The position numbers and the translations under genes were made by a program. The notes under the pieces are model-generated. The model did not search any database and was not told where the DNA came from. It saw only the letters and a list, made by a program, of their open reading frames with translations. 64,000 nucleotides of DNA from Bdellovibrio bacteriovorus HD100 (GTDB lineage Bacteria; Bdellovibrionota; Bdellovibrionia; Bdellovibrionales; Bdellovibrionaceae), in contig NC_005363.1 of the NCBI RefSeq assembly GCF_000196175.1, positions 3,224,001 to 3,288,000 of the forward strand. The letters run 5' to 3'. Positions 1 through 64,000 of this stretch are shown piece after piece (the stretch's first letter is position 1; every line of letters starts with the position of its first letter).

Positions 1-1
1 G

Positions 2-1051
2 AAAGACTCCTTTCAGGATCTGACAACATATTTGAAAACGCGCGTGGGTTTGCACGCGTCCCTAAAAGAAGGTGATCTTTTGATTGAGGGCCAGCTGTAT
101 CGCCTGCAGGACTGGATTCATCTGGCGGATCATATGCGCACAAAAAACCTGAACTATCAAATGCGGGCACGGATGACCGCTTCCTTGCAGCAACTGGCCC
201 AAGAGCATTTCAGCAATTTGTTTTACAAGGCGCATTTGCCGCCGCAAACACTGATCTTTGAACCTGCCTTGGAAGTCCGAGTCAGCGGCACCGATCAGAC
301 CTTCCGAAAATACAGCAGGCTTCTGATGCCCTTTGGAGTCAGCCTGCTAAAGGACGAAACCAGTCTGGATATTGCCCCGACCATCAAGGTGCAAATCACT
401 GTCGCCGAAATCAAAAAAGACTTTTCCCTGAAGTACGGCTTGCGCCCGCCGGCGGGTTATTCCGCCAAGCTTATGCCTGACGGAGTTTGGGAAAGGGATG
501 AACTTCCTTTCAACCTGACCGCCTTGGAGGCTCAGGGCCAGGGGAAAATTCTGGCAAGCCCGAACATTCTTTGTCGCAGCGGAAAAGAGGCCGAGTTTCT
601 GGCGGGGGGCGAATTCCCGATCAAGATCATGAACTATAAAATGCAGGACATCGTGTGGAAGCGCTATGGGATCTTACTGCGGGTCAAACCCAAAGCGGAC
701 GCCGCCGGACGCATGAGCATCTCGATTGAAACCGAAGTTTCCACCGTGGATGACTCTCGCAAAGTCGATGATGTTCCCGGAATTTTGACCAACCGGGTTT
801 CCAGCCACTTTGATCTGACCAGACCGCAGACCATTGCGCTGTCAGGTCTGCTAAAAAGCGAAGACGGAAAAAGTTCCGAAGGGCTTCCCCTGCTTTCACG
901 CCTGCCGGTGGTGGGGGCGCTGTTTGCCAGCAAGGACTTTAAGGAAAACCGCTCTGAGCTTGTCATCTTTGTACGACCTTCTATTTTGCGCGAGGGCGAG
1001 GAAAATCCGATGCCCCAGCATCTGAACACTTTGCAGGGTCGGCGCCTATGA
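2..1051 (+). CDS. Secretin (CpaC/RcpA-type) of a Tad/Flp pilus system, 5' end cut by the window
   Basis: The reading frame is open to the left edge, so the true start lies outside; the TTG at 32 is not a convincing start. The protein would form the outer-membrane channel of a Flp/Tad pilus or related type II-like machine. The C-terminal half has the secretin fold signature: a GKILASPNILCRSGKEAEFLAGGEFP-like segment (about nt 540-630), then VPGILTNRVSSHFDL, an IALSGLLKSE segment and the closing LPLLSRLPVVGALF-SKDF-ENRSELVIFVRP block typical of secretin C-termini. It overlaps the next gene, a CpaF ATPase, by four bases, which supports the Tad assignment over a general type II secretin. Confidence 0.85.
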   Translation, partial: KDSFQDLTTYLKTRVGLHASLKEGDLLIEGQLYRLQDWIHLADHMRTKNLNYQMRARMTASLQQLAQEHFSNLFYKAHLPPQTLIFEPALEVRVSGTDQTFRKYSRLLMPFGVSLLKDETSLDIAPTIKVQITVAEIKKDFSLKYGLRPPAGYSAKLMPDGVWERDELPFNLTALEAQGQGKILASPNILCRSGKEAEFLAGGEFPIKIMNYKMQDIVWKRYGILLRVKPKADAAGRMSISIETEVSTVDDSRKVDDVPGILTNRVSSHFDLTRPQTIALSGLLKSEDGKSSEGLPLLSRLPVVGALFASKDFKENRSELVIFVRPSILREGEENPMPQHLNTLQGRRL

Positions 1052-2157
1052 TGACAGAGGCCAAACACCTCTATGACAGAATTCATGAAGATATTCTGAA
1101 GCTTCCGCTGAATGAGTTTCTGCTCAGCTCCGAAGAGCAGCACAAACTGCGCTCTCAGCGTATTGAGCAGATTCTGGAACTGCACACGGCTTCCGCCGCC
1201 CCCGAGACACGAACGCGGGTGCAAAATGAAATGCACGCCTGGGGCCCGATTGAAAGCCTGCTGACGGATGAAGGTATCACAGAGATTCTGATCAATGGCC
1301 CTTCGGCCATCTGGCTTGAAAGAAACGGTCACCTGCAGAAGCATCCGGACTGTTTTTTCTCCGACACCAGCTATCGCAATTTCCTGGATCGCCTCAGCCA
1401 TGCCGCCCAAGCCCACATCACCACCGAGTTTCCCTGCGCTGATGGCCGTTTTGGGGATTTCCGTCTAAGCCTGATTGGGGCTGAACTGACGCAGACTCAT
1501 CCCCATGTGACCTTGCGTCGCCATCCTAAAAATCCCTGGAGCTTTGCCCGACTGGCGGAACATCAATGGTGCCCGGCCGACTGCCTGCCATTTTTTGAAG
1601 AGCTTGTAAAACGCCGTAAGAACTTTCTGGTGGTGGGGCCCACGGGATCTGGAAAAACCTCGGTGCTGAATTCATTTTTAAATCTGATGCCGGAAAACGA
1701 ACGCATGGTGGTGATCGAAGACACCTCTGAGATTTCCCTTCCCAACAAAGCCAGCTTGAAACTTTTAACCCGCGAAGATCCCCAAGGGGTTTTACCTTCC
1801 GTGGATCAGGCGCAATTGGTGCGACGCTCTTTGCGCTTGCGGCCCGATCGCATGGTCATGGGTGAAGTGCGTGGCGCGGAAGCCAAGGACTTTTTAATGG
1901 CACTTGCCACCGGCCACAGTGGCAGTTTTGGCACCTTGCACGCGCAGGATGCGGGCCAGGCGCTGATACGTCTGGAAATGCTGATTCAGATGGGGGCTCC
2001 GCAATGGAGTCTTTCTGCGATCCGCAGGCTGATTCAAATGTCTTTGGATTATGTGATTGTGGCGGAAAGAAAAACCGATGGTTCACGCCGCATGAAAGGC
2101 GTCTATCGCATCACTTCATTGGAAGAAACGGGATTTCTGCTGGAGCAGGAAAAGTAA
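1048..2157 (+). CDS. cpaF: CpaF/TadA-family secretion ATPase
   Basis: Cytoplasmic hexameric ATPase (VirB11/PulE superfamily) that powers Flp pilus assembly. Visible motifs are the N-terminal TEILINGPSAIWLER segment, Walker A GPTGSGKTS near residue 195, the VVIEDTSEI Asp box, a Walker B-like MVMGEVRGAEA, and a His box SGSFGTLHA. At 369 residues it is shorter than many CpaF proteins, mainly at the N-terminus, but all motor motifs are intact. It starts inside the last codons of the secretin gene, so the two are translationally coupled. A terminator follows directly, so no TadB/TadC genes lie downstream and the rest of the pilus operon must be upstream of the window. Confidence 0.92.
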   Translation: MMTEAKHLYDRIHEDILKLPLNEFLLSSEEQHKLRSQRIEQILELHTASAAPETRTRVQNEMHAWGPIESLLTDEGITEILINGPSAIWLERNGHLQKHPDCFFSDTSYRNFLDRLSHAAQAHITTEFPCADGRFGDFRLSLIGAELTQTHPHVTLRRHPKNPWSFARLAEHQWCPADCLPFFEELVKRRKNFLVVGPTGSGKTSVLNSFLNLMPENERMVVIEDTSEISLPNKASLKLLTREDPQGVLPSVDQAQLVRRSLRLRPDRMVMGEVRGAEAKDFLMALATGHSGSFGTLHAQDAGQALIRLEMLIQMGAPQWSLSAIRRLIQMSLDYVIVAERKTDGSRRMKGVYRITSLEETGFLLEQEK

Positions 2158-2192
2158 AAACCCGGAAAGCGAGGGGCGCCGTCCGGGTTTTT
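2155..2192. terminator. Bidirectional rho-independent terminator
   Basis: CCCGGA/TCCGGG stem with A-run before and T-run after, between convergent genes cpaF (+) and the 148-aa gene (-). Confidence 0.7.
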
Positions 2193-2197
2193 GAGAT

Positions 2198-2644
2198 TTA
2201 AGCTACAACTTTTGTGGTGTCGGTCTGCGGTTTCAGTGGAGCTTGCTCCGGAGCGCGCAGATCTTTTTCAACAAAGAACAGTCCTTCGTTCTCGGTTGCT
2301 TTGGTGAAGGTTTCTTCCGACTTCGTCTGGTCGCCTTCGCGGGCCACAGATTTCGGATTATTGAAGAACTTCTGATTCAGGTCTTCAATCACCTTCAGCT
2401 TGTTCGTTTCGCCAGCCGGTCTTTTATAAACGGGAGAGGCCTCCGGCTGCATTTGTTGTTCAGGAAGATTTCCGGTTGCCCGCATTTCTTCCATCTGTTT
2501 GCTCAACGTGATGCGATCACCCAGGGAGTTCTTCCCCATCGGTCGGCCCAGGGCCAAAGCTCCGGGACGGGCTGGCTGGGAAGCCGAAGTGTCTACCGCT
2601 CGAGTCCTTGCCGTTGCTGGAAGGATTCCGCTGATTTTTTCCAT
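2198..2644 (-). CDS. Hypothetical soluble protein, 148 aa
   Basis: Not recognised. A good Shine-Dalgarno (GGAGGTG, five bases before the ATG) supports the start. The sequence has no signal peptide or membrane segment and is low in hydrophobics, with Pro-, Gln-, Lys- and Glu-rich stretches, suggesting a largely disordered cytoplasmic protein. A short predicted helix (ITLSKQMEEMR) lies near the middle. It is monocistronic and converges on the pilus ATPase gene across a shared terminator. Confidence 0.7.
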   Translation of the reverse strand: MEKISGILPATARTRAVDTSASQPARPGALALGRPMGKNSLGDRITLSKQMEEMRATGNLPEQQMQPEASPVYKRPAGETNKLKVIEDLNQKFFNNPKSVAREGDQTKSEETFTKATENEGLFFVEKDLRAPEQAPLKPQTDTTKVVA

Positions 2645-2749
2645 CTCACACCTCCGTGCGTATCCATGAAGTCCATCCTGGTCTTCACTTGATAGAAAAC
2701 GTATCGGAATCGAACGTATAAACTTGAGACGAAATTGGGAAATCTGGAC

Positions 2750-3520
2750 CTAGGACCAGCTGATAAACTGCCAAGGACTTGCCGGATGCCCCAGCAGCTT
2801 TTCACAGATGGCTTTGACTCGAGGATCATCAGCCCCCGACCAGAACGTGCGCCCGATCAGGAAGCTTTGGGAAAAATCCATCCAATTATCAAAGCGGCCT
2901 TCAACAATCGGAGCCAGCTTCAGAATCTCGGACCACGCCTGAATATCGGAAAGGTGCCCGGCAACGAAGCTCAGACGCACCAGATGAATATAGCGGGAAG
3001 CATCCCAGGCCAGGATTCCGGGTTCCTTTAAATACTTATTCGTGCGCTGAACCCACAAGGCCAGCTTGCTGTAGTCCGCATCACTCATCTGCAGCTCCTG
3101 GTCCTCCTCCAGATCAAAGCGGAAGATCTGACGGAACTTTTCCATGGAAACAGCATCAATGCTGCCGTCCGAAGGCAAAGCCGATCTTAAAACATTGAAT
3201 TTTGTACGGTGACCCTGGGTCCGGATGTTTTCCAGAGTCTTCTGACAGGACTCCCGGTCCGAGACGCCCCAGAACTCTTCCAGAATTCCCAGGCAATCCA
3301 ATTTTATCTCGGGGCCATAGTTCATATCCAGACGGAAGAAGTACTCACCAATCTCGTCCAGAATTTGTTCGCGGGTTTCCGGAGCCAGCTCCGCCCCGTC
3401 CACAAGATCAGACCCGACAACTTGAAACAGCTCATCAAGAACTTGATTTTCCTCGATAAACGGCGCACCCAAAGACATCAATTTTTTTTCAAGATCTGTT
3501 TCTGGCAAAATGCGCTGCAT
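2750..3520 (-). CDS. DUF1266-like protein, 256 aa
   Basis: The C-terminal part reads WDASRYIHLVRLSFVAGHLS, then AW-EIL, a F-NWMDFSQSFLIGR block and a FWSG motif. This is the pattern of the DUF1266 family (for example E. coli YbeR/YbeU), whose biochemical role is unknown. The N-terminal 120 residues are acidic and helical with no signal peptide, so the protein is probably cytoplasmic. A Shine-Dalgarno AAAGGGG sits five bases before the ATG. Family assignment is by motif memory only. Confidence 0.7.
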   Translation of the reverse strand: MQRILPETDLEKKLMSLGAPFIEENQVLDELFQVVGSDLVDGAELAPETREQILDEIGEYFFRLDMNYGPEIKLDCLGILEEFWGVSDRESCQKTLENIRTQGHRTKFNVLRSALPSDGSIDAVSMEKFRQIFRFDLEEDQELQMSDADYSKLALWVQRTNKYLKEPGILAWDASRYIHLVRLSFVAGHLSDIQAWSEILKLAPIVEGRFDNWMDFSQSFLIGRTFWSGADDPRVKAICEKLLGHPASPWQFISWS

Positions 3521-3594
3521 GGGAACCCCTTTTCACCGGCCTTGTTCAATTCAAATACGTTTCAATTGCTTTTTCAATGTGTTAGTTTCTTCGC

Positions 3595-4257
3595 ATGTTA
3601 AAGAAGCTCCTGCTTGCCGGTGCGGCATTATTTTTTATTCTTGCTGGCTCTTTGATGTTGTTGATGGGTTACGTCTTCAATAACCCCGGAACTGTTTTTA
3701 ACGCCTTCAATTCCGTCGCAGACCGATTTTTGCAAGGTCAGACTCATGAAGAAAACGAGGAATTTTTTCTGCAAGGTATGGACGAGATTTTGATCTCTTC
3801 CCGCCGTGTGGATGTTGAACTGCGCACTTACAACGGCAGCACCCTGAAAGTGCGCCTGTCCGGCAAAGTGCCGCGTTTTGAAGAAGGCCAGTACATACTG
3901 CAAACAGCAGAAAAAACCCGTCTGCATCTGGAGTTTCAAGAACCCCTGGCCAGTCACTGGATTCAGATGAATGTGAATGGCCAGGAGCTGAGCCAGTCCA
4001 CCGACTCGCATCTGAAAGCCGAAGTTTACGTGCCTGAGACTTTCAAAAAACAGATCCGCATTGAAACCCGCGAAGGACATGTAACCCTGCGCCTGCCACC
4101 AGCAGCGTTGTACGAACTGGATCTGCAGTCCATCTCGGGGCCTATCGACAACTCCCTGAAGCAAGAGCCTGGGACCGGTGTCGAACCAACAGAGGTGGGC
4201 CGCATTCAAGTCCAGACTGTTGAAGGACCCATCACCGTGCAGTCCGCCCTTGAGTAA
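3595..4257 (+). CDS. Membrane-anchored hypothetical protein with repetitive beta-rich domain, 220 aa
   Basis: A hydrophobic N-terminus (residues about 4-28) looks like an uncleaved signal anchor. The remainder alternates short beta-like segments (VDVELRTYNGSTLKVRLSG, TRLHLEF, LKAEVYVPE, GHVTLRLP, GRIQVQTVEGPITVQ), resembling the DUF4097-type putative beta-helix seen in bacterial envelope proteins. The gene is divergent from the DUF1266-like gene and ends at a terminator shared with aspS. No clear ribosome-binding site is visible. Confidence 0.65.
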   Translation: MLKKLLLAGAALFFILAGSLMLLMGYVFNNPGTVFNAFNSVADRFLQGQTHEENEEFFLQGMDEILISSRRVDVELRTYNGSTLKVRLSGKVPRFEEGQYILQTAEKTRLHLEFQEPLASHWIQMNVNGQELSQSTDSHLKAEVYVPETFKKQIRIETREGHVTLRLPPAALYELDLQSISGPIDNSLKQEPGTGVEPTEVGRIQVQTVEGPITVQSALE

Positions 4258-4295
4258 CTCCCGGCAGATTCAAAAAGCCTGATATCTGAAAACAA

Positions 4296-4330
4296 AAAAG
4301 CCCGGAATGTTTCCATCCCGGGCTTTTTGT
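4296..4330. terminator. Bidirectional rho-independent terminator
   Basis: AAAAGCCCGGAATG / CATCCCGGGCTTTT hairpin with T-runs in both directions, between the 220-aa gene (+) and aspS (-). Confidence 0.85.
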
Positions 4331-4339
4331 TTTTATCTT

Positions 4340-6154
4340 TTAACTCTTCTTCAGATCTTCCAGATGCTTTTCAGCCAGAGTGCTCAGACGAACACCGACT
4401 TCCGCCAGCTGATCACGGTTCACCTCGCTTGGGCAGTCAGACATCAAGTCTGTTGCTTTCGCGGTTTTCGGGAACGCAATCACTTCACGGATCGCATCTG
4501 TTTCACAAAGCAGCATCACCAGACGGTCCATACCCCACGCGATACCACCGTGCGGAGGAGTTCCGTATTTCAAAGCCTCCAGGAAGAAGCCGAACTTGTG
4601 CTGAGTTTCTTCCTCGCTCATGCCCAACAGACGGAACATCGCCTGCTGAATTTCATTGCGATAGATACGGATACTTCCGCCACCCATTTCGTAACCGTTG
4701 CACACAAGGTCGTAGGCTTTCGCCAGCATCTTGCCGTAAGCAGCTTCGTTGTTGTTCACCAGATCCTGCGCGAACTCATCCTTCGGGGATGTGAACGGAT
4801 GGTGACGAGCCACCCAGCGCTTTTCGTCCGGAGAGTACTCAAGCAACGGGAAGTCCACCACCCACAGGAATTTGTATTTGCTGTTGTCGATCAGATTCAA
4901 CTCACGGCCCAGGTGCAAGCGCAACGTGGACAGTGCCGCACAAGCGGTGTCGTAATCATCCGCAACAACCAAAGCACAGTCACCGGCTTCACCGCCGCAG
5001 GCTTTGAACATTTCAGCCAGTTTTTCAGGACTGAAGAATTTGGAAACAGAAGAAGACAGCGTGCCGTCAGCTTCTGATTTGATCCACACAAGACCTTTAG
5101 CGCCCGCGCGTTTCGCCATGTCCGTCAGTTTATCCAACTGACCACGGGAATAGCTGCCACCTTTCGGAGCCGCGATACCACGAACGATCCCGCCACGAGC
5201 CAGAACATCGTCAAAGACCTTGAAGCCTGAACCCGTCACGATGGATTTAAGATCCTTGATCTCAACCCCGAAACGCGTGTCCGGCTTGTCGATGCCGTAT
5301 CTGTCCATGGCTTCCTGATAAGTCATGCGCGGGATGGCTCCCACGTCGATGCCTTTGATCTCTTTCCAGATCGTGCGCAGAAGTTTTTCGTTCATCTCCA
5401 TGATGTCTTCCTGATCGATGTAGGACATTTCCATATCGATCTGGGAGAATTCCGGCTGACGGTCCGCACGCAAGTCTTCGTCACGGAAGCAGCGGGCGAT
5501 CTGGAAGTATCTGTCGTAACCGGAGATCATCAAAAGCTGCTTCAACGTCTGCGGAGACTGAGGAAGCGCATAGAAATGGCCCGGGTTCACGCGGGAAGGA
5601 ACAAGATAGTCACGAGCGCCTTCCGGAGTGGATTTGTAAAGGATCGGAGTTTCAACTTCCAGGAAACCGTTGTCAGAAAGGAAACGACGCACCAGCTGAG
5701 CCACCTTGTGACGGGTGATCAGATGACTGGACAGGCGCGCGCTGCGCAGATCCAGGTAACGGTATTTCAAGCGCAGCATTTCGTTCACGTTCGTGTCGCT
5801 GACCTGGAATGGCGGCACCGCGGATTCATTCAGAATCTCGCAGCGGATCGCTTCCACTTCAACTTCACCGGTTTTGATTTTCGCATTCTTCATGCCGTCT
5901 GGACGGGCACGAACCACACCCTCCACGGCCAGAACAAATTCACCGCGCAGATTTTTTGAGGAAGCGGTCTCGGCTTTATTTGGATCCAGAACAACCTGAA
6001 CGATGCCTTCACGGTCGCGCAAATCGATGAATACCAAACTGCCGTGGTCACGTCGAACATCGACCCAACCCATCAGTACAACTTTTTGACCTGCCTGGGA
6101 AACGCCCAGACTTCCGCAATAATGTGTTCTTTTTAGCTCTTTAACAAACTTCAT
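4340..6154 (-). CDS. aspS: Aspartyl-tRNA synthetase, bacterial type
   Basis: Class II aminoacyl-tRNA synthetase charging tRNA-Asp, 604 residues. In order: an N-terminal OB-fold anticodon-binding domain ([24 protein letters not shown]), motif 1, motif 2 ([22 protein letters not shown]), the bacterial GAD insertion domain ([17 protein letters not shown]), and motif 3 ([14 protein letters not shown]). The frame extends 38 codons further upstream, but ATG at 6154 is preferred: an AAGGT Shine-Dalgarno precedes it and homology begins at [14 protein letters not shown]. Whether it also charges tRNA-Asn cannot be judged here. Confidence 0.97.
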
Positions 6155-6339
6155 ATGTCTACCTTGTTCGTGGGCCCCAGATTTACATATTGTGCCATTG
6201 CAGTCAAAAACCATATTCTTATACTCTCCATAACAAAACCTATAGAGAGGCCCCTCGACCAGAGGCATTCTGCTTCATTTACCAATAATTCCCCCCTATA
6301 ATTTCATCTCAGTAACCCATCACGCTTCGAGGTTTGAAG

Positions 6340-6645
6340 ATGCCTAAGTTTACAATTGATCATTCCAGCAACCATTCTGCTGAAGAGGCCTACAAAAAGA
6401 TTAAAGAATTCCTCTCGAATGATCAGGATATTCGACGCTTTGACCCAAAAATCCAGTGCTCTTTCGATGACAGCGCCAAGTGCGCCAACCTCAAGGGATC
6501 CCAGTTTAAAGCGGATATGGCCGTGGCGGCCGCTGGCGCAGGGAGCAAAGTCTCTGTCACTGTGGATCTGCCGTTGATGCTGACTCCCTTCAAAGGTAAA
6601 GTCACCGAGACTCTGCAAAGGAAACTGGCTAAATATCTTGGTTAG
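6340..6645 (+). CDS. Polyhydroxyalkanoate-system-like small protein, 101 aa
   Basis: Begins MPKFTIDHSSNHSAEEAYKK and ends in LKGKVTETLQRKLAKYL-like helix, the pattern of the PHA_gran_rgn family (small proteins near PHA granule genes, also related to polyketide-cyclase-like folds). ATG 6340 is chosen over the TTG at 6334 because a GAGG lies seven bases upstream. No PHA synthase gene is nearby, so a granule role is not supported by context. It is eight bases upstream of the sigma-factor gene, so they are probably co-transcribed. Confidence 0.7.
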   Translation: MPKFTIDHSSNHSAEEAYKKIKEFLSNDQDIRRFDPKIQCSFDDSAKCANLKGSQFKADMAVAAAGAGSKVSVTVDLPLMLTPFKGKVTETLQRKLAKYLG

Positions 6646-6653
6646 TTGAACTT

Positions 6654-7775
6654 ATGGCGAAAACGAAAGCAAAAAGCCCCTCCACCCCCAAGACCAAATC
6701 CCCGTCCAAGACGGCTTCAGCCAAGAAGCCCTCGGGCAAGGCCGCGTCTGGGAAAAACACAAAGCCCGCCCCCACTGAATCAAAGTCAGTCGTGGCCGAG
6801 CTGGTGGACGATGCTCACAGCGACGAACTTCGCTCGCATGAAGAGGCCGAAAAAGCCTACGCCGTCCCCAGTGTCGAGGACGACCTTCCCGATGTGGAGG
6901 AGGACACCAAGACTCTTGCTGTCGCCGACACCTCCAAAGCGCTGACTTCGGCGGATCCTTTGGTGATGTATCTGAACGAGATCCGTCGCTACAAAGTTTT
7001 GACCCGCGAAGAAGAAATGGCCCTGGCCAAAAAATACTTTGAAAGCAAAGACCCTGAAGCTGCCCAGGCCCTGGTGAAAGCCAACCTGCGTTTTGTGGTG
7101 AAGGTCGCCGCCGAGTATTCCAAGTTCGGATCCAAGATGATTGATCTGATCCAAGAGGGCAATGTCGGCCTGATGCACGCTGTGCGTGAATTCAACCCTT
7201 ACAAAGGGGCTCGCCTGATCACCTATGCGGTGTGGTGGATTCGCGGCTATATTCAAGAGTTCCTGATGCGTCAGTATTCCATGGTGCGCATCGGAACCAC
7301 TCAAAATCAGCGCAAACTGTTTTATCAGCTGCAAAAAGAAAAAGAAGCTCTGGATGCCATGGGCATTGAACCCAATATTGGTTTAATCAGCAGCCGTCTG
7401 GGCATCCCGGAGGACGAAGTGCGTGACATGACCATGCGCATGTCCGGACGTGATGTCAGTCTGGATCGTCCCGTGGACGACGAATCCGGCACCACTCTGG
7501 GCGACCTGCAGCGCGGCCCTTCAGACCAACCTCTGGATGAGGCCCTGGCCCACAACGAACAGCTGGAGATCTTAAAGCAAAAGATTGAGGAAATCCGTCC
7601 CGAGCTTTCCGAACGTGAAAAGATCATTCTGGATGAACGCATCCTGAATGACGACCCCCTGACCCTGCAGGAGATCGGTGAAAAGCACGGCATCACCCGC
7701 GAGGCCGTCCGTCAGATGGAGGCCCGCCTGATGAAAAAAATCAAAGCCAAGATGGAAGAAGACGCCTCGGAATAG
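6654..7775 (+). CDS. rpoH: RpoH-like (sigma-32 type) sigma factor with Lys/Ser/Pro-rich N-terminal tail
   Basis: Sigma-70 family factor, 373 residues. Region 1.2/2 begins near residue 103 (DPLVMYLNEIRRYKVLTREEE), region 2 contains NLRFVVKVAAEYSKFG and LITYAVWWIRGYIQEF, and region 4 ends with a helix-turn-helix (TLQEIGEKHGITREAVRQME). A QRKLFYQLQ segment near residue 220 matches the RpoH box that distinguishes heat-shock sigma factors from RpoD. The first 45 residues are an unusual Lys/Ser/Thr/Pro-rich basic tail with SPxK-like motifs, followed by an acidic stretch to residue 100; neither is part of typical RpoH (about 285 aa). Confidence 0.85.
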   Translation: MAKTKAKSPSTPKTKSPSKTASAKKPSGKAASGKNTKPAPTESKSVVAELVDDAHSDELRSHEEAEKAYAVPSVEDDLPDVEEDTKTLAVADTSKALTSADPLVMYLNEIRRYKVLTREEEMALAKKYFESKDPEAAQALVKANLRFVVKVAAEYSKFGSKMIDLIQEGNVGLMHAVREFNPYKGARLITYAVWWIRGYIQEFLMRQYSMVRIGTTQNQRKLFYQLQKEKEALDAMGIEPNIGLISSRLGIPEDEVRDMTMRMSGRDVSLDRPVDDESGTTLGDLQRGPSDQPLDEALAHNEQLEILKQKIEEIRPELSEREKIILDERILNDDPLTLQEIGEKHGITREAVRQMEARLMKKIKAKMEEDASE

Positions 7776-7785
7776 GCGTCTTTTC
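7758..7785 (+). terminator. Terminator overlapping the sigma-factor stop codon
   Basis: GAAGACGCCT/AGGCGTCTTTTC hairpin that includes the last codons and stop of the rpoH-like gene. Confidence 0.6.
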
Positions 7786-7787
7786 AT

Positions 7788-8219
7788 TTAGTAGCGCAAT
7801 ACACCCCGACCGCGAAGGTTCAGCACTATATCCTCTTGAGGAGTCAACTCGATTTCAAGCTCCGCCCGTTTCAGCCCCACTGTGCGCGGCTGAAAGAACA
7901 CACGAATACGGCACTGCTGACCCCGAAACAAAATCTGCGGGCAGTTTTCGGCATAATCAAATGCGGGCGGTCCACTCAGATCAAAATCATTGATATACAT
8001 GGGAAGACCGCTGTTGTTGCGCAGGAAGAACGTCGCACGTCTTTCTTCAAACAGCCCCACCCGCCCGAAATTATAATAATAATCCCGATCCAGCGTGGTC
8101 GCTTCATCCGTCACATTGATCACATACACTTCGTTCAAATCGGTCTCGATGTCATCCTCATAACCAAAAACGGGAGAAGCGAGGAGAAGACCCAGAAAAA
8201 CACTTGCTAAGATTTTCAT
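7788..8219 (-). CDS. Secreted protein with ASH/Hydin-like Ig fold, 143 aa
   Basis: A signal peptide (MKILASVFLGLLLASPVFG) is followed by about 100 residues resembling choice-of-anchor/ASH (ASPM-SPD2-Hydin) domains: YYNFGRV, RRATFFLRNNSGLPM, CPQILFRGQQCRIRVFFQPRTVG, and a final VLNLRGRG strand. ATG 8219 is preferred over the upstream in-frame codon because GGAGGT sits five bases before it. Two Cys residues (CPQ...QQC) could form a disulfide, consistent with export. Function unknown. Confidence 0.75.
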   Translation of the reverse strand: MKILASVFLGLLLASPVFGYEDDIETDLNEVYVINVTDEATTLDRDYYYNFGRVGLFEERRATFFLRNNSGLPMYINDFDLSGPPAFDYAENCPQILFRGQQCRIRVFFQPRTVGLKRAELEIELTPQEDIVLNLRGRGVLRY

Positions 8220-8449
8220 AAGCACCTCCATTAAAAATCATTCTCGGCGCGCACGACTTACTTCGCAAAACGAATTTCTTCGATGGAGGGAATTTCATAA
8301 AAAGGACCGTCTGATGTCAGACCTCAGGGGACATCCCGCCCCGGACCAGAGGGCACTATGCCCCCGCAATGAGGCCAAAGATCAAAAACAAAAAAGGGCC
8401 CCCCATTTTCAGGAAGGCCCCTTTTCGCTCGAAGACAAAAGGAGAACAG
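8220..8449. other. Intergenic region with hairpins, no gene called
   Basis: Contains a perfect GTCTGA/TCAGAC hairpin (8310-8323), a GGGC/GCCC mini-hairpin near 8350-8363, and the terminator of the small minus-strand gene. No coding frame with a ribosome-binding site was found. Confidence 0.5.
8388..8428 (-). terminator. Rho-independent terminator for the 55-aa gene
   Basis: On the minus strand a GAAAAGGGGCC stem pairs with GGCCCTTTTTT, ending in a T-run, just after the stop of the small charged-peptide gene. Confidence 0.65.
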
Positions 8450-8617
8450 CTATCTGCTGGTTCTTCTGTCGTTTCTATCTTGTTGAGGTCTTTGGGAAGT
8501 CTGAGAACCTCTTTCAGAAGAGCGCTCTCTTTCCCCCCCACGGCTGCTTTCTTCTCTTTGAGATCTGTCTTTATTCAGATCACCCTGTTGTGGCCTGTTT
8601 GTTCTTTCTGTTCCCAC
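8450..8617 (-). CDS. Small highly charged Arg/Gln/Ser-rich peptide, 55 aa
   Basis: GTG start at 8617 has a textbook AAGGAGG five bases upstream, and a terminator follows the stop, so this is likely a real gene even though it is short. The product is almost entirely polar: rich in Arg, Glu, Ser, Gln and Asp, with no hydrophobic core, no signal peptide and no Cys. It would be disordered and could bind nucleic acid or a protein partner. It is not recognised as any family. It sits downstream of fliA but behind fliA's terminator, so it is probably a separate unit. Confidence 0.55.
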   Translation of the reverse strand: MGTERTNRPQQGDLNKDRSQREESSRGGERERSSERGSQTSQRPQQDRNDRRTSR

Positions 8618-8703
8618 GGTTTCCTCCTTGTGGTTGTGATAAGCATTCATGCTTATACAGAACCCCTAAGCAAAGACCCTGCCACTTTTTATGTGCCCCA
8701 TAA

Positions 8704-8740
8704 CAAAAAACTCCCGGGATTTCTCTCCGGGAGTTTTCAA
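8704..8740 (-). terminator. Terminator of the flagellar operon
   Basis: AAAACTCCCGGGA / TCCGGGAGTTTT hairpin followed on the minus strand by a T-run, 43 bases after the fliA stop. Confidence 0.85.
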
Positions 8741-8782
8741 CTTTTTTCCGATTTCAAATCTCTAATTTCAACCTGCTGGTTA

Positions 8783-9568
8783 TCAGGCGATTTCAAGCTC
8801 GCCGGCGCCGATGGTCGCTGCCAGCTTCGCACGCAGACGGGCTACGGCCTGAGCATGCAACTGAGAAACACGGGACTCGGTCACACGCAGTACCTGACCG
8901 ATCTCTTTCAGATTCAGGTCTTCGTAATAATACAAAGAAAGAACCAGACGTTGTCTTTCTGGCAGCTCCTCAATCGCCTGAGCCACCACTTCTTTGATGT
9001 TTTTGACATTCAACTGATTGAAAGGGCTGTTGGTGCGGGAACCTTCAAGGATGTCCATGATGGACTTCTTGTCGGTGTTGCTGAAACTTGTCGCCTGGTC
9101 AATTGGCAACAGGCTGACCGGGCGAACCTGATTCACCAGATCATGGAATTCATCAATCGACACATTCAGGGCTTTAGCCACTTCTTCGTCAGAGGGAGTA
9201 CGACCAAGATCGGCTTCCAGTTGCACCATGGTTTTATCCAGGAGCTTGGCTTTGTCACGGATCGAGCGGGGAACCCAGTCCTGTGCACGAAGTTCATCCA
9301 GAATGGCACCACGAATGCGGAATTCTGCGTAGGTTTTGAATTTATTGTCACGAGTGGAATCGTACTTTTCAATCGCATCCATCAGACCGATGACACCTGC
9401 AGAAATAAGGTCATCCAGTTCGATATTGGAGGGAAGTCTTACCGCAATCTTCTGAGCGATGAACTTAATTAGCGGAGCATATTCTCTGATAAGGTCATCT
9501 TTTTGCGTCGGAGCGAGCTTGCGTGGCTCTTCCTTGTACTTCTTCAACAATGCCGCGTTTTTCCCCAT
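8783..9568 (-). CDS. fliA: Flagellar sigma factor FliA (sigma-28)
   Basis: Sigma-70 family, 261 residues, directing late flagellar and chemotaxis transcription. Region 2 reads REYAPLIKFIAQKIAVRLP...DDLISAGVIGLMDAIEKYD with the FKTYAEFRIRGAILDELRAQDWVPRS stretch diagnostic of FliA/WhiG. Region 4 holds LPERQRLVLSLYYYEDLNLKEIG and VTESRVSQLHAQAV. There is no long region 1. It is the last gene of the flagellar operon after flhF and flhG, the order common in polar flagellates. The GAGGG upstream of ATG supports the start. Confidence 0.95.
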   Translation of the reverse strand: MGKNAALLKKYKEEPRKLAPTQKDDLIREYAPLIKFIAQKIAVRLPSNIELDDLISAGVIGLMDAIEKYDSTRDNKFKTYAEFRIRGAILDELRAQDWVPRSIRDKAKLLDKTMVQLEADLGRTPSDEEVAKALNVSIDEFHDLVNQVRPVSLLPIDQATSFSNTDKKSIMDILEGSRTNSPFNQLNVKNIKEVVAQAIEELPERQRLVLSLYYYEDLNLKEIGQVLRVTESRVSQLHAQAVARLRAKLAATIGAGELEIA

Positions 9569-9647
9569 ATTTTCCCTCTTGAAGTCTATGTTATCAAACA
9601 GGTCCGTGCCCTAAAAGTCCAATTCTCACATAACTGTGGAGTTGGAC

Positions 9648-10478
9648 CTAAGCGCTCCCCACGACCTGATCCCAGAACATCTGCATGCCACCGGTGATCT
9701 CAATTTGTTTGGAGGACTTCTCCACCTGATTACAAATTTGACGAATCGCTTTAGAAGATTCAGCACCGATATCTTGTCTCACAATGAGACGCTGCATCTG
9801 GTTTGCTTTTCGCAAAACCACATCATTGGGAACCGAGCCCCAATAATCCAGACCAATGTAGAGGAACTTGTTCACCACATCGTTGAAGCGCTGGTAAAGT
9901 CCCAGCCCTTCCTGTTCATCACGCACTTGATTGCAAATAATAGAGAAGTGATTGACCTTGTACTGCTTGTGCAGAACCTTGATCAGCGCATACGCATCCG
10001 CAAAACTGGCCGGATCCGGAGTGATCACGACTGAAACAGTTTGCGCCGCTGAATTCAGGAACAACACGTTTTCGGCAATCCCCGGAGCGGTATCAATCAG
10101 CAGATAGTCAAAACCCAGTGGCAAAGCACTGACAGCCTCGACCATGGCTCTTCGTTCGAAGTGATTCAAATGATTGAACTCAACCACACCACTGCCACCC
10201 GGAATCAGGAAGACGTCCTTGGACACTTCCATCAGGATGTCGCGCATCTCTTTGCGGCCGGCGATAATGTCATGCATGTTTCCGGTAGGACGAACCCCAA
10301 AAAGGATGTCCACGTTGGCCATCCCCAGATCCCCGTCCAAGATCAGCACTTTTTTGCCTTTTTGCGCCAGAGACAGGGCAAGGTTCGCCACCAGCGTGGT
10401 CTTCCCGACCCCGCCTTTGCCGGAGGTGATGCTGATGGTGCGCGTGCGCTGCATATCAAAAGAGTTCATGTTTCTCAT
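9648..10478 (-). CDS. flhG: MinD-like ATPase FlhG (FleN/YlxH)
   Basis: ParA/MinD family P-loop ATPase, 276 residues, which limits flagellar number and partners with FlhF. The deviant Walker A SGKGGVGKTT is at residues 19-28, switch I/II regions follow (LILDGDLGMANVDILFG; YLLIDTAPGI). The first codons overlap the flhF stop by four bases (GTATGAG), so the pair is translationally coupled. No activation domain or long N-terminal DQAxxLR motif is evident beyond the first ten residues. Confidence 0.93.
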   Translation of the reverse strand: MRNMNSFDMQRTRTISITSGKGGVGKTTLVANLALSLAQKGKKVLILDGDLGMANVDILFGVRPTGNMHDIIAGRKEMRDILMEVSKDVFLIPGGSGVVEFNHLNHFERRAMVEAVSALPLGFDYLLIDTAPGIAENVLFLNSAAQTVSVVITPDPASFADAYALIKVLHKQYKVNHFSIICNQVRDEQEGLGLYQRFNDVVNKFLYIGLDYWGSVPNDVVLRKANQMQRLIVRQDIGAESSKAIRQICNQVEKSSKQIEITGGMQMFWDQVVGSA

Positions 10479-11908
10479 ACAGCTTCAGAGTCCTGTTGTT
10501 TAAATTTAGTGATTCTGAAAATCAGATCCAAAAGACGCTCTTTGGTTGCGAATTCAAAGTCCTCGGGAACACGCGGTCCGATGCCGAAGGAGTGCAAAGG
10601 CACGTCAAAGCGTTTCATAAAGTTGTAAATCGTTCCATGCTGGGTGGATTCATCCAAAGACGTGAAGATCACATCTTTATAGCCCAGAACCGAGTATCTG
10701 CGCCCCAGTTCCGTCGCATCACCGTCTTTGGCGTTGGTTGACAACGTCAAATGGATGTTGGGATTCAAGGCCGCCGGTGGCAGCAGACTTTTCAGCATCT
10801 GAATTTCTTCGTTGCTCTTCAGGCTCAGGCCCGTGTAATCCACAAGCACACAATCCACATTCGCCAGATAGCGCATCAGATTTGTCCAGTCATTCTGGGT
10901 GCGAATCACTGAGAATGGCACGTTCAGAATCTGCGCGTAAATCTTCATCTGATCAGCCGCGCCCACTTTGAAAGTGTCCGTTGTGAACAGGGCAATCTTC
11001 TTGCCTTCCCGCACCACCATCTGGCTGGCCATCTTGATCAATGCCGAGGTCTTACCGCTGCCAGCAGGACCGACAAAGCAGTGGATTTTCCCTTGCGTTG
11101 GGTTCTGGGCAATCTTGGTGTTGTCCAAAACATGGCGGGCCACATAAGCTTCAACCAGGGATTTATTTTTCAATTTCAATGCTGGAAGGGTTTCCTGTGC
11201 CGTGGTCAGGATCTCTGCCGCGATTTCCGGAGCCATGCCTGCTTTGGTCAGCTTTTCAAAGACGAAGCTCAGGTCGTAGTTGATGCCATAGTCAGCGCCC
11301 GGGTGCGAACCCGTGAACGTCTGAGGCATCTGCTGGAACTGCGTGATCACTTGCTTCAGGCTGGCGATTTCATTTTTCAATGCAATCACTTCCGGACTTT
11401 CCGCCGCCACCACAGGTCTTGGCGCCGGAGCCGCTTTTACTGGTGCCGGTGCCGGAGCCGCGGGTTTACGTGGTGCTGTGTTGTTTCCGCGGGAGAAGAT
11501 TTCATCCTGCTCCTGGAAAGCATTCAATGCTCTTTGAGCAGCGTTGCGAACGCGTGTTTCAGATTCATCTTCAATGTCGATATAACGACGCTGAGTGATC
11601 GGAGCCGGAGCCGTGTTCTTTTGCACATGCTTTTCCACCATTTTGTGGATCAGCTCTTTTTGCTGGCGGGCCGTGCTGTTGTTGAATCTGACACGATCCT
11701 GCTCACGCAGACGGGATTCAGCAAATTTCTTCTTTTGCAGGGTTTCCTCGGATACGGCGGCCGTGATTTCCACACTGCCCTCGCCGACAAGACCGAAGCT
11801 CTTGTTGTTGTCGCGAGCCGACAGGATGATGGCGTCCGGACCCAACTGGGTCTTCACCATCTCAAGGGCTTCTTTCATGGTACGTGCTTCAAATTTCTTA
11901 ACCTGCAT
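10475..11908 (-). CDS. flhF: Flagellar SRP-like GTPase FlhF
   Basis: Determines flagellar pole placement. The B domain begins MQVKKFEARTMKEALEMVKTQLGPDAIILSARD, followed by a Pro/Ala-rich linker (about residues 150-170), an N domain, and the G domain starting near residue 275 with P-loop GPAGSGKTS and ALFTTDTFKVGAADQ. Two GTPase motifs deviate from the usual FlhF pattern: the DTAGR-type G3 reads VDYTGLSLKS and the TKLDE-type G4 reads FTSLDES. GTP binding through the P-loop is likely retained, while hydrolysis chemistry may differ. It overlaps the end of flhA by 11 bases. Confidence 0.93.
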   Translation of the reverse strand: MQVKKFEARTMKEALEMVKTQLGPDAIILSARDNNKSFGLVGEGSVEITAAVSEETLQKKKFAESRLREQDRVRFNNSTARQQKELIHKMVEKHVQKNTAPAPITQRRYIDIEDESETRVRNAAQRALNAFQEQDEIFSRGNNTAPRKPAAPAPAPVKAAPAPRPVVAAESPEVIALKNEIASLKQVITQFQQMPQTFTGSHPGADYGINYDLSFVFEKLTKAGMAPEIAAEILTTAQETLPALKLKNKSLVEAYVARHVLDNTKIAQNPTQGKIHCFVGPAGSGKTSALIKMASQMVVREGKKIALFTTDTFKVGAADQMKIYAQILNVPFSVIRTQNDWTNLMRYLANVDCVLVDYTGLSLKSNEEIQMLKSLLPPAALNPNIHLTLSTNAKDGDATELGRRYSVLGYKDVIFTSLDESTQHGTIYNFMKRFDVPLHSFGIGPRVPEDFEFATKERLLDLIFRITKFKQQDSEAV

Positions 11909-13997
11909 GGCTCATCTCCACGAGTGCAACCGATTTTACATCCGCATCCGACGACAACTCATTGTGTGAAAGCACCACAAGCTGCGGGATAAAGCGGGAC
12001 GTTAACTTATACAAATGACGACGCGATGTCGGGCTGGTCAGCAGGATCGGCTGACCGGCCACTTCCGGATGGTGTTCCACCGTCCGCGCGATTTCGTTGA
12101 TCAGACGATGGGCCGTCGTCGGGTCCATCACCAGCTGAACGCCCTGCTCTGTCTGCAGCAGGGAATTGGCGATCAGCTCTTCAATGTGCGGGTGCAAAGT
12201 CATCACCGGGATATTGCCCATATCCGTGGTGTATTTCGCGGTGATACCGCGGGCCAGACTGCGACGAACCTGCTCTGTCAGGACCTCGACATCTTTCGTG
12301 CGAGGAGCATCGTCGGCCAAGGTTTCAAAGATCGTCAGAAGATCACGGATCGAAACCTGTTCTTTCAACAGGTTCTGAAGCACGCGAACCACAGATCCCA
12401 GTGGCAGCAGATCCGGGATAAGTTCTTCAACCACTTTTGGATGAGACTTTTTGAAGTTCTCAATAAGAGTGGAGGCTTCCTGACGACCCAGAAGTTCATG
12501 CGCATGGGTACGGATAATTTCTGTAAGATGAGTTGCCATAACAGTCGGCAAATCCACCACCGTGTAACCGGCAATTTCAGCGTCTTCTTTACGCACAGGC
12601 GAAATCCACAAAGCATCCAGGCCAAACGCCGGTTCTTTGGTTGGAATCCCCTCGATACGCTCGGCGACGTTGCCCGGATCCATCGCCAGAAGTGCTTCCG
12701 GACGAAGGGTGCCACCACCCACGCGGTTGCCCTTGATCATCAGGCGGTATTCGCCCGGGGCCAACTGCAGGTTGTCGCGGATGTGGATGCTTGGAACCAC
12801 GATCCCCAGATCCAGTGCAAACTGCTTGCGGATACTGACGATACGCTCCAGCAGATCCCCGCTGTGATCGGATTCAACAATATTGATAAGACCATAACCA
12901 ACTTCCAGCTCGACCATGTCCAGCGGAAGCATCGTTTCGATATTCTCTTTTTTCGGAGCAGACAAAGCCGCTTCCGATTGCTTCTTGGAAGCTTCCGCCT
13001 GTTCAGCACGGGCTTTTTTGATAACCCAGGAAGTCGCACACAACAATCCGCCCATCAGCAGGAACGGAATCGTTGGAAGACCCGGCACCAGCCCCATCAA
13101 GATCAGCACAGCACCCGAGATCATCACGGCCCGAGGCTTCACGAACAACTGACCCGTGACCTCTTCACCCACATCTTTGTCAGAATTCGAGGTACGAGTG
13201 ACGATGATACCGGCCGCCGTGGAAATAACCAGAGCCGGGATCTGAGAAAGCAGACCGTCACCGATCGTCAGCATGGTGTAGTATTTTGCCGCGGTCCCGA
13301 CATCCAGACCTTTTTGAATAACACCGATAGCGAGACCACCGATAATGTTGATCAGAGTGATGATGATACCGGCAATGGCATCACCGCGAACGAACTTGGA
13401 GGCACCGTCCATCGCGCCGTAAAAGTCCGCTTCACCTTCCACCTGCTTACGGCGCTTGCGCGCTTCGGCTTCAGTGATGTGACCGGAATTCAGCTCTGCA
13501 TCGATGGACATCTGTTTACCAGGCATCGCATCCAAGGTGAAACGAGCTGCAACTTCCGCCACGCGCCCGGAACCCTTGGTGATAACCATGAAGTTGATGA
13601 CCATCAAAATCAGGAACATCACGAAACCGATGACATAGTTTCCGCCGACCACGAAATTCGCAAAGGATGCGATCACGTGACCCGCGGCCTGTTCACCGGT
13701 GTGCCCTTCGGTCAAAATCAAACGGGTCGTCGCCACGTTCAGGGACAGACGGAACAAAGTCGTCATTAGCAGCAGGGACGGGAAAGACGTGAAATCCAAA
13801 GCCCGGTCGGTATAAATACTGACCAAAAGAATCAAAATGCTGATTGCCAAAGAGAATGTCAGAGTCAAATCCAGCATCATCGGAGGCAACGGTATGATCA
13901 TTACCGCCAAAACAGCCAAAAGACCAAATGCAATGAAAAGATCCGTATTCTTCGTGATCTTATCGAATCGTTTTAGGAACTGAAACAACTGATCCAT
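11898..13997 (-). CDS. flhA: Flagellar export gate protein FlhA
   Basis: Inner-membrane subunit of the flagellar type III export gate, 699 residues. The N-terminal half carries about eight membrane helices and the FHIPEP-type block (DAMPGKQMSIDAELNSGHITEAEARKRRKQVEGEADFYGAMDGASKFV). The C-terminal cytoplasmic ring domain follows (LQLAPGEYRLMIKGNRVGGG). The start codon shares one base with the flhB stop (TAATG). Length is normal and no motif is missing. Confidence 0.97.
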   Translation of the reverse strand: MDQLFQFLKRFDKITKNTDLFIAFGLLAVLAVMIIPLPPMMLDLTLTFSLAISILILLVSIYTDRALDFTSFPSLLLMTTLFRLSLNVATTRLILTEGHTGEQAAGHVIASFANFVVGGNYVIGFVMFLILMVINFMVITKGSGRVAEVAARFTLDAMPGKQMSIDAELNSGHITEAEARKRRKQVEGEADFYGAMDGASKFVRGDAIAGIIITLINIIGGLAIGVIQKGLDVGTAAKYYTMLTIGDGLLSQIPALVISTAAGIIVTRTSNSDKDVGEEVTGQLFVKPRAVMISGAVLILMGLVPGLPTIPFLLMGGLLCATSWVIKKARAEQAEASKKQSEAALSAPKKENIETMLPLDMVELEVGYGLINIVESDHSGDLLERIVSIRKQFALDLGIVVPSIHIRDNLQLAPGEYRLMIKGNRVGGGTLRPEALLAMDPGNVAERIEGIPTKEPAFGLDALWISPVRKEDAEIAGYTVVDLPTVMATHLTEIIRTHAHELLGRQEASTLIENFKKSHPKVVEELIPDLLPLGSVVRVLQNLLKEQVSIRDLLTIFETLADDAPRTKDVEVLTEQVRRSLARGITAKYTTDMGNIPVMTLHPHIEELIANSLLQTEQGVQLVMDPTTAHRLINEIARTVEHHPEVAGQPILLTSPTSRRHLYKLTSRFIPQLVVLSHNELSSDADVKSVALVEMSHAG

Positions 13998-15058
13998 TAT
14001 CTTTTCTTCCTACGCAAACGGTAAACGTATGAAAGCACTTCAGCCACAGCCACGAAGAGCTCCCGGGGAATAACCTGTCCAATTTTCAATGTCTTGAAGA
14101 TCGTGCGCGCCAGTGGTTTGTTTTCCACGATAGGCACATTGTTTTCGCGCGCGATTTCCTTGATCTTTTCCGCCACGTGATCCGCACCCATCGCCACGAT
14201 TTGCGGCGCCGGCAGATTGTCCGTGTACTTCAGAACCACCGCAATGTGGGTCGGATTCGTGATGACAACGTCCGCCTTCGGAATCTCGGACATCATGCGC
14301 TTGCTCGCCATTTCACGCTGAATACGGCGAATGCGCGATTTGATCATCGGATCACCCTCGCGCTGCTTGTGTTCTTCCTTGACCTCTTGTTTGGTCATCA
14401 TCATTTTCTTTTCAAGATCAAAACGCTGATAGAAATAGTCAGCACCGGCAATCACCAGCATCACCGCGCCAACACCACCCAGCAGCTTCACCACGATCAC
14501 CCCAATGTAGGCGATGATCTGGTCGATGGAGTACGTCAGCATGTATGGGACTTGCGTCACTTCACTGCGCAGCAGGAAATAAAGAACCATCGCCACCGCA
14601 CCCATTTTCAGGATGGATTTCAACGCTTCCACAACGGCACGCATACTGAAGACACGTTTGAAGCCTTCAACCGGATTTACTTTTTCAAAATTAGGGGAAA
14701 CGGCGTCTTCGACTTGCAGGAAGCCGATTTGAACAATCGAGGAAGCTGCGCCGATGATACCGGCAAACAGCAGAACCGGAGCAATCAGGATCATGGCTTT
14801 CATGCCGCAGTACTGAGCGGCTTCAGTGAAGTTTCCTTCACGCACCATTTTGACCATGTCGTCGCCGAAAGAGTGCTGGAAAACTTCGTACATTTCCTTG
14901 AAGAAGAAACGGCCCAAAGCATACACGCCACCAGCCGCCGCAAGTAACATTACTGCGGACGCCAGCTCCTTTGTATGTGCAACATTTCCGCGCTTCCGGA
15001 ATTCTTCCCGTCTCGCGTCCGTTGCTTCTTCGGACTTTTCGCCGTTATCTTCAGCCAT
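13997..15058 (-). CDS. flhB: Flagellar export switch protein FlhB
   Basis: Export-gate protein that autocleaves to switch substrate specificity from rod/hook to filament. 353 residues with four membrane helices in the first 220, a positively charged linker, and the autocleavage motif NPTH in VVITNPTHIAVVLKYTDNLPAP. The N-terminus (GEKSEEATDARREEFRKRGNVAHTKEL) is typical. It lies between fliR and flhA in the export operon. Confidence 0.97.
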   Translation of the reverse strand: MAEDNGEKSEEATDARREEFRKRGNVAHTKELASAVMLLAAAGGVYALGRFFFKEMYEVFQHSFGDDMVKMVREGNFTEAAQYCGMKAMILIAPVLLFAGIIGAASSIVQIGFLQVEDAVSPNFEKVNPVEGFKRVFSMRAVVEALKSILKMGAVAMVLYFLLRSEVTQVPYMLTYSIDQIIAYIGVIVVKLLGGVGAVMLVIAGADYFYQRFDLEKKMMMTKQEVKEEHKQREGDPMIKSRIRRIQREMASKRMMSEIPKADVVITNPTHIAVVLKYTDNLPAPQIVAMGADHVAEKIKEIARENNVPIVENKPLARTIFKTLKIGQVIPRELFVAVAEVLSYVYRLRRKKR

Positions 15059-15090
15059 CTCGTTCCTTCCTAGAACTTAAAAGCCTTACC

Positions 15091-15870
15091 CTATAAGTGT
15101 TTCATCACATCAAACAGTTTGCTAGCTGTGATTTCAACAACCCCATTCATTTCCATAATCAAAAGCGGAAGGCAGATAAACACCACTGCCATACCCAGCA
15201 TGATCGTCACTGGCATACTTGTTACCAGGACGTTGATCTGGGGCACCGCTCTTCCCAGAATACCCATCGCCAGATTGACAATCAGGATCGCCACCAGAAC
15301 CGGGGCACACATCTTGATCGCCATCACAAATGCCACTTGCCCGAATACGGCGATTTCGGCAAACGGCCCAAAATTCAAAGCCAAAGAACTGACCGGCACA
15401 AGCTCATAGCTTTGCGCGATCGCACTGATCAGCATGTGATGGCCGTTGATGGCCAAAAACACCAAAGTCGCCATGGCAGAATAGAACTGCTCGATCACCC
15501 CACCCTGGGAACCCATCATCGGGTTATAAAGCTGAGCCGCGCTCAGACCCACGCTCATGGAAACCAAGTCCCCTGTCATACTGACCACAAAGAAGAACAA
15601 CCGGGTTAAAAAACCCAGCGCCAATCCGACAATCAATTCCCGGACGGCCAAGCCAATGATTTCATTGGAAATTACGAGGTAGTCCACGTTGCCGACTTTA
15701 ACCACCGGGTAAAGCACCATGCTCAATACCAGGGAAAGCAGGATCTTAACCGGCGTATTCACCAACGGAGAGCCAAAAACCGCGGAAGAGATCACATACG
15801 CCAGCATGCGCAGCAGAACCAGCGCAAACAGCAGAATCTGAGCCTCGGTCATCGCACTCCAGTTCAGCAC
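15091..15870 (-). CDS. fliR: Flagellar export protein FliR
   Basis: Inner-membrane export-gate subunit, 259 residues and about six hydrophobic helices, with family features such as ELIVGLALGFLTRLFFFVVSMTG and the PQINVLVTSMPVTIMLG segment. The GTG at 15870 overlaps the fliQ stop (TAGTG); the internal ATG at 15852 also has a GGAG five bases upstream and begins MTEAQILLFALVLLRM, which is closer to the usual FliR N-terminus, so either start is possible. Confidence 0.95.
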   Translation of the reverse strand: MLNWSAMTEAQILLFALVLLRMLAYVISSAVFGSPLVNTPVKILLSLVLSMVLYPVVKVGNVDYLVISNEIIGLAVRELIVGLALGFLTRLFFFVVSMTGDLVSMSVGLSAAQLYNPMMGSQGGVIEQFYSAMATLVFLAINGHHMLISAIAQSYELVPVSSLALNFGPFAEIAVFGQVAFVMAIKMCAPVLVAILIVNLAMGILGRAVPQINVLVTSMPVTIMLGMAVVFICLPLLIMEMNGVVEITASKLFDVMKHL

Positions 15871-16142
15871 TATTCCCTCACCATCACGGCAATATTTTCA
15901 AAAAGATTCACAGTGTAAGAGCTCATCACGTCCATCATCCATGGCCCGGCCAGAACGAACACCGCCGCCACCACAATCATCTTTGGAATGAAGGTCAACG
16001 TCGCCTCATTGATCTGAGTCAGCGCCTGAAAGATACTGACTGCCAAACCCACAACCAGTGTGCTGATCAAAAGTGGCGCCGCCAGCATGGCTGTCGTGCG
16101 AAGAGCGTCCTGTCCCAGTCTGATTACCAATTCATCTGTCAT
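15870..16142 (-). CDS. fliQ: Flagellar export protein FliQ
   Basis: Two-helix inner-membrane export-gate subunit, 90 residues. Begins MTDELVIRLGQDALRTTAMLAAPLL and contains the ALTQINEATLTFIPKM block characteristic of FliQ/SctS. Tightly packed between fliP (eight bases) and fliR (one-base overlap). Confidence 0.95.
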   Translation of the reverse strand: MTDELVIRLGQDALRTTAMLAAPLLISTLVVGLAVSIFQALTQINEATLTFIPKMIVVAAVFVLAGPWMMDVMSSYTVNLFENIAVMVRE

Positions 16143-16150
16143 TTTTCACC

Positions 16151-16909
16151 TCACCCGAAACTCTTGACCATGGAACCGATGAGCAAACCCCATCCATCCA
16201 CCAGGACAAAAAGCATGATCTTAAAGGGCAACGAAATCACAACTGGAGGAAGCATCATCATACCCATCGCCATCAGAACGCTGGCTGCGACGATGTCGAT
16301 CACCAGGAATGGCAGGAAGATGATAAAGCCGATCTGGAAGGCCGTTTTCAGTTCGGACACCACAAAGGCCGGAACCAAAACCATTGTCGGAACATCGGCA
16401 CGGGTTTTTGGTTTTTCAACTTTGGAAAGTTTGATGAACAAAGCCAGATCCGAATCACGGGTCTGATTGAACATAAACTTGCGCAGAGGTGCGAAAGTTC
16501 TTTCAATCGCCTGATCCTGGGAAATCGTGCCAGCCATATAAGGCTGGATGCCGTTGGTGTTCATTTCATTGAACGCCGGCTGCATCACAAAGAAAGTCAA
16601 AAACAAAGCCAGGCCAACCAAAAGCTGGTTCGGCGGCATCTGCTGCACACCCATCGCCTGACGCAGGAAGGACAGCACAATAATAATACGGGTGAAGCCG
16701 GTCATCATGATCAGGATCGCCGGCGCCAAAGTCAGCACCGTCATGACCATGATCAACTTCACCGCGTTCACAACCTCATTCGGGTTGTCGGTTGTTTTGA
16801 AACCCAGATTCATTGTTGGCAATGTCACTTGGGCAAACGCACTGGAACCGAAGAAGAATACCAGAGGCAAAAGAAGCAGACTCCAAAGAGCCCATTTATT
16901 TCTGATCAC
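16151..16909 (-). CDS. fliP: Flagellar export protein FliP
   Basis: Export-gate core subunit, 252 residues. A cleavable signal peptide (through SSAFA|Q) precedes four membrane helices. The family signature is clear: TRIIIVLSFLRQAMGVQQMPPNQLLVGLALFLTFFVM and the C-terminal PAFVVSELKTAFQIGFIIFLPFLVID. It overlaps fliO by four bases. Confidence 0.97.
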   Translation of the reverse strand: MIRNKWALWSLLLLPLVFFFGSSAFAQVTLPTMNLGFKTTDNPNEVVNAVKLIMVMTVLTLAPAILIMMTGFTRIIIVLSFLRQAMGVQQMPPNQLLVGLALFLTFFVMQPAFNEMNTNGIQPYMAGTISQDQAIERTFAPLRKFMFNQTRDSDLALFIKLSKVEKPKTRADVPTMVLVPAFVVSELKTAFQIGFIIFLPFLVIDIVAASVLMAMGMMMLPPVVISLPFKIMLFVLVDGWGLLIGSMVKSFG

Positions 16910-17580
16910 TGAAAAGACCTCATGCCTTTAAGACGTTTGGAAACGATATCCTTGATTCCACTGATCGCAAATTCGTCGTCCAGATCCAGGTCCTTGGCAC
17001 TGCGCTTGCGAGGGGCCGGAGCTTCCTCGTCCGCAGTCGTGTCGTCAAAGTCCACATTTTTGGAGGTGGACTGACCCAGAACTTTGCCAAAACTTTGTGG
17101 CGCTTCTTCAGGCACTTCGTCATCCAGAAGGGACAGGGACTTGATCATGGAGATGTTATGATCCGTCACACCGATCAGAATGGATTCGCCCGCCACACGC
17201 ACGATTGCCAGACTTTTCTTCGGACCCAGGTAATGCTGCTGCAAAACCTTGATCTGAGTCTGATGCTTCATCGCTTTGGGAACTTTATACTTGCGCAGGA
17301 AGAAGAACGCGCCCGTACCCACAACACCCAGCATGGACAGGGTGAACAGAATACGGAAAACGCCGCCGCCCTCAGAGGCTGCTTTCTTGTTGGATTCCAG
17401 ATTCAGAAGAATCTCGGACTCTTTGCGGTTGTCATTTTTAGTGACATCCTTGGGCTCTGCTGTCGCGGCCGCGGAAAGCTCCTGGGATTCAGACGCCACT
17501 GCCGTCGCCGGGGACGTTTCTTCCGCCTGAGCCGAAACTGAAACTACAAAGATCAAAGAAAGCAACCAACGCATCTTCAT
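16906..17580 (-). CDS. fliO: Flagellar protein FliO
   Basis: Bitopic membrane protein that helps assemble the FliP ring. A signal peptide (MKMRWLLSLIFVVSVSAQA) and a Ser/Ala/Glu-rich periplasmic stretch precede one membrane helix (FRILFTLSMLGVVGTGAFFFL, about residues 79-99). The cytoplasmic FliO domain follows, with IKVLQQHYLGPKKSLAIVRVAGESILIGVTDHNISMI. At 224 residues it is longer than enterobacterial FliO because of both tails. Position between fliN and fliP confirms it. Confidence 0.92.
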   Translation of the reverse strand: MKMRWLLSLIFVVSVSAQAEETSPATAVASESQELSAAATAEPKDVTKNDNRKESEILLNLESNKKAASEGGGVFRILFTLSMLGVVGTGAFFFLRKYKVPKAMKHQTQIKVLQQHYLGPKKSLAIVRVAGESILIGVTDHNISMIKSLSLLDDEVPEEAPQSFGKVLGQSTSKNVDFDDTTADEEAPAPRKRSAKDLDLDDEFAISGIKDIVSKRLKGMRSFQ

Positions 17581-17585
17581 ACCTC

Positions 17586-17954
17586 TTATCTGAGCTGCTC
17601 TACGCGCTCAGCAGGTGAAATAATATCCGTCAAACGCACGCCGAACTTTTCGTTCACCACCACGGCTTCACCGCGGGCGATCAACTTGTCGTTCACATAA
17701 ACTTCCATCGGCTCGCCCGCCAGTTTGCTCAGTTCGATCACGGAACCTTGAGTCAGGTTCAGCAGCTCGCTGACCGGCATTTTGGTGCGGCCCAGCTCCA
17801 CAGACACTTTCAAAGGGATGTCGAGGATCAGGCTCAGGTTTCTGTCTTTATGTGTTGGCATCTCGCTGGAAGCTTTTCTTCCGCTGGATTCAGCCATACC
17901 AGCAGCTTCCGCCACCAGCTGATCCGCCAGATTATCCAATGTATCGTCGCTCAT
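17586..17954 (-). CDS. fliN: Flagellar motor switch protein FliN
   Basis: C-ring component, 122 residues. The SpoA domain occupies the C-terminal 75 residues ([70 protein letters not shown]). The first 45 residues are Ala/Ser-rich and probably flexible. It starts eight bases after fliM. Confidence 0.96.
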   Translation of the reverse strand: [122 protein letters not shown]

Positions 17955-17962
17955 TCATCCCC

Positions 17963-18964
17963 CTACTTTTCCACCGGTCTGGTCACTTGCACAGCCACGG
18001 TTCCATGATGTATTCCGTAATAACCTTTAAACTTTCTGACACCTTCGACCGCCACGTCGAATTCTCCTGAGGCATCCTGATCCAGCGGAATCACATCGCC
18101 GACTTTCAGGTTCATAAGATCCTTCAGCTTGATCTCGGTTTCGCCCAGGTTCACTTTGATCTCCATGTCTGTTTCCAGAAGCTGTTCCTGGATGATCGCA
18201 GTCCATAGCTTTTTGTCTGTCTGATCGGTCTCAACCTGGAAACCGGTCTGCAGTTTCTGTTTGATTGGCTCGATGGTCGCGTAAGGAATCACGATGGAGA
18301 TCGTGCCAGTCGCGTTTTCAAGCTCCACGTCGAATGTGGAGGCAATAACCACGTCCGTCGGAGGCACGATACCCACGAACTGCGGGTTCACCTCGGTACG
18401 AACAAAAGAACAGCCGATCTTTTCAATGGAGGCCCAGGCCATTTCCATATCGTTGATCGCCAGTCCCACCACCTTTTGGACAATGGAAAGCTCAATCGGG
18501 GTGAAATCCTTGCCGTCGATTTTTGTATAAGGGCGGTCAGCCCCGCCAAAGAAGCTGTCCACCAACGCATAAGCCAGCTTGCTTTCGATCACGAACAATG
18601 CGGAACCACGCAGGTTTCCGAAACGCAGCACCGACATGCACGTCGGCATTGGCAGTGTATTGATGAATTCCCCGAATTTCAGGAATTCAGTGGAGGTCAG
18701 CGTGATGGAGGCGATTTTACGCAGAGCTGATGACAAAGAAACGCGGAAGGCACGCATGAATTTCTCGTAGATGACTTCCAACTGCGGAAGTCGGCCACGA
18801 ATAATACGGTCCTGGCTGGTCAGATCATAAGATACGATCTTGCGCTCGTCGACCTTGCCGACGTTCTGCGTTTCGGGCTTGGATGCTTCCGGCGAGCCCA
18901 CGTCCCCGTCAGAGACCGCGGCTAACAGAGCATCCACTTCACTTTGTGAAAGAACCTGATTCAT
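17963..18964 (-). CDS. fliM: Flagellar motor switch protein FliM
   Basis: C-ring protein, 333 residues, that binds CheY-P. The N-terminal CheY-binding motif is visible as LSQSEVDALLAAV at residues 4-16. The CheC-like middle domain has the FINTLPMPTCMSV segment and SFFGG, and a C-terminal SpoA domain (IKVNLGETEIKLKDLMNLKVGDVIPLD) binds FliN. Intact and normal in length. Confidence 0.97.
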   Translation of the reverse strand: MNQVLSQSEVDALLAAVSDGDVGSPEASKPETQNVGKVDERKIVSYDLTSQDRIIRGRLPQLEVIYEKFMRAFRVSLSSALRKIASITLTSTEFLKFGEFINTLPMPTCMSVLRFGNLRGSALFVIESKLAYALVDSFFGGADRPYTKIDGKDFTPIELSIVQKVVGLAINDMEMAWASIEKIGCSFVRTEVNPQFVGIVPPTDVVIASTFDVELENATGTISIVIPYATIEPIKQKLQTGFQVETDQTDKKLWTAIIQEQLLETDMEIKVNLGETEIKLKDLMNLKVGDVIPLDQDASGEFDVAVEGVRKFKGYYGIHHGTVAVQVTRPVEK

Positions 18965-18973
18965 AGTCCTGCC

Positions 18974-19537
18974 TTAGTTATAGATAAACTCGGTGAAGAA
19001 CACGTTGGAAATCTTCCCCTGGACCAGGAAAGAATTGATGGTGTCCTTGATTTCACTGCGAAGACTGTCTTTGCCGTCCCTGGAGGAAACATCCTCGTAG
19101 GTCTTGCTGGATAGAATAATAATAATGATGTCGCGGATCTGGGCTTTGCGCTTTTCCAGCTCCTCCATGACATGGCTGCCGGTCACTTCCAGCTCCATGT
19201 TCACCTTTGCGACTTTACGGCCTTTGGAGCCCGCCAGATTCACAATAAAGGTTTCCAGAGGAACGACTTTACCGATGACCTCTTTTTCTTCAGTGGCCTC
19301 TTTGTGCTGAGCCTCGGCTTCGCCTTTGATCACTTGTTCAATTTTGGGTTCTGCCGCCTCTTTTTTACGATTGGAATAGAGCATGAATCCCACACCTGCA
19401 ACGACGAGCATATTAACGACCGCCAAGGCAATAAGTAGAATAGGCTTTTGTCCAGATCCCCCGCTCGGAGCTGACGATACATCCGATGCTGCCGCTTTTT
19501 CTTCAGCCACTTCATCCTCCATGATGAATGACCACAT
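18974..19537 (-). CDS. fliL: Flagellar basal-body protein FliL
   Basis: Single-span protein near the stators, 187 residues from this start. One membrane helix (PILLIALAVVNMLVVAGVGFML) lies near residues 32-53, and the periplasmic FliL domain contains VPLETFIVNLAGSKGRKVAKVNMELEV and a C-terminal KISNVFFTEFIYN. The frame stays open to 19684, but ATG 19537 has AGGA five bases upstream and fits the usual short cytoplasmic N-terminus; ATG 19522 is an alternative. First gene of the flagellar operon. Confidence 0.88.
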   Translation of the reverse strand: MWSFIMEDEVAEEKAAASDVSSAPSGGSGQKPILLIALAVVNMLVVAGVGFMLYSNRKKEAAEPKIEQVIKGEAEAQHKEATEEKEVIGKVVPLETFIVNLAGSKGRKVAKVNMELEVTGSHVMEELEKRKAQIRDIIIIILSSKTYEDVSSRDGKDSLRSEIKDTINSFLVQGKISNVFFTEFIYN

Positions 19538-19623
19538 AGTGGTCCTATCAAGATTGAAAGCAACACGGATGCCAACAGGACCTTCGCCGAGGGCCAATGA
19601 CTGCGGTCCAACATATTTGAATT

Positions 19624-19640
19624 GGGGCAATTTTTGCCCC
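19624..19640. promoter_or_regulatory. Perfect GGGGCAA-N3-TTGCCCC inverted repeat
   Basis: Seven-base arms with a three-base spacer, about 85 bp upstream of the fliL start. It could be an operator or a leader hairpin of the flagellar operon. The regulator is unknown. Confidence 0.45.
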
Positions 19641-19677
19641 TGTGGTGAATGTTTGCCGGGTAGTAATTCTATGACAG

Positions 19678-19695
19678 GCGCCAAAGTTTTGGCGC
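19678..19695. promoter_or_regulatory. Perfect GCGCCAAA-GT-TTTGGCGC palindrome
   Basis: Eight-base perfect arms between the divergent fliL and CsbD-like genes, 67 bp before the latter's start. A further related half-site (TTCGCCAAA) lies about 20 bp to the right. Candidate operator shared by both directions. Confidence 0.45.
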
Positions 19696-19761
19696 GAAAA
19701 TTTGACTATTTCGCCAAACAGGCGCCCCATTAAGGTAGCAACTATGGCTAAGGAGGTTCTT

Positions 19762-20043
19762 ATGAACAAAGATATCTTCCAAGGTAAAATCAAGGAAATA
19801 TCCGGCGAGCTTCGCAAAAAATGGGGTGCCCTCACCGACGATGACATCCAGAAAACCAAAGGCAACATGGAGGCCCTCAGCGGTTTGGTTCAGCAAAAAA
19901 TCGGACTTTCCAAAGAAGAAGCGTCAAAACAGCTTTCCGAATTCATGACAGACATTGATAAGAAATTCACCAGCACCGGCGAGTCCGCCAGTGACAAAGT
20001 GAATTCAAAAATCGATGCCATCAAAAACAAGCTGTCTCACTAG
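19762..20043 (+). CDS. CsbD-like stress protein, first of a tandem pair
   Basis: 93-residue soluble protein starting MNKDIFQGKIKEISGELRKK-WG, the CsbD family pattern (small general-stress proteins of unknown mechanism). The later part adds SKEEASKQLSEFMTDIDKKF and a Lys-rich tail. AAGGAGG six bases before the ATG fixes the start; the longer upstream frame has no ribosome-binding site. It is followed 33 bases later by a related gene with the same ending (IDAIKNKLSH versus IADIKNKFSH). Confidence 0.8.
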   Translation: MNKDIFQGKIKEISGELRKKWGALTDDDIQKTKGNMEALSGLVQQKIGLSKEEASKQLSEFMTDIDKKFTSTGESASDKVNSKIDAIKNKLSH

Positions 20044-20076
20044 TCCCCCCGACTGTGGTCGAGGGAAGGAGATGTT

Positions 20077-20373
20077 ATGGACAAACAAATCTTTGATGAA
20101 AAGTTCGGAGCGTTCTCAACGGCTCTGAAACAGAAATTCGCCGGGCTGAACTTGACCGACGAAGAAATTAAAAAGGCGATGAAAAATCCCGATGATCTGG
20201 TCACTCTGGTTTCTGCAAAAACTGGTATCTCCAGAGAAGAGGCCGACAAACGGGTGCATCAGGCCATGAGCACCGTGGGTATTGATGACACCCAAGTCAA
20301 AGGCTTCATGGAAAAATGGGGCGACAAAGTCGGCGATAAAATCGCGGACATCAAAAATAAATTCAGCCATTGA
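20077..20373 (+). CDS. CsbD-like paralogue, second of the pair
   Basis: 98 residues, MDKQIFDEKFGAFSTALKQKF and the closing KWGDKVGDKIADIKNKFSH parallel the preceding gene, so the two probably arose by tandem duplication, with this copy more divergent at its start. GGGAAGGAGA precedes the ATG. Probably co-transcribed with the first copy and ended by the hairpin at 20381-20402. Function unknown beyond a presumed stress role. Confidence 0.72.
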   Translation: MDKQIFDEKFGAFSTALKQKFAGLNLTDEEIKKAMKNPDDLVTLVSAKTGISREEADKRVHQAMSTVGIDDTQVKGFMEKWGDKVGDKIADIKNKFSH

Positions 20374-20380
20374 GGCTTCA

Positions 20381-20402
20381 GGGAGGAGCCACGGCTCCTC
20401 CC
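20381..20402 (+). terminator. Strong hairpin after the CsbD-like pair
   Basis: Perfect ten-base arms (GGGAGGAGCC / GGCTCCTCCC) with two unpaired bases and no T-run, eight bases after the stop. It may act as a terminator or an mRNA-stabilising structure. Confidence 0.5.
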
Positions 20403-20547
20403 TATCCGCCCCGGCTCCACCCCTGTCGGGTAAAAAACACAAATTTATTTGTGCTCCCTAATATAATTCTTCCTAGAAACCTATCCCCTTGTTGAAAAGC
20501 AGATGCACCTAGTGGTATCTAGTGGATCACTTTTTAAGGAGATTCCC

Positions 20548-21087
20548 ATGGCTCGTCTGATTTTTTCTGTCCTTTCCATGATCCTGGCTGCTGGCGCAGC
20601 AAACGCTGACATCACCCTGAATAAAGTTATTGATGGCTCTGTCGCTTACTGTGACTCCACCCGCGGCATTCCAGCACCCACCGCAAAAGTTGTGCAATTG
20701 TCCCTGATCAGCTCTTCTTCCAGCGAAGAAGAACAAGAGACCACTTTGCGTGTTTCCTTGGTAAAGTGCCAGGATTCCCAGTGGGTACTTGATTCCGCCC
20801 CAACCCGCGAGTCCTACGTAGCACCGAATGGTGTCAAAGTAGAAATCACCTACAGCAACTATGAGATGCTTCTGGTGAACAAGAACTCGGACGTGCTGTT
20901 GCAAACGGACCTGGAGCACTTGAACCAGGGCGCCGTGCAGGAGCGATCTGTATTCTTCTATAAAACCAGAGAAGTGCCTCAGGACGTTGACGTGATCATC
21001 CGCACCCGTAAAAACGTGAAGGCCGATAACGGTGTTGAGTACTCCGAAAGTGTGACCTTCGGATCTTTCCGTATCCGTTTGAATTAA
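20548..21087 (+). CDS. Secreted hypothetical protein, 179 aa
   Basis: ATG 20548 has AAGGAGA seven bases upstream and opens a clean signal peptide (MARLIFSVLSMILAAGAANA). The mature protein is beta-rich with two Cys residues (VAYCDSTRG, LVKCQDSQW) that could pair in the periplasm. No family recognised. It is alone between the CsbD-like pair and an L,D-transpeptidase gene on the same strand, with about 100 bases between it and the latter. Confidence 0.75.
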   Translation: MARLIFSVLSMILAAGAANADITLNKVIDGSVAYCDSTRGIPAPTAKVVQLSLISSSSSEEEQETTLRVSLVKCQDSQWVLDSAPTRESYVAPNGVKVEITYSNYEMLLVNKNSDVLLQTDLEHLNQGAVQERSVFFYKTREVPQDVDVIIRTRKNVKADNGVEYSESVTFGSFRIRLN

Positions 21088-21193
21088 ACCGCTCTGAAGC
21101 GCCCTTTTTGTGTTTTATACCTGTCAAAATTCCTGACAGTTTATTTCCTGGAAAGGGCGTACTATAAGGTCTCTTATTTACAAGGGGACCTTG

Positions 21194-21979
21194 ATGAAAT
21201 ACGCCTTGCCATACATCCTCGGGACAGCGCTTTTCTGCACTGCCCTTTCCGTGTCCGCAGCCCAGCAGGACGGCATCAGCCGTAAAATCATTTCCCAGGG
21301 CGTGCCTGCCGACGCAGTCCATCGCCTGAGCAAGTTCATGTACGAAAATCGCGGTCGCAGCTTCCAGCAGGACACCTACACCTGTGAAGGCAAGGACCCG
21401 GCCAGTGTGCGCCCCTGCGAGGAAGAAAAACGCAGCCGCAGCAGCAAGTACGTCACTCTGAACAGCCCTCAGTATGTGGTCATCGTCGACTATTCCGCCC
21501 CGTCCACGCAAAGACGCTTTTACTTCATCAATCTGCGCAATGGCGTGGTCGAGAAATACTACACCTCTCACGGTATCGGCAGCGGCGACGGCAACTATGC
21601 CTATCGCTTCAGTAACACCAAGGATTCACGCCAGACTTCTTTGGGAATCTATCTGACGGGTGAAGTGTACACAGGCTCTTACGGAAAAACCCTGCGCATG
21701 TACGGTCTGCAAAAATCCAACGATCAGGCCTATAACCGTGACATTGTCGTGCATGGAGCCTGGTATGTGGGTGAAGAGTTCATCAACTCCATCAACAAAA
21801 AAACCGGACAGCCCTATGGCCGCCTGGGTTTAAGCTGGGGTTGCCCGGCACTGTCATTGTCGATGGCGGAAAAGCTGATTCCGCTTTTGAAAGGTGGCAG
21901 CGTGATTTATCACTACCACCCGGCTTTGATTGACGAGGCCCAGTCGGGCCGTCTGGTTTCGACCAAGAAAAAGAACTAG
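21194..21979 (+). CDS. Murein L,D-transpeptidase, YkuD_2-type catalytic domain
   Basis: A signal peptide (ending SVSAAQ) precedes a 240-residue domain like the murein L,D-transpeptidase catalytic family. The catalytic His lies in VVHGAWYVG and the Cys in LGLSWGCPALS, with the conserved Gly and Arg around them. The enzyme would form 3-3 crosslinks, attach proteins, or exchange D-amino acids in peptidoglycan in the periplasm. In Bdellovibrio, L,D-transpeptidases are known to modify prey wall, so this copy could act on either self or prey murein. ATG 21194 is chosen with AAGGGGACC upstream. Its end overlaps suhB by four bases, convergently. Confidence 0.88.
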   Translation: MKYALPYILGTALFCTALSVSAAQQDGISRKIISQGVPADAVHRLSKFMYENRGRSFQQDTYTCEGKDPASVRPCEEEKRSRSSKYVTLNSPQYVVIVDYSAPSTQRRFYFINLRNGVVEKYYTSHGIGSGDGNYAYRFSNTKDSRQTSLGIYLTGEVYTGSYGKTLRMYGLQKSNDQAYNRDIVVHGAWYVGEEFINSINKKTGQPYGRLGLSWGCPALSLSMAEKLIPLLKGGSVIYHYHPALIDEAQSGRLVSTKKKN

Positions 21980-22827
21980 TCCGTGCCTACGCTCAGGCGA
22001 GGCACGAGGACCTTTTGAATCTCTGTGACCATATCAGCATTCCCGGCCACGATGGAGTTCTTGTACGGTGTGTAGGCTTCTCCACGATATGTCTGCACAA
22101 CGCCGCCTGCTTCCTCGACAAGAAGAATACCTGCAGCAGCATCCCACGGCTGGATGTTGCGTTCCCAATAACCGTCAAACACCCCGCGCGCCACTTGCGC
22201 CAGATCATAAGCGGCGGCACCAGGACGGCGCACACCCCGGCACTTGCGAACCATCTCATCAAAGATTCTTAGCTGTTCGGAAATCACATGTTCATGCTCG
22301 GACACAAAACCCGTGGCCAGCAGACCTTTCTTCAGTTCTGTGTTCTTGCTGACTCGCAAAGGCTTGCCATTAACGAATGCGCCCTGACCGCGAATCGCGG
22401 TGTATGTTTCATTCAACATCGGCACATCAATCACTGCGAGCTGAATCTGACCGTCAATTTCCAAACCCAAGCTGATGCAGAAAATCGGGAAACGATGTAC
22501 ATAGTTCGTGGTCCCATCCAGTGGATCCAAGATCCAGCGCCCGTTTGCGCCGGCCTTGCTCCACGCGACCTTTGTCCCGGTTCCGTGGGAAGCGGCGAAA
22601 GTTTCTTCGCCCAAAAATTCAATTTCCGGAAAATTTTTCCTAAGATGCTCTGCAATGACTCTTTCTGATTCTTTGTCGGCTTCGCTGACAAGGCCCGCTT
22701 GGAACTTTTCCTCGACGTGCTCTAAGTTACCGAAATAATTGAGAAGCACTTGGCGCCCGAGGTTGACAGCTTCAATAGCTTGACCTAAGACCTGCTTCCA
22801 ATCCCTTGATTTTACGCTGTTTTCCAC
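21976..22827 (-). CDS. suhB: Inositol-1-monophosphatase family protein (SuhB-like)
   Basis: Mg-dependent sugar-phosphatase superfamily, 283 residues. Conserved metal-binding motifs are present: LGEET (near residue 76), WILDPLDGTTNYVHRFP and the second signature WDAAAGILLVEEAGG. Substrate may be inositol phosphate or related; SuhB proteins also act as rRNA transcription factors in enterobacteria, which cannot be judged here. GTG start with AAGGGGAAAGC upstream. Confidence 0.9.
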   Translation of the reverse strand: MENSVKSRDWKQVLGQAIEAVNLGRQVLLNYFGNLEHVEEKFQAGLVSEADKESERVIAEHLRKNFPEIEFLGEETFAASHGTGTKVAWSKAGANGRWILDPLDGTTNYVHRFPIFCISLGLEIDGQIQLAVIDVPMLNETYTAIRGQGAFVNGKPLRVSKNTELKKGLLATGFVSEHEHVISEQLRIFDEMVRKCRGVRRPGAAAYDLAQVARGVFDGYWERNIQPWDAAAGILLVEEAGGVVQTYRGEAYTPYKNSIVAGNADMVTEIQKVLVPRLSVGTD

Positions 22828-22960
22828 GCTTTCCCCTTCGGGCAGGACCCTTGGATGATTGACCAGTTCAGAGGATTAACGCTAACATGTTTGCAGGGCC
22901 AAAGGAAGGGCCCGAAACTTAAGCATTCAAGCGGGTTTAAAAATTATGAGGATTGAAAAA

Positions 22961-23770
22961 ATGAGTTCTAAAACGGATGTGATGGTGAAACTAGCTTTAG
23001 TTTTCTTTATTTCTTTGCTGTCTTTCTCTATCGGCACATTTGTAGGCAAGAAGTACAGTGACAATCAACATCAGCTGGCGGCTTTGGAACCACAAAAATC
23101 CTCTCACACCCAAGAGCGTGAAGTCGCTTCTGTTCCTGAACACGGGACTTCCGAAGGCAAAGTAGGCGCGATGACAGATGAAGAAATCGCGAAACTGGCT
23201 GAAGAATTCGTGGCTGATGAAGCAACTCCGGCGACAACTGAAAATGAAGCCACACCTGCTCACGGTGAACACGCGGCTCCTGCCGGTCACCACGGTGAAA
23301 TCGCTGAAACCAAAGTTGAATCCAAAGAACCTAAAGTTGAAACTCACAAACCGAATTCAACCAAAGGTGACAAAACCCCAGTAACCCAGCACAACGAACC
23401 TTCTGAAGCTGCGAAAAACGTAGCGGCAGGCAAAGCACCAACAACGTTGGAAGCTGCTGAGAAGAAAGTATCGTCCAAAGAGGACCGTCTGCCTTCTTCC
23501 CTTCCAAAAGATGTGGCGCAGTTCGCGGTGGGCAAATTCACTGTGCAAGTGGCGTCTTATGCTGATGAAGCCGAAGCTCAGAAAATGGCTTCGGACCTGA
23601 AGAACAAAGGTTACAGCGCGTTCTATATCCCGGCAAACATCAAAGGCAAACAGTGGTTCCGCGTCAGTGTTGGCCAGTTTGCGACTCAGAAGGAAGCGCA
23701 AGCTTACCGCAATGATCTGCTGAGCAAAGCCAAAGTCAGCTCTGCGATCGTGCAAAAGATCACTGAGTAA
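22961..23770 (+). CDS. SPOR-domain membrane protein, 269 aa
   Basis: A short cytoplasmic N-terminus, one membrane helix (VKLALVFFISLLSFSIGTFVG), then a 150-residue Ala/Glu/Thr/Lys/His-rich linker and a C-terminal SPOR domain (FTVQVASYADEAEAQKMASDLKNKGY...WFRVSVGQFATQKEAQAYRNDL). SPOR domains bind glycan strands stripped of stem peptides at division sites, so a septal role is likely, comparable with FtsN or DedD. ATG 22961 has GAGG eight bases upstream and is preferred to ATG 22946. Confidence 0.88.
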   Translation: MSSKTDVMVKLALVFFISLLSFSIGTFVGKKYSDNQHQLAALEPQKSSHTQEREVASVPEHGTSEGKVGAMTDEEIAKLAEEFVADEATPATTENEATPAHGEHAAPAGHHGEIAETKVESKEPKVETHKPNSTKGDKTPVTQHNEPSEAAKNVAAGKAPTTLEAAEKKVSSKEDRLPSSLPKDVAQFAVGKFTVQVASYADEAEAQKMASDLKNKGYSAFYIPANIKGKQWFRVSVGQFATQKEAQAYRNDLLSKAKVSSAIVQKITE

Positions 23771-23802
23771 TTGTTCACCCGCTTTTAATTAAATTCCTAA
23801 GG

Positions 23803-23834
23803 AAGCCTCGTTCGAAAGAACGGGGCTTTTTTTT
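23803..23834 (+). terminator. Rho-independent terminator
   Basis: AAGCCTCGTTC-GAAA-GAACGGGGCTT hairpin with long T-run, after the SPOR gene. Confidence 0.85.
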
Positions 23835-24432
23835 ATAGAGGAACCACAAGGCCCGCGCGCAGCACAGCCCCCAGGGTGGGGTTGGGATCAAAGTCAGAAC
23901 CCATCAGGGCACGGCCTTCCATTCCCACAGTCACACCAAACTGGCTGGTGCTTAAGATAAACAGCTCTAAGCCCGCCGACAGACCACCCATCACTTTCAT
24001 ACCGGTTTTATCAGAACGGCTGTCGGTCATGAATCGTGTGATGACTTCTTCTTCATAGCCACCGACTCCGGCACCGAAATAGATCACGCCACGCATGCCG
24101 CCTTCTTTGCCACTCAGGGCATTGTAACGGCCCCACACTGTCATGTCCTGATGACGGCGCTCGATACTGGAAGTGCTGTTGCCTGTGGTATCGGTAAAGT
24201 CAGCGTACTCCACCAGAACACTGTAGTGTTTGCGGTGATAGCCGATGGAAAAATTCCGAGGCTGACGGCTTTCCAGATCACCGGAATTGCCGCGTTCATA
24301 GCGCATTTCATAGTTGATCGGATACGCGGCCAACAAGGACACCGGCGCTTCGGCCGGCAGCTTCAGGCGCGACTCCTGCGCAAAGGCACCCAGGGACATC
24401 AATAGAGTCAATAAACCTGCTGCGAATTTCAT
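23833..24432 (-). CDS. Probable outer-membrane beta-barrel protein, 199 aa
   Basis: A signal peptide (MKFAAGLLTLLMSLGAFAQ) is followed by alternating amphipathic strands (YEMRYERGNSGD, FSIGYHRKHYSVLVEYADF, GVIYFGAGVGGYEE, GLSAGLELFILSTSQFGVTVGMEGRAL). The pattern suits a small outer-membrane barrel, but no named family was recognised. It starts one base before the stop of the upstream lipoprotein gene, so the two form an operon. Confidence 0.7.
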   Translation of the reverse strand: MKFAAGLLTLLMSLGAFAQESRLKLPAEAPVSLLAAYPINYEMRYERGNSGDLESRQPRNFSIGYHRKHYSVLVEYADFTDTTGNSTSSIERRHQDMTVWGRYNALSGKEGGMRGVIYFGAGVGGYEEEVITRFMTDSRSDKTGMKVMGGLSAGLELFILSTSQFGVTVGMEGRALMGSDFDPNPTLGAVLRAGLVVPL

Positions 24433-25770
24433 TTACTTCACTTCCTGAGATTCAGGATTTGCCGCCGTTTCCGCCTTGATCACCCAGCCGGCTTCTTCCA
24501 CACAGGAATAAACCATCGGGGTTTCCGCCGAAGTTTCCAGAACCCCCGCCAGAAATTCGCACTCTTTCTTTTTCATTGCGCCCAGTTCTTTCACCAAGCT
24601 CTGAACGAACTGATCGTGCGTATAGTAGGTGTCTTTCTTTTCAGCCAGGTCGGATTTCAAGGAAGGCAGCATTTTCAGGATGATCTTCGCCACTTCTTTG
24701 CGGGCGGCAAGATCTTCAAGACCGCGCTCTTTGGAATAGATGTCCGTGAACTTTTTCAGCATGCGGGAAAACTGGGTTCCCACGGTGTAGGCATAACCCG
24801 TGACATAGTCGCGGAACTTCGCGCGTTCACCCGAGGCATGGAACAGCTCCAGGTTGTTGCGCACAACCGTTTTATTCGGAAGCTCCTGGACACCGAAAAG
24901 ATCATTCACTTCAAGAGAGCGCACACGTTTCTGGCTTGGCAGGGACTGAGCGATGAAATCAGGATTTCCCGTGTACATCCAGCCCCAGAAATCAGCCAGG
25001 CCTTCATTCAGACCGCGCATCATTGTAAGGCGGTGGAACTTCAAAAGGGTGGCTTCATCCAGTTCATCCCCGATCAGCACCGGTTTTTCACGACGACCAC
25101 GACCCGACAGATCCTCTTGCACGATGGCCGCGTCCTCCATAAAGGATTCACGACTGTGAACACCCGTGTCTTCATCGACAACATCTTTCAGAACCAGTTT
25201 GAAGAACAAAGAATGGAAGTGTTCGTGCGCCAGAATTCCGGCGTTGATCGCAATCGCCAGGCCACTTTGAGTGTAAGGGACCACCAGCATGGAATCCGTG
25301 GTTCCGTCATAGAAAGCATTGTTGGCGCCGGAAGAACCCTTCACTCTGACGCCCACGCCGACATCGCGAGGCCACTGGTTCACACCACCCGCTCCCAGTT
25401 CTTCATCAAGCAGCGCCAGTTTTTGGGTGTGCGCATAGATGGTGACCAGTTGCTGGGTCATTTCATTGGCCGGGATAAAGTCGCCTTGTTTATTTTTAAT
25501 AAAACGAGCCACCGCAGGGCGGCCATGCAGATTGTTGTTTGTAATGCGCGGGCTGAGGAAGAAACGAACGAATTTACCGGTGACTGTCTGCAGGTCTTCG
25601 ATCCCCAGCAGCTCCACCGTCTGCAGAGAATAACCGGCTTTTGAGTTGGACTGCGGTGCCAGCACACGGACATTGCCGGACTGATCAGCGCTCTCAGACT
25701 GCGGGGCACAGGCACTCAAGGTGCTGGCCACTAAAATTGCTGCTGTGATCCGGCTAAAAACGCGCTTCAC
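24433..25770 (-). CDS. Lipoprotein with zinc-metallopeptidase (gluzincin-like) motifs, 445 aa
   Basis: GTG 25770, with GAGGAC five bases upstream, opens a lipoprotein signal with lipobox TLSAC. Around residues 182-186 there is HEHFH in ILAHEHFHSLFF, a match to the HExxH zinc motif, and about 75 residues later GLNEGLADFWG supplies the third-ligand NExxAD pattern of thermolysin-like gluzincins. A surface or periplasmic zinc protease is therefore likely. Several inserted regions do not match families I know. It is co-transcribed with the small barrel protein downstream. Confidence 0.72.
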   Translation of the reverse strand: MKRVFSRITAAILVASTLSACAPQSESADQSGNVRVLAPQSNSKAGYSLQTVELLGIEDLQTVTGKFVRFFLSPRITNNNLHGRPAVARFIKNKQGDFIPANEMTQQLVTIYAHTQKLALLDEELGAGGVNQWPRDVGVGVRVKGSSGANNAFYDGTTDSMLVVPYTQSGLAIAINAGILAHEHFHSLFFKLVLKDVVDEDTGVHSRESFMEDAAIVQEDLSGRGRREKPVLIGDELDEATLLKFHRLTMMRGLNEGLADFWGWMYTGNPDFIAQSLPSQKRVRSLEVNDLFGVQELPNKTVVRNNLELFHASGERAKFRDYVTGYAYTVGTQFSRMLKKFTDIYSKERGLEDLAARKEVAKIILKMLPSLKSDLAEKKDTYYTHDQFVQSLVKELGAMKKKECEFLAGVLETSAETPMVYSCVEEAGWVIKAETAANPESQEVK

Positions 25771-25943
25771 AAAGTCCTCTCTAAGTTCTATAAACGGAGG
25801 GGTTTCCTCGCTCACTTGACTTATTGCGTTATAGTTATAGTGGAGAATGGCGAAAACCTCAATGAAAACTTAGGGATAGACAAACTTTGTCAGTCTCACC
25901 AGAAGTTCGACAGCCCCTGCAAACGCACATTAAGGAAGCCGCC

Positions 25944-28232
25944 ATGGATGTACTTGATTTTGTTACGAAAAATCTGAACCCCGCGCAGAAGGATGCCGTC
26001 GAAACCCTGGAAGGGCCTTTGCTTATCCTTGCCGGCGCCGGTTCGGGCAAAACTCGCGTGCTCACCCACCGCATGGCCAACATGATCGGCCAGGGGGTCG
26101 CGGCTTCCGACGAAATCCTGTGTGTGACCTTTACCAATAAGGCCGCCAAAGAGATGGAACATCGTATTTACAAGATTCTGTCGGACATGGGCGCCGTGGT
26201 CCAAACCCAGCTTTGGATCAGCACATTCCACAGCTTCTGCGTTCGTGTTCTGCGCCAGCACATCACACTTCTGGATTACAAGCCCTTCTTCGGTATCTAT
26301 GATTCCTCCGATCAGCTCAGCCAGATCAAGAAAGTCATGACCGCGCTGGATATTAACGACAAGATGTATCCCGCGAAAAACTTCCAGAGCCGTATCAGCA
26401 GCGCCAAGATGATGGGTCTTTCCCCGGAAGGTTTGGAAAAATCCTCGAAGCGTTTGATGGATCAAAAGACCGTGGAAGTTTACAAAGCCTATGAGCGCGA
26501 AATGAAAAAGGCCAACAGCCTTGATTTCGATGATCTGCTTTTGAAAACCTATGATCTGTTCCGCATGTACCCAGATGTTCTGCAGATGTATCAGAAAAAA
26601 TTCCGCTACATCATGGTGGACGAGTACCAGGACACCAATCACATTCAGTACCTTCTGGTGCAGATGCTGGCTTCCGCTCACCGCAACTTGTGCGTAGTGG
26701 GTGACGAGGATCAGTCGATCTACAGCTGGCGTGGGGCCGACATCAAAAACATCCTGGATTTTGAAAAAGACTTCCGTGATGCGAAGGTGATCAAGCTTGA
26801 GGAAAATTACCGATCCAGCGCCAACATCGTCAATGGCGCCACGGCCGTAATCAAAAACAACTCGCAACGCAAAGACAAAACTCTTTTCACATCGAACGAT
26901 CCGGGTGATCTGATTCACGTGCGCGAGGAAAAGAACGAGTACGAAGAAGGCCGCTTTGTCGCCAAGACCATTCAGTCGATGATGAATGAGGGCGAAGGCT
27001 CTTACAACGACTATGCGATCTTCTATCGCACCAATGCCCAGTCGCGCGTTCTGGAAGAACAGCTGCGCACCATGGGCATTCCGTATCGCCTGGTGGGCGG
27101 CGTGCGCTTCTATGAACGCATGGAAATCAAAGACATGATTTCCTACCTGAAGCTGTCCATCAATCCGGCGGATGATATCGCCTTAAAGCGCATCATCAAC
27201 GTTCCAGCCCGCGGTATCGGCAAAACCACGATTGAAAAAATCGAAGAATACGCGGCTCATAAAAACTTGAGCATGTTCGAAGCGGCCGAAAAAGCCTGCG
27301 AAGAGCGCCTGTTCAATGCCGGCACCACCGGCAAGATCCGTCGTTTTATCGACCTGATGAAAGACCTTCAGCAAAACGCCCAGCATCTGAAACTGCTGGA
27401 ATTCTTTGCCGTGGTTCTGGATCGCACGGAATATCTGGCGGCTTTGAAAAAAGACGAATCTCCGGAATCCCAGGCGCGCATCGAAAACTTGGAGGAACTG
27501 GACAACGCCATTGCCCAGTTCGTGCAAGAGCGCGGTGAAGAATCCACACTGATCAGCTTCCTGGAAGAAATGGCTTTGGTTAACGATGTCGATTCTTTGG
27601 ATCAGGAGCAGAATTCAGTGACCATGATGACCCTGCACATCTCCAAGGGTCTTGAGTATCCGTACGTGTTTGTGGTGGGGCTTGAAGAAAATCTGTTCCC
27701 AAGTGCGCGCAGCGCAGAAAGCGACAACGAGCAGGATGTCGAGGAAGAGCGCCGCCTGGCTTACGTGGGCATGACTCGCGCTCGTCAGAAGCTGTGGCTG
27801 ACCTATGCGAAAATGAGACGCGTGTGGGGCCAGGAGCAGTTCAATCCTCCGTCGCGATTCATTAAGGAAATCCCGCAGAATCTGATCGACTTTAAAACGT
27901 CCGCCGAAGCGCCGCGCTTTATGGCCCGCTATGGTTCCAGCTCTTATGACTCTGACTTTGGCGGCACGCCGAAATGGGGCGCCACTAGCAGCGATCGCAA
28001 CCGCGCACGCACACAAAGTTACGATGATGCACAAGACTTCCCGGATTACGAAAATGACGGGGCCGGCTCTGCACCCTTTTCCAAAGGTATGCGCGTCAGA
28101 CACCCGACGTTTGGTGTCGGCACCGTGTATGCCACGGAAGGCACTGGCGAAAACTTCAAAGTCAGCGTGATGTTCACGGATAACACCGTGAAGAAATTCG
28201 TTGTGAAGTACGCCCGCCTGGAGCGCGTGTAG
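25944..28232 (+). CDS. uvrD: UvrD/PcrA-type 3'-5' DNA helicase
   Basis: Superfamily 1A helicase, 762 residues. Motifs in order: Q motif and Walker A (LNPAQKDAVE, LAGAGSGKTRVLTHR), Ia, II (VDEYQDTN), III (VVGDEDQSIYSWRGADI), IV (LEENYRS), V and VI (VGMTRARQKLWLTYA), then a C-terminal KOW/Tudor-like domain (GMRVRHPTFGVGTVYATEG) that in PcrA contacts RNA polymerase. It acts in repair and replication-transcription conflicts. ATG 25944 has AAGGA seven bases upstream; the longer frame lacks support. Confidence 0.96.
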   Translation: MDVLDFVTKNLNPAQKDAVETLEGPLLILAGAGSGKTRVLTHRMANMIGQGVAASDEILCVTFTNKAAKEMEHRIYKILSDMGAVVQTQLWISTFHSFCVRVLRQHITLLDYKPFFGIYDSSDQLSQIKKVMTALDINDKMYPAKNFQSRISSAKMMGLSPEGLEKSSKRLMDQKTVEVYKAYEREMKKANSLDFDDLLLKTYDLFRMYPDVLQMYQKKFRYIMVDEYQDTNHIQYLLVQMLASAHRNLCVVGDEDQSIYSWRGADIKNILDFEKDFRDAKVIKLEENYRSSANIVNGATAVIKNNSQRKDKTLFTSNDPGDLIHVREEKNEYEEGRFVAKTIQSMMNEGEGSYNDYAIFYRTNAQSRVLEEQLRTMGIPYRLVGGVRFYERMEIKDMISYLKLSINPADDIALKRIINVPARGIGKTTIEKIEEYAAHKNLSMFEAAEKACEERLFNAGTTGKIRRFIDLMKDLQQNAQHLKLLEFFAVVLDRTEYLAALKKDESPESQARIENLEELDNAIAQFVQERGEESTLISFLEEMALVNDVDSLDQEQNSVTMMTLHISKGLEYPYVFVVGLEENLFPSARSAESDNEQDVEEERRLAYVGMTRARQKLWLTYAKMRRVWGQEQFNPPSRFIKEIPQNLIDFKTSAEAPRFMARYGSSSYDSDFGGTPKWGATSSDRNRARTQSYDDAQDFPDYENDGAGSAPFSKGMRVRHPTFGVGTVYATEGTGENFKVSVMFTDNTVKKFVVKYARLERV

Positions 28233-28303
28233 TCATATTTTTTTGTTGCACCAACGTGAGGATAACTGACAAACTTCTTCGGGTTACTAACAAGGAGTAA
28301 TTA

Positions 28304-28798
28304 ATGAAAAAGTTGATCGTTGTCCTTTGCCTATTGTCCTCTTCTGTTTCCTTCGCGGCTAGAAACGTCGCTTCTTATGGCGGGAAAACTGCCAGCATCA
28401 ATCTGGGCATGAACAGCTCTGCATTGAACATCGGTGGCCGTATGGAATTCGACGATGCTCAAGGTGCACTGGGGGCTTACCTGTTCCTGCAAACTGAAAA
28501 GAAAGACGCAGGCATCCCACAAGTTCTGAGCTTCGGTGCTCACTCTTTGTTGAGACTTGTTGAAGCTTCCAACGTCACGGCATTCCTGGCTCCAGGTATT
28601 GGCATCTCCATGATCAAAATGGATGGCGCTGATGATAAAACCGTTGTGGGCGCAAGCTTCCGTTACGGCGCTCAGTTCAAACTTCCGAATGGCGCGGGTG
28701 CCTTGGGTATCGAGCGTTTTGAAGCTTGGAACTGGTTCGACGAAGACACTTCTTCTTCTGTCGCATTCACTTCGGCAGTTTATTCTTTCAATTTCTAA
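28304..28798 (+). CDS. Small outer-membrane barrel-like protein, 164 aa
   Basis: Signal peptide (MKKLIVVLCLLSSSVSFA), then glycine-rich amphipathic strands, and a C-terminal YSFNF ending in Phe as in BAM-inserted outer-membrane proteins. AAGGAG precedes the ATG. No named family recognised. Single gene ending at the 28824 terminator. Confidence 0.75.
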   Translation: MKKLIVVLCLLSSSVSFAARNVASYGGKTASINLGMNSSALNIGGRMEFDDAQGALGAYLFLQTEKKDAGIPQVLSFGAHSLLRLVEASNVTAFLAPGIGISMIKMDGADDKTVVGASFRYGAQFKLPNGAGALGIERFEAWNWFDEDTSSSVAFTSAVYSFNF

Positions 28799-28822
28799 TT
28801 AAAGAATTTATCGCGATTCACC

Positions 28823-28853
28823 TAAAAAGCCCGGCTCTGACCGGGCTTTTTTC
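28823..28853 (+). terminator. Rho-independent terminator
   Basis: AAAAGCCCGG-CTCTGA-CCGGGCTTTTTT hairpin and T-run after the 164-aa barrel gene. Confidence 0.9.
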
Positions 28854-29033
28854 GTTTGGCCCCCGAATGTTAAAGCGAATCCGTCTCGCGGAATCGTCCT
28901 TCTCTCACTCAAAAGTCGTAGTCATAACGTCAAAGAACCCTCTCATTGTTTTATTTCCCTTATGTTTGCGCCCTTCGCTCCGATCAATGAGGGTCGTTAA
29001 ATTTTCTTTACATCTGTTCACCAAAGGGCGTTT

Positions 29034-30479
29034 ATGAGAACCTGGAGTTTAAAAGCAAAACTGACTTTAATGGGATTGTCTGTTGCCCTGCTTGCTGCCA
29101 CCAGCGGAGCTTTGGGCTTCTATTTCCTGCACAAGGTCAGCGCAGAGTACAACATAGTTGCACACGAAAACCTGCCCTCACTTAAAGAACTGGCCGATCT
29201 TCGCTCCACCATCCGCGAACTGCGCCTGCATGTTCGCAGCATCGGCCTTGCTGGAAACACACAGGAAGAAGTGAACATCTATATAGAAAAATCCAAAGAA
29301 CAGATTGCCAACCTTGAAAGGCACATCGAAGCCTACGAAAAGATCGACCCTTCCGCAAAAGACCGTGCAAGCTATAAGGAATTCATCGCCGGGTGGCATG
29401 AGTTCAAATCCTTCGGTGGTGAGATTCTGTCCATGAGTGCGAACTATCAGGAAAACGAATCCAAGGTCGTATCTTTGATTCGCGATGTGTGTCCGGCCAA
29501 AGCCCAAAAAATCTATGCTCCCCTTCTGAACGAAACCACTTATCAGGTTCAGTATGCGGATCGCTCCGCCCACGAAGCCACAGCGGCGGAAAAGCAGGCC
29601 CGCTTCTGGGTGACAGTCTTTGCCGCCGTATCAATTGTCCTGGCGGGACTGGTTTCTTTCTTTGCATCGTCTTCCATCGCCAAAACGGTCAAACAGATCT
29701 GTGACGCCCTGGCGGACAACTCGCAGGAAGTACACAAAGCCGCCAGCTATCTTTCCGAAACCAGCGTGACTGTGCAAAACGGCGCCAGCAAAGCGTCTTC
29801 GATGCTGGAAGCCAGCACGGCCTCGATCAGCCAGATTGAAGCCATCGTGAAAATCAGCAGTGAGCGCGCCCTGCAGGCCAAGGTCGCTTCCGAAGAATCA
29901 AAAACTTCGGCAGAAGATGGCTCCGGTGCGATCAAACAACTGATGCACTCGATGGAAAAGATCAGCGACAGCTCGAAAAAAATGCAGGATATTATCAACA
30001 TCATCGAGGACATCTCTTTCCAGACGAATCTGCTGGCGCTGAATGCCGCCGTAGAGGCAGCGCGCGCGGGAGAGGCCGGACGTGGCTTTGCCGTGGTGGC
30101 GGAAGCCGTGCGCTCTTTGGCACAAAGAAGTTCCGTGTCTGCGAAGGAGATTTCGGACTTGATCTCCCAAAGCGCCAGCTACATCGAAGAAGGGGTTTCC
30201 AAGGCCGGACAAAGCCAGGATGTCCTGTCCCGCATCCACAAAGACATTGAAAAGGTGTCTTCTTATAATCAGGATATTGCTTCGTCCAGCGAAGAGCAGC
30301 GTGTGGGCATCCAGCAGGTTTCCGGCGCCCTGGTCAGCCTGGACACGACCTCCCAAAGCAACACGAAAGCATCTGAGCAAGTTTCATCCATCGCCAAAGA
30401 GCTGAATGAAAAAACCGAAGCTGTGGATTCGCTGATTTCTGAGTTGCGTGGATTGATCGAAGGCCGTAAGGCGGCTTAA
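29034..30479 (+). CDS. Methyl-accepting chemotaxis protein
   Basis: Membrane chemoreceptor, 481 residues. First membrane helix at about residues 10-32, a 155-residue periplasmic four-helix-bundle-type sensor domain, second helix ([20 protein letters not shown]), a short linker without a clear HAMP signature, then the methylation helices and the conserved hairpin near residues 323-370 ([38 protein letters not shown]). The C-terminus lacks a CheR-binding pentapeptide. The ligand cannot be read from sequence. Confidence 0.93.
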
Positions 30480-30481
30480 GA

Positions 30482-30514
30482 CGAAAAAAAAGGGGCCCCG
30501 GGAAAGGGCCCCCT
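30482..30514 (-). terminator. Terminator of the flagellin gene
   Basis: GGGGCCC-rich hairpin; on the minus strand it ends in a run of eight or more T's, 14 bases after the flagellin stop. Confidence 0.85.
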
Positions 30515-30527
30515 AACGGAGTACTTG

Positions 30528-31361
30528 CTAACCGATCAGCTTTAACGCCAACTGGTTTGCTTGATTTGCCTGAGACAGAATCGAAGTTCCTGCCTGCAGT
30601 AAAATATTATTTCTGACCATTTCACTGGATGCCGTTGCGACATCAGTATCACGAATACGGCTGTTGGCAGCAGACAGGTTTTCCTGAGTCACACCCAGGT
30701 TGTCCACTGTCGATGTCAGTCGATTCTGCAAAGCCCCCAGATAAGCCCGGGTGCCGCTGACATTCGTCTGCGCATCGTCCAGTCGTTTCAGTGCTGTCTG
30801 AGCCCCTTCTTTCGAAGAGAAATCCAGTCCTTCCAGACCCAGAGCATCCAGCGTCGCCGCGTGTTCGCCCGCATTAAAGCTGATGCGATCCGCGAAATCG
30901 TCGTTGCCGATACCCACCTGGAAGTCAAACTTCGGCGCCGAACCATCCAGCAATTTCGTCGTACCCCAGGTCGTGGACTTGGCAATACGCTGCATTTCGC
31001 TGGTCAGCTGAGTCACTTCTTTGTTGAGCATCCCGCGCTCGGTTTCCCCGACAGTGTCAGAGGCCGACTGGATCGCCAGTTCACGCAGACGCACAATGAT
31101 GTTGCCGACTTCATTCAGACCACCCTCGGCCGTCTGGATCATCGAAATACCATCGTTGGCATTTCGCTGAGCCTGGGCAGCAGAGCGAATCTGTGCTTTC
31201 AATCCTTCCGAGATCGCCAAGCCCGCAGCATCATCTGCTGCTTTATTGATTCGACTGCCCGAAGCGAGTTTGGCCATAGAATCATTTACGATTCTTTGCG
31301 AACCCGCCAGATTTCTTTGGGCGTTCAGGGCTGCAATATTGGTTGTTACTCTCATTCCCAT
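30528..31361 (-). CDS. fliC: Flagellin
   Basis: 277-residue flagellin with only the D0/D1 domains: N-terminal MRVTTNIAALNAQRNLAGSQ, SGSRINKAADDAAGLAISE, and C-terminal QENLSAANSRIRDTDVATAS with the closing ANQLALKLIG. The hypervariable D2/D3 domain is nearly absent, typical of Bdellovibrio flagellins, which are several per genome and lie in a sheathed filament. GAGGA is six bases before the first ATG. A five-codon leader ORF with a stronger Shine-Dalgarno lies just upstream (31373-31390). Confidence 0.96.
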   Translation of the reverse strand: MGMRVTTNIAALNAQRNLAGSQRIVNDSMAKLASGSRINKAADDAAGLAISEGLKAQIRSAAQAQRNANDGISMIQTAEGGLNEVGNIIVRLRELAIQSASDTVGETERGMLNKEVTQLTSEMQRIAKSTTWGTTKLLDGSAPKFDFQVGIGNDDFADRISFNAGEHAATLDALGLEGLDFSSKEGAQTALKRLDDAQTNVSGTRAYLGALQNRLTSTVDNLGVTQENLSAANSRIRDTDVATASSEMVRNNILLQAGTSILSQANQANQLALKLIG

Positions 31362-31372
31362 CTATTTCCTCG

Positions 31373-31390
31373 CTACTTCGTCATAACCAT
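31373..31390 (-). CDS. Five-codon leader ORF upstream of flagellin
   Basis: ATG GTT ATG ACG AAG TAG (Met-Val-Met-Thr-Lys), with the perfect Shine-Dalgarno AAGGAGG (31398-31404) seven bases upstream. Its stop is eleven bases before the flagellin ATG, close enough for terminating ribosomes to re-initiate. It may set flagellin translation level. The existence of the ORF is read directly; its translation is inference. Confidence 0.4.
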   Translation of the reverse strand: MVMTK

Positions 31391-31429
31391 GGCTTAGCCT
31401 CCTTGAATAATTGACCGCCTACATCCGAG

Positions 31430-31457
31430 TTTGCGGTGTCTGTTCTGCTGAACTTTT
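31430..31457 (-). promoter_or_regulatory. Possible sigma-28 promoter of flagellin
   Basis: On the minus strand AAAAGTTC, twelve bases, then ACCGCAAA, compared with the FliA consensus TAAAGTTT-N11-GCCGATAA (6/8 and 5/8 matches). It is well placed to give a leader carrying the five-codon ORF. Weak match. Confidence 0.3.
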
Positions 31458-31631
31458 CGGGACTTCGACGATGTACTTCACGGGACTATGGAATGAATTT
31501 TTCACCGGACGTTAACAACTTTTCCAACAGACCTGTACTGACGGATTGTATCTATTTTGGAACGTCTGTTCGAAGGGCCAAAAAACCCACGAGAACTTGT
31601 TTTCTTTGAGGTGAAAATAGAAGAGGCTGTC

Positions 31632-32831
31632 TCAGTGCGAGATGCACACCGACTTGCTGTTTTTCAGATGAGCCCACTCGGCCTCGTACATCGAGGCATC
31701 AGGCTTGCGGATCTTTTCAGGTGCAGGGCTGACGTATTCAGCCTTCACTCCGTCCCAACCGACATAGTGACGAGTGCGGCCTTCCTGGCCGACTTCAAAG
31801 TTCGGCACCAGATAAGTTTTCCCCCCGCCATTGGGAATATCCAAAGACAGATTCGGCATCGCAAGGCCGGACAGGTGACCCCACAGCTCTTTCTGAATTT
31901 CCAGGGAATCTTCCACAGAGGTGCGCAAATGATCAGTCCCCAAAGATGGGTCACACTGGAACATGTAGTAAGGCTTCACACGCAGGAACAACAGGCGGCG
32001 GTTCAAGGCCTGCACCAATGCCGGATGATTATTGATGCCGTTTAATAGCACCATCTGATTCATCACAGGCACTCCATTGTCCACAAGACGCTCCAGCGCC
32101 TCGACAGCTTCGGCTGTCAGCTCGTCGGGATGATTAAAGTGCGACATCAAAAACACGGGCTTGTGCTTTTTTAGAATCTGCACAAGATCTTCCGTCACGC
32201 GCATCGGGCACACCACCGGCATGCGGGAACCAATGCGGATGATCTCGACGTGTTCGATCGCACGCAAGTCACCCAGCACGCGATCCAGTTGTTTGTCACT
32301 GACCGTCAGCGGATCGCCGCCGGACAGAATGACCTCACGAATCCCGGTGTGGGACCGGATGTAGGAAAGTGCTTGTTCGTATTCTTCGTTGCGGATAAAG
32401 GCCTGCTCTTGCCCGGTGAAATGCTTGCGGGTGCAGAAGCGGCAATAAACGCTGCAGATATCCGTGATCAGGAACAACACACGATCTGAATAGCGATGGA
32501 TCAAACGAGGTGCTGCCTTGTTCTGGCGTTCGCCCAAAGGATCGAGCATCTGCTGATCCCCCTCTTCGATTTCAAATCGATGCGGCATCAGGATCTGACG
32601 GATCGATTGCCCGGCATCACCTTTGGCAAGACTGGCATAATAAGGCGTCGTGCGCACGTTGAAGAGTTCTTTCCCACCCACAAACGCCGCCTTTTCATCC
32701 GCACTTAATTCAAAATGCTGGGCGAAATCGTCCTGGGTTTTCAGGGAATGACGAAGCTGCCAGGTCCAATTATTCCAATCGGATTCGGCGATATGTTCAG
32801 GCCTAGGGCTTCGCGGGAAATGAAACTTCAT
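31632..32831 (-). CDS. KamA-family radical SAM protein (lysine 2,3-aminomutase type)
   Basis: 399 residues from ATG 32831. The radical SAM cluster motif CSVYCRFC is at residues 126-133, followed by TRKHF and the PLP/lysine-binding blocks (EVILSGGDPLT, IRIGSRMPVVCPMRVT, PNLSLDIPNGGGKT). The N-terminal WNNWTWQLRHSLKT motif is typical of KamA. It may be a true lysine 2,3-aminomutase or an EpmB-like enzyme that makes beta-lysine for EF-P; the longer C-terminus favours KamA. The frame extends to GTG 32918, which has AAAGG upstream, so the start is uncertain. Confidence 0.85.
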   Translation of the reverse strand: MKFHFPRSPRPEHIAESDWNNWTWQLRHSLKTQDDFAQHFELSADEKAAFVGGKELFNVRTTPYYASLAKGDAGQSIRQILMPHRFEIEEGDQQMLDPLGERQNKAAPRLIHRYSDRVLFLITDICSVYCRFCTRKHFTGQEQAFIRNEEYEQALSYIRSHTGIREVILSGGDPLTVSDKQLDRVLGDLRAIEHVEIIRIGSRMPVVCPMRVTEDLVQILKKHKPVFLMSHFNHPDELTAEAVEALERLVDNGVPVMNQMVLLNGINNHPALVQALNRRLLFLRVKPYYMFQCDPSLGTDHLRTSVEDSLEIQKELWGHLSGLAMPNLSLDIPNGGGKTYLVPNFEVGQEGRTRHYVGWDGVKAEYVSPAPEKIRKPDASMYEAEWAHLKNSKSVCISH

Positions 32832-33163
32832 GGCTGTTTTATGAAGGAAAGTGGCCCATTTAGCAAGCGGAAGGGCCCTTTTTCCCTCTAAAAGTGACCG
32901 AAAGGGGCGCTTTTTCACGCTTTGCCTTTCGCCCCCTTAAACAGCGCTAAGCCCATGAAATCCGGTCTTTTTTAAGGGTTCTCACGGCGAGACACCAGAA
33001 GTTCTACAACCTCCATGAGCCGTGCAATGAATCTCAACATGAGAACTCTTAGCTATTTCCTGTGTTTAGCGGTGCTGGCACGAACCTCGGGTTTTGGCCC
33101 GGCCTTCGCTTTACATAAGTGTAGATAAAAGGGACTGGATGTTCCTTTCATATAGGAGGACTT
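32832..33163. other. Intergenic region, 332 bp
   Basis: Divergent promoter region of kamA-like and the 457-aa gene. It contains complementary GTTCTCA (about 32978) and TGAGAAC (about 33039) arms, and a 33-codon frame (33027-33128) resembling a signal peptide but lacking a ribosome-binding site. Nothing else is supported. Confidence 0.4.
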
Positions 33164-34537
33164 ATGAAATTCACTTACCCGCAAAAGAAATGGGTTCTGA
33201 CATCGGCTCTGCTGGCTGTCTTGGGATTCAATGTATCGTTCAACACTCATAATGACGGAATTGCTTCCGCAGACTTCGCTTCCACAAGCGGCGATCTGAC
33301 TGAAAGCAAGGTTTACACCGCTGAAGGTGTGATGCCCGTTAAGTACATTGATAACGGTGATGAAGAAGTCCTGGCTTTGGTTCCAAAAAGAACAACTGAA
33401 GGTAAAGTCTGCGAAGGCAAGTGTGGTTACGACACCATCGTCCTGAGCGCTAAAAACAAATCTGATATCGATGCACTGAATGTTGAGCTGATGAAAAAGT
33501 TGGCTGAACAACCAGCTGCTGCGAAAAAGAAAGTAGCTAAAGAAGAAGTGGCGGAAGCAGATGCTGAGGCTACGGGTGAAGAAGAAGTGGTAGCCAAGAA
33601 GAAAGTCAGCCCGCTTGATCGCATCATGAAGCGTGACTGCTCAACTGAATATAATGAAGCGGCAACACTTTCTTGTGCAAAAAACAAGTTTGTAGAAGCA
33701 CTGAAAGATTCAAAGAAATCAAAAGACATCTCCGCTGAGGATGCTCTGGAGTTCTATAAAAAAGAGATCCAGCCACGCTTGGTTGCGCAACTTTCTGAGG
33801 CTCGCAGAATCACTTCTGCCCAAAGACGAGCTGCTACCAACCCTAGCGCTTGGCAGTCTTATAGAGCTTCCGAAGACTTCGACCGTTCACCAACCGATAT
33901 CCATGAAATGATCAATAGCTCTCTTGCGGTGGTAGAAGATCTGATTATCAAAGTACCTTCAAAATATGAAGCAGTTAGATCCAGAGTAATCCTGGCCGAA
34001 ACTGAAATTCTTAAATTTGAAGCGCAGCAAATCAAAGCTCAAGAAAGTGCAAAAAACTATCCTGAAGCTGGCGCAAAACTACATGAAACCACGCTTTTGA
34101 AAGAAGCGATGTATGCATTGACTCAGCAGTCTCTAAGAACTGCTCTTAGCAATGATACCATCACAGATGTTCAAAGCAATGCTTACAACAGATTTATGGA
34201 TGAGTTCTACAAGAACATCAATACTCTGCTTGGCCCGAATGGACAGCTACCAACTGGAACTTCAACAATTGATCCATCCATCAACTTATCACCACGCCTA
34301 CAAAACCCTGGTCGCATTAGCGGAACAACGAGCACAATCGGCACACTGCCTACAACGCCGACCACTCCCGGAACAATCCCTTCCGGAGTGTCCTCCAGAA
34401 CTGGGGCAACACTAAGCACTCAGTCGCAAAGCCAACTGAGTGTACACCCGAACAGCGGTGGTGTGACCTTCGGAACTCCACGCGACGCAACTGCCGAAGC
34501 TTTGCAACAGAGAGCATTGATCCGCGGTCGTCAGTAA
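33164..34537 (+). CDS. Exported orphan protein, 457 aa, with Ser/Thr/Gly-rich C-terminus
   Basis: Strong Shine-Dalgarno (AGGAGG). An N-terminal hydrophobic stretch (WVLTSALLAVLGFNVSF) is a signal peptide or anchor. Residues 110-150 are an Ala/Glu/Lys helix; residues 150-350 are helical with a Cys pair (DCSTEYNEAATLSC) plus CEGKCG earlier. The last 100 residues are Ser/Thr/Gly/Pro/Gln-rich and probably disordered. Base composition is noticeably more AT-rich from about 33900 than in neighbours. No family recognised. Confidence 0.8.
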   Translation: MKFTYPQKKWVLTSALLAVLGFNVSFNTHNDGIASADFASTSGDLTESKVYTAEGVMPVKYIDNGDEEVLALVPKRTTEGKVCEGKCGYDTIVLSAKNKSDIDALNVELMKKLAEQPAAAKKKVAKEEVAEADAEATGEEEVVAKKKVSPLDRIMKRDCSTEYNEAATLSCAKNKFVEALKDSKKSKDISAEDALEFYKKEIQPRLVAQLSEARRITSAQRRAATNPSAWQSYRASEDFDRSPTDIHEMINSSLAVVEDLIIKVPSKYEAVRSRVILAETEILKFEAQQIKAQESAKNYPEAGAKLHETTLLKEAMYALTQQSLRTALSNDTITDVQSNAYNRFMDEFYKNINTLLGPNGQLPTGTSTIDPSINLSPRLQNPGRISGTTSTIGTLPTTPTTPGTIPSGVSSRTGATLSTQSQSQLSVHPNSGGVTFGTPRDATAEALQQRALIRGRQ

Positions 34538-34567
34538 TTATTGACTGAAAAAATTGAAGCGATCCTC

Positions 34568-34597
34568 CGAAGGGCCCACGATGGGCCCTTTTTTGTT
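34568..34597. terminator. Bidirectional terminator
   Basis: AAGGGCCCA-CGA-TGGGCCCTT hairpin with T-run, between convergent genes. Confidence 0.85.
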
Positions 34598-34598
34598 T

Positions 34599-34973
34599 TT
34601 AACGCATCATCACGCGCAGACGAACCGGCTCGCCCGGGCGAAGTGTCGTCAAATATGTACGGAAGATATTAACTTTGGCTTTCTGGAAGACATCCGTTCT
34701 TTGCATGCCGAAACGGTAGTCGCCTTCAAGTCTCCAGACCGGTTTGGACCAGCCTTGTTCGGTGATGATTTCGGCTCTTTGGATGCGGGCCCCGTTAGGG
34801 TTCATGATTTGAACCATGACTTCCTGATATTCGGCTTTGCTTTTACGCAAAAACACCTGCTGAAAAGTCGGTTGATCAGCAAAAATCATTTCGTTGGCCA
34901 CTTCCGTCCAGGCCTGAGCGGCAGGAGCTGAGAACATCGCTAGAGCCAACAAAGACCCCAAAAGCACTTTCAT
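34599..34973 (-). CDS. Secreted hypothetical protein, 124 aa
   Basis: Signal peptide (MKVLLGSLLALAMFSAPAAQA) and a compact beta-rich domain (EVMVQIMNPNGARIQRAEIITEQ, WRLEGDYRFGMQRTD). CGGAGG five bases before ATG. Small single gene, no family recognised. Confidence 0.75.
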   Translation of the reverse strand: MKVLLGSLLALAMFSAPAAQAWTEVANEMIFADQPTFQQVFLRKSKAEYQEVMVQIMNPNGARIQRAEIITEQGWSKPVWRLEGDYRFGMQRTDVFQKAKVNIFRTYLTTLRPGEPVRLRVMMR

Positions 34974-35041
34974 AGAACCTCCGATTTGAATTGCTGACCT
35001 GATATTACAAAGACAGGGGACAAAGTCTAACTGATTTTGGG

Positions 35042-35076
35042 CAAAAAAAATCCCGGGGGACTTTCGCCCCCCGGGC
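35042..35076 (-). terminator. Terminator of the 476-aa outer-membrane protein gene
   Basis: GCCCGGGGGG / CCCCCGGG hairpin; on the minus strand it is followed by eight T's. Confidence 0.8.
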
Positions 35077-35146
35077 CCTGCTCACCACCAAACAAGATGT
35101 TTCAAGTAGTCATCAAGCTGTCGTACAAGTTGCAATCGTGCTGTAA

Positions 35147-36577
35147 TCAAAAGCTGATGGCGGCTTTAGATGCAAATCCAAATGTAAACCCGTTATCCAG
35201 GTTTCCGTCTGCTCCAGACCCGTTTTTCCAAGCTTCGCCTGGGAACAGAAGACCGACCTGATTCACCCACTGGATTTTATCACTGTGTTTGTAAACCACG
35301 TCGATATCCCATTCTAGGCCCAGATCTTTTGTAGAATCAACAGAAGAATTCTGGGTCTGCATCAATTGTGCATAAACCAGAGTGTTGCGTAGGTCGACTC
35401 TTTCGGACCAGGCATAGTTCACGGATGGAGCAAGGTAAATTGCGTTGCTCACGTATTCATCATCCGCAGAATTCCCAACAGTCAGATTCGGATTGGTGCG
35501 ATAAGCGTTGGTATTCAGGAAGTCTTTCATGCCCAAACGATGGTTGAACAACAACATCGCCACATCATAGTTTTGATTGAAGGCATAACCTCCGAAGCCA
35601 GAAGAACCCGCGTCTTCACCCGTCGCCATACCAGCACGAACTCTGTAATCCCACTTGGATTCCTTGGCCGGAACTTCAACTTCCAAAGCCACACCGAAAC
35701 CATTCAAGGACACAGAATCACCACCCGAGGTCAAAACACCCGTTTCACCGCTTTGGAAACCGGCTTCCAGTTTGAAACCAAAGGAGTCAAAACCGCGCCC
35801 AAATACCACGTTGGTGCGCTGAACGTTCATGCTTTCACCGACGGTCGCGCCTGCGCCACCGATCGCATCGGTCTGCTCCGGAGATTGATACCCCAGGGAT
35901 CCTTTGCCACCTTTGGAAGTTTCCTGATAAACGCCCAAAATGGTTTTATTTTCTGCATTTTCATACTGAAGGTGCAGTCCCATAGTAGAAATAGACTCAC
36001 CCTGGCCGAAACCCGTTGACTGCTTGCGGCCCAAAGAAGGCATGAAGAACCAGTCACCCACCACGATTTTATAGCCCACGATATCGCGGGTGTCATACCA
36101 GTGGTCGAAAAGACCCTTGCCGGCGTTGTAAGTCATTCCCAAACCGAATTCAAACGGAGCGCGGCCCACAACCAAAGCACCGTATTCCTGGTTCACAGTC
36201 AGATAAAGCTGGCTGACACGAACGTTGGTGGAACCCTGATTTGTCGAAGTTGCAGGAGAAGAATTGGAACCACCAGCCACTGTGTTGGTGTTCAAACCCC
36301 AGATTTCCCCCAGTTGGGAGTTCGGATAAGCCGAGCTGTTCAGAACATCAAAACGGGAAACAACGTTCACACCGTCAGCCGCAATCACAGTCGGGCTTAG
36401 ATAAAGATAGTTGGTGCCGTAAGCTTTTCTTTCCGTCGGAGAACCCAAAGATGGACGATCAATCTCAGTCCATTCAAAACGGTAACCCCCACTCCAATCC
36501 AAAGACAGGGCGTGAGCCGCCGGCGTCGCCAATGCGACAGAAAGACCCAATGCTTTCAAAAAGTTCTTTTTCAACAT
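35147..36577 (-). CDS. Outer-membrane beta-barrel (porin-like) protein, 476 aa
   Basis: Signal peptide ending AAHA, mature start LSLDWSGGYRFEW, many amphipathic strands with Gly/Asn loops, and a C-terminal AAISF ending in Phe, the BAM recognition pattern. Segments such as YGTNYLYLSPTVIAADGVNVVSRFDVLNS and YGALVVGRAPFEFGLG resemble general porin or alginate-export-type barrels, but a specific substrate cannot be assigned. AAGGAATAAAG precedes the ATG. It lies nine bases downstream of the GroES-fusion gene and may be co-transcribed. Confidence 0.8.
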   Translation of the reverse strand: MLKKNFLKALGLSVALATPAAHALSLDWSGGYRFEWTEIDRPSLGSPTERKAYGTNYLYLSPTVIAADGVNVVSRFDVLNSSAYPNSQLGEIWGLNTNTVAGGSNSSPATSTNQGSTNVRVSQLYLTVNQEYGALVVGRAPFEFGLGMTYNAGKGLFDHWYDTRDIVGYKIVVGDWFFMPSLGRKQSTGFGQGESISTMGLHLQYENAENKTILGVYQETSKGGKGSLGYQSPEQTDAIGGAGATVGESMNVQRTNVVFGRGFDSFGFKLEAGFQSGETGVLTSGGDSVSLNGFGVALEVEVPAKESKWDYRVRAGMATGEDAGSSGFGGYAFNQNYDVAMLLFNHRLGMKDFLNTNAYRTNPNLTVGNSADDEYVSNAIYLAPSVNYAWSERVDLRNTLVYAQLMQTQNSSVDSTKDLGLEWDIDVVYKHSDKIQWVNQVGLLFPGEAWKNGSGADGNLDNGFTFGFASKAAISF

Positions 36578-36587
36578 CTTTATTCCT

Positions 36588-37247
36588 TTACTTGGAAACC
36601 ACGCCCATCACATCCGCTTCACGCAGAATAATGAGGTCTTCATTTTGAATTTTGATTTTAGAACCGGCGTATTCAGAGAACACCACTTTGTCCCCGACCT
36701 GCACATCCATCGGACGCACATGACCTTTTTTGTTCATGTGCCCGCGTCCAACAGCCACCACGAAACCTTGCAGGTTCCCGGAAGTATCAGCCACAGAATC
36801 AGGAATATACAAACCACCCGCGGTCATTTTCTCGGCACCAGAAACCTGAACCATCAGACGGTCATCCAATGGAGTGACAAAGCCACTCAAATCCAGTTTT
36901 TTAACAGGGGCAGATTCACGCACCAAGTGAGCCGTAGGCATGGCGATCTTAGGCGCCGCCGCTTTAGCAGGTTTCGCTGCCGTTTTTTTTGCCGCAGGTT
37001 TGGCCGCTTTCACTGCCTTTTTAGCGACCGGCTTCTTTGCTACGGCCTTTTTCACCCCAGGCTTTTTAGCAGCAACTTTTTTAGCTGGTGCTTTAGCCGC
37101 CGTTTTCTTGGCGGGAGCTTTCTTTTTTGCGGGAGCTGGTTTTTTAGCGGCTTTTGCAGGAGATTTTTTTACACCGCTTTTTTTGACGGTCTTTTTAACG
37201 ACCTTTTTTACACTGGCTTTTTTAGCAGAAGATTTCTTCTTAGCCAC
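36588..37247 (-). CDS. groES: GroES co-chaperonin domain fused to a histone-H1-like Lys/Ala/Pro tail
   Basis: GTG 37247, preceded by AAAGGA six bases upstream, gives 219 residues; GTG 37262 is an alternative without good support. Residues 1-100 contain 39 Lys and no Asp or Glu, in AKK/PAKK/KKP repeats like histone H1 C-terminal tails. Residues 120-219 form a GroES fold: TPLDDRLMVQ, a mobile-loop-like KMTAGGLYIPDS (140-151), GFVVAVGRGHMNKKG and DKVVFSEYAGSKIKIQNEDLIILRE. A normal GroES is about 95 residues. No groEL is beside it, so it may be a second, specialised co-chaperonin. Confidence 0.85.
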   Translation of the reverse strand: MAKKKSSAKKASVKKVVKKTVKKSGVKKSPAKAAKKPAPAKKKAPAKKTAAKAPAKKVAAKKPGVKKAVAKKPVAKKAVKAAKPAAKKTAAKPAKAAAPKIAMPTAHLVRESAPVKKLDLSGFVTPLDDRLMVQVSGAEKMTAGGLYIPDSVADTSGNLQGFVVAVGRGHMNKKGHVRPMDVQVGDKVVFSEYAGSKIKIQNEDLIILREADVMGVVSK

Positions 37248-37273
37248 AAACAATCCTTTCACAAAGGCAACTT

Positions 37274-39646
37274 ATGAAAAACATTTTCAAAGGTTGTTCA
37301 CCGAGTGAGTTTTGTACTACTCTGTCATCTATGATGCGACCACGATTAAAGACTATTTTATTGGCTTTTACAATCCTTCTGACGCTTGTAATCATCTGCG
37401 GGCTTGGCATTGGAGCTTACTCCTACTTTGCACTAGAGAAAGAGCTGACTGCCAAACTGGAGTCGAAAAAGTTCATCGTTCCGACTGAGTTTTACGCAGC
37501 TCCACCAACATTCCAGACGCACAGTCAGATTCAGATTTCAGATATCGAAAAACAGCTTCTGCGTCAGAACTATCGCCGTCGCGAGTTCGATCAACGACTG
37601 CTCTCGGGAGATTACTTTATTGCCACACGTGAACAGTGCGCGGCCCGTCTGCAGGTTGGTTTGGACGAAAACCAGGACGCCTGCATCGGGTGGGTCACTC
37701 AAGACACCCGCACCCAGGACGTGGACAGCTCGATTCAAGTTCTGGTGGTGCAGAAAGACCGTTTGATTTCCCGCATCTTCAAAGGGGCACCTTTTGAGGA
37801 GGTGCAGGAAGCCGTCAGCGAAGCTCCCCTTCTTGCTCAATATATCGGCAACGAACCCCTCATGCAGAAAACCGTCACCCTGGGTGAGGTCCCACCGATG
37901 TGTTCCAACGCCGTGATGTCCATCGAAGACGCCCAGTTCCTGGAACATGGCGGAGTCAGCTTCAAAGGCATCTTCCGTGCTCTGGTAAAAAACGTCACTT
38001 CCGGTCGCCGAGCCCAAGGGGGCAGCACCATCACTCAGCAGCTGGTGAAAAACTACTTCCTGACCAGTGAAAGAACCCTGAAACGAAAGTACCAGGAGTT
38101 CATCATGTCCGTGCTACTGGAGTCCCGCTTCAGCAAAGACCAGATTCTGGAAACTTATCTGAACGTCATCTATCTGGGACAAAACGGAGCCTTCCAGGTG
38201 CGTGGTTACGGCGCTGCTGCCCGTTACTACTTTGGCAAAGAGCTGACCGATCTGAACATCAGCGAATGCGCGCTGATGGCGGCGATTGTGAACAGCCCGG
38301 GCCTTTACAATCCATTTAAGAAACCTGAAAATGCCGAGCGCCGACGCAACTTGGTACTCACCAAAATGAAGGGCCTGAACTATATTTCTCAAGCCCAATT
38401 CGACGAAGCCGACCGCCAGCCCCTTCCTGGAGCCCCACGCACCATCGCCTCAGAAACCGCGCCCTACTATCTGGATGCCGTTCGTAAACAGCTGACAGCT
38501 CAAGGACTCAGCCCTGATGGATTAAAGATCTATACCGGCCTTGATCTGGAAGCTCAGGAAACCGCACAGGATGCCTTGCGCGGCCATTTGGAAAATCTGG
38601 AAAAAAACAACAAACACATTTCAAACCTCAAAGCCAAAGGTCATTCTTTGGAGGGCACCGTTCTTGTCGGCAACAATCAGACGGGGCTTGTCAGCGTGGT
38701 GGTTGGGGGTCGTAACTTCCGGATGACACAGTTCAATCGCGCTATTGACGGACACCGCCAGATCGGCTCGATCATGAAGCCCTTCGTGTTCCTGACTGCC
38801 CTGCTGAACAAAACTGAATCGGGTGAACCCTACACTCCGGTGACTTTGTTGAATGATGAAAAGTTCACTTATAAATACGAGGGCCAAGCCTGGTCCCCGG
38901 ACAACTATGGCAAAAAATACTTTGGCACCGTGCCGATGTTTTATGCGCTGAAAAATTCACTGAATGCCGCCACCGCCTCTTTGGGGCTTGCGGTGGGCCT
39001 GGGGAACATCATTGATGTGACCCACGAAATGGGTGTGACCTCGCATCTTAAATCCTTCCCGGCAATGACTTTGGGCGCATTTGAAATGTATCCAAAAGAA
39101 GTTTTGCAAAGCTATATGACTCTGGCAGCGATGGGACAAAGACCATCTCTGTCGTTTATCAGACGCGCACTGAATTCAGACAATGTCGAAGTCTTCGTGC
39201 ACGATCCCCGTCCAGTACCGACTGTGGATCCTGCGGCGGTGGCAAGTCTGGTCAGCATGATGAAACAAACCATTTTATCAGGAACTGCCCGCTCGATCAC
39301 TATGAATGGCTTCTTCAACCCGGCAGCAGGAAAAACCGGCACCACCAGCGACAACAAAGACGCATGGTTCGCGGGTTTCACGCCGTATCTGACCACGGTT
39401 GTGTGGGTGGGTTACGACAACAATCTGCCGCACAAACTGACGGGTTCCAATGGTGCTGTACCGGTATGGACTCAAGTAATGAAAAAGATTGGCACCCGAT
39501 TCCCCGCCGACGATTTCCCTTGGCCGGAGAACACCGAAAAAGTGATGCTGGATCAGAAGACTCTCGAGGCCTTGAACGCTTACAAAGAGGGTGATCCAAC
39601 TCAAGTGGAACTCGTATTTGACAAGGAAAAATCCCCCGACCTTTGA
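37274..39646 (+). CDS. mrcB: Class A penicillin-binding protein (PBP1b-type transglycosylase/transpeptidase)
   Basis: Bifunctional peptidoglycan synthase, 790 residues. One membrane helix near residues 28-50, a UB2H-like segment, the GT51 transglycosylase domain (VMSIEDAQFLEHGGVSFKG; GGSTITQQLVKNYFL; YLNVIYLGQNG), and a transpeptidase domain with active-site SIMKP, SLN and GKTGTT boxes. ATG 37274 has AAAGG seven bases upstream, but ATG 37331 or 37334 would give the usual short cytoplasmic tail and leave room for promoters from the divergent groES-fusion gene only 26 bp away. Confidence 0.93.
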   Translation: MKNIFKGCSPSEFCTTLSSMMRPRLKTILLAFTILLTLVIICGLGIGAYSYFALEKELTAKLESKKFIVPTEFYAAPPTFQTHSQIQISDIEKQLLRQNYRRREFDQRLLSGDYFIATREQCAARLQVGLDENQDACIGWVTQDTRTQDVDSSIQVLVVQKDRLISRIFKGAPFEEVQEAVSEAPLLAQYIGNEPLMQKTVTLGEVPPMCSNAVMSIEDAQFLEHGGVSFKGIFRALVKNVTSGRRAQGGSTITQQLVKNYFLTSERTLKRKYQEFIMSVLLESRFSKDQILETYLNVIYLGQNGAFQVRGYGAAARYYFGKELTDLNISECALMAAIVNSPGLYNPFKKPENAERRRNLVLTKMKGLNYISQAQFDEADRQPLPGAPRTIASETAPYYLDAVRKQLTAQGLSPDGLKIYTGLDLEAQETAQDALRGHLENLEKNNKHISNLKAKGHSLEGTVLVGNNQTGLVSVVVGGRNFRMTQFNRAIDGHRQIGSIMKPFVFLTALLNKTESGEPYTPVTLLNDEKFTYKYEGQAWSPDNYGKKYFGTVPMFYALKNSLNAATASLGLAVGLGNIIDVTHEMGVTSHLKSFPAMTLGAFEMYPKEVLQSYMTLAAMGQRPSLSFIRRALNSDNVEVFVHDPRPVPTVDPAAVASLVSMMKQTILSGTARSITMNGFFNPAAGKTGTTSDNKDAWFAGFTPYLTTVVWVGYDNNLPHKLTGSNGAVPVWTQVMKKIGTRFPADDFPWPENTEKVMLDQKTLEALNAYKEGDPTQVELVFDKEKSPDL

Positions 39647-39700
39647 TCTGAAAACCGCTCCCAGAGCGGAGAACACGCCTTCGTCTGATAGAATTGACGA

Positions 39701-40537
39701 ATGAATAGATTTCTTTGTGTTGTTCTGTGTGCCGGAGCTTTTATTCTGACAGGTTGCAATCACTTTGGATTTGCATTCAAGTGGGCCGACACCTATATCG
39801 CCTCAAAGGTGGATGACTATTTTGATATCTCAAGCTCGCAAAGCCGGCACCTGAAAGACGGCGTGCAAAAGGATCTGGGGGAAATCAAAAGCGCTGTTCT
39901 GCCTCAGTGGATCGCGCGCTTGAAAGGGCTGCAACAAGAGGTGCAAAAAGGCGCCCTCAACGCCTCCCGCACCAGTTTCTATTTCGATCTGTTCCTGAAA
40001 GACGTTGAGCAAATCAACGCGCGCTTCGCTGATACGGCCGGAAGGTTTATTGCCTCAACCCAGCCCCGGCAGCTCACCGCCTTCGCCCGGGAATTTGCAA
40101 AGAAAACCCAGGACGATCTGAACAAGTTTCATCAGACCTCCAAGTACCGCAAGGAAATGCGCAACAAGTACACCGACCACTTTGAAATGTTTCTGGGCTC
40201 GCTGACGGCACAGCAGAAAAAGATGATCGAAGCCCACCTGGATTCATCACCCTTTCCCGGCGAACTGAAGGCGCGTAACAAAGCCCACATCCTGTCCCTC
40301 TACCTGCAGCAAATGACCACCCCCGAAGCAAAGAGAGAGTTTTTAAAAACCTATTACGACAACCCCGCCGCCATGGATCTGCCCGAATATCAAACGGCCT
40401 TCAACGAATACAAACAACAACTGCAGAAGCTTATTATCGAGGTCTTGGGCTGTATGGATTTAAAGCAGAAAAAGAATCTGATTGAAAATCTGAATGAAAA
40501 AACAGCACAGCTGGAAAAAATAGCAAAGGCGGGTTAA
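39701..40537 (+). CDS. DUF6279-type lipoprotein, 278 aa
   Basis: Lipobox ILTGC at residues about 15-19. The mature part matches the DUF6279 pattern: ADTYIASKVDDYFDISSSQSRHLKDGV, LPQWIARLKGLQ, and a helical body throughout. Envelope location, role unknown. It follows mrcB by 55 bases on the same strand and may be in its operon. A terminator closes the gene. Confidence 0.78.
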   Translation: MNRFLCVVLCAGAFILTGCNHFGFAFKWADTYIASKVDDYFDISSSQSRHLKDGVQKDLGEIKSAVLPQWIARLKGLQQEVQKGALNASRTSFYFDLFLKDVEQINARFADTAGRFIASTQPRQLTAFAREFAKKTQDDLNKFHQTSKYRKEMRNKYTDHFEMFLGSLTAQQKKMIEAHLDSSPFPGELKARNKAHILSLYLQQMTTPEAKREFLKTYYDNPAAMDLPEYQTAFNEYKQQLQKLIIEVLGCMDLKQKKNLIENLNEKTAQLEKIAKAG

Positions 40538-40552
40538 CCCCGCCTTTTTCTT
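40525..40552. terminator. Bidirectional terminator
   Basis: AAAGGCGGG-TTAA-CCCCGCCTTTTT hairpin overlapping the lipoprotein stop, shared with the convergent MBL gene. Confidence 0.85.
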
Positions 40553-41532
40553 TACAGTACGATTTCCAGGCCTTCGTGGGCAAAGTCCCATTCGACCGGC
40601 GGCAAAGAGTTCTGGTTTGCCGAGGCAAAACGCTGACGGGATTCAAAGTATTCCTTCGTCTGGCGTTTTAGCTCTTGCACGTGTTCGATGCGCGCGCCCG
40701 GATCATGGTGGGCAAACAAAACTTTTTGAATGCCCTCACGAATGGCGATATCCAGCCCGACTTGCGCGGCACTGTGGCCCCAATTGGCTTTTTCCGCCAG
40801 CTCCGGCAGCGTGTATTGCGCATCGAAGTACATCAGGTTCACGTTTTGATACAGCGGCAGGTCTTCACCCAGCTCTTCGCGGGTGATACGAGTGCCCTCA
40901 GTATCCACACAGTGAGCGTAAGCCTTACCGCCACACTCCACTTTCAGGCCCCAGCACGGATCCGGATGATCCAGCTTGTAGGGGGTGATGGTCATGTCCT
41001 CCAGCTGATAAGGCTTGCGGGGTTCCATAACATGGAAGTGAATTTTGGCTTTCAAAGCTTCAAACGGAACCGGGAAATACGGACGCTGGAAGATCCCACG
41101 GATCAGCTTTTCCAGTTCAGGCTGCACAGCATAGTAATGGACTTCGCAGCCCGGGATAAAATTCGGAGTAAAGAAGGGCAGACCAATCACATGATCCCAA
41201 TGGAAATGGGTCATAAAGATATGGAAAGGACCTTTGCCACGGCCCGTGGTGCCGGTCATGATACGCTCACTTAAATTGCGAATGCCGCTGCCGCCATCAA
41301 GGATCAACTGACCTTTGGGGCTTTGAATTTCCACGCAAGTTGTCGCAGCTCCATAGCCACCCACCTGGGGTACTTCCAAACTTTGAATATAGCGGGAAAT
41401 CTGGGACGGATCGCGATAACCGGCCGAGAAGAAGTTTCTAAGAACTCCTTCCACATGATAAGTCCAATCCGTGGGTGGAGGTGCGGACGGCAGAGAGCCC
41501 CTAACCCCCCAAAATTTTATCGTAAGCGACAT
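40552..41532 (-). CDS. MBL-fold metallo-hydrolase, 326 aa
   Basis: Zinc hydrolase superfamily. Starts MSLTIKFWGVRGSLP (as in cyclic-nucleotide phosphodiesterase-like MBL proteins), with LILDGGSGIRNL, the metal site THFHWDHVIGLPFF, HPDPCWGLKVECGGKAYAHCVDTEG, and a final FAHHDP. Cytoplasmic (no signal peptide). Substrate not determinable; a nucleotide phosphodiesterase is one option. No clear ribosome-binding site before the ATG. Confidence 0.87.
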   Translation of the reverse strand: MSLTIKFWGVRGSLPSAPPPTDWTYHVEGVLRNFFSAGYRDPSQISRYIQSLEVPQVGGYGAATTCVEIQSPKGQLILDGGSGIRNLSERIMTGTTGRGKGPFHIFMTHFHWDHVIGLPFFTPNFIPGCEVHYYAVQPELEKLIRGIFQRPYFPVPFEALKAKIHFHVMEPRKPYQLEDMTITPYKLDHPDPCWGLKVECGGKAYAHCVDTEGTRITREELGEDLPLYQNVNLMYFDAQYTLPELAEKANWGHSAAQVGLDIAIREGIQKVLFAHHDPGARIEHVQELKRQTKEYFESRQRFASANQNSLPPVEWDFAHEGLEIVL

Positions 41533-41578
41533 ATATGGAACAGAATGTACTGTTTAGAAACACGAATCAATCTACATA

Positions 41579-41839
41579 TTATTGGGTCGGGCTTTTGTCG
41601 TAATTCACAATCACAAATTCAGACGATGGTACAGCCTGACAGGTACGAACAACTCGACTTACCTCTTTATTTTCCGAAGTAAGGCCCTCTTCGATCAAAG
41701 CTTCGCAGGTTCCGCAATTCCCCTCCATACACGAGTAAGGCGGGTTCAATCGGGCAATCAAAGCCACATCCAAAAGCGTGCGTCCAGACTCGGCTTCGAC
41801 TTCATATTCCTGACCCTTGAGGATGTATTTGATCTTCAT
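41579..41839 (-). CDS. Plant-type [2Fe-2S] ferredoxin
   Basis: 86 residues with the cluster motif CMEGNCGTC followed by a fourth Cys in VRTCQAV, and the flanking LLDVALIARLNPPYSC. A soluble electron carrier; partner reductase not nearby. It sits 47 bases downstream of the start of the MBL gene on the same strand, upstream in transcription, so the two may form an operon. Confidence 0.9.
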   Translation of the reverse strand: MKIKYILKGQEYEVEAESGRTLLDVALIARLNPPYSCMEGNCGTCEALIEEGLTSENKEVSRVVRTCQAVPSSEFVIVNYDKSPTQ

Positions 41840-42056
41840 TCTGTCATCACATCATCGCCGGGGCTGTACCGCCAAATACTTTCTACTGCTAAGCGGTATT
41901 TACCGGTAATTTGGCCCAATAGAGTTTTTGCTTTGTGTTTTGAAAGATTCTTTACTACCACTCTTGCCGGGTTGTAACGTCCCCCGAAGTTACGGAACTC
42001 CCGGGGCGGCGCAAATGACCGCAAATTAATTCATGGATGTATGAAGAGGAGAGCTT

Positions 42057-44030
42057 ATGATGCTCAAAAAACGTGTTCTGACTGCCGCTTTGGCCGCAGC
42101 CCTTTCACTGATGATCACTTCCCCGGCCCAAGCAGGGTGGGAAGTTCTTAAACCTGCCAATGCCTGGGAAAAAATCAAAAAACAAGTGGCGAAACAGGAA
42201 ATCAGCGGCAGCCTGACCCTGGTGAATGCAGATATTATCGACGGCATCTCCACTTCCCTGCGCTACAAAATTGAATCCGAACCGTCCTATGTTGACGGAT
42301 ACTACACTCGCATCGACAAATACATCATGGATTTCGGCGTGGATATCGGTGACCTGATCAACGATATGGACAGCCCGGTCAGCTTCGGCATCAACAAAGG
42401 CACTGAAATTATCTTTGCCCGTCAGTTCAAAAGCCAAAAAGACTCTTTGCTGACTTTACCCTACACAATGAGAAACCTGCCTTTGACGGCAGAAAAAGCC
42501 ATCACCCGTCTGGTGCCTGGCGACTTCGTGGCGTTCGAAGGCAAAATCAGCCTGATTTTGTCATTGGGCTACGACACCCTGAAGGGCTCCTTCGAAGCCG
42601 GTGCTTCCACACACGCTTACCTGTCCGGCAACTTCATGGTTCACCTGTTCCGTATGGCTGACAATAAAATGCGCGTGAAACTGATCGCCGTTCGCGGCGA
42701 AGGCGTGGGCGCCAATGCCGGTGTAGAGGTGGAAGACCTGGAAGTACTGGGTGTGAACCTGATCGACAACCGCATCGAAAAATGGCTGAACTTCGTGCCA
42801 TTGAAAGCCAGCGCCGGTTTGGGCAAAAAAGACGTGATCATGCTTGATTACGTGTTTGACCTGGACAACGCGCAGGCAGCTCAGGCCTACGACGGTTTGA
42901 TGCAGAATAAAGTGATGTTCAAGGATGTTAAAATCCTGAATCCACTGGCGTCCCGCAATGACCTGCAAAACCAGCTATTGGCAGACCTGACCGATGTTGA
43001 AGCGATCACTTTGGAAGACGCCCAGGTGCCGGCACAACAGCGCCGTATCGACCGCGTGTTCAAAGGCTCCTCTGAAGGTATTTACCGTGATGCAAAGACC
43101 AAGTTCTCTTTGAGCCTGCTGAAATTTGAAGCCGGTCGCGCTTATGGTGAAAACAAAGTTCTTTCCTTCGACAAAAAAGACCAGGAAAGACACTTCCTGC
43201 TGGATACTTTCTCCAAATACAAAAAGTCCAAAATCCTGTTTGGTCTGTTTGGTGAAGAAACTCTGGCGACATCCAACTTGCTGTTCACTTCAAACAACAA
43301 GTGGGCGCCTCAGCGTTTCGTGACCCTGACTTCCAGCAACGAAATGAAAATGCGTGACGTTTCTTCACGCGACTTCCGCGAAATCCAGAAGATCGTCCAG
43401 GAAACCATTGGTCCGAAGGAATACAGCAAAATCCCTTGGCACCTGTGGTCCTTTGAAAATGGCAAGATCGTGAATGGCTACTTCAAACAGGAAGTCTTCT
43501 TCAATCCGGATGCACTGGCTTACCTGCCATATATGACGAATGAAGCTTTTGTTGCAAAGTTCAAAGCCTACATCGCGACAAAAAGCCGCCCTCGCTCCAC
43601 TCCAATTATTGGCGTCCTGATTCCACCTAAAGGTGCGATCGGCAACTGGATGGCGGCATTCACAGGCGACATCAAACGCATTGCGGACCGCCTGCAGATC
43701 ATCATCAATCCAGCGACAACCGTTGAAAAACGCTTCGAGGCGTTTGAAGACTTGCAGGAGATCGGCATCTGGAGAGAACGCGGCGTGGGCTTCCTGATGT
43801 CCCTGGTTCCAGAGACTTCCCAGCACCAGCTGATGCGCTATGAGATGGTGTTGTCTGCAAAAGGCACTACACCGATCCAGTACAGCTTCGGCACTTTTGC
43901 TGAAGAAAGCCTGTACCGCTCCCTGATGTACATCCAGAACATCATCCACAACCGCAGCTTCGACCTGCGCCTGTTCTCGGATGATGCCGGTGAGTACCGC
44001 ACTCACACCAAACCAGCTCCGCTGATGTAA
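42057..44030 (+). CDS. Exported orphan protein, 657 aa
   Basis: AGAGGAGAG precedes two ATGs; a signal peptide ends at SPAQA. The large mature protein is mixed alpha/beta with no recognised domain, repeats, or Cys pairs, and no outer-membrane C-terminal Phe, so it is probably periplasmic or secreted. One region (PGDFVAFEGKISLILSLGYDTLKGSFEAGASTHAYLSG) looks like adjoining beta strands. Single gene with its own terminator; good codon use suggests high expression. Confidence 0.8.
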   Translation: MMLKKRVLTAALAAALSLMITSPAQAGWEVLKPANAWEKIKKQVAKQEISGSLTLVNADIIDGISTSLRYKIESEPSYVDGYYTRIDKYIMDFGVDIGDLINDMDSPVSFGINKGTEIIFARQFKSQKDSLLTLPYTMRNLPLTAEKAITRLVPGDFVAFEGKISLILSLGYDTLKGSFEAGASTHAYLSGNFMVHLFRMADNKMRVKLIAVRGEGVGANAGVEVEDLEVLGVNLIDNRIEKWLNFVPLKASAGLGKKDVIMLDYVFDLDNAQAAQAYDGLMQNKVMFKDVKILNPLASRNDLQNQLLADLTDVEAITLEDAQVPAQQRRIDRVFKGSSEGIYRDAKTKFSLSLLKFEAGRAYGENKVLSFDKKDQERHFLLDTFSKYKKSKILFGLFGEETLATSNLLFTSNNKWAPQRFVTLTSSNEMKMRDVSSRDFREIQKIVQETIGPKEYSKIPWHLWSFENGKIVNGYFKQEVFFNPDALAYLPYMTNEAFVAKFKAYIATKSRPRSTPIIGVLIPPKGAIGNWMAAFTGDIKRIADRLQIIINPATTVEKRFEAFEDLQEIGIWRERGVGFLMSLVPETSQHQLMRYEMVLSAKGTTPIQYSFGTFAEESLYRSLMYIQNIIHNRSFDLRLFSDDAGEYRTHTKPAPLM

Positions 44031-44054
44031 TTATTTAATCGAGATGAAATTTAA

Positions 44055-44089
44055 GATCCCGGGTTGCCCAGCAATCCGGGATTTTTTTT
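44055..44089 (+). terminator. Rho-independent terminator
   Basis: ATCCCGG / CCGGGAT hairpin with a run of eight T's, after the 657-aa gene and reaching the stop of the convergent lipoprotein gene. Confidence 0.8.
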
Positions 44090-47000
44090 AGAATGAATCC
44101 ACAAAGACTTCCAGCACTTGGGAGTTGTAGGCATCACTGGAGAACAGAACCCGGTTGGAGGTCGCCATCACACTGTTCCAGACCCCGGTATTCCCCTGCA
44201 GACCCGGCATGTGATTCTTCAGACCCGTGCCATCACCTTTGACTGAATAAAGGCTTAAGACACCGTCCTTGTCATTATCCGCCCGGAAGAACACACGATC
44301 CGCCAACTCTGACACAAAGGTGTCATAGATATCCGCAAAGGAGTTCAGTGTGACAAGCTTGCGACTTTCCGTCCCGTCCCACTTCACCGCAAAGAGATCC
44401 CATTTGCCCACGGTTTCGATCAAACCGGTGTACACAATGGTTTTGTTGGCATCATTCAGGAACTTCACGGATGTCCCGTTGTTGGCATTCACCTGACCAC
44501 CGGCAATCGGATTCTGACTGATTTTTCGAATATCCGAGCCATCCAGGTTCATACTGTACAGCTCATAGATGTCCGGCGAGGACTCACTCAGTGTGATCAG
44601 GCGTTTGTTCGCCCCTTCCGTCAGCGTCTGATACAAAGACGTGTGCGAAGTCGCCGGAAGACCTGGGTTGATATCGAACTGAACCTGATCAGAAAGGCGG
44701 AAAGTTTTAAGTGATGTGCGTCCGTTGGTCACAAAGTCCCCCGGGATGACAGCGTACTCGGAATCCTCAGAGAATCTGCAACCAGAACCCATGCGAGTGG
44801 GGTCCACCCCTTGTGCAGCCATATAGTTCACCCCGGCGGGATTGGCAGCTGATGCGACTTTCACATCGTAAACACCACTAACAGAAGTGATACCCCAGTA
44901 ACACACCCACTGCGAATCCGGGGAAATCACAAAACTTGCCAGATCGTAACCAGCAGCAATCACGCTGTTAATGCGAGTCACGGTGCCGCTTCCATCCACG
45001 GCCACTTTGCCGATTTCCCACTTTGCATCAATGTCATAGTCCCAGCGAACCACGATGTAACTGCCATCAGGCGCCACATCCCAGTCCGTATAAATCACTG
45101 GATGAGCAAAGTCCGGCGTGATTTTCACCGCACCTGTTCCATCCAGATTCACCCGGTGTATTTCAGGAATCGTGTCCACGGTGATGTCACCAATATAATA
45201 AAGCTTCTGAGTCGCTTCATTGAACTTAAAGGCCGTAATCGCACCGTTCGGATTGGTGATCGGAACGCTCACTTTAACAGGTGCCGCTCCATTGCTGTTA
45301 CCCACATATAGTTCCTGCAAACCAGAAGTGTCCTGATCTGCCAAATAGATAATCTTGGTTCCATCATCTGTAAATGCAAAGGTCGTCAGTTTACCGCCCC
45401 CTGCAGGATAGGCCTTAGTCACACGCACCAAGTTGCTGCCATTCGGGTCTGAGGCATAAAGGTGCATTTCTGCATCCACCTCAGGATTTCCCCGGAAAGC
45501 AACTTTGGTTCCGCTAGCAGGTGGAGGCACAAAGAAATAATCCCCGGAGCGAATCAGCGGCATATTGATTTTCACGGAGGAACTGACCGCAAGATTCAAG
45601 CTCGCCCGGTACAGACCGTTAACGGCTTCAATATTGTCGTCAGCGAGCATCATCACTGTGCTGCGATCCCAATCGAAGAAGTACTGCAGGTTGCCCGTCA
45701 GCACATCACCATCAAGATTGCTGATCACCGGGCTCAACCTGCGATTGGAACTGCCGTCCACGGCTGAAATATACATTTCGTATTTTCCATCAACTTCCAG
45801 ATCAGCGATATAGGCGACACGGTCCCCAGAAGGACTGACTTCCAGCACCGGATAGTTTCGCACCACTGAGGCTTGCGCCTGTGGGGTCAATAAAACCGGC
45901 GTTCCGCTGCCATCGGCATTTATGGCAAGCAAATCATATTTCATCTCTCCCACCGCCGGCGGCGAGATCCCACTTACGTCGGCCTGCCAGATAATTTTTT
46001 GCCCGTTGCCGGTGAAGTTGATCGTATTTTTCTCAATCCCCTGGTGTCCCCCATTTCGCACGACCGTTGTCGTTGATAGGCGTAGCAATCCAGTTCCATC
46101 CGGGTTGGCAATATGCAGATCAAAGCGATAAGAACTGATGGCTTGGGTGAAAGCGATTTTGGAGGAATCCGGCGACCAGACAAAGGATCCGACATCCATT
46201 GTGGTAGCGGTACAAGGCACAGTCACCCGGTTGTCTGTTCGAGCCTGCAGGTCATAGACCCACATCTCCAGGCATGTCGCCATCCCACGATCAATTCGGT
46301 AGGCCACATAGCGGGAGTTCGGACTGATTTCAGCCATCGCCGACACTCCATTAAATGACGTCGCCGAAACGTCAATCACTTCACCAGTCACCAACGATAC
46401 CGCACCAAGAGCCATACCAACATTATTGAAAGTTTTGTTTTCGCGATAGACGACCCATTTGCTGTCCGCGCTGATGATATAGTCTGACTGCACCGCCTCG
46501 TTGGTTGCCATTGCAGGCCCCAGACGACGCAGGTTCGTGCCATTCACATTCACAGCATACAAGTTGATCGCTTCATCAATGTCCTTGTCCATGCGGAACA
46601 CAACTGTCGATCCATCCGGCGATATTCTAAATTCGCGCACGTCTCCGCCAGCCACCATCGCGCCATTCAGTTTCGTCTGCGCCCCAGTTAAAACATTGAT
46701 TGCATACAAATTAAATTCATTGTCTGTCGGCCCCACGTCTCCGATGGCAATGACCGTGTTCTGATCCGGCGTCAGAGCATAAGTAGTAACACCCCCGGTG
46801 GGATTGACCGAAGTTGGACCCATCAACACACGATCACCGCTGCCGTCGATTTTCACAGAATGCAGCTCTTTCAATTGCACACGTCCAATTGTGAATCGCA
46901 CATAAAGAGCACGGCTGTGCTTGGGAACAGGCGTGATCGCGGAGGTCTGATCCAAGCCCCACTGCCCGGACATCGGATTGATTCGTGTCAAACCTGTGCC

Positions 47001-47807
47001 ATCAAAGTTCACAAGACCCAAATCCACCATGTCATCGTTGCGCAAAGGTGACGACAACAGCACCCGACCGGAATCCCCGTATTGCGCGATCTGACGAACC
47101 GCCGGATAACCGGTAGAAGTCACATCCGGACTGATCTTCTGCCACTGCGGATAACGAATCGTCACAGATTTGGTTTCAGAGATATTTCCTGCCGTATCGA
47201 AATGCTGAATGTAGAAATCAATGGAACTTGCCGTCTGGGCGGAAAGATCCATGCGCAGCTCCCACTGATGCAAAGCCGAGCACACCAGGAAATGTTCCGA
47301 TGGCAGGGACGTCACAACCTTCACCAGATTCAGAGCATCCGAACAGGCCCCGGTGATCGGATAGTTCGCACGCAGTGAAGACGCCGGATAGTTGTCAGCA
47401 TTGTCCGGTGCGTTTACTGTCACTGTCGGCGGAGTCAGATCCACAAGAACTGTTTTTGTATCAAGAGAGGTTCTTTTCAATTCAGTTTCATTTTGTGAAA
47501 CCGTCATTTGGATCTCGCCCTCGCTCAGTCCGTCCAGATCCAGCACAACCTCAAAAGTTTTAGAGGCATCACAAATGCCTTCATAAGTGCCACGCCCTTC
47601 CAGCGTGATCTGCACAGGTTCACCCACATGCTGACACGAACCCTTGATAGCGTAAGAACGAATATTGGAGGAATTAATGGCCTTGTTGCTTTCATCCAAA
47701 ACGATGAACAACTGATTACGGCTGGTCAGATCCTCAAGATTAGCATCAAGGGAACAACCCGTGAAAATGAATATCGCCGCAAGGACGTACAGGATATGCA
47801 ATACCAT
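44088..47807 (-). CDS. Giant TolB/WD40-like beta-propeller lipoprotein, 1239 aa
   Basis: ATG 47807 opens a lipoprotein signal with lipobox IFTGCS; the frame runs open another 86 codons upstream without a signal. Two Ig-like domains come first (RSYAIKGSCQHVGEPVQITLEG; LTPPTVTVNAPDNADNYP). Then come about twenty TolB/DPP-like blades with repeats of the type ISPDGSTVVFRMD, LYAVNVNGTNLRRLG, VSPSGDRVAYIADLEVDGKYEMY. It probably forms two or more surface or periplasmic propellers for protein binding. Ligand unknown. No clear Shine-Dalgarno is seen at the chosen start. Confidence 0.85.
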   Translation of the reverse strand: MVLHILYVLAAIFIFTGCSLDANLEDLTSRNQLFIVLDESNKAINSSNIRSYAIKGSCQHVGEPVQITLEGRGTYEGICDASKTFEVVLDLDGLSEGEIQMTVSQNETELKRTSLDTKTVLVDLTPPTVTVNAPDNADNYPASSLRANYPITGACSDALNLVKVVTSLPSEHFLVCSALHQWELRMDLSAQTASSIDFYIQHFDTAGNISETKSVTIRYPQWQKISPDVTSTGYPAVRQIAQYGDSGRVLLSSPLRNDDMVDLGLVNFDGTGLTRINPMSGQWGLDQTSAITPVPKHSRALYVRFTIGRVQLKELHSVKIDGSGDRVLMGPTSVNPTGGVTTYALTPDQNTVIAIGDVGPTDNEFNLYAINVLTGAQTKLNGAMVAGGDVREFRISPDGSTVVFRMDKDIDEAINLYAVNVNGTNLRRLGPAMATNEAVQSDYIISADSKWVVYRENKTFNNVGMALGAVSLVTGEVIDVSATSFNGVSAMAEISPNSRYVAYRIDRGMATCLEMWVYDLQARTDNRVTVPCTATTMDVGSFVWSPDSSKIAFTQAISSYRFDLHIANPDGTGLLRLSTTTVVRNGGHQGIEKNTINFTGNGQKIIWQADVSGISPPAVGEMKYDLLAINADGSGTPVLLTPQAQASVVRNYPVLEVSPSGDRVAYIADLEVDGKYEMYISAVDGSSNRRLSPVISNLDGDVLTGNLQYFFDWDRSTVMMLADDNIEAVNGLYRASLNLAVSSSVKINMPLIRSGDYFFVPPPASGTKVAFRGNPEVDAEMHLYASDPNGSNLVRVTKAYPAGGGKLTTFAFTDDGTKIIYLADQDTSGLQELYVGNSNGAAPVKVSVPITNPNGAITAFKFNEATQKLYYIGDITVDTIPEIHRVNLDGTGAVKITPDFAHPVIYTDWDVAPDGSYIVVRWDYDIDAKWEIGKVAVDGSGTVTRINSVIAAGYDLASFVISPDSQWVCYWGITSVSGVYDVKVASAANPAGVNYMAAQGVDPTRMGSGCRFSEDSEYAVIPGDFVTNGRTSLKTFRLSDQVQFDINPGLPATSHTSLYQTLTEGANKRLITLSESSPDIYELYSMNLDGSDIRKISQNPIAGGQVNANNGTSVKFLNDANKTIVYTGLIETVGKWDLFAVKWDGTESRKLVTLNSFADIYDTFVSELADRVFFRADNDKDGVLSLYSVKGDGTGLKNHMPGLQGNTGVWNSVMATSNRVLFSSDAYNSQVLEVFVDSF

Positions 47808-48138
47808 ACAGAGTTTATCGGAACCCTTAGAGTCCCGCTGGAGGATTTTTCCTCTGAAAATCCCCTTTTTTCCGTATTCTGGTTCCATACCGAGCAGATC
47901 TGAGAATATGAAACTTTCCACTCGGAAAAGCATGAGTTTCCTTCGACAAACAGAGCTCAGCTTATGAGTTTCCTCGTCTTTGCCGCCAGCCAAGAAACCC
48001 AGGGACCTTTTAGACACCCCCTGAAATAGTTTCCTTTTGCCCCCAGCTCCTTCGAAAGAGGACAAAAATACACCACCCTATGCATTCCTAAGTATATGAA
48101 ATTACTTAATTAATTTAATGCCTTGTTGTGTCTCATTG
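47808..48138. other. Divergent intergenic/leader region, 331 bp
   Basis: Lies between the propeller lipoprotein (-) and the radical SAM operon (+). Direct repeats ATGAGTTTCC occur at 47932-47941 and 47964-47973, with a shorter TAGTTTCC at 48027-48034. The right end is AT-rich and contains an inverted repeat AAATTA-N6-TAATTT (48099-48116). The minus-strand leader of the lipoprotein may be up to about 270 nt; I could not match it to a riboswitch class. Confidence 0.4.
48099..48116. promoter_or_regulatory. AT-rich inverted repeat upstream of the sigma-54 element
   Basis: AAATTA-N6-TAATTT centred about 32 bp upstream of the -24 element. Candidate binding site for the operon's own NtrC-type regulator or an IHF-type bending protein. 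Confidence 0.3.
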
Positions 48139-48154
48139 TGGAACGCTTATTGCA
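48139..48154 (+). promoter_or_regulatory. Near-consensus sigma-54 (-24/-12) promoter
   Basis: TGGAACG-CTTA-TTGCA compared with TGGCACG-N4-TTGCW: 11 of 12 defined positions match and the GG and GC are exactly ten bases apart. The predicted transcription start is about 48165, only a few bases before ATG 48168, so the maturase mRNA would be almost leaderless, or translation starts at GTG 48195. The operon encodes a sigma-54 activator. Confidence 0.6.
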
Positions 48155-48167
48155 TCATCCAAGGACG

Positions 48168-49451
48168 ATGGAACAAAGACGATTTAAAGACATTGTGGCA
48201 TTCAAATGGAACCAGGGAGCTCCCTTGGCTTTCCACGCCCGCAATCTGGAAATCGCCGAGATCTCTGAAGACACCTGGAACCAGATGAGCCAGGAATCCT
48301 TGGGTGCTGACGATGCCGCCGTGGCGCTGAAAAACTGGGAGCTGGAAAACAGCCCTGACGTCAAATCCGGTCGCCTCTCTGTCGGCATTCGCAGCCTGAC
48401 CATCAACGTGACCCAGATCTGCAACTTGAAATGCACGTACTGCGCCGCTGGTGGTGACGGCACTTATGGCTCCGCACAAACCAAAATCAACGTTGAAAAA
48501 ACTTTGCCGCAATTGAAGTTCTTCCTGGAGCGTGTTCCTACCGGTGGCAGATTCAACATCACCTTCCTGGGTGGCGAACCATTATTGTATCCGGATGGCA
48601 TTCAAGAGATCGGCAACTATGTTCGCCTGATGACCGCGGGTCAGAATGTTCAGGCTTCCTTTTCGATTGTGACCAACGGCACCTTGATCAATGAAAAGAC
48701 CCTGAAGGTGCTGACTTCGCTAAAAACCAACATCACTGTCAGCCTGGACGGCCCGGCAGAAACCAACGACAAGGCCCGCCCTTCCAAAGACGGTCGCGGC
48801 AGCACTTCTTTGGTCGTTGAAGGCCTGAAGCAGCTTTCTGCCGTTCGTGAATCCCTGGGGCGTTTGACTTTGCACGGTGTTTTCAACCGCGAAAACCTGG
48901 AACTGGTGAAAGCGTATGAGTTCTACAAAACTCTGAATGCCGATCGCTATGAATTCACCTATTCCGTGGAAGAAAACGACGACGCAAGCAACAAGCTGTT
49001 CGTCGATCAGATGAATCAGATCGCTGACATGGCTTACAAAGCCGGCGGCGAGGAAGAGCTTCGCAAAGTGGGCATCTTCGACCAGTACTTCAATGCTCTG
49101 GACAATCAGCAGCAGACGGAAAACTTCTGCGGCTCTGGCAAATCCTTCCTGGTGATGGACGCCAAAAACAACCTGTTCACCTGCCCATGGGAAGTGGGGA
49201 ACAAGGAAGAACAAGTCGGACAAGGCACAGACGTTGACTTTGCCCGCATGGAGGCCGAACAGGCGCCATTGATTGAAAAAAACAACTGCCAAAGCTGCTG
49301 GGCGCGATTCCTGTGCGGTGGCGGCTGCATGTTCATCCACAAGAAAGGCACGGGCAGCAAGCACCAAAAGGACGGTCAGTTCTGCTTCCGCACGCGCAGC
49401 TTGATTGGAACCACTTTTATGTACTATAAATTAAGCAGGGCCACCTGCTAG
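48168..49451 (+). CDS. Radical SAM/SPASM peptide-modifying enzyme (putative RiPP maturase)
   Basis: 427 residues from ATG 48168. The N-terminal 80 residues have a FKWNQGAPLAFHARNLEIAEIS segment like the peptide-recognition start of SPASM enzymes. The radical SAM motif CNLKCTYC is at residues 85-92, followed by FLGGEPLLYPDG and TNGTLI. The C-terminal SPASM domain has FCGSGKSFLVMDAKNNLFTCPW and CQSCWARFLCGGGC (CX2CX5CX3C), plus later Cys residues, giving ligands for two auxiliary Fe-S clusters. SPASM enzymes of this kind form thioether, C-C or other crosslinks in ribosomal peptides. A 38-codon precursor-like gene begins nine bases after its stop. Upstream in-frame TTG and GTG codons exist, so the start is uncertain. 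Confidence 0.9.
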   Translation: MEQRRFKDIVAFKWNQGAPLAFHARNLEIAEISEDTWNQMSQESLGADDAAVALKNWELENSPDVKSGRLSVGIRSLTINVTQICNLKCTYCAAGGDGTYGSAQTKINVEKTLPQLKFFLERVPTGGRFNITFLGGEPLLYPDGIQEIGNYVRLMTAGQNVQASFSIVTNGTLINEKTLKVLTSLKTNITVSLDGPAETNDKARPSKDGRGSTSLVVEGLKQLSAVRESLGRLTLHGVFNRENLELVKAYEFYKTLNADRYEFTYSVEENDDASNKLFVDQMNQIADMAYKAGGEEELRKVGIFDQYFNALDNQQQTENFCGSGKSFLVMDAKNNLFTCPWEVGNKEEQVGQGTDVDFARMEAEQAPLIEKNNCQSCWARFLCGGGCMFIHKKGTGSKHQKDGQFCFRTRSLIGTTFMYYKLSRATC

Positions 49452-49459
49452 AGGAAACT

Positions 49460-49576
49460 ATGACACAGCAAACACATATCAAAAAAATCAAACCTCTGAA
49501 GCCCAAACCTTCATCCACTACCAAGCTGGCCGGTCCTGGCGGCGGTACTGGCGAAGGCTGCATCCCGGTTCGCTAA
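49460..49576 (+). CDS. Putative RiPP precursor peptide, 38 aa, single Cys
   Basis: Missed by size-limited gene calling but well supported: GAGG five bases before the ATG overlaps the stop region of the radical SAM gene, and it has no competing frame. The first 22 residues form a Lys/Pro/Thr-rich leader (with KPLKPKP), and the tail AGPGGGTGEGCIPVR holds one Cys at residue 34 and six Gly. The short basic leader plus Gly-rich tail next to a SPASM enzyme is the classic precursor arrangement. It does not match PqqA, MftA or other precursors I know. Which residue is modified and whether the leader is removed (possibly near AG-P) are inference. Confidence 0.75.
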   Translation: MTQQTHIKKIKPLKPKPSSTTKLAGPGGGTGEGCIPVR

Positions 49577-49589
49577 TCAGAATTGATTA
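49574..49589. promoter_or_regulatory. TAATCA-N4-TGATTA inverted repeat after the precursor gene
   Basis: Perfect six-base arms beginning in the stop codon of the precursor gene and ending 20 bases before the kinase ATG. It could be an operator or a weak hairpin adjusting the ratio of peptide to kinase mRNA. Confidence 0.35.
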
Positions 49590-49608
49590 AACTTTAAAGA
49601 CAGGTTGT

Positions 49609-51489
49609 ATGACTCTTCCTCCCTCCCTTGAAGAGAATTCCGGAGCCTCCAAAAGACGCTCCTACCAGGCGCTTGCGCTGCGAATGTTGTTCGCAGTGGG
49701 GATTTCTTTTTTCATCGGCCAGACCAACCTGGATTATCTTGAGTCCTATCTTTACGATCTGCGCGTTCGCACGAAAGTCATCAACTCCACCTCCGGCAAT
49801 GTCGAGCTGATCTATATCACTCCACAGACTGTTCAGTTCTATAAAGGTTATCCTTCCGCCACGGAACAGATCGCCCTTTTGAAGGCCCTGAACAACAGCG
49901 GCGCCAAAGCCATCGCCTATGACTTTGCCTTTGACGAGGTTCCTGGAACGACTGACGAAAAGAACGCGTGGGAATCCGCCATTGTTTCTTCCCCGCACGT
50001 CTTTGTCGCCGGTCGCACAACTCCCATGAAGGGTGAAGAAAACCAGATGTTCCTGCAGGAGCCTTTGGAGCAGATCTCCATTTCTCCGGCACCCAAAACC
50101 ACCGACCTTGTGAACTTTGCCAAAGACGGCGTCACCCGCCGTATGATCCTGACCTATCAGGACCGCCCGATGCTGCCTGTACGTCTGGCAAGTCTGGTGA
50201 ATCCGCAGACCATGCAGGTGGAAAACATCCGCGGTCAGTTTGATTTCTATGGCACCGATCAAGCCTACATTGATTTCCATCCGGCGCGCTCTTATCCAGC
50301 GACTTCATTTGAATCTATTCTTAAAGGCGAGGCTGATTTGTCCCGCTTCAAGGACAAGATCATTCTGATCGGGACGGATCTGGGCTTGAACGAAGCTGAA
50401 TACATCATGACTCCTTTCAGCCGTGAAGTGACGGCCATGACCCGCATTGAAATGCAGGCCAACGTCATCGACACATTGATCAAGAACTCCGGCCCGGTGA
50501 AAGTCTCTGGCTATTTAAGCTGGTTGTTCATTTTGGCGGCGTCTATTCTGACCACTCAGGTCGTGCTGACGATGAAACCAACACGCGGTCTGATCGTTCT
50601 GGGCGCAACCCTGTTGGGGTTTGTTGTTCTGTGTGCGGGCGCTTACTGGGGCTTCGGACTGTGGCTGCCAATGGCCGCCCCACTATTGACGATCTTCCTG
50701 TGTTATTATTTCTTCATCCCTTACCGCCTGATCGTCGAAAACCGCCGCAGCTGGGAATACTATCAGAAGAACAAGCTGCTCAGTCAGGTGGAAGAACTTA
50801 AAACCAACTTCATTTCCATGATGTCCCATGACCTGAAAACACCGATTGCACGCATCCAGGGCATGACAGACGTGATTTTGACCGACTCGGTGGCCCTCAG
50901 CAACCAGCAGCGCGAGGCCGTGGACACTATCAAACATTCCTCAGATGATTTATTGAAGTTCATCAACGCCATCTTAAGCTACGGTAAAATCGAAAGCCAG
51001 GGCGTGCAGCTGAACATGCAAAGCAAGGACATCAATAACCTTCTGCAAGAGGTTATTCGCAAGCACGAGTTTCTGGCCAGGGTGAAACGCATTCAGATCG
51101 TGTCGGAACTGGAGCCCATGTTCCCGGTTCAGGTCGACCCTGAACTGATGAAACAGGTGTTCTCGAACCTGGTGGAAAACGCCATCAAATACAGCCCGGA
51201 AGACACGAAAATCATGGTCAGCAGCGAGGAAACACCCTCCAAGGTGATCGTTCAGGTGGCCGACCAGGGGCCGGGCATCCCGCAGGATGAATTGCAGAAT
51301 ATCTTTATGAAGTTCTTCAGATCGAAAAACGTCAAATCCTCCCCTATCAAGGGTTCGGGGTTGGGCCTGTATCTGGCGAAATACTTCACGGAATTACATC
51401 ACGGAAACATTTTTGTAGAATCTTCCCATGGTAATGGTTCCACATTTACGGTAGAACTACCCATCGAACAAGGGGGCACTCATGCTTAA
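49609..51489 (+). CDS. CHASE2-domain sensor histidine kinase
   Basis: 626 residues. One N-terminal membrane helix (residues about 25-42), an extracytoplasmic CHASE2 domain to about residue 290 (LYDLRVRTK, NSGAKAIAYDFAFDE, FKDKIILIGTDLG, MTRIEMQANVIDTLI), three more helices to about 375, then HisKA (FISMMSHDLKTPIARIQG, His near 408) and a HATPase domain (NLVENAIKYSPED, DQGPGIP, GSGLGLYLA). It senses an external signal and would phosphorylate the overlapping response regulator. It starts 32 bases after the precursor gene, so the peptide itself is a plausible ligand, though this is unproven. Confidence 0.95.
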   Translation: MTLPPSLEENSGASKRRSYQALALRMLFAVGISFFIGQTNLDYLESYLYDLRVRTKVINSTSGNVELIYITPQTVQFYKGYPSATEQIALLKALNNSGAKAIAYDFAFDEVPGTTDEKNAWESAIVSSPHVFVAGRTTPMKGEENQMFLQEPLEQISISPAPKTTDLVNFAKDGVTRRMILTYQDRPMLPVRLASLVNPQTMQVENIRGQFDFYGTDQAYIDFHPARSYPATSFESILKGEADLSRFKDKIILIGTDLGLNEAEYIMTPFSREVTAMTRIEMQANVIDTLIKNSGPVKVSGYLSWLFILAASILTTQVVLTMKPTRGLIVLGATLLGFVVLCAGAYWGFGLWLPMAAPLLTIFLCYYFFIPYRLIVENRRSWEYYQKNKLLSQVEELKTNFISMMSHDLKTPIARIQGMTDVILTDSVALSNQQREAVDTIKHSSDDLLKFINAILSYGKIESQGVQLNMQSKDINNLLQEVIRKHEFLARVKRIQIVSELEPMFPVQVDPELMKQVFSNLVENAIKYSPEDTKIMVSSEETPSKVIVQVADQGPGIPQDELQNIFMKFFRSKNVKSSPIKGSGLGLYLAKYFTELHHGNIFVESSHGNGSTFTVELPIEQGGTHA

Positions 51490-53005
51490 GGTTTTGGTTG
51501 TAGACGATGATCAGGGCTTAAGACTTTCGGTAAAGTCCGCACTTGCGGTTACTCAGCGCTTCGAAGTTGATGAAGCTTTCGATGGCGTGAATGCCATGGA
51601 GAAAGTGAAAAACGGCGACAAGAAGTACGACCTTGTTCTGCTTGATGTCGACATGCCTCGCATGAACGGCCTTGAAGCCCTTCGCCAGATCAAAGAATTC
51701 GATCCAGGCATCATCGTGATCATCATGACCGCCCACGCGACCTTTGAGTCTGCCATTCAGGCAGTCAAAGACGGCGCTTACAACTATCTGCAGAAACCAG
51801 TGGCGGGTGATGATCTGCTGGCTTTGATCGACAAAGCCGTGAACGCCCACAATCTTATTTCCAATATCGCAGCCTCTGCCCCCGTGATGGTGGAAGAAGG
51901 CCGCAAGATCATCGGCCACACATCCCAGATGCAGAAGGTGTTCAACATCATCCACCGTCTGGCGAAAGTGGAAACCCCGGTTCTAATCCGTGGTGCTTCC
52001 GGTACGGGTAAAGAACTGGTGGCGAAAGCCATCCACTTCAACTCGGCCCGCAAAGACGAAAAGTTCGTGGCGATCAACTGCTCTGCCATCCCGGAAAATC
52101 TGTTTGAATCAGAATTGTTCGGTCACGAAAAAGGCTCTTTCACCGGCGCTGACCAGCGCAAGATTGGTAAATTCCAATTCGCTGAAGGCGGCACTTTGTT
52201 CCTGGATGAAGTGGGCGACATGCCTCAGCTGATGCAGGTGAAAATCCTGCGTGTCCTTCAGGAAAAACTGTTCACGCCAGTGGGTTCCAACCGTGAATTC
52301 CCAACGAACGTGCGTATCATCGCTGCGACCAACCGTCCTTTGGAGGACATGATCAAGGCCGGCACCTTTCGTGAGGATCTATTCTATCGCCTGAATGTCG
52401 TACCTATATTCCTGCCGGCTTTGGCTGAACGCAAAGACGACATGGAACATATGGTGAACATCTTTATCCGCAAGTTCAACCAGGCCCATGGCAAACGCAT
52501 CAACGGCATTGCACCGGACGCCATGGCGGTTTTGAAAAAACACAGCTGGCCAGGAAACATCCGTGAACTGGAAAACGTGATCGAACACGCTTTCGTTCTG
52601 GAAATGTCCAACATCATCACGATTGCTTCTTTGCCGGAAGCTTTGTTGATCGCGACTGGCACAAACCTGATCGACGTTCCTCCGGTTCAGGAAACCGCTC
52701 AGAACGTGGCGTCTGCGGGCATCAGCTCTGCAGCTCAGGCACACGCTTCTTTGGGTGATGACGAGGACAGCGATGTTGGCGGCATGGACCTGGACGAAGA
52801 AGACGGTGAAATGATCGCTTACTCTGGTGAAAATCTGGATTTCAACGCCCAGAAAGAAGCTTTCGAGAAAGAATTTATTATCAAGGCTCTGAAAACCTTC
52901 CGCGGACGCATCAATCAGACAGCATTGCATGCGAACATTCCAAAGAAGACTCTTCTCAGAAAAATCGAAAAGTACGGCATCATCGCCAAAGACTATTCAA
53001 ACTAG
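51482..53005 (+). CDS. NtrC-family sigma-54-dependent response regulator
   Basis: 507 residues: receiver domain (VLVVDDDQG, phospho-Asp in LLDVDMPR near 57, Lys in LQKPV), AAA+ domain with Walker A GASGTGKE near 170, sigma-54 contact loop GSFTGA near 218 (usual GAFTGA with Ala to Ser), [13 protein letters not shown], and a C-terminal FIS-type helix-turn-helix ([25 protein letters not shown]). A 50-residue acidic insert ([18 protein letters not shown]) separates AAA+ from the DNA-binding domain. It overlaps the kinase gene by eight bases and is presumably its partner; a sigma-54 site precedes the operon. Confidence 0.96.
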
Positions 53006-53037
53006 TTCCGAAGCTGATTTTCTATTTGTGCTGTGAC

Positions 53038-53069
53038 GAACTGCCGGGACCTCCCGGCAGTTCTTTTTT
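53038..53069 (+). terminator. Strong terminator closing the radical SAM/two-component operon
   Basis: GAACTGCCGGGA-CC-TCCCGGCAGTTC perfect 12-base stem with T-run, 33 bases after the regulator stop. Confidence 0.92.
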
Positions 53070-53236
53070 GTGCCACTCGTTTTCTCAGTTTATTTTCATC
53101 GGACACCGCTCTTAGCACTCCGTAATTTCAAATCGCAAACTCGATGATAAAGTGAGTGAGTACAATCGAGCTGAACGAAAAGCGGTTGCGCCCAATCAAC
53201 CTGCCTCCTAGATCTAAGATATTGGAGGTTCCTCGA

Positions 53237-54028
53237 ATGGAAAACACATACAGACAACCTCAGTCAGTTCGCCACAATCTTAAGTTCCGACTGCTGCAGG
53301 TCAAATCCATCACTGACCTTTCCCCGCGCATGAGGCGCATCACTTTGACAGGTGAAGACCTCGCTGATTTTTACAGCGCGTCCCCTGATGATCACGTCAA
53401 AGTCTTCTTCCCAAAGCCCGGTGAAAAAATGCCGGTGGTTCCAGAACTTGGTCCTCAGGGACCGGTCTTCCCGGAAGGCGAAAAGCCGATCATGCGTGAC
53501 TACACTCCACGCCGTTATGATAACGCCACCAAAGAGCTGGATCTGGAATTCTTCCTGCACGAAAAGGGGCCCGCGGCGGACTGGGCGCGCACGGCCCAAA
53601 TCGGCAGCTATCTGGGTGTTGGCGGCCCTCGCGGGTCCACCGTCGTTCCTTATGACTTTGACTGGTACCTTTTGATCGGTGATGAATGTGCAATTCCGTC
53701 TTTTGCACGCCGTCTGAGCGAACTGCCGGCCAATGCCGAAGCCGTGGTCGTGGTTGAAATCGGAAGTGAATCGGAAAAACGCGACTTTGAATCGCAAGCG
53801 CTTGTAACAACTCACTGGGTATTGCGTGAAAATCACCCACCGGGAACCGCTGCAAAACTGAAAGAATCTGTGCTGAAGGCCCTGCTTCCGCATGGTGATT
53901 ATTTCTGCTGGATCGCCACCGAACTGCAAACATCCAAAGAGCTCAAAGAGCTGGTAGAAACTGTTCGCGGCGCCAATCCGGACTGGGTGAAAGCCACCGG
54001 ATACTGGAAGAAACACGAAACTACTTAA
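53237..54028 (+). CDS. Siderophore-interacting flavoprotein (ferric-siderophore reductase type)
   Basis: 263 residues. FAD-binding domain with MRRITLTGEDLADF and the RDYTPRRYD motif, followed by EFFLHEKGPAADWARTAQIGSYLGVGGPRGS and a C-terminal NAD(P)H-type domain ending VKATGYWKK. These cytoplasmic enzymes reduce ferric siderophores to release iron. ATG 53237 has GGAGG seven bases upstream and is preferred to the frame start at 53156. No obvious Fur box was identified. Not part of the preceding operon because of the terminator. Confidence 0.9.
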   Translation: MENTYRQPQSVRHNLKFRLLQVKSITDLSPRMRRITLTGEDLADFYSASPDDHVKVFFPKPGEKMPVVPELGPQGPVFPEGEKPIMRDYTPRRYDNATKELDLEFFLHEKGPAADWARTAQIGSYLGVGGPRGSTVVPYDFDWYLLIGDECAIPSFARRLSELPANAEAVVVVEIGSESEKRDFESQALVTTHWVLRENHPPGTAAKLKESVLKALLPHGDYFCWIATELQTSKELKELVETVRGANPDWVKATGYWKKHETT

Positions 54029-54045
54029 TGTCCTTAGCTGCTGGA

Positions 54046-54074
54046 ACTCCCGGAACCACAAGGGTTTCGGGAGT
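54046..54074 (+). terminator. Hairpin after the siderophore-interacting gene
   Basis: ACTCCCG-G-AACC / GGTT-T-CGGGAGT stem about 20 bases after the stop, without a T-run. Possible terminator. Confidence 0.4.
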
Positions 54075-54289
54075 CACCAATAAAATCTCTTCCGGCAAAT
54101 CAAGAAAAAGTTTTTCATAAAAGAGCTCTTTCTGCGTCGCCTCTAGTTTTGTAATCACCTTAAATGTCCCCTATCTAGAGATGCATATTTTTTAAGCATT
54201 GAATTGTTTGGAAATAGTGAGGTCTCTGCATTGACTCAATCTTACGAACTCTGTAGTTTCAGTCCCTCACTCCCGGAGATTTTTAGTTA

Positions 54290-54904
54290 ATGACCATGAA
54301 TCCGTTGCCACCACAGGCTTACACGAAAGAGACGATGCTCAAAGCCTATCAATGGCTTATGGTGCAGAATAGCTCTATCAAGGAAATGGCAACGACTCCG
54401 GACATTCTGGTCAGCCTGTATCTGAAGGCCACCCGTGATGGTGAACACTCCCTGGAAAGACCCAGCATCCAGAACTTCAAAAATGAACTGAAAAGTCTGG
54501 CCGGCATGATGGGCGAATTGGATCGCGCTCCTCAGGCTAGCTCCGTTGTCGTACAAGCCGCCGCAGCAGCCGCTGTTCAGGCTCAACCGATGATGGCGCC
54601 TCAGCAGCCAGTTCATCAAGTTCAACACGTTCAGCACGTCCCTCAGATGCAACAGCAGGTGCTGCCACCGGTTCAGCCTGTGATGACGATGCCACCGGCA
54701 CCGACGACGCAAACTCAGGTTTCCTACACCGAAAAGACTTTGACGACGACCTCCCGCACCCCTGAAACCCTTGATATGCTTGATTGTGGCTCCAAAGCCA
54801 TGATTCAGGAAGTCAAAGACGAGTTCAACCTGAGTTCGGATCTGGAAGCCCTCAGAATGCTGATCAAGATCGGCTACAGCCGATCCAAGGGACTTCTGAA
54901 GTAA
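54290..54904 (+). CDS. Two-domain protein with Gln/Pro-rich linker and ribbon-helix-helix-like C-terminus, 204 aa
   Basis: Residues 1-85 form a helical domain (KETMLKAYQWLMVQNSSIKEM...SIQNFKNELKSLAGMMGELDR). Residues 88-155 are an Ala/Gln/Pro/Val/His/Met-rich linker. The C-terminal 45 residues (LDCGSKAMIQEVKDEFNLSSDLEALRMLIKIGYSR) resemble a ribbon-helix-helix or similar short DNA-binding module. No signal peptide. Exact family not recognised; a regulator or nucleoid-type protein is possible. Same strand as lspA, 58 bases upstream. Confidence 0.75.
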   Translation: MTMNPLPPQAYTKETMLKAYQWLMVQNSSIKEMATTPDILVSLYLKATRDGEHSLERPSIQNFKNELKSLAGMMGELDRAPQASSVVVQAAAAAAVQAQPMMAPQQPVHQVQHVQHVPQMQQQVLPPVQPVMTMPPAPTTQTQVSYTEKTLTTTSRTPETLDMLDCGSKAMIQEVKDEFNLSSDLEALRMLIKIGYSRSKGLLK

Positions 54905-54961
54905 GCCATATCTCAACGAAATCATTTAATATCTTATTTAAACTAGGCTATACTCCCCCGC

Positions 54962-55471
54962 ATGAAGAAAAAATACATTTGGTTAGTGCTTATTTCCGGC
55001 CTTCTTGTGGCCATGGACCAACTGGTAAAAGTGTACGTTCACACGCACTTCCACCTGGGTGAATCCGTTATCGTAATTCCGAACTTCTTCAATCTGACTT
55101 ATGTTAGAAACTTCGGTGCAGCGTTTGGATTCCTGGCTGAAAGCCATCCCTCTTTCCGTGAGATCTTCTTCCTGTCCATGCCGCCGATCGCATTGCTGAT
55201 CATTCTGGGCATCCTGCGTGGAGTGAAAGATGACGACACAAAACAGATCATCGCTCTGTCCAGCATCTTTGGTGGTGCTATCGGGAACTACATCGACCGC
55301 GTGCGCTTCCGTTACGTGATCGACTTCCTGGATTTCCATCTGTACAACCGCTGGAGCTGGCCAGCCTTCAACATCGCCGACATGGCGATCGTGGGCGGCG
55401 TCGCCCTGCTTCTGCTGTTGATGTTCCTGGAAAATAAGAAGAATAAGGAAAAAGAAGAAGGCGCCACATAG
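54962..55471 (+). CDS. lspA: Lipoprotein signal peptidase (signal peptidase II)
   Basis: Inner-membrane aspartic protease removing lipoprotein signal peptides, 169 residues, four membrane helices. Catalytic Asp residues lie in GAIGNYIDRVRF and AFNIADMAIVGG; FFNLTYVRNFGAAFG is also conserved. Consistent with the many lipoproteins in the window. Ends at a strong bidirectional terminator. Confidence 0.96.
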   Translation: MKKKYIWLVLISGLLVAMDQLVKVYVHTHFHLGESVIVIPNFFNLTYVRNFGAAFGFLAESHPSFREIFFLSMPPIALLIILGILRGVKDDDTKQIIALSSIFGGAIGNYIDRVRFRYVIDFLDFHLYNRWSWPAFNIADMAIVGGVALLLLLMFLENKKNKEKEEGAT

Positions 55472-55484
55472 GCGCCTTTTTTAT
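55458..55484. terminator. Bidirectional terminator
   Basis: AAGGCGCC-ACATA-GGCGCCTT hairpin with T-run, overlapping the lspA stop and shared with regA. Confidence 0.85.
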
Positions 55485-55489
55485 TTGTG

Positions 55490-56014
55490 CTATTTGCGGG
55501 GAATGTTCTTGCGCAGTTTGCGCTGCAGGCTCTGGCGGTGCAGACCCAGCTTTTTGGCGGCCTGGGTGATATTGCCTTCCGAACTTTGCAGGACATAGTC
55601 GATGTATTCACGCTCCATGCGCGCCAGGGAAATCTCTTCCTCCGGCAGCTCCATGTTTTCAGCCTGATCGCTGAAGGCTCTCAGAATCATCTCTACAGTC
55701 ACTGGCTTGGCGATAAAGTTGTGTGCGCCCAGCTGCATGGCCTTCACTGCGGAAGCCACACTGCCAAAGCCACTCATCATCACGACTTTGACTTGCGGAT
55801 GGCGGGTTTTAAGATCCTTTAAAAGCTCCAGTCCGTTTTCACTGCCCACACGCAAATCCAAAAGCGCCCAGTCGATTTCTGAAAGCTCGGCCACTGATGG
55901 CATATCAGCATAGGCCTTTACCTGAAAGCCGCGTTCCTGAAGTTCTTCGGTCAACACTTCACGCAAACCCTGGTCGTCTTCCACCAGCAAAAGTCGTTTT
56001 CCGTGTTGTTCCAT
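55490..56014 (-). CDS. regA: RegA/PrrA/ActR-type response regulator
   Basis: 174 residues: receiver domain (LLLVEDDQG; phospho-Asp in WALLDLRVGS near 53; Lys in FIAKPV) and a C-terminal FIS-type helix-turn-helix (NITQAAKKLGLHRQSLQRKLRKNIPRK), the compact architecture of the RegA/PrrA redox regulators. The start touches the kinase gene stop, so the pair is coupled. Probable global redox or aerobic/anaerobic control. Confidence 0.9.
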   Translation of the reverse strand: MEQHGKRLLLVEDDQGLREVLTEELQERGFQVKAYADMPSVAELSEIDWALLDLRVGSENGLELLKDLKTRHPQVKVVMMSGFGSVASAVKAMQLGAHNFIAKPVTVEMILRAFSDQAENMELPEEEISLARMEREYIDYVLQSSEGNITQAAKKLGLHRQSLQRKLRKNIPRK

Positions 56015-57234
56015 TATTTTTCCTCCAAAGGCAGACGGATGCGGGACGTAACGCCCTTGCCGCTGACGTTATTGGTGATCACAAAATCCCCGCCACTGGC
56101 CTGAGCCATCATCTGCGCAGAATAAATCCCCAGTCCGTTGCCGGCTTCTTTACCGGTCACAAAGGGTTCACCCAAACGGGACAAAATCTCTGCCGAAATT
56201 CCAGAGCCCTTGTCGACCACTTCCAGCACCGCCCAGGTGTCTTCCTGAAACAGGCGCACGTAAAGTGGACTTTGCGCAGGCGAAGCTTCCAAAGCGTTGT
56301 CCAAAAGATCAAACAATGTCTGGGAAAAAGCCAGTGTTTGCAGACGGCACCACAAAGAATCAATCGTCAGATGGGATTCCACCACGATGCCGGGATTTTC
56401 TTTTTCCCAGACGCCGATCAAATCCTTCACCAGCACGGGAAGCTCCACGCGCTGAAGTTCACTTTGTGACGAACGCGAAAAGACCGATGCCATGTGCTGG
56501 AATACACGAACGCACTCATCCAGTGAGCTTTGAGCTTTTTCAAATTCTTCACGGGCGCCGGAACTTTCATCAGGCAGTTTACGCAAGCCACGCTCCATAC
56601 GAAGCTTCAGGGAATTCATCGGCGTCGCCAACTGGTGAGAGAACCCTGCCGTCAAGGCACCCAACGCTTTCAGGCGGTCGGCCTGATGCTGACGATCCTG
56701 CAAAAGACGAATGCGCTTTTCTTTACGCGCCAGCAGACTTGAAAAATAATGACTGACAAACCAGCTGGCCGTGATCAACACCCACTGGGAAAGAAAACGC
56801 AAAGACAGTTCTGAAAAATCAATACCCACGGTTTTTTGCGAATCCAGCCAGGTTTCATATTGCAACAGTGTCAGCAACAGCAATACGGACGCTCCAAAAA
56901 CGTAAGAAGCTTTCTTGCGCAAAAGCATCCCGCCCAGGAACGAGTGAATACACAAAATGCTGACGAACGGATTGTCAGCGGAACCACTTACGAACAACAA
57001 ACCCGAGGCCGCCAGCAAATCCACCCACAGGTGAACCAGCACTTGTTTTTGCCCATAGTCCTCTTGTTTGGGCCAGATGCTGTGAGCCAGAACATTCAAA
57101 ATGGCCAACAAAGTCAGAACCGCAATGATGTATGGGAAATGCCGCTTGTCCAAATAGCCCCACTTCAAAAGTGGAATGGTTCCAAGCAACAAAGAGACAA
57201 TAGCGATCCAACGAAAACGAATCAGTCCTGGCAT
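56014..57234 (-). CDS. regB: RegB/PrrB-type redox sensor histidine kinase
   Basis: 406 residues with six N-terminal membrane helices and a quinone-binding GGxxNPF-like motif (GSADNPF) in the loop. The H-box is ALGALTAGFSHQLATPMNSL, and a Cys in SSLDECVRVFQ falls where RegB has its redox-active Cys. HATPase motifs are NALEASPA, DKGSGI and GNGLGIY. Together with the adjacent RegA this is a redox two-component system. The assignment rests on the motif pair and the regulator type. Confidence 0.88.
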   Translation of the reverse strand: MPGLIRFRWIAIVSLLLGTIPLLKWGYLDKRHFPYIIAVLTLLAILNVLAHSIWPKQEDYGQKQVLVHLWVDLLAASGLLFVSGSADNPFVSILCIHSFLGGMLLRKKASYVFGASVLLLLTLLQYETWLDSQKTVGIDFSELSLRFLSQWVLITASWFVSHYFSSLLARKEKRIRLLQDRQHQADRLKALGALTAGFSHQLATPMNSLKLRMERGLRKLPDESSGAREEFEKAQSSLDECVRVFQHMASVFSRSSQSELQRVELPVLVKDLIGVWEKENPGIVVESHLTIDSLWCRLQTLAFSQTLFDLLDNALEASPAQSPLYVRLFQEDTWAVLEVVDKGSGISAEILSRLGEPFVTGKEAGNGLGIYSAQMMAQASGGDFVITNNVSGKGVTSRIRLPLEEK

Positions 57235-57251
57235 GCGCCCCTTGTAGCTTG

Positions 57252-57268
57252 TGCCCCCCGGGGGTGCA
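57252..57268. promoter_or_regulatory. GC palindrome upstream of regB
   Basis: TGCCCCCCGGGGGTGCA, near-perfect palindrome 18 bases from the regB start. Possible operator or leader hairpin. Confidence 0.3.
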
Positions 57269-57369
57269 ACCGCAGACTTTGATATGCAACGATTCGCTGC
57301 CCCTTATGTCGTAATTTCAAGGGCTTACAGCTTTCCAAACCCAACTTCACTTCAGCTTTGTGGTTTAAA

Positions 57370-57384
57370 TGCAAATATCTTGCA
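57370..57384. promoter_or_regulatory. TGCAA-N5-TTGCA operator-like palindrome of the zinc operon
   Basis: Palindrome in an AT-rich context 47 bases before the first gene of a zinc-uptake operon, a natural position for a Zur-type repressor site, but not an exact match to published Zur boxes. Confidence 0.4.
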
Positions 57385-57430
57385 ATTAGAAAGTGGCCTT
57401 GTTAAAAGCAAAAGAATCCAAGGAGTACCC

Positions 57431-58024
57431 ATGAAATTCATCCTCTCTATTTTGCTGGCCCTGCCTGTATCTGCTTTTGCCCATGAACACGATCACGATC
57501 ATGGCAACACCATTCTGAACCAGTCTCCGGTGACCTTGGCATCGGTGGCCGCTTTGGAACTTTTTGAAACCGGAAACATCGGAAAACTTGTCGGCTTTCA
57601 AACTTTCAAAGCAGATGATGAAGCCGCAGTGAAACTGACCTATATGGATAACTCCGGCACGGCCCGTGTGGTGGGTTATGACTGCCATTTGCATGCTCAC
57701 GGTGATGCGCAGGAAGCTCACTGTCATGATTCCGCTGATTTGGGCGTGATCGACACCCCAGCCAATGACGTCAGTTTTGGCGTTGATGAATTCACCGCTT
57801 CTTTGACTTATTCCGCCGACATCTTCTCCAGAAAAATTGCGCCTTTGTCCCAAATCACGAATGTGAAAATGTGGCAGACTGGCGGCAATATCTGGGCAAC
57901 ACTGACTCACGATGCCGGAGCAGGTGAAGTGAAGTCTCATTTTATGTGTCACGTGCACGGCGATCATTTTGACTGCCACCGCAGCAGAAACCCGGGCCCG
58001 AACGAACCCCGCTATCAGGAGTAG
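57431..58024 (+). CDS. Periplasmic His-rich protein, first gene of the zinc-uptake operon, 197 aa
   Basis: ATG 57431 follows AAGGAG and opens a signal peptide (MKFILSILLALPVSAFA). The mature N-terminus begins with HEHDHDHGN, a metal-binding His cluster, and two more His/Cys-rich stretches occur: CHLHAHGDAQEAHCH and HFMCHVHGDHFDCH. Likely a periplasmic zinc-binding or chaperone protein. Family not recognised. The gene overlaps nothing but is tightly followed by five genes on the same strand. Confidence 0.78.
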   Translation: MKFILSILLALPVSAFAHEHDHDHGNTILNQSPVTLASVAALELFETGNIGKLVGFQTFKADDEAAVKLTYMDNSGTARVVGYDCHLHAHGDAQEAHCHDSADLGVIDTPANDVSFGVDEFTASLTYSADIFSRKIAPLSQITNVKMWQTGGNIWATLTHDAGAGEVKSHFMCHVHGDHFDCHRSRNPGPNEPRYQE

Positions 58025-58027
58025 TCC

Positions 58028-58633
58028 ATGAAAACGCTTTTCGCTGTTTTATTCTGCCTGACGCTGGCAGCCTGTGGTGGCGGCCACAACCCCGACAAAA
58101 ACAACCTCAGCAAAGCACTTCAGGTGGGCGACTCCTCTTATTACGACCTGGGTGCGGGCAAGGGTCTGATGACTGAAGGCATTTCGGAGGTCTCTTCGGG
58201 TGCGAACTTTGAGGTCACCTTCACCCTGAATGATGGGGGATCTTTGAGCCTGCACACGTTTGCAAGTTCCAACCTGCAAAGTGGATTCACCGTGACGTTC
58301 ACACGCACCGGAACCACCCTGCAGGTGCATGCCGATGCTCAAGGGAATGTGCAGGATTGGAGTTCTTTGTTTGCTGCCGTTGATGCGTCAGGCACTTTGA
58401 CTTTCAACCTGGATATTCACAACAATGAGCGTCCCGCCCACGTGCTGATCTGGAATGGAGCCAAAGCACCTGATATGGACCACACGAACACCGTTTATAA
58501 CAGTGCAGAAGACAGCCTGGATCTGAACTATGATGCCGCTCCCGGAAATGGTTCCGGCCGGGCCTGGGGCTTCACCGCCACGAACGCTCAACTTTTGAAT
58601 GCACGACTTTCTTCCCCACAGGATGGACACTGA
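58028..58633 (+). CDS. Lipoprotein in the zinc-uptake operon, 201 aa
   Basis: Lipobox LAACGGGHN. The mature domain is beta-rich (ANFEVTFTLNDGGSLSLHTFASS, GFTVTFTRTGTTLQVHAD) with scattered His, ending PQDGH. Starts three bases after the preceding stop and its stop overlaps the next gene by one base. Probably an outer-membrane-linked zinc-operon component; function not known. Confidence 0.7.
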   Translation: MKTLFAVLFCLTLAACGGGHNPDKNNLSKALQVGDSSYYDLGAGKGLMTEGISEVSSGANFEVTFTLNDGGSLSLHTFASSNLQSGFTVTFTRTGTTLQVHADAQGNVQDWSSLFAAVDASGTLTFNLDIHNNERPAHVLIWNGAKAPDMDHTNTVYNSAEDSLDLNYDAAPGNGSGRAWGFTATNAQLLNARLSSPQDGH

Positions 58634-59691
58634 TGAAAAAACTGATTCTGACTGCCGCTTTGATTTCCACCACCGTGACGACAGCTTCAGCCCAGGTTCT
58701 GCAGAACATGCAATCCGCGGCAGCTCTGGATCTGGTGGCACAGCTAAACTTCGAGGATTCTGCAGAAAACAAACTCGATATCCGGGCTGCCGAATTGATG
58801 TTCTTTGGACCGCTGGATCCGACCTTTGATGCTTACTTGAACTTTGCAGCTCACAATGAAGAAGGCGAATTCATGGCCGAAGTCCACGAAGCCTATGTGG
58901 GCTCCAGCAAAGTGATTCCTAATTCCCGCTTCCGCGTCGGAAAGTTCTTTTTGGGCGTGGGTCGACTGAATCAGTTCCACCAGCACGACTGGGCGTTTGT
59001 TTCGGCTCCCCGTGTTCAGGCTGAATTTTTTGATGAAGAAGGCATCGCTGACACGGGTGCCGAGTTTTCAACTCTGCTTCCCACAGACAGCTATTGGGAC
59101 ATCACCCTGGGTGTGACCAATGGCTACACTTACGGCCACAGCCACGATGAAGGTGAAAAACCGCAGGTGCCCACTCACTATATCCACCCGGTGAACTTCG
59201 TCGATTTTGGTGAGGCCGGTGCCCTTCAGTGGGGCATGAACTATCTCGGCCGCACGGATGCCGCCGAAACCAAAACCCAGCTGTACGGATTGGACTTTGT
59301 ATTTAAAAAAATGGAAGGCAAAACGCTGAGCTTTTTGTTCCAGTCTGAAATCTGGTACCGCAACTTAAGCGGTCCCGGGGCAGACACTCAGGAAGACATC
59401 GGGGCTTACTTCTATCCGCAGATGTCCTTGTCAGAAAGGCTGTTGCTGGGTCTTCGTGTGGATCTGTTCTCGGATCTGTCGCGCAGCTTTATCAGTGATG
59501 GCTCCCGACAAAAAAATCTGGATTATGGATTTGTCCCGACTTTGACTTTTAAAAACAGCGAGTTCTCTTTGCTGCGCGTGGCATACACCTATGATAATCA
59601 AACTTATCAGGGCGAATCCGACACCATCAGCCAGAAAATTGAACTGCAGTGGGTGGCGATTTTGGGTGCCCACCCGGCCCATTCATTCTAG
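58633..59691 (+). CDS. Zinc-operon outer-membrane beta-barrel protein, 352 aa
   Basis: Signal peptide ending TTASA, amphipathic strands, and a C-terminal HPAHSF ending in Phe, as in BAM-inserted porins. His-rich loops (NQFHQHDW; GYTYGHSHDEGEK; VPTHYIHP) suggest metal contact. By context it is a zinc-entry porin; it does not look TonB-dependent (no plug/TonB box seen). Followed by znuA nine bases later. Confidence 0.75.
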   Translation: MKKLILTAALISTTVTTASAQVLQNMQSAAALDLVAQLNFEDSAENKLDIRAAELMFFGPLDPTFDAYLNFAAHNEEGEFMAEVHEAYVGSSKVIPNSRFRVGKFFLGVGRLNQFHQHDWAFVSAPRVQAEFFDEEGIADTGAEFSTLLPTDSYWDITLGVTNGYTYGHSHDEGEKPQVPTHYIHPVNFVDFGEAGALQWGMNYLGRTDAAETKTQLYGLDFVFKKMEGKTLSFLFQSEIWYRNLSGPGADTQEDIGAYFYPQMSLSERLLLGLRVDLFSDLSRSFISDGSRQKNLDYGFVPTLTFKNSEFSLLRVAYTYDNQTYQGESDTISQKIELQWVAILGAHPAHSF

Positions 59692-59700
59692 GAGCCTGTC

Positions 59701-60576
59701 ATGAATAAATTTTTGCTGTCCGTTCTGTTCGTGTTCAGTGCTTCGGCCCAGGCCAAAATCAGAGTGGTCACCACTTTGCCCGATATCGCCGAAGTGGTGC
59801 GCGCCATCGGACAGGATCAGGTGGAAGTGCAAAGCCTGCTGTCCGGTTCTGAAGATGCGCATTTTGCCGAAGCCCGTCCTGACTATATTTTGAAAGTAAA
59901 TCGTGCCGACATCGTCTGCTCCATGGGGCTGGAACTGGAAGTCGGCTGGCTTCCGAAAGTTCTTTCCAAATCAGGAAATGCAAAAATTCAAGATGGCGGG
60001 ACGGGTTCCTGTATTCTTGGTAACAGCATCAAACCTCTGGATGTCCCGACCGGCGTTATCAACCGCTCCTTGGGTGATGTGCACGCGCACGGGAATCCAC
60101 ACTTCACTTTAAGCCCTTTGAAAATGGCCGAAGCCGGCCGCGAAGTGGTTCGAGTGCTGTCGGTGGCGCTGCCTCAGGAAAGTGCGGTGTTCGAGAAAAA
60201 TTATGATGCCTTCAAAGCCGAGATGACCCGCCTGCAAGAGCGTCTGGCCAAAACCGTGAAGAAAACCAAAGTGATGGAGTACCACAAGGAATTCACTTAT
60301 TTCTTCAATGCTTATGGCCTTGAGTCTGCGGGTTCTTTGGAAGAAAAACCGGGAATGCCTCCGTCCGCAGCGCGCATTGCTCAGGCCGCCAAACTTGCCA
60401 AGGACAATAAAGTGACTGTGCTTTTTGCGACCGCCTCAGCGCCGCATAAAACTTTGGAGCGTTTCCAGGAGCTGTCCGGTGTTCCCGTGGTGGTTGTGCC
60501 TTCCTATGTGCCAGCCAAAGGCGATGCCAATTCCATTGCGAAACTGCAGGAACTGCTGGTGGGGTCTGTAAAATGA
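59701..60576 (+). CDS. znuA: Zinc ABC transporter substrate-binding protein (ZnuA-type)
   Basis: Periplasmic metal-binding protein, 291 residues with signal peptide ending ASAQA. Metal ligands expected of the family are visible: His near 54 in GSEDAHFAEARPDY, His in HAHGNPHF, and His in MEYHKEFTYFF. The His-rich loop of classical ZnuA is reduced to HAHGNPH. Zinc rather than manganese is favoured by the His-rich neighbours; TroA/PsaA-type specificity remains possible. Overlaps the ATPase gene by four bases. Confidence 0.88.
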   Translation: MNKFLLSVLFVFSASAQAKIRVVTTLPDIAEVVRAIGQDQVEVQSLLSGSEDAHFAEARPDYILKVNRADIVCSMGLELEVGWLPKVLSKSGNAKIQDGGTGSCILGNSIKPLDVPTGVINRSLGDVHAHGNPHFTLSPLKMAEAGREVVRVLSVALPQESAVFEKNYDAFKAEMTRLQERLAKTVKKTKVMEYHKEFTYFFNAYGLESAGSLEEKPGMPPSAARIAQAAKLAKDNKVTVLFATASAPHKTLERFQELSGVPVVVVPSYVPAKGDANSIAKLQELLVGSVK

Positions 60577-61142
60577 GTTCTTTGCTTTCCGCCCGTGATT
60601 TGCAGGTTCGAAGCTCTGAAGGCCTTGCCCTTTCACCGGTGGTGAACCTGGAACTGAATGAGGGCGAGGTGCTTTTTCTGCGCGGAGAAAATGGCGCAGG
60701 GAAAAGCACGCTGCTCAAGACCCTGCTGGGTCTGCATAAATACTTCGATGGCCTTTTTCATTTTTCAATTCCGCAAAAAGACATCCAGTATCTGCCTCAA
60801 CTGGGCACGCTGCATTTTCATCTGCCGCTGACGTTGCGTGATCTGCTGGGTGATGGCGAAGGATCGCATCCATTGTTAAAGAATATGGATCTGGATAAGA
60901 AGTGGAATACTGCCAGTGGCGGCGAAAGACAGAAAATCCTTCTTTCTGCCGTGCTTGCGAAAAAACCGCGCCTGCTGATTCTGGATGAACCGTTTAATCA
61001 CGTCGATTCTGAATCAACCCTGCAGCTGGAGGAAGCTCTGGGTTCTTACCTGAAAGAAAATCCACAGAGTTCTTTGATACTGGTGTCCCATCGCGCTTTG
61101 ACGGCCGAATGGAACCGAGTTCGTGTGCTGGAGATCCGATGA
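60573..61142 (+). CDS. znuC: ABC transporter ATPase (ZnuC-type)
   Basis: 189 residues, somewhat short for ZnuC (about 250) because the C-terminal tail is missing. Walker A GENGAGKST, Q-loop, signature ASGGERQKI, Walker B LLILDEPFNH and H-loop VSHRAL are intact. Partner of the overlapping permease gene (ATGA overlap). Confidence 0.9.
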   Translation: MSSLLSARDLQVRSSEGLALSPVVNLELNEGEVLFLRGENGAGKSTLLKTLLGLHKYFDGLFHFSIPQKDIQYLPQLGTLHFHLPLTLRDLLGDGEGSHPLLKNMDLDKKWNTASGGERQKILLSAVLAKKPRLLILDEPFNHVDSESTLQLEEALGSYLKENPQSSLILVSHRALTAEWNRVRVLEIR

Positions 61143-61951
61143 CATCCTTTATTGAACTGCTGCAAATTTACAAATGGTCCCTGCCGTCTTCGATCCTGAT
61201 GGCGGCGGTTCTGGCATTGATCGGATCCCAGTGGAGTGCCCGGGAAAAAAGTGCGCAGATCTTCGTTCTGGGACAAGGGGCCTCTTTGGGTATTGTCCTG
61301 GGGCTGGTGATCAATATCCTGCTGGGCACGGACTTTCATGGCATCAGCCTGGCCGCCGGATTGTCCCTGGGCTGGGTGACTTTGTTGTTGATGGATCAGC
61401 TGATTCAGACCAAGTCAGATCGCAATCATATTTATCTGACCCTGTTCGTGTTCTTCCTGTCATTGACCTACTTGATCAGCTATCTGACGCCTGCTTTGGA
61501 AAGTCATATTGCCGCATCTTACTTCGGTGATCTGGCGGTGATGAGCGACACAGGAGCACAACTTTGTCTGCTGGCGGCCATGCTGTTTGGATTCTTTGCT
61601 CTGAAGTTCTGGAGATCGTTGTCTTTGGCTTCTTTTCAGATGGTCAATCACAGCTACATTCACCGCACCTGGCAAAACCGCATTTTTGACGTGGGTACAC
61701 TGCTACTGACGACAATGGCGATTCAAAGCATGGGCTATCTTTTCACCATCGGGTCCCTGTTCATAGCAACCAGCTTCACCGCCTCACGCAGCCGCAATCT
61801 GCAAAGTTATCTGATTAGAATGCTGGTGATTTCTCTGGGCGGAACGGCCTTGGGTTTCATGATCTCGCTATTATCCACAAACCTGCCCACAGTGCCTTGC
61901 GTGCTTCTGGGACAGATGTTGCTGGGACTGATCACTTATACAAAGAAATAA
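61139..61951 (+). CDS. znuB: ABC-3 family metal permease (ZnuB-type)
   Basis: 270 residues, about seven to eight membrane helices. ATG 61139 overlaps the ATPase stop (ATGA), preferred over the in-frame ATG at 61109. Shows ABC-3 permease features (VLGQGASLGIVLGLVINILLG; MAIQSMGYLFTIGSLFIATSFTASRSR). Last gene of the zinc operon; its 3' end overlaps the convergent cNMP gene by 16 bases and no terminator separates them. Confidence 0.92.
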   Translation: MTSFIELLQIYKWSLPSSILMAAVLALIGSQWSAREKSAQIFVLGQGASLGIVLGLVINILLGTDFHGISLAAGLSLGWVTLLLMDQLIQTKSDRNHIYLTLFVFFLSLTYLISYLTPALESHIAASYFGDLAVMSDTGAQLCLLAAMLFGFFALKFWRSLSLASFQMVNHSYIHRTWQNRIFDVGTLLLTTMAIQSMGYLFTIGSLFIATSFTASRSRNLQSYLIRMLVISLGGTALGFMISLLSTNLPTVPCVLLGQMLLGLITYTKK

Positions 61952-63363
61952 TGGAATGACGGCTGGGCTTCACGCTTCTGGCCGTCAACATTGAACATGC
62001 AGATCACTTCCGTGCAGACGCCTTTTTTTACGTTGAACACAGTCAAATCCGCATTTTCGATGATCTGATGAAGGCCGCGCCCCGCGCCACCTTTATTGGC
62101 ATTCATGCTTCCCGCCGAGCCATTGTAACAACTGAGCAGATAATCGATGATGATATCCTTGGTCAAAGAACCGAACGGATCCTTCACCCCCACGGCCAGA
62201 TAAACCCCGTCACTGGCGTAACGAAGCTGGGACTGCTGGTGGGTGTCCAGTTGAATTTCCTCTTTACGGGACACATGATTGAAAATGGATTTGCCGGTTG
62301 AATCCACCGGTGCATCATAGATCGCATTCATCAGCATTTCTTCAACCACCGTGTTCACACGGTCCAAAATGGTGGAACGAACCCCCATCTTTTTGAAGTA
62401 GCCGTACAGATCCTCACGAAGGGATTCCCGCTGGGTGGAGTTGGAAACAACTTTTCTTTGAACTTCCACACCCCAGGTCAGATACTTTTCGATGCCGAAA
62501 AGATCCTTGTTCAGAAGCTTTCCCAGCGCCGTCAAAACATAGCGAATGGTCGCGTTGCGGTCTTCGGCGTCCCGGGAAATGATATGATCCACATAACGAT
62601 TGCCTTCCAGAATGCGCAGGTTGCCCTGAACATCTTTACTGGTCAGCAGAATAGAATAAGGTGTCTTTTTGCCTTCGTGGACCTCTTTAAGGACATCCAC
62701 GCAGCCCTCTTCACACAAAACAACGTCATACTGGTTGTCGCGCAGGAATTCGCGCGCACCATCGGAGCTGTCGGCAATATCCAACTGAACTCCGGTGCCC
62801 CCCAATGCCATGCGGATCGGAAGCTGTTGCTTTTTTTCCGGCTCGACCAACAGAACGCGGCCACCCACTTTTTGGATTTTTTGCTGAGCTTCGTGAAGCT
62901 CGCGATTCAGGATCTCAAAGAGGCGCGCTTTTTCGTTGGTTTTCATAAGACGTTCTGTGAGGACATTGCAGTAAATCTGGAATAACAAGGCCTTAAAACG
63001 GTCCTTGTCCTTGGGATGAACATGGCCGAAATCCTCAGAACGGATCACAAAACATTCCACCGCCGACAAAGCCTTGACCGTGGTCGATGTTGGATTGGAC
63101 GTGATCACACTCATTTCACCGAACACTTCACCCGGGGTTTCCAGGGTGGCAATCACCTCAGAAGCCAGGGAAATTTCAACTTTTCCGGATCTCAAAAAGA
63201 ACAGAGAGCTGTTTTGTTTGCCCTCTTGAAGAATGAAGGACCCCGCCGCGAATGACTCGCAGTGAACCATGGCCGAAGTCTGCAAAAGCAGATCATCCGC
63301 AAAAGACTTGAAGAAAGAAAAGGCCCTAATTTCTTTGGCGATTTCAGCCGGGTGCAACTTCAT
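61936..63363 (-). CDS. cNMP-binding/receiver-like/HATPase fusion protein
   Basis: 475 residues. Residues about 15-130 are a cyclic-nucleotide-binding domain (FAAGSFILQEGKQNSSLFFLRSGKVEISLA, GEVFGEMSVI). About 168-285 is a receiver-like domain (GRVLLVEPEKK; the usual phospho-Asp is replaced by YDVVLCEEG). About 340-470 is an HATPase_c domain of the RsbW/anti-sigma type (EEMLMNAIYDAP, VGVKDPFGSL, KGGAGRGLHQIIENADL). There is no His-kinase phosphoacceptor domain, so it may act as a serine kinase/partner switch controlled by a nucleotide. The convergent 3' overlap with znuB is 16 bases. Confidence 0.85.
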   Translation of the reverse strand: MKLHPAEIAKEIRAFSFFKSFADDLLLQTSAMVHCESFAAGSFILQEGKQNSSLFFLRSGKVEISLASEVIATLETPGEVFGEMSVITSNPTSTTVKALSAVECFVIRSEDFGHVHPKDKDRFKALLFQIYCNVLTERLMKTNEKARLFEILNRELHEAQQKIQKVGGRVLLVEPEKKQQLPIRMALGGTGVQLDIADSSDGAREFLRDNQYDVVLCEEGCVDVLKEVHEGKKTPYSILLTSKDVQGNLRILEGNRYVDHIISRDAEDRNATIRYVLTALGKLLNKDLFGIEKYLTWGVEVQRKVVSNSTQRESLREDLYGYFKKMGVRSTILDRVNTVVEEMLMNAIYDAPVDSTGKSIFNHVSRKEEIQLDTHQQSQLRYASDGVYLAVGVKDPFGSLTKDIIIDYLLSCYNGSAGSMNANKGGAGRGLHQIIENADLTVFNVKKGVCTEVICMFNVDGQKREAQPSFHYFFV

Positions 63364-63468
63364 ATAGGCCCTATTATGTCTGTAGTTCCGGGCCCTTGGC
63401 CAGAATCGTCTTGAATATTCTTGGTAATCAAAGAAAATTAAGTCTATCGTCGGTATAGCGGAGGCCGC

Positions 63469-64000
63469 TTGTTTCCATTCATCCCCCTGTCGCCCACTCT
63501 TAACGTTCCCACTTACTATCTCGTTCTGAGTCTGACGGTTTGTATTGGTCTGATCTGGATCACCTTCAGGGCGGACAAGTTTGAACTGTCCCGCAAAGTC
63601 ACGCTGGACTTAAGTCTGATCATCATGGTCAGTGGATTTATCGGCGGACGCCTGTTTCATGTCTTCTATGAAAACTTTGAGCACTATCAAGAAGACTTCA
63701 CCCGCATCTTCTACTTCTGGAATGGCGGCTTTGTCTTTTATGGCGGCGCCATCCTGGCGGGTCTGTGCAGTCTGCTGTACATGATCTTTGTGGCGCGAGT
63801 GCCTTTTGAAGACTACCTGGATTTGTTTGCGCCGGTTTTATCCTTTGCTTACATGCTGGGACGAGTGGCCTGCCTGCTGGCGGGCTGCTGCTACGGAGGA
63901 GCCTGCGATCTTCCCTGGGCGGTAAATGGCCTGCATCCGACGCAGGCCTATGCCTCGCTTTGGGAACTGGGTGTGCTGTTCATTTTGCTGGGATCCGAAA
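63469..64000 (+). CDS. lgt: Prolipoprotein diacylglyceryl transferase, 3' end beyond the window
   Basis: TTG 63469 has GCGGAGG four bases upstream and the frame runs to the right edge. Membrane helices and Lgt motifs are visible: PTYYLVLSLTV, GGRLFHVFYEN, FVFYGGAILAG, LGRVACLLAGCCYGGAC and HPTQAYASLWELG. It adds the lipid to prolipoprotein Cys, the step before LspA. The second half of the protein is outside the window. Confidence 0.9.
   Translation, partial: MFPFIPLSPTLNVPTYYLVLSLTVCIGLIWITFRADKFELSRKVTLDLSLIIMVSGFIGGRLFHVFYENFEHYQEDFTRIFYFWNGGFVFYGGAILAGLCSLLYMIFVARVPFEDYLDLFAPVLSFAYMLGRVACLLAGCCYGGACDLPWAVNGLHPTQAYASLWELGVLFILLGSE

Follow-up and report, generated by a model that had tools for sequence, protein, structure and literature searches.

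A role in quorum sensing has been reported for clostridial ranthipeptides derived from SCIFF (Chen 2020, via PMC8102284). Sinorhizobium meliloti and Bradyrhizobium japonicum have leaderless mRNAs, and transcripts that start at the start codon, or within 10 nt of it, are described as well documented in proteobacteria (PMC3616915, PMC4842269). In Bdellovibrio, attack-phase control has been described through FliA and RpoE-like factors. Mapping of 140 attack-phase promoters, with growth-phase starts not covered, gave a FliA motif in two thirds of them and no strong motif in the remaining third or so (Karunker 2013, PMC3627812). The literature searched contained no description of the four-gene operon studied here, and the available text of papers naming Bd338x/Bd339x genes does not describe it.

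The locus resembles sigma-54/NtrC-type promoters in its GG-N10-GC core, in an activator-like site at about -100 to -130, and in a regulator built of receiver, AAA+ and HTH domains. It differs from them in that the predicted transcript has only 2-6 nt before the start codon in one clade, and in that the activator and kinase genes come last in the operon that the two proteins probably control. It is like the SCIFF and PapB ranthipeptide systems, which are the closest radical SAM/SPASM families by curated model, in having a short precursor beside the maturase. Unlike in those systems, the maturase falls well short of the curated score cut-offs, the precursor has a single Cys, close to its C-terminus, and a kinase and a sigma-54 regulator are part of the operon. 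The clostridial SCIFF-derived ranthipeptides share with it a related maturase class and a peptide linked to signalling (here only presumably), but no co-encoded CHASE2 kinase and sigma-54 regulator are described for them in the available text of PMC8102284. The short distance from predicted start to start codon recalls the rhizobial leaderless mRNAs; the motif reported for the B. japonicum leaderless genes is an extended -10, whereas the promoter here is of the sigma-54 type.

We analyzed a window of 64,000 nucleotides (positions 3224001-3288000) from the genome of Bdellovibrio bacteriovorus HD100, a single contig of 3,782,950 bp that contains rpoN. We consider it probable that positions 48139-48154 of this window are a functional sigma-54 promoter, probably the main one, of a four-gene operon that would be switched on by its own encoded regulator, and that the maturase mRNA is near-leaderless. 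The features are as follows.

48029-48045, minus strand: predicted activator-binding site UAS1, TGGGGGCAAAAGGAAAC, centred about -128 from the predicted start (de novo motif and cross-lineage matrix).
48058-48074, plus strand: possible weaker second activator site UAS2, GAGGACAAAAATACACC, centred about -99 (next distinct matrix hit).
48089-48108, plus strand: dyad TAAGTATATGAAATTACTTA, which lies between the activator site and the promoter and is conserved in some clade members.
48139-48154, plus strand: sigma-54 (-24/-12) promoter element TGGAACGCTTATTGCA (consensus match and conservation upstream of orthologues).
48165, plus strand: predicted transcription start, 3 nt before ATG 48168.
48168-49451, plus strand: radical SAM/SPASM peptide maturase, 427 aa, from ATG 48168 (Pfam PF04055, 2e-17).
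49460-49576, plus strand: 38-aa precursor-like peptide MTQQTHIKKIKPLKPKPSSTTKLAGPGGGTGEGCIPVR, a short ORF in a recurrent place with a lone Cys near the C-terminus.
49609-51489, plus strand: CHASE2 sensor histidine kinase, 626 aa (Pfam CHASE2, HisKA, HATPase_c).
51482-53005, plus strand: NtrC-type response regulator, 507 aa, with receiver, sigma-54 AAA+ and Fis-type HTH domains (Pfam).
53038-53063, plus strand: strong intrinsic-terminator-like hairpin closing the operon, with an 11-pair stem and a T run.

The layout is compact, and the element at 48139-48154 heads it, probably as main promoter. No Rfam element was found in the operon. Upstream lies a long divergent minus-strand ORF (44088-48065) that, by eye, has a lipoprotein-like segment near its start and beta-propeller-like repeats. 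Another kinase gene, together with one for a short Fis-HTH response regulator, occupies the minus strand at 55490-57234; we take this pair to resemble the RegB/RegA type.

The first-pass annotation had described 48139-48154 as a near-perfect sigma-54 element beside a gene for a sigma-54 activator. Both points and the coordinates were confirmed: GG lies at 48140-48141 and GC at 48152-48153, the spacing is exactly N10, and the only departure from TGGCACG-N4-TTGCW is C to A; the activator gene is the last of the same four-gene operon. Its chance expectation of 0.3 matches per window was too strong. Dinucleotide shuffles gave 0.96 (sd 0.98) such matches, and 2 were seen, so that a lone match to the consensus is not significant. 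Nor does the position of a lone match prove anything, as had been claimed; conservation upstream of the same gene does.

With C48153, the C of GC, placed at -12, +1 is predicted at about 48165, in agreement with the annotated start site some three bases before ATG 48168. Two consequences had been offered, a near-leaderless mRNA or an internal start at GTG 48195, and the comparison of orthologues supports the former. GTG 48195 was rejected because codon 10 is GTA, ATT, GTT or ATA in 12 of the 19 short-leader clade members, because most variation in codons 2-10 among clade orthologues is at the third position, as in coding sequence, and because the N-terminus MExRRxxDI read from ATG 48168 is common to orthologues with ordinary leaders. 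From these alignments, ATG 48168 is the maturase start codon.

The distance from C(-12) to the start codon was 13-17 nt in 19 loci of the genus and at least 23 nt in 41 others, giving predicted leaders of 2-6 nt and at least 12 nt, respectively. The short-leader label showed two changes on the tree; the short leader may have had a single origin. Anti-Shine-Dalgarno pairing was weaker in the short-leader set (mean -1.8 versus -5.3 kcal/mol). Ahead of its own ATG, the peptide gene has GAGGAAACT, a normal Shine-Dalgarno. These observations support, for the predicted start, a near-leaderless maturase mRNA in the HD100-like clade. A title cited in PMC3616915 states that leaderless translation in E. 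coli is strongly favoured when the start codon is near the 5′ end, and a leader of 2-6 nt may therefore be less efficient than none. The orthologous loci form a natural promoter series: one clade has the sigma-54 element only a few bases from the start codon, and other clades have the same element at a greater distance.

The maturase mRNA might instead receive a leader with a Shine-Dalgarno sequence from a promoter further upstream, with the sigma-54 start serving mainly the downstream genes. AAGGA immediately precedes ATG 48168, Shine-Dalgarno-like bases that a longer transcript could use are found near the ATG in the window and in loci L153 and L163, and the frame is open for some codons before the ATG. 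However, no match to a sigma-70-like promoter was found within 47700-48168, about half of the short-leader clade has no appreciable Shine-Dalgarno pairing, and in-frame start codons ahead of the ATG are not common to the clade. We regard such an upstream promoter as unlikely and retain the near-leaderless reading.

Upstream alignments of the loci showed conserved blocks. Separate motif discovery in the short-leader set and in the remaining loci gave the same core, TGGGGgCAAAAGGAAAC and tGG.GtcAAAagg.aa. A matrix built from sites outside the clade scored above 95% of shuffles in 19 of 19 clade loci, and the clade sites found with it are nearly fixed in place, at -97 to -112 from the promoter. 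The activator-site matrix was partly hand-picked from a Gibbs run; of the 46 loci outside the clade, training sites among them, only 28 had a hit that passed its threshold. Several clade loci have a matrix hit in about the position of UAS2. L140-L143 belong to another family of the order; their activator-like site, about 40-130 nt 5′ of the sigma-54 element, forms a cleaner dyad, of the type GGTGTCA-N-TGACAC.

The 17-mer pattern of UAS1 has one exact match in the whole genome. Given this single exact match, the regulator may have the operon as its main target. A wider regulon marked by copies of the upstream elements was rejected: exact copies occur only at the operon, and near matches are at background level (that in L181 lies inside an open frame, and that in L192 is unclear). 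The dyad at 48089-48108 likewise has no second perfect copy in the genome. This dyad (TAAGTA-N8-TACTTA) was rejected as an additional activator site, since it does not match the motif and is absent from some clade members.

Which activator acts at these sites has to be weighed. The kinase is downstream of the maturase in every locus with enough sequence and the regulator in nearly all, and the regulator HTH is almost invariant across the order. Together with the conserved upstream motif and its unique exact site, this invariance is consistent with control of the operon by its own encoded regulator. The promoter could be real and yet be controlled by another NtrC-type activator, with the encoded kinase and regulator acting elsewhere. 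Binding of the regulator to the upstream site is a prediction from sequence, the genome may encode several sigma-54 activators, and two loci with enough sequence (L115 and L148) gave no regulator hit downstream. This reading is quite unlikely in view of the near-constant presence of the regulator with its almost invariant HTH, and of an upstream motif whose place is nearly fixed in the clade and whose exact match in the genome is unique. We therefore prefer control by the encoded regulator.

The case for the promoter itself rests on orthologous maturase loci, of which 66, including the window, were compared. Conservation among strains had been suggested as a check; across species, 57 of 65 Bdellovibrionales loci kept a sigma-54 element of matching quality (score at least 16.2) no more than 150 nt before the maturase. 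The weights of this score were chosen manually after the published consensus. The controls gave 1 of 65 for the other strand, 0 of 65 for reversed sequences, a mean of about 2.4 of 65 for random windows and a mean of 1.5 for shuffles. When TGG-N-TTGCW was counted by spacer, N10 was found in 52 loci, N11 in 5 and every other spacer in at most 1, and the enrichment was confined to N10 among the spacers compared. GG-N10-GC was absent from six loci and present in 60, all of which also have a T two positions ahead of the second G. The loci are related by descent, so these counts are not independent; the element is also found upstream of maturases with identity as low as 35-40%. Because the element is conserved throughout the order in its sequence, strand, position and N10 spacing, and because rpoN is present in the genome and a conserved activator-like site lies upstream, the reading of 48139-48154 as a real, evolutionarily conserved sigma-54 promoter is strongly supported. 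Chance resemblance, for which one could say that a single match in 64 kb is not unusual, is largely refuted for the family by this order-wide specificity of strand, spacing and position, and its probability for this site is very small.

The proposed mechanism would be as follows. An extracytoplasmic signal would reach the CHASE2 kinase, which would phosphorylate the regulator. The regulator would bind the upstream site at about -128, and perhaps also that at -99, and would remodel sigma-54 polymerase, giving more transcription of its own operon. The output would include the peptide as well as the maturase, which probably acts on the single Cys of that peptide. Transcripts of the HD100-like clade would begin about 2-6 nt before the maturase AUG, and the maturase would be translated near-leaderless; next to a peptide gene with a Shine-Dalgarno, this could set a low ratio of enzyme to peptide. 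The peptide might be the signal itself or a product called for by the signal. A strictly closed loop would require basal kinase and regulator from a separate promoter. With a defined sigma-54 promoter, an activator-like site and a regulator, a sigma-54 branch becomes directly testable.

For the maturase, the closest NCBIfam model was the PapB ranthipeptide maturase (NF047865; 188.8 bits, below its cut-off of 340), and the SCIFF maturase model (TIGR03974) gave 136.2 bits, below its cut-off of 425. The nearest solved sequence is 5wgg, labelled as a radical SAM domain protein, which we take to be the SCIFF maturase CteB. A short ORF is beside the maturase in nearly all loci; its lone Cys is nearly always followed by xP, and its N-terminal half usually contains an HIKK-KP-like stretch. 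The peptide matched no family in Pfam or NCBIfam. As in RiPP systems with a radical SAM/SPASM maturase, a conserved gene for a short precursor-like peptide accompanies the enzyme. The peptide is probably modified, at its lone Cys, by the maturase; the operon points to an uncharacterised product of this kind in predators.

More speculatively, the loci may represent a new single-Cys RiPP family of Bdellovibrionales, in which the modified peptide would act outside the cytoplasm, be sensed by the CHASE2 kinase and induce its own operon via sigma-54. We find this conceivable but doubtful. If true, a peptide autoinducer loop would be near-universal in the predator's family.

Of 53 good genomes of the family, 51 carry the maturase, so the operon is likely core biology there. 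Among 291 genomes sampled in the phylum, 56 had it, all in the same order. The fairly complete family genomes G016 and G038 had no maturase match, and these may be losses or assembly gaps. In one genome (L168), two different precursor-like peptides are in tandem 3′ of the maturase.
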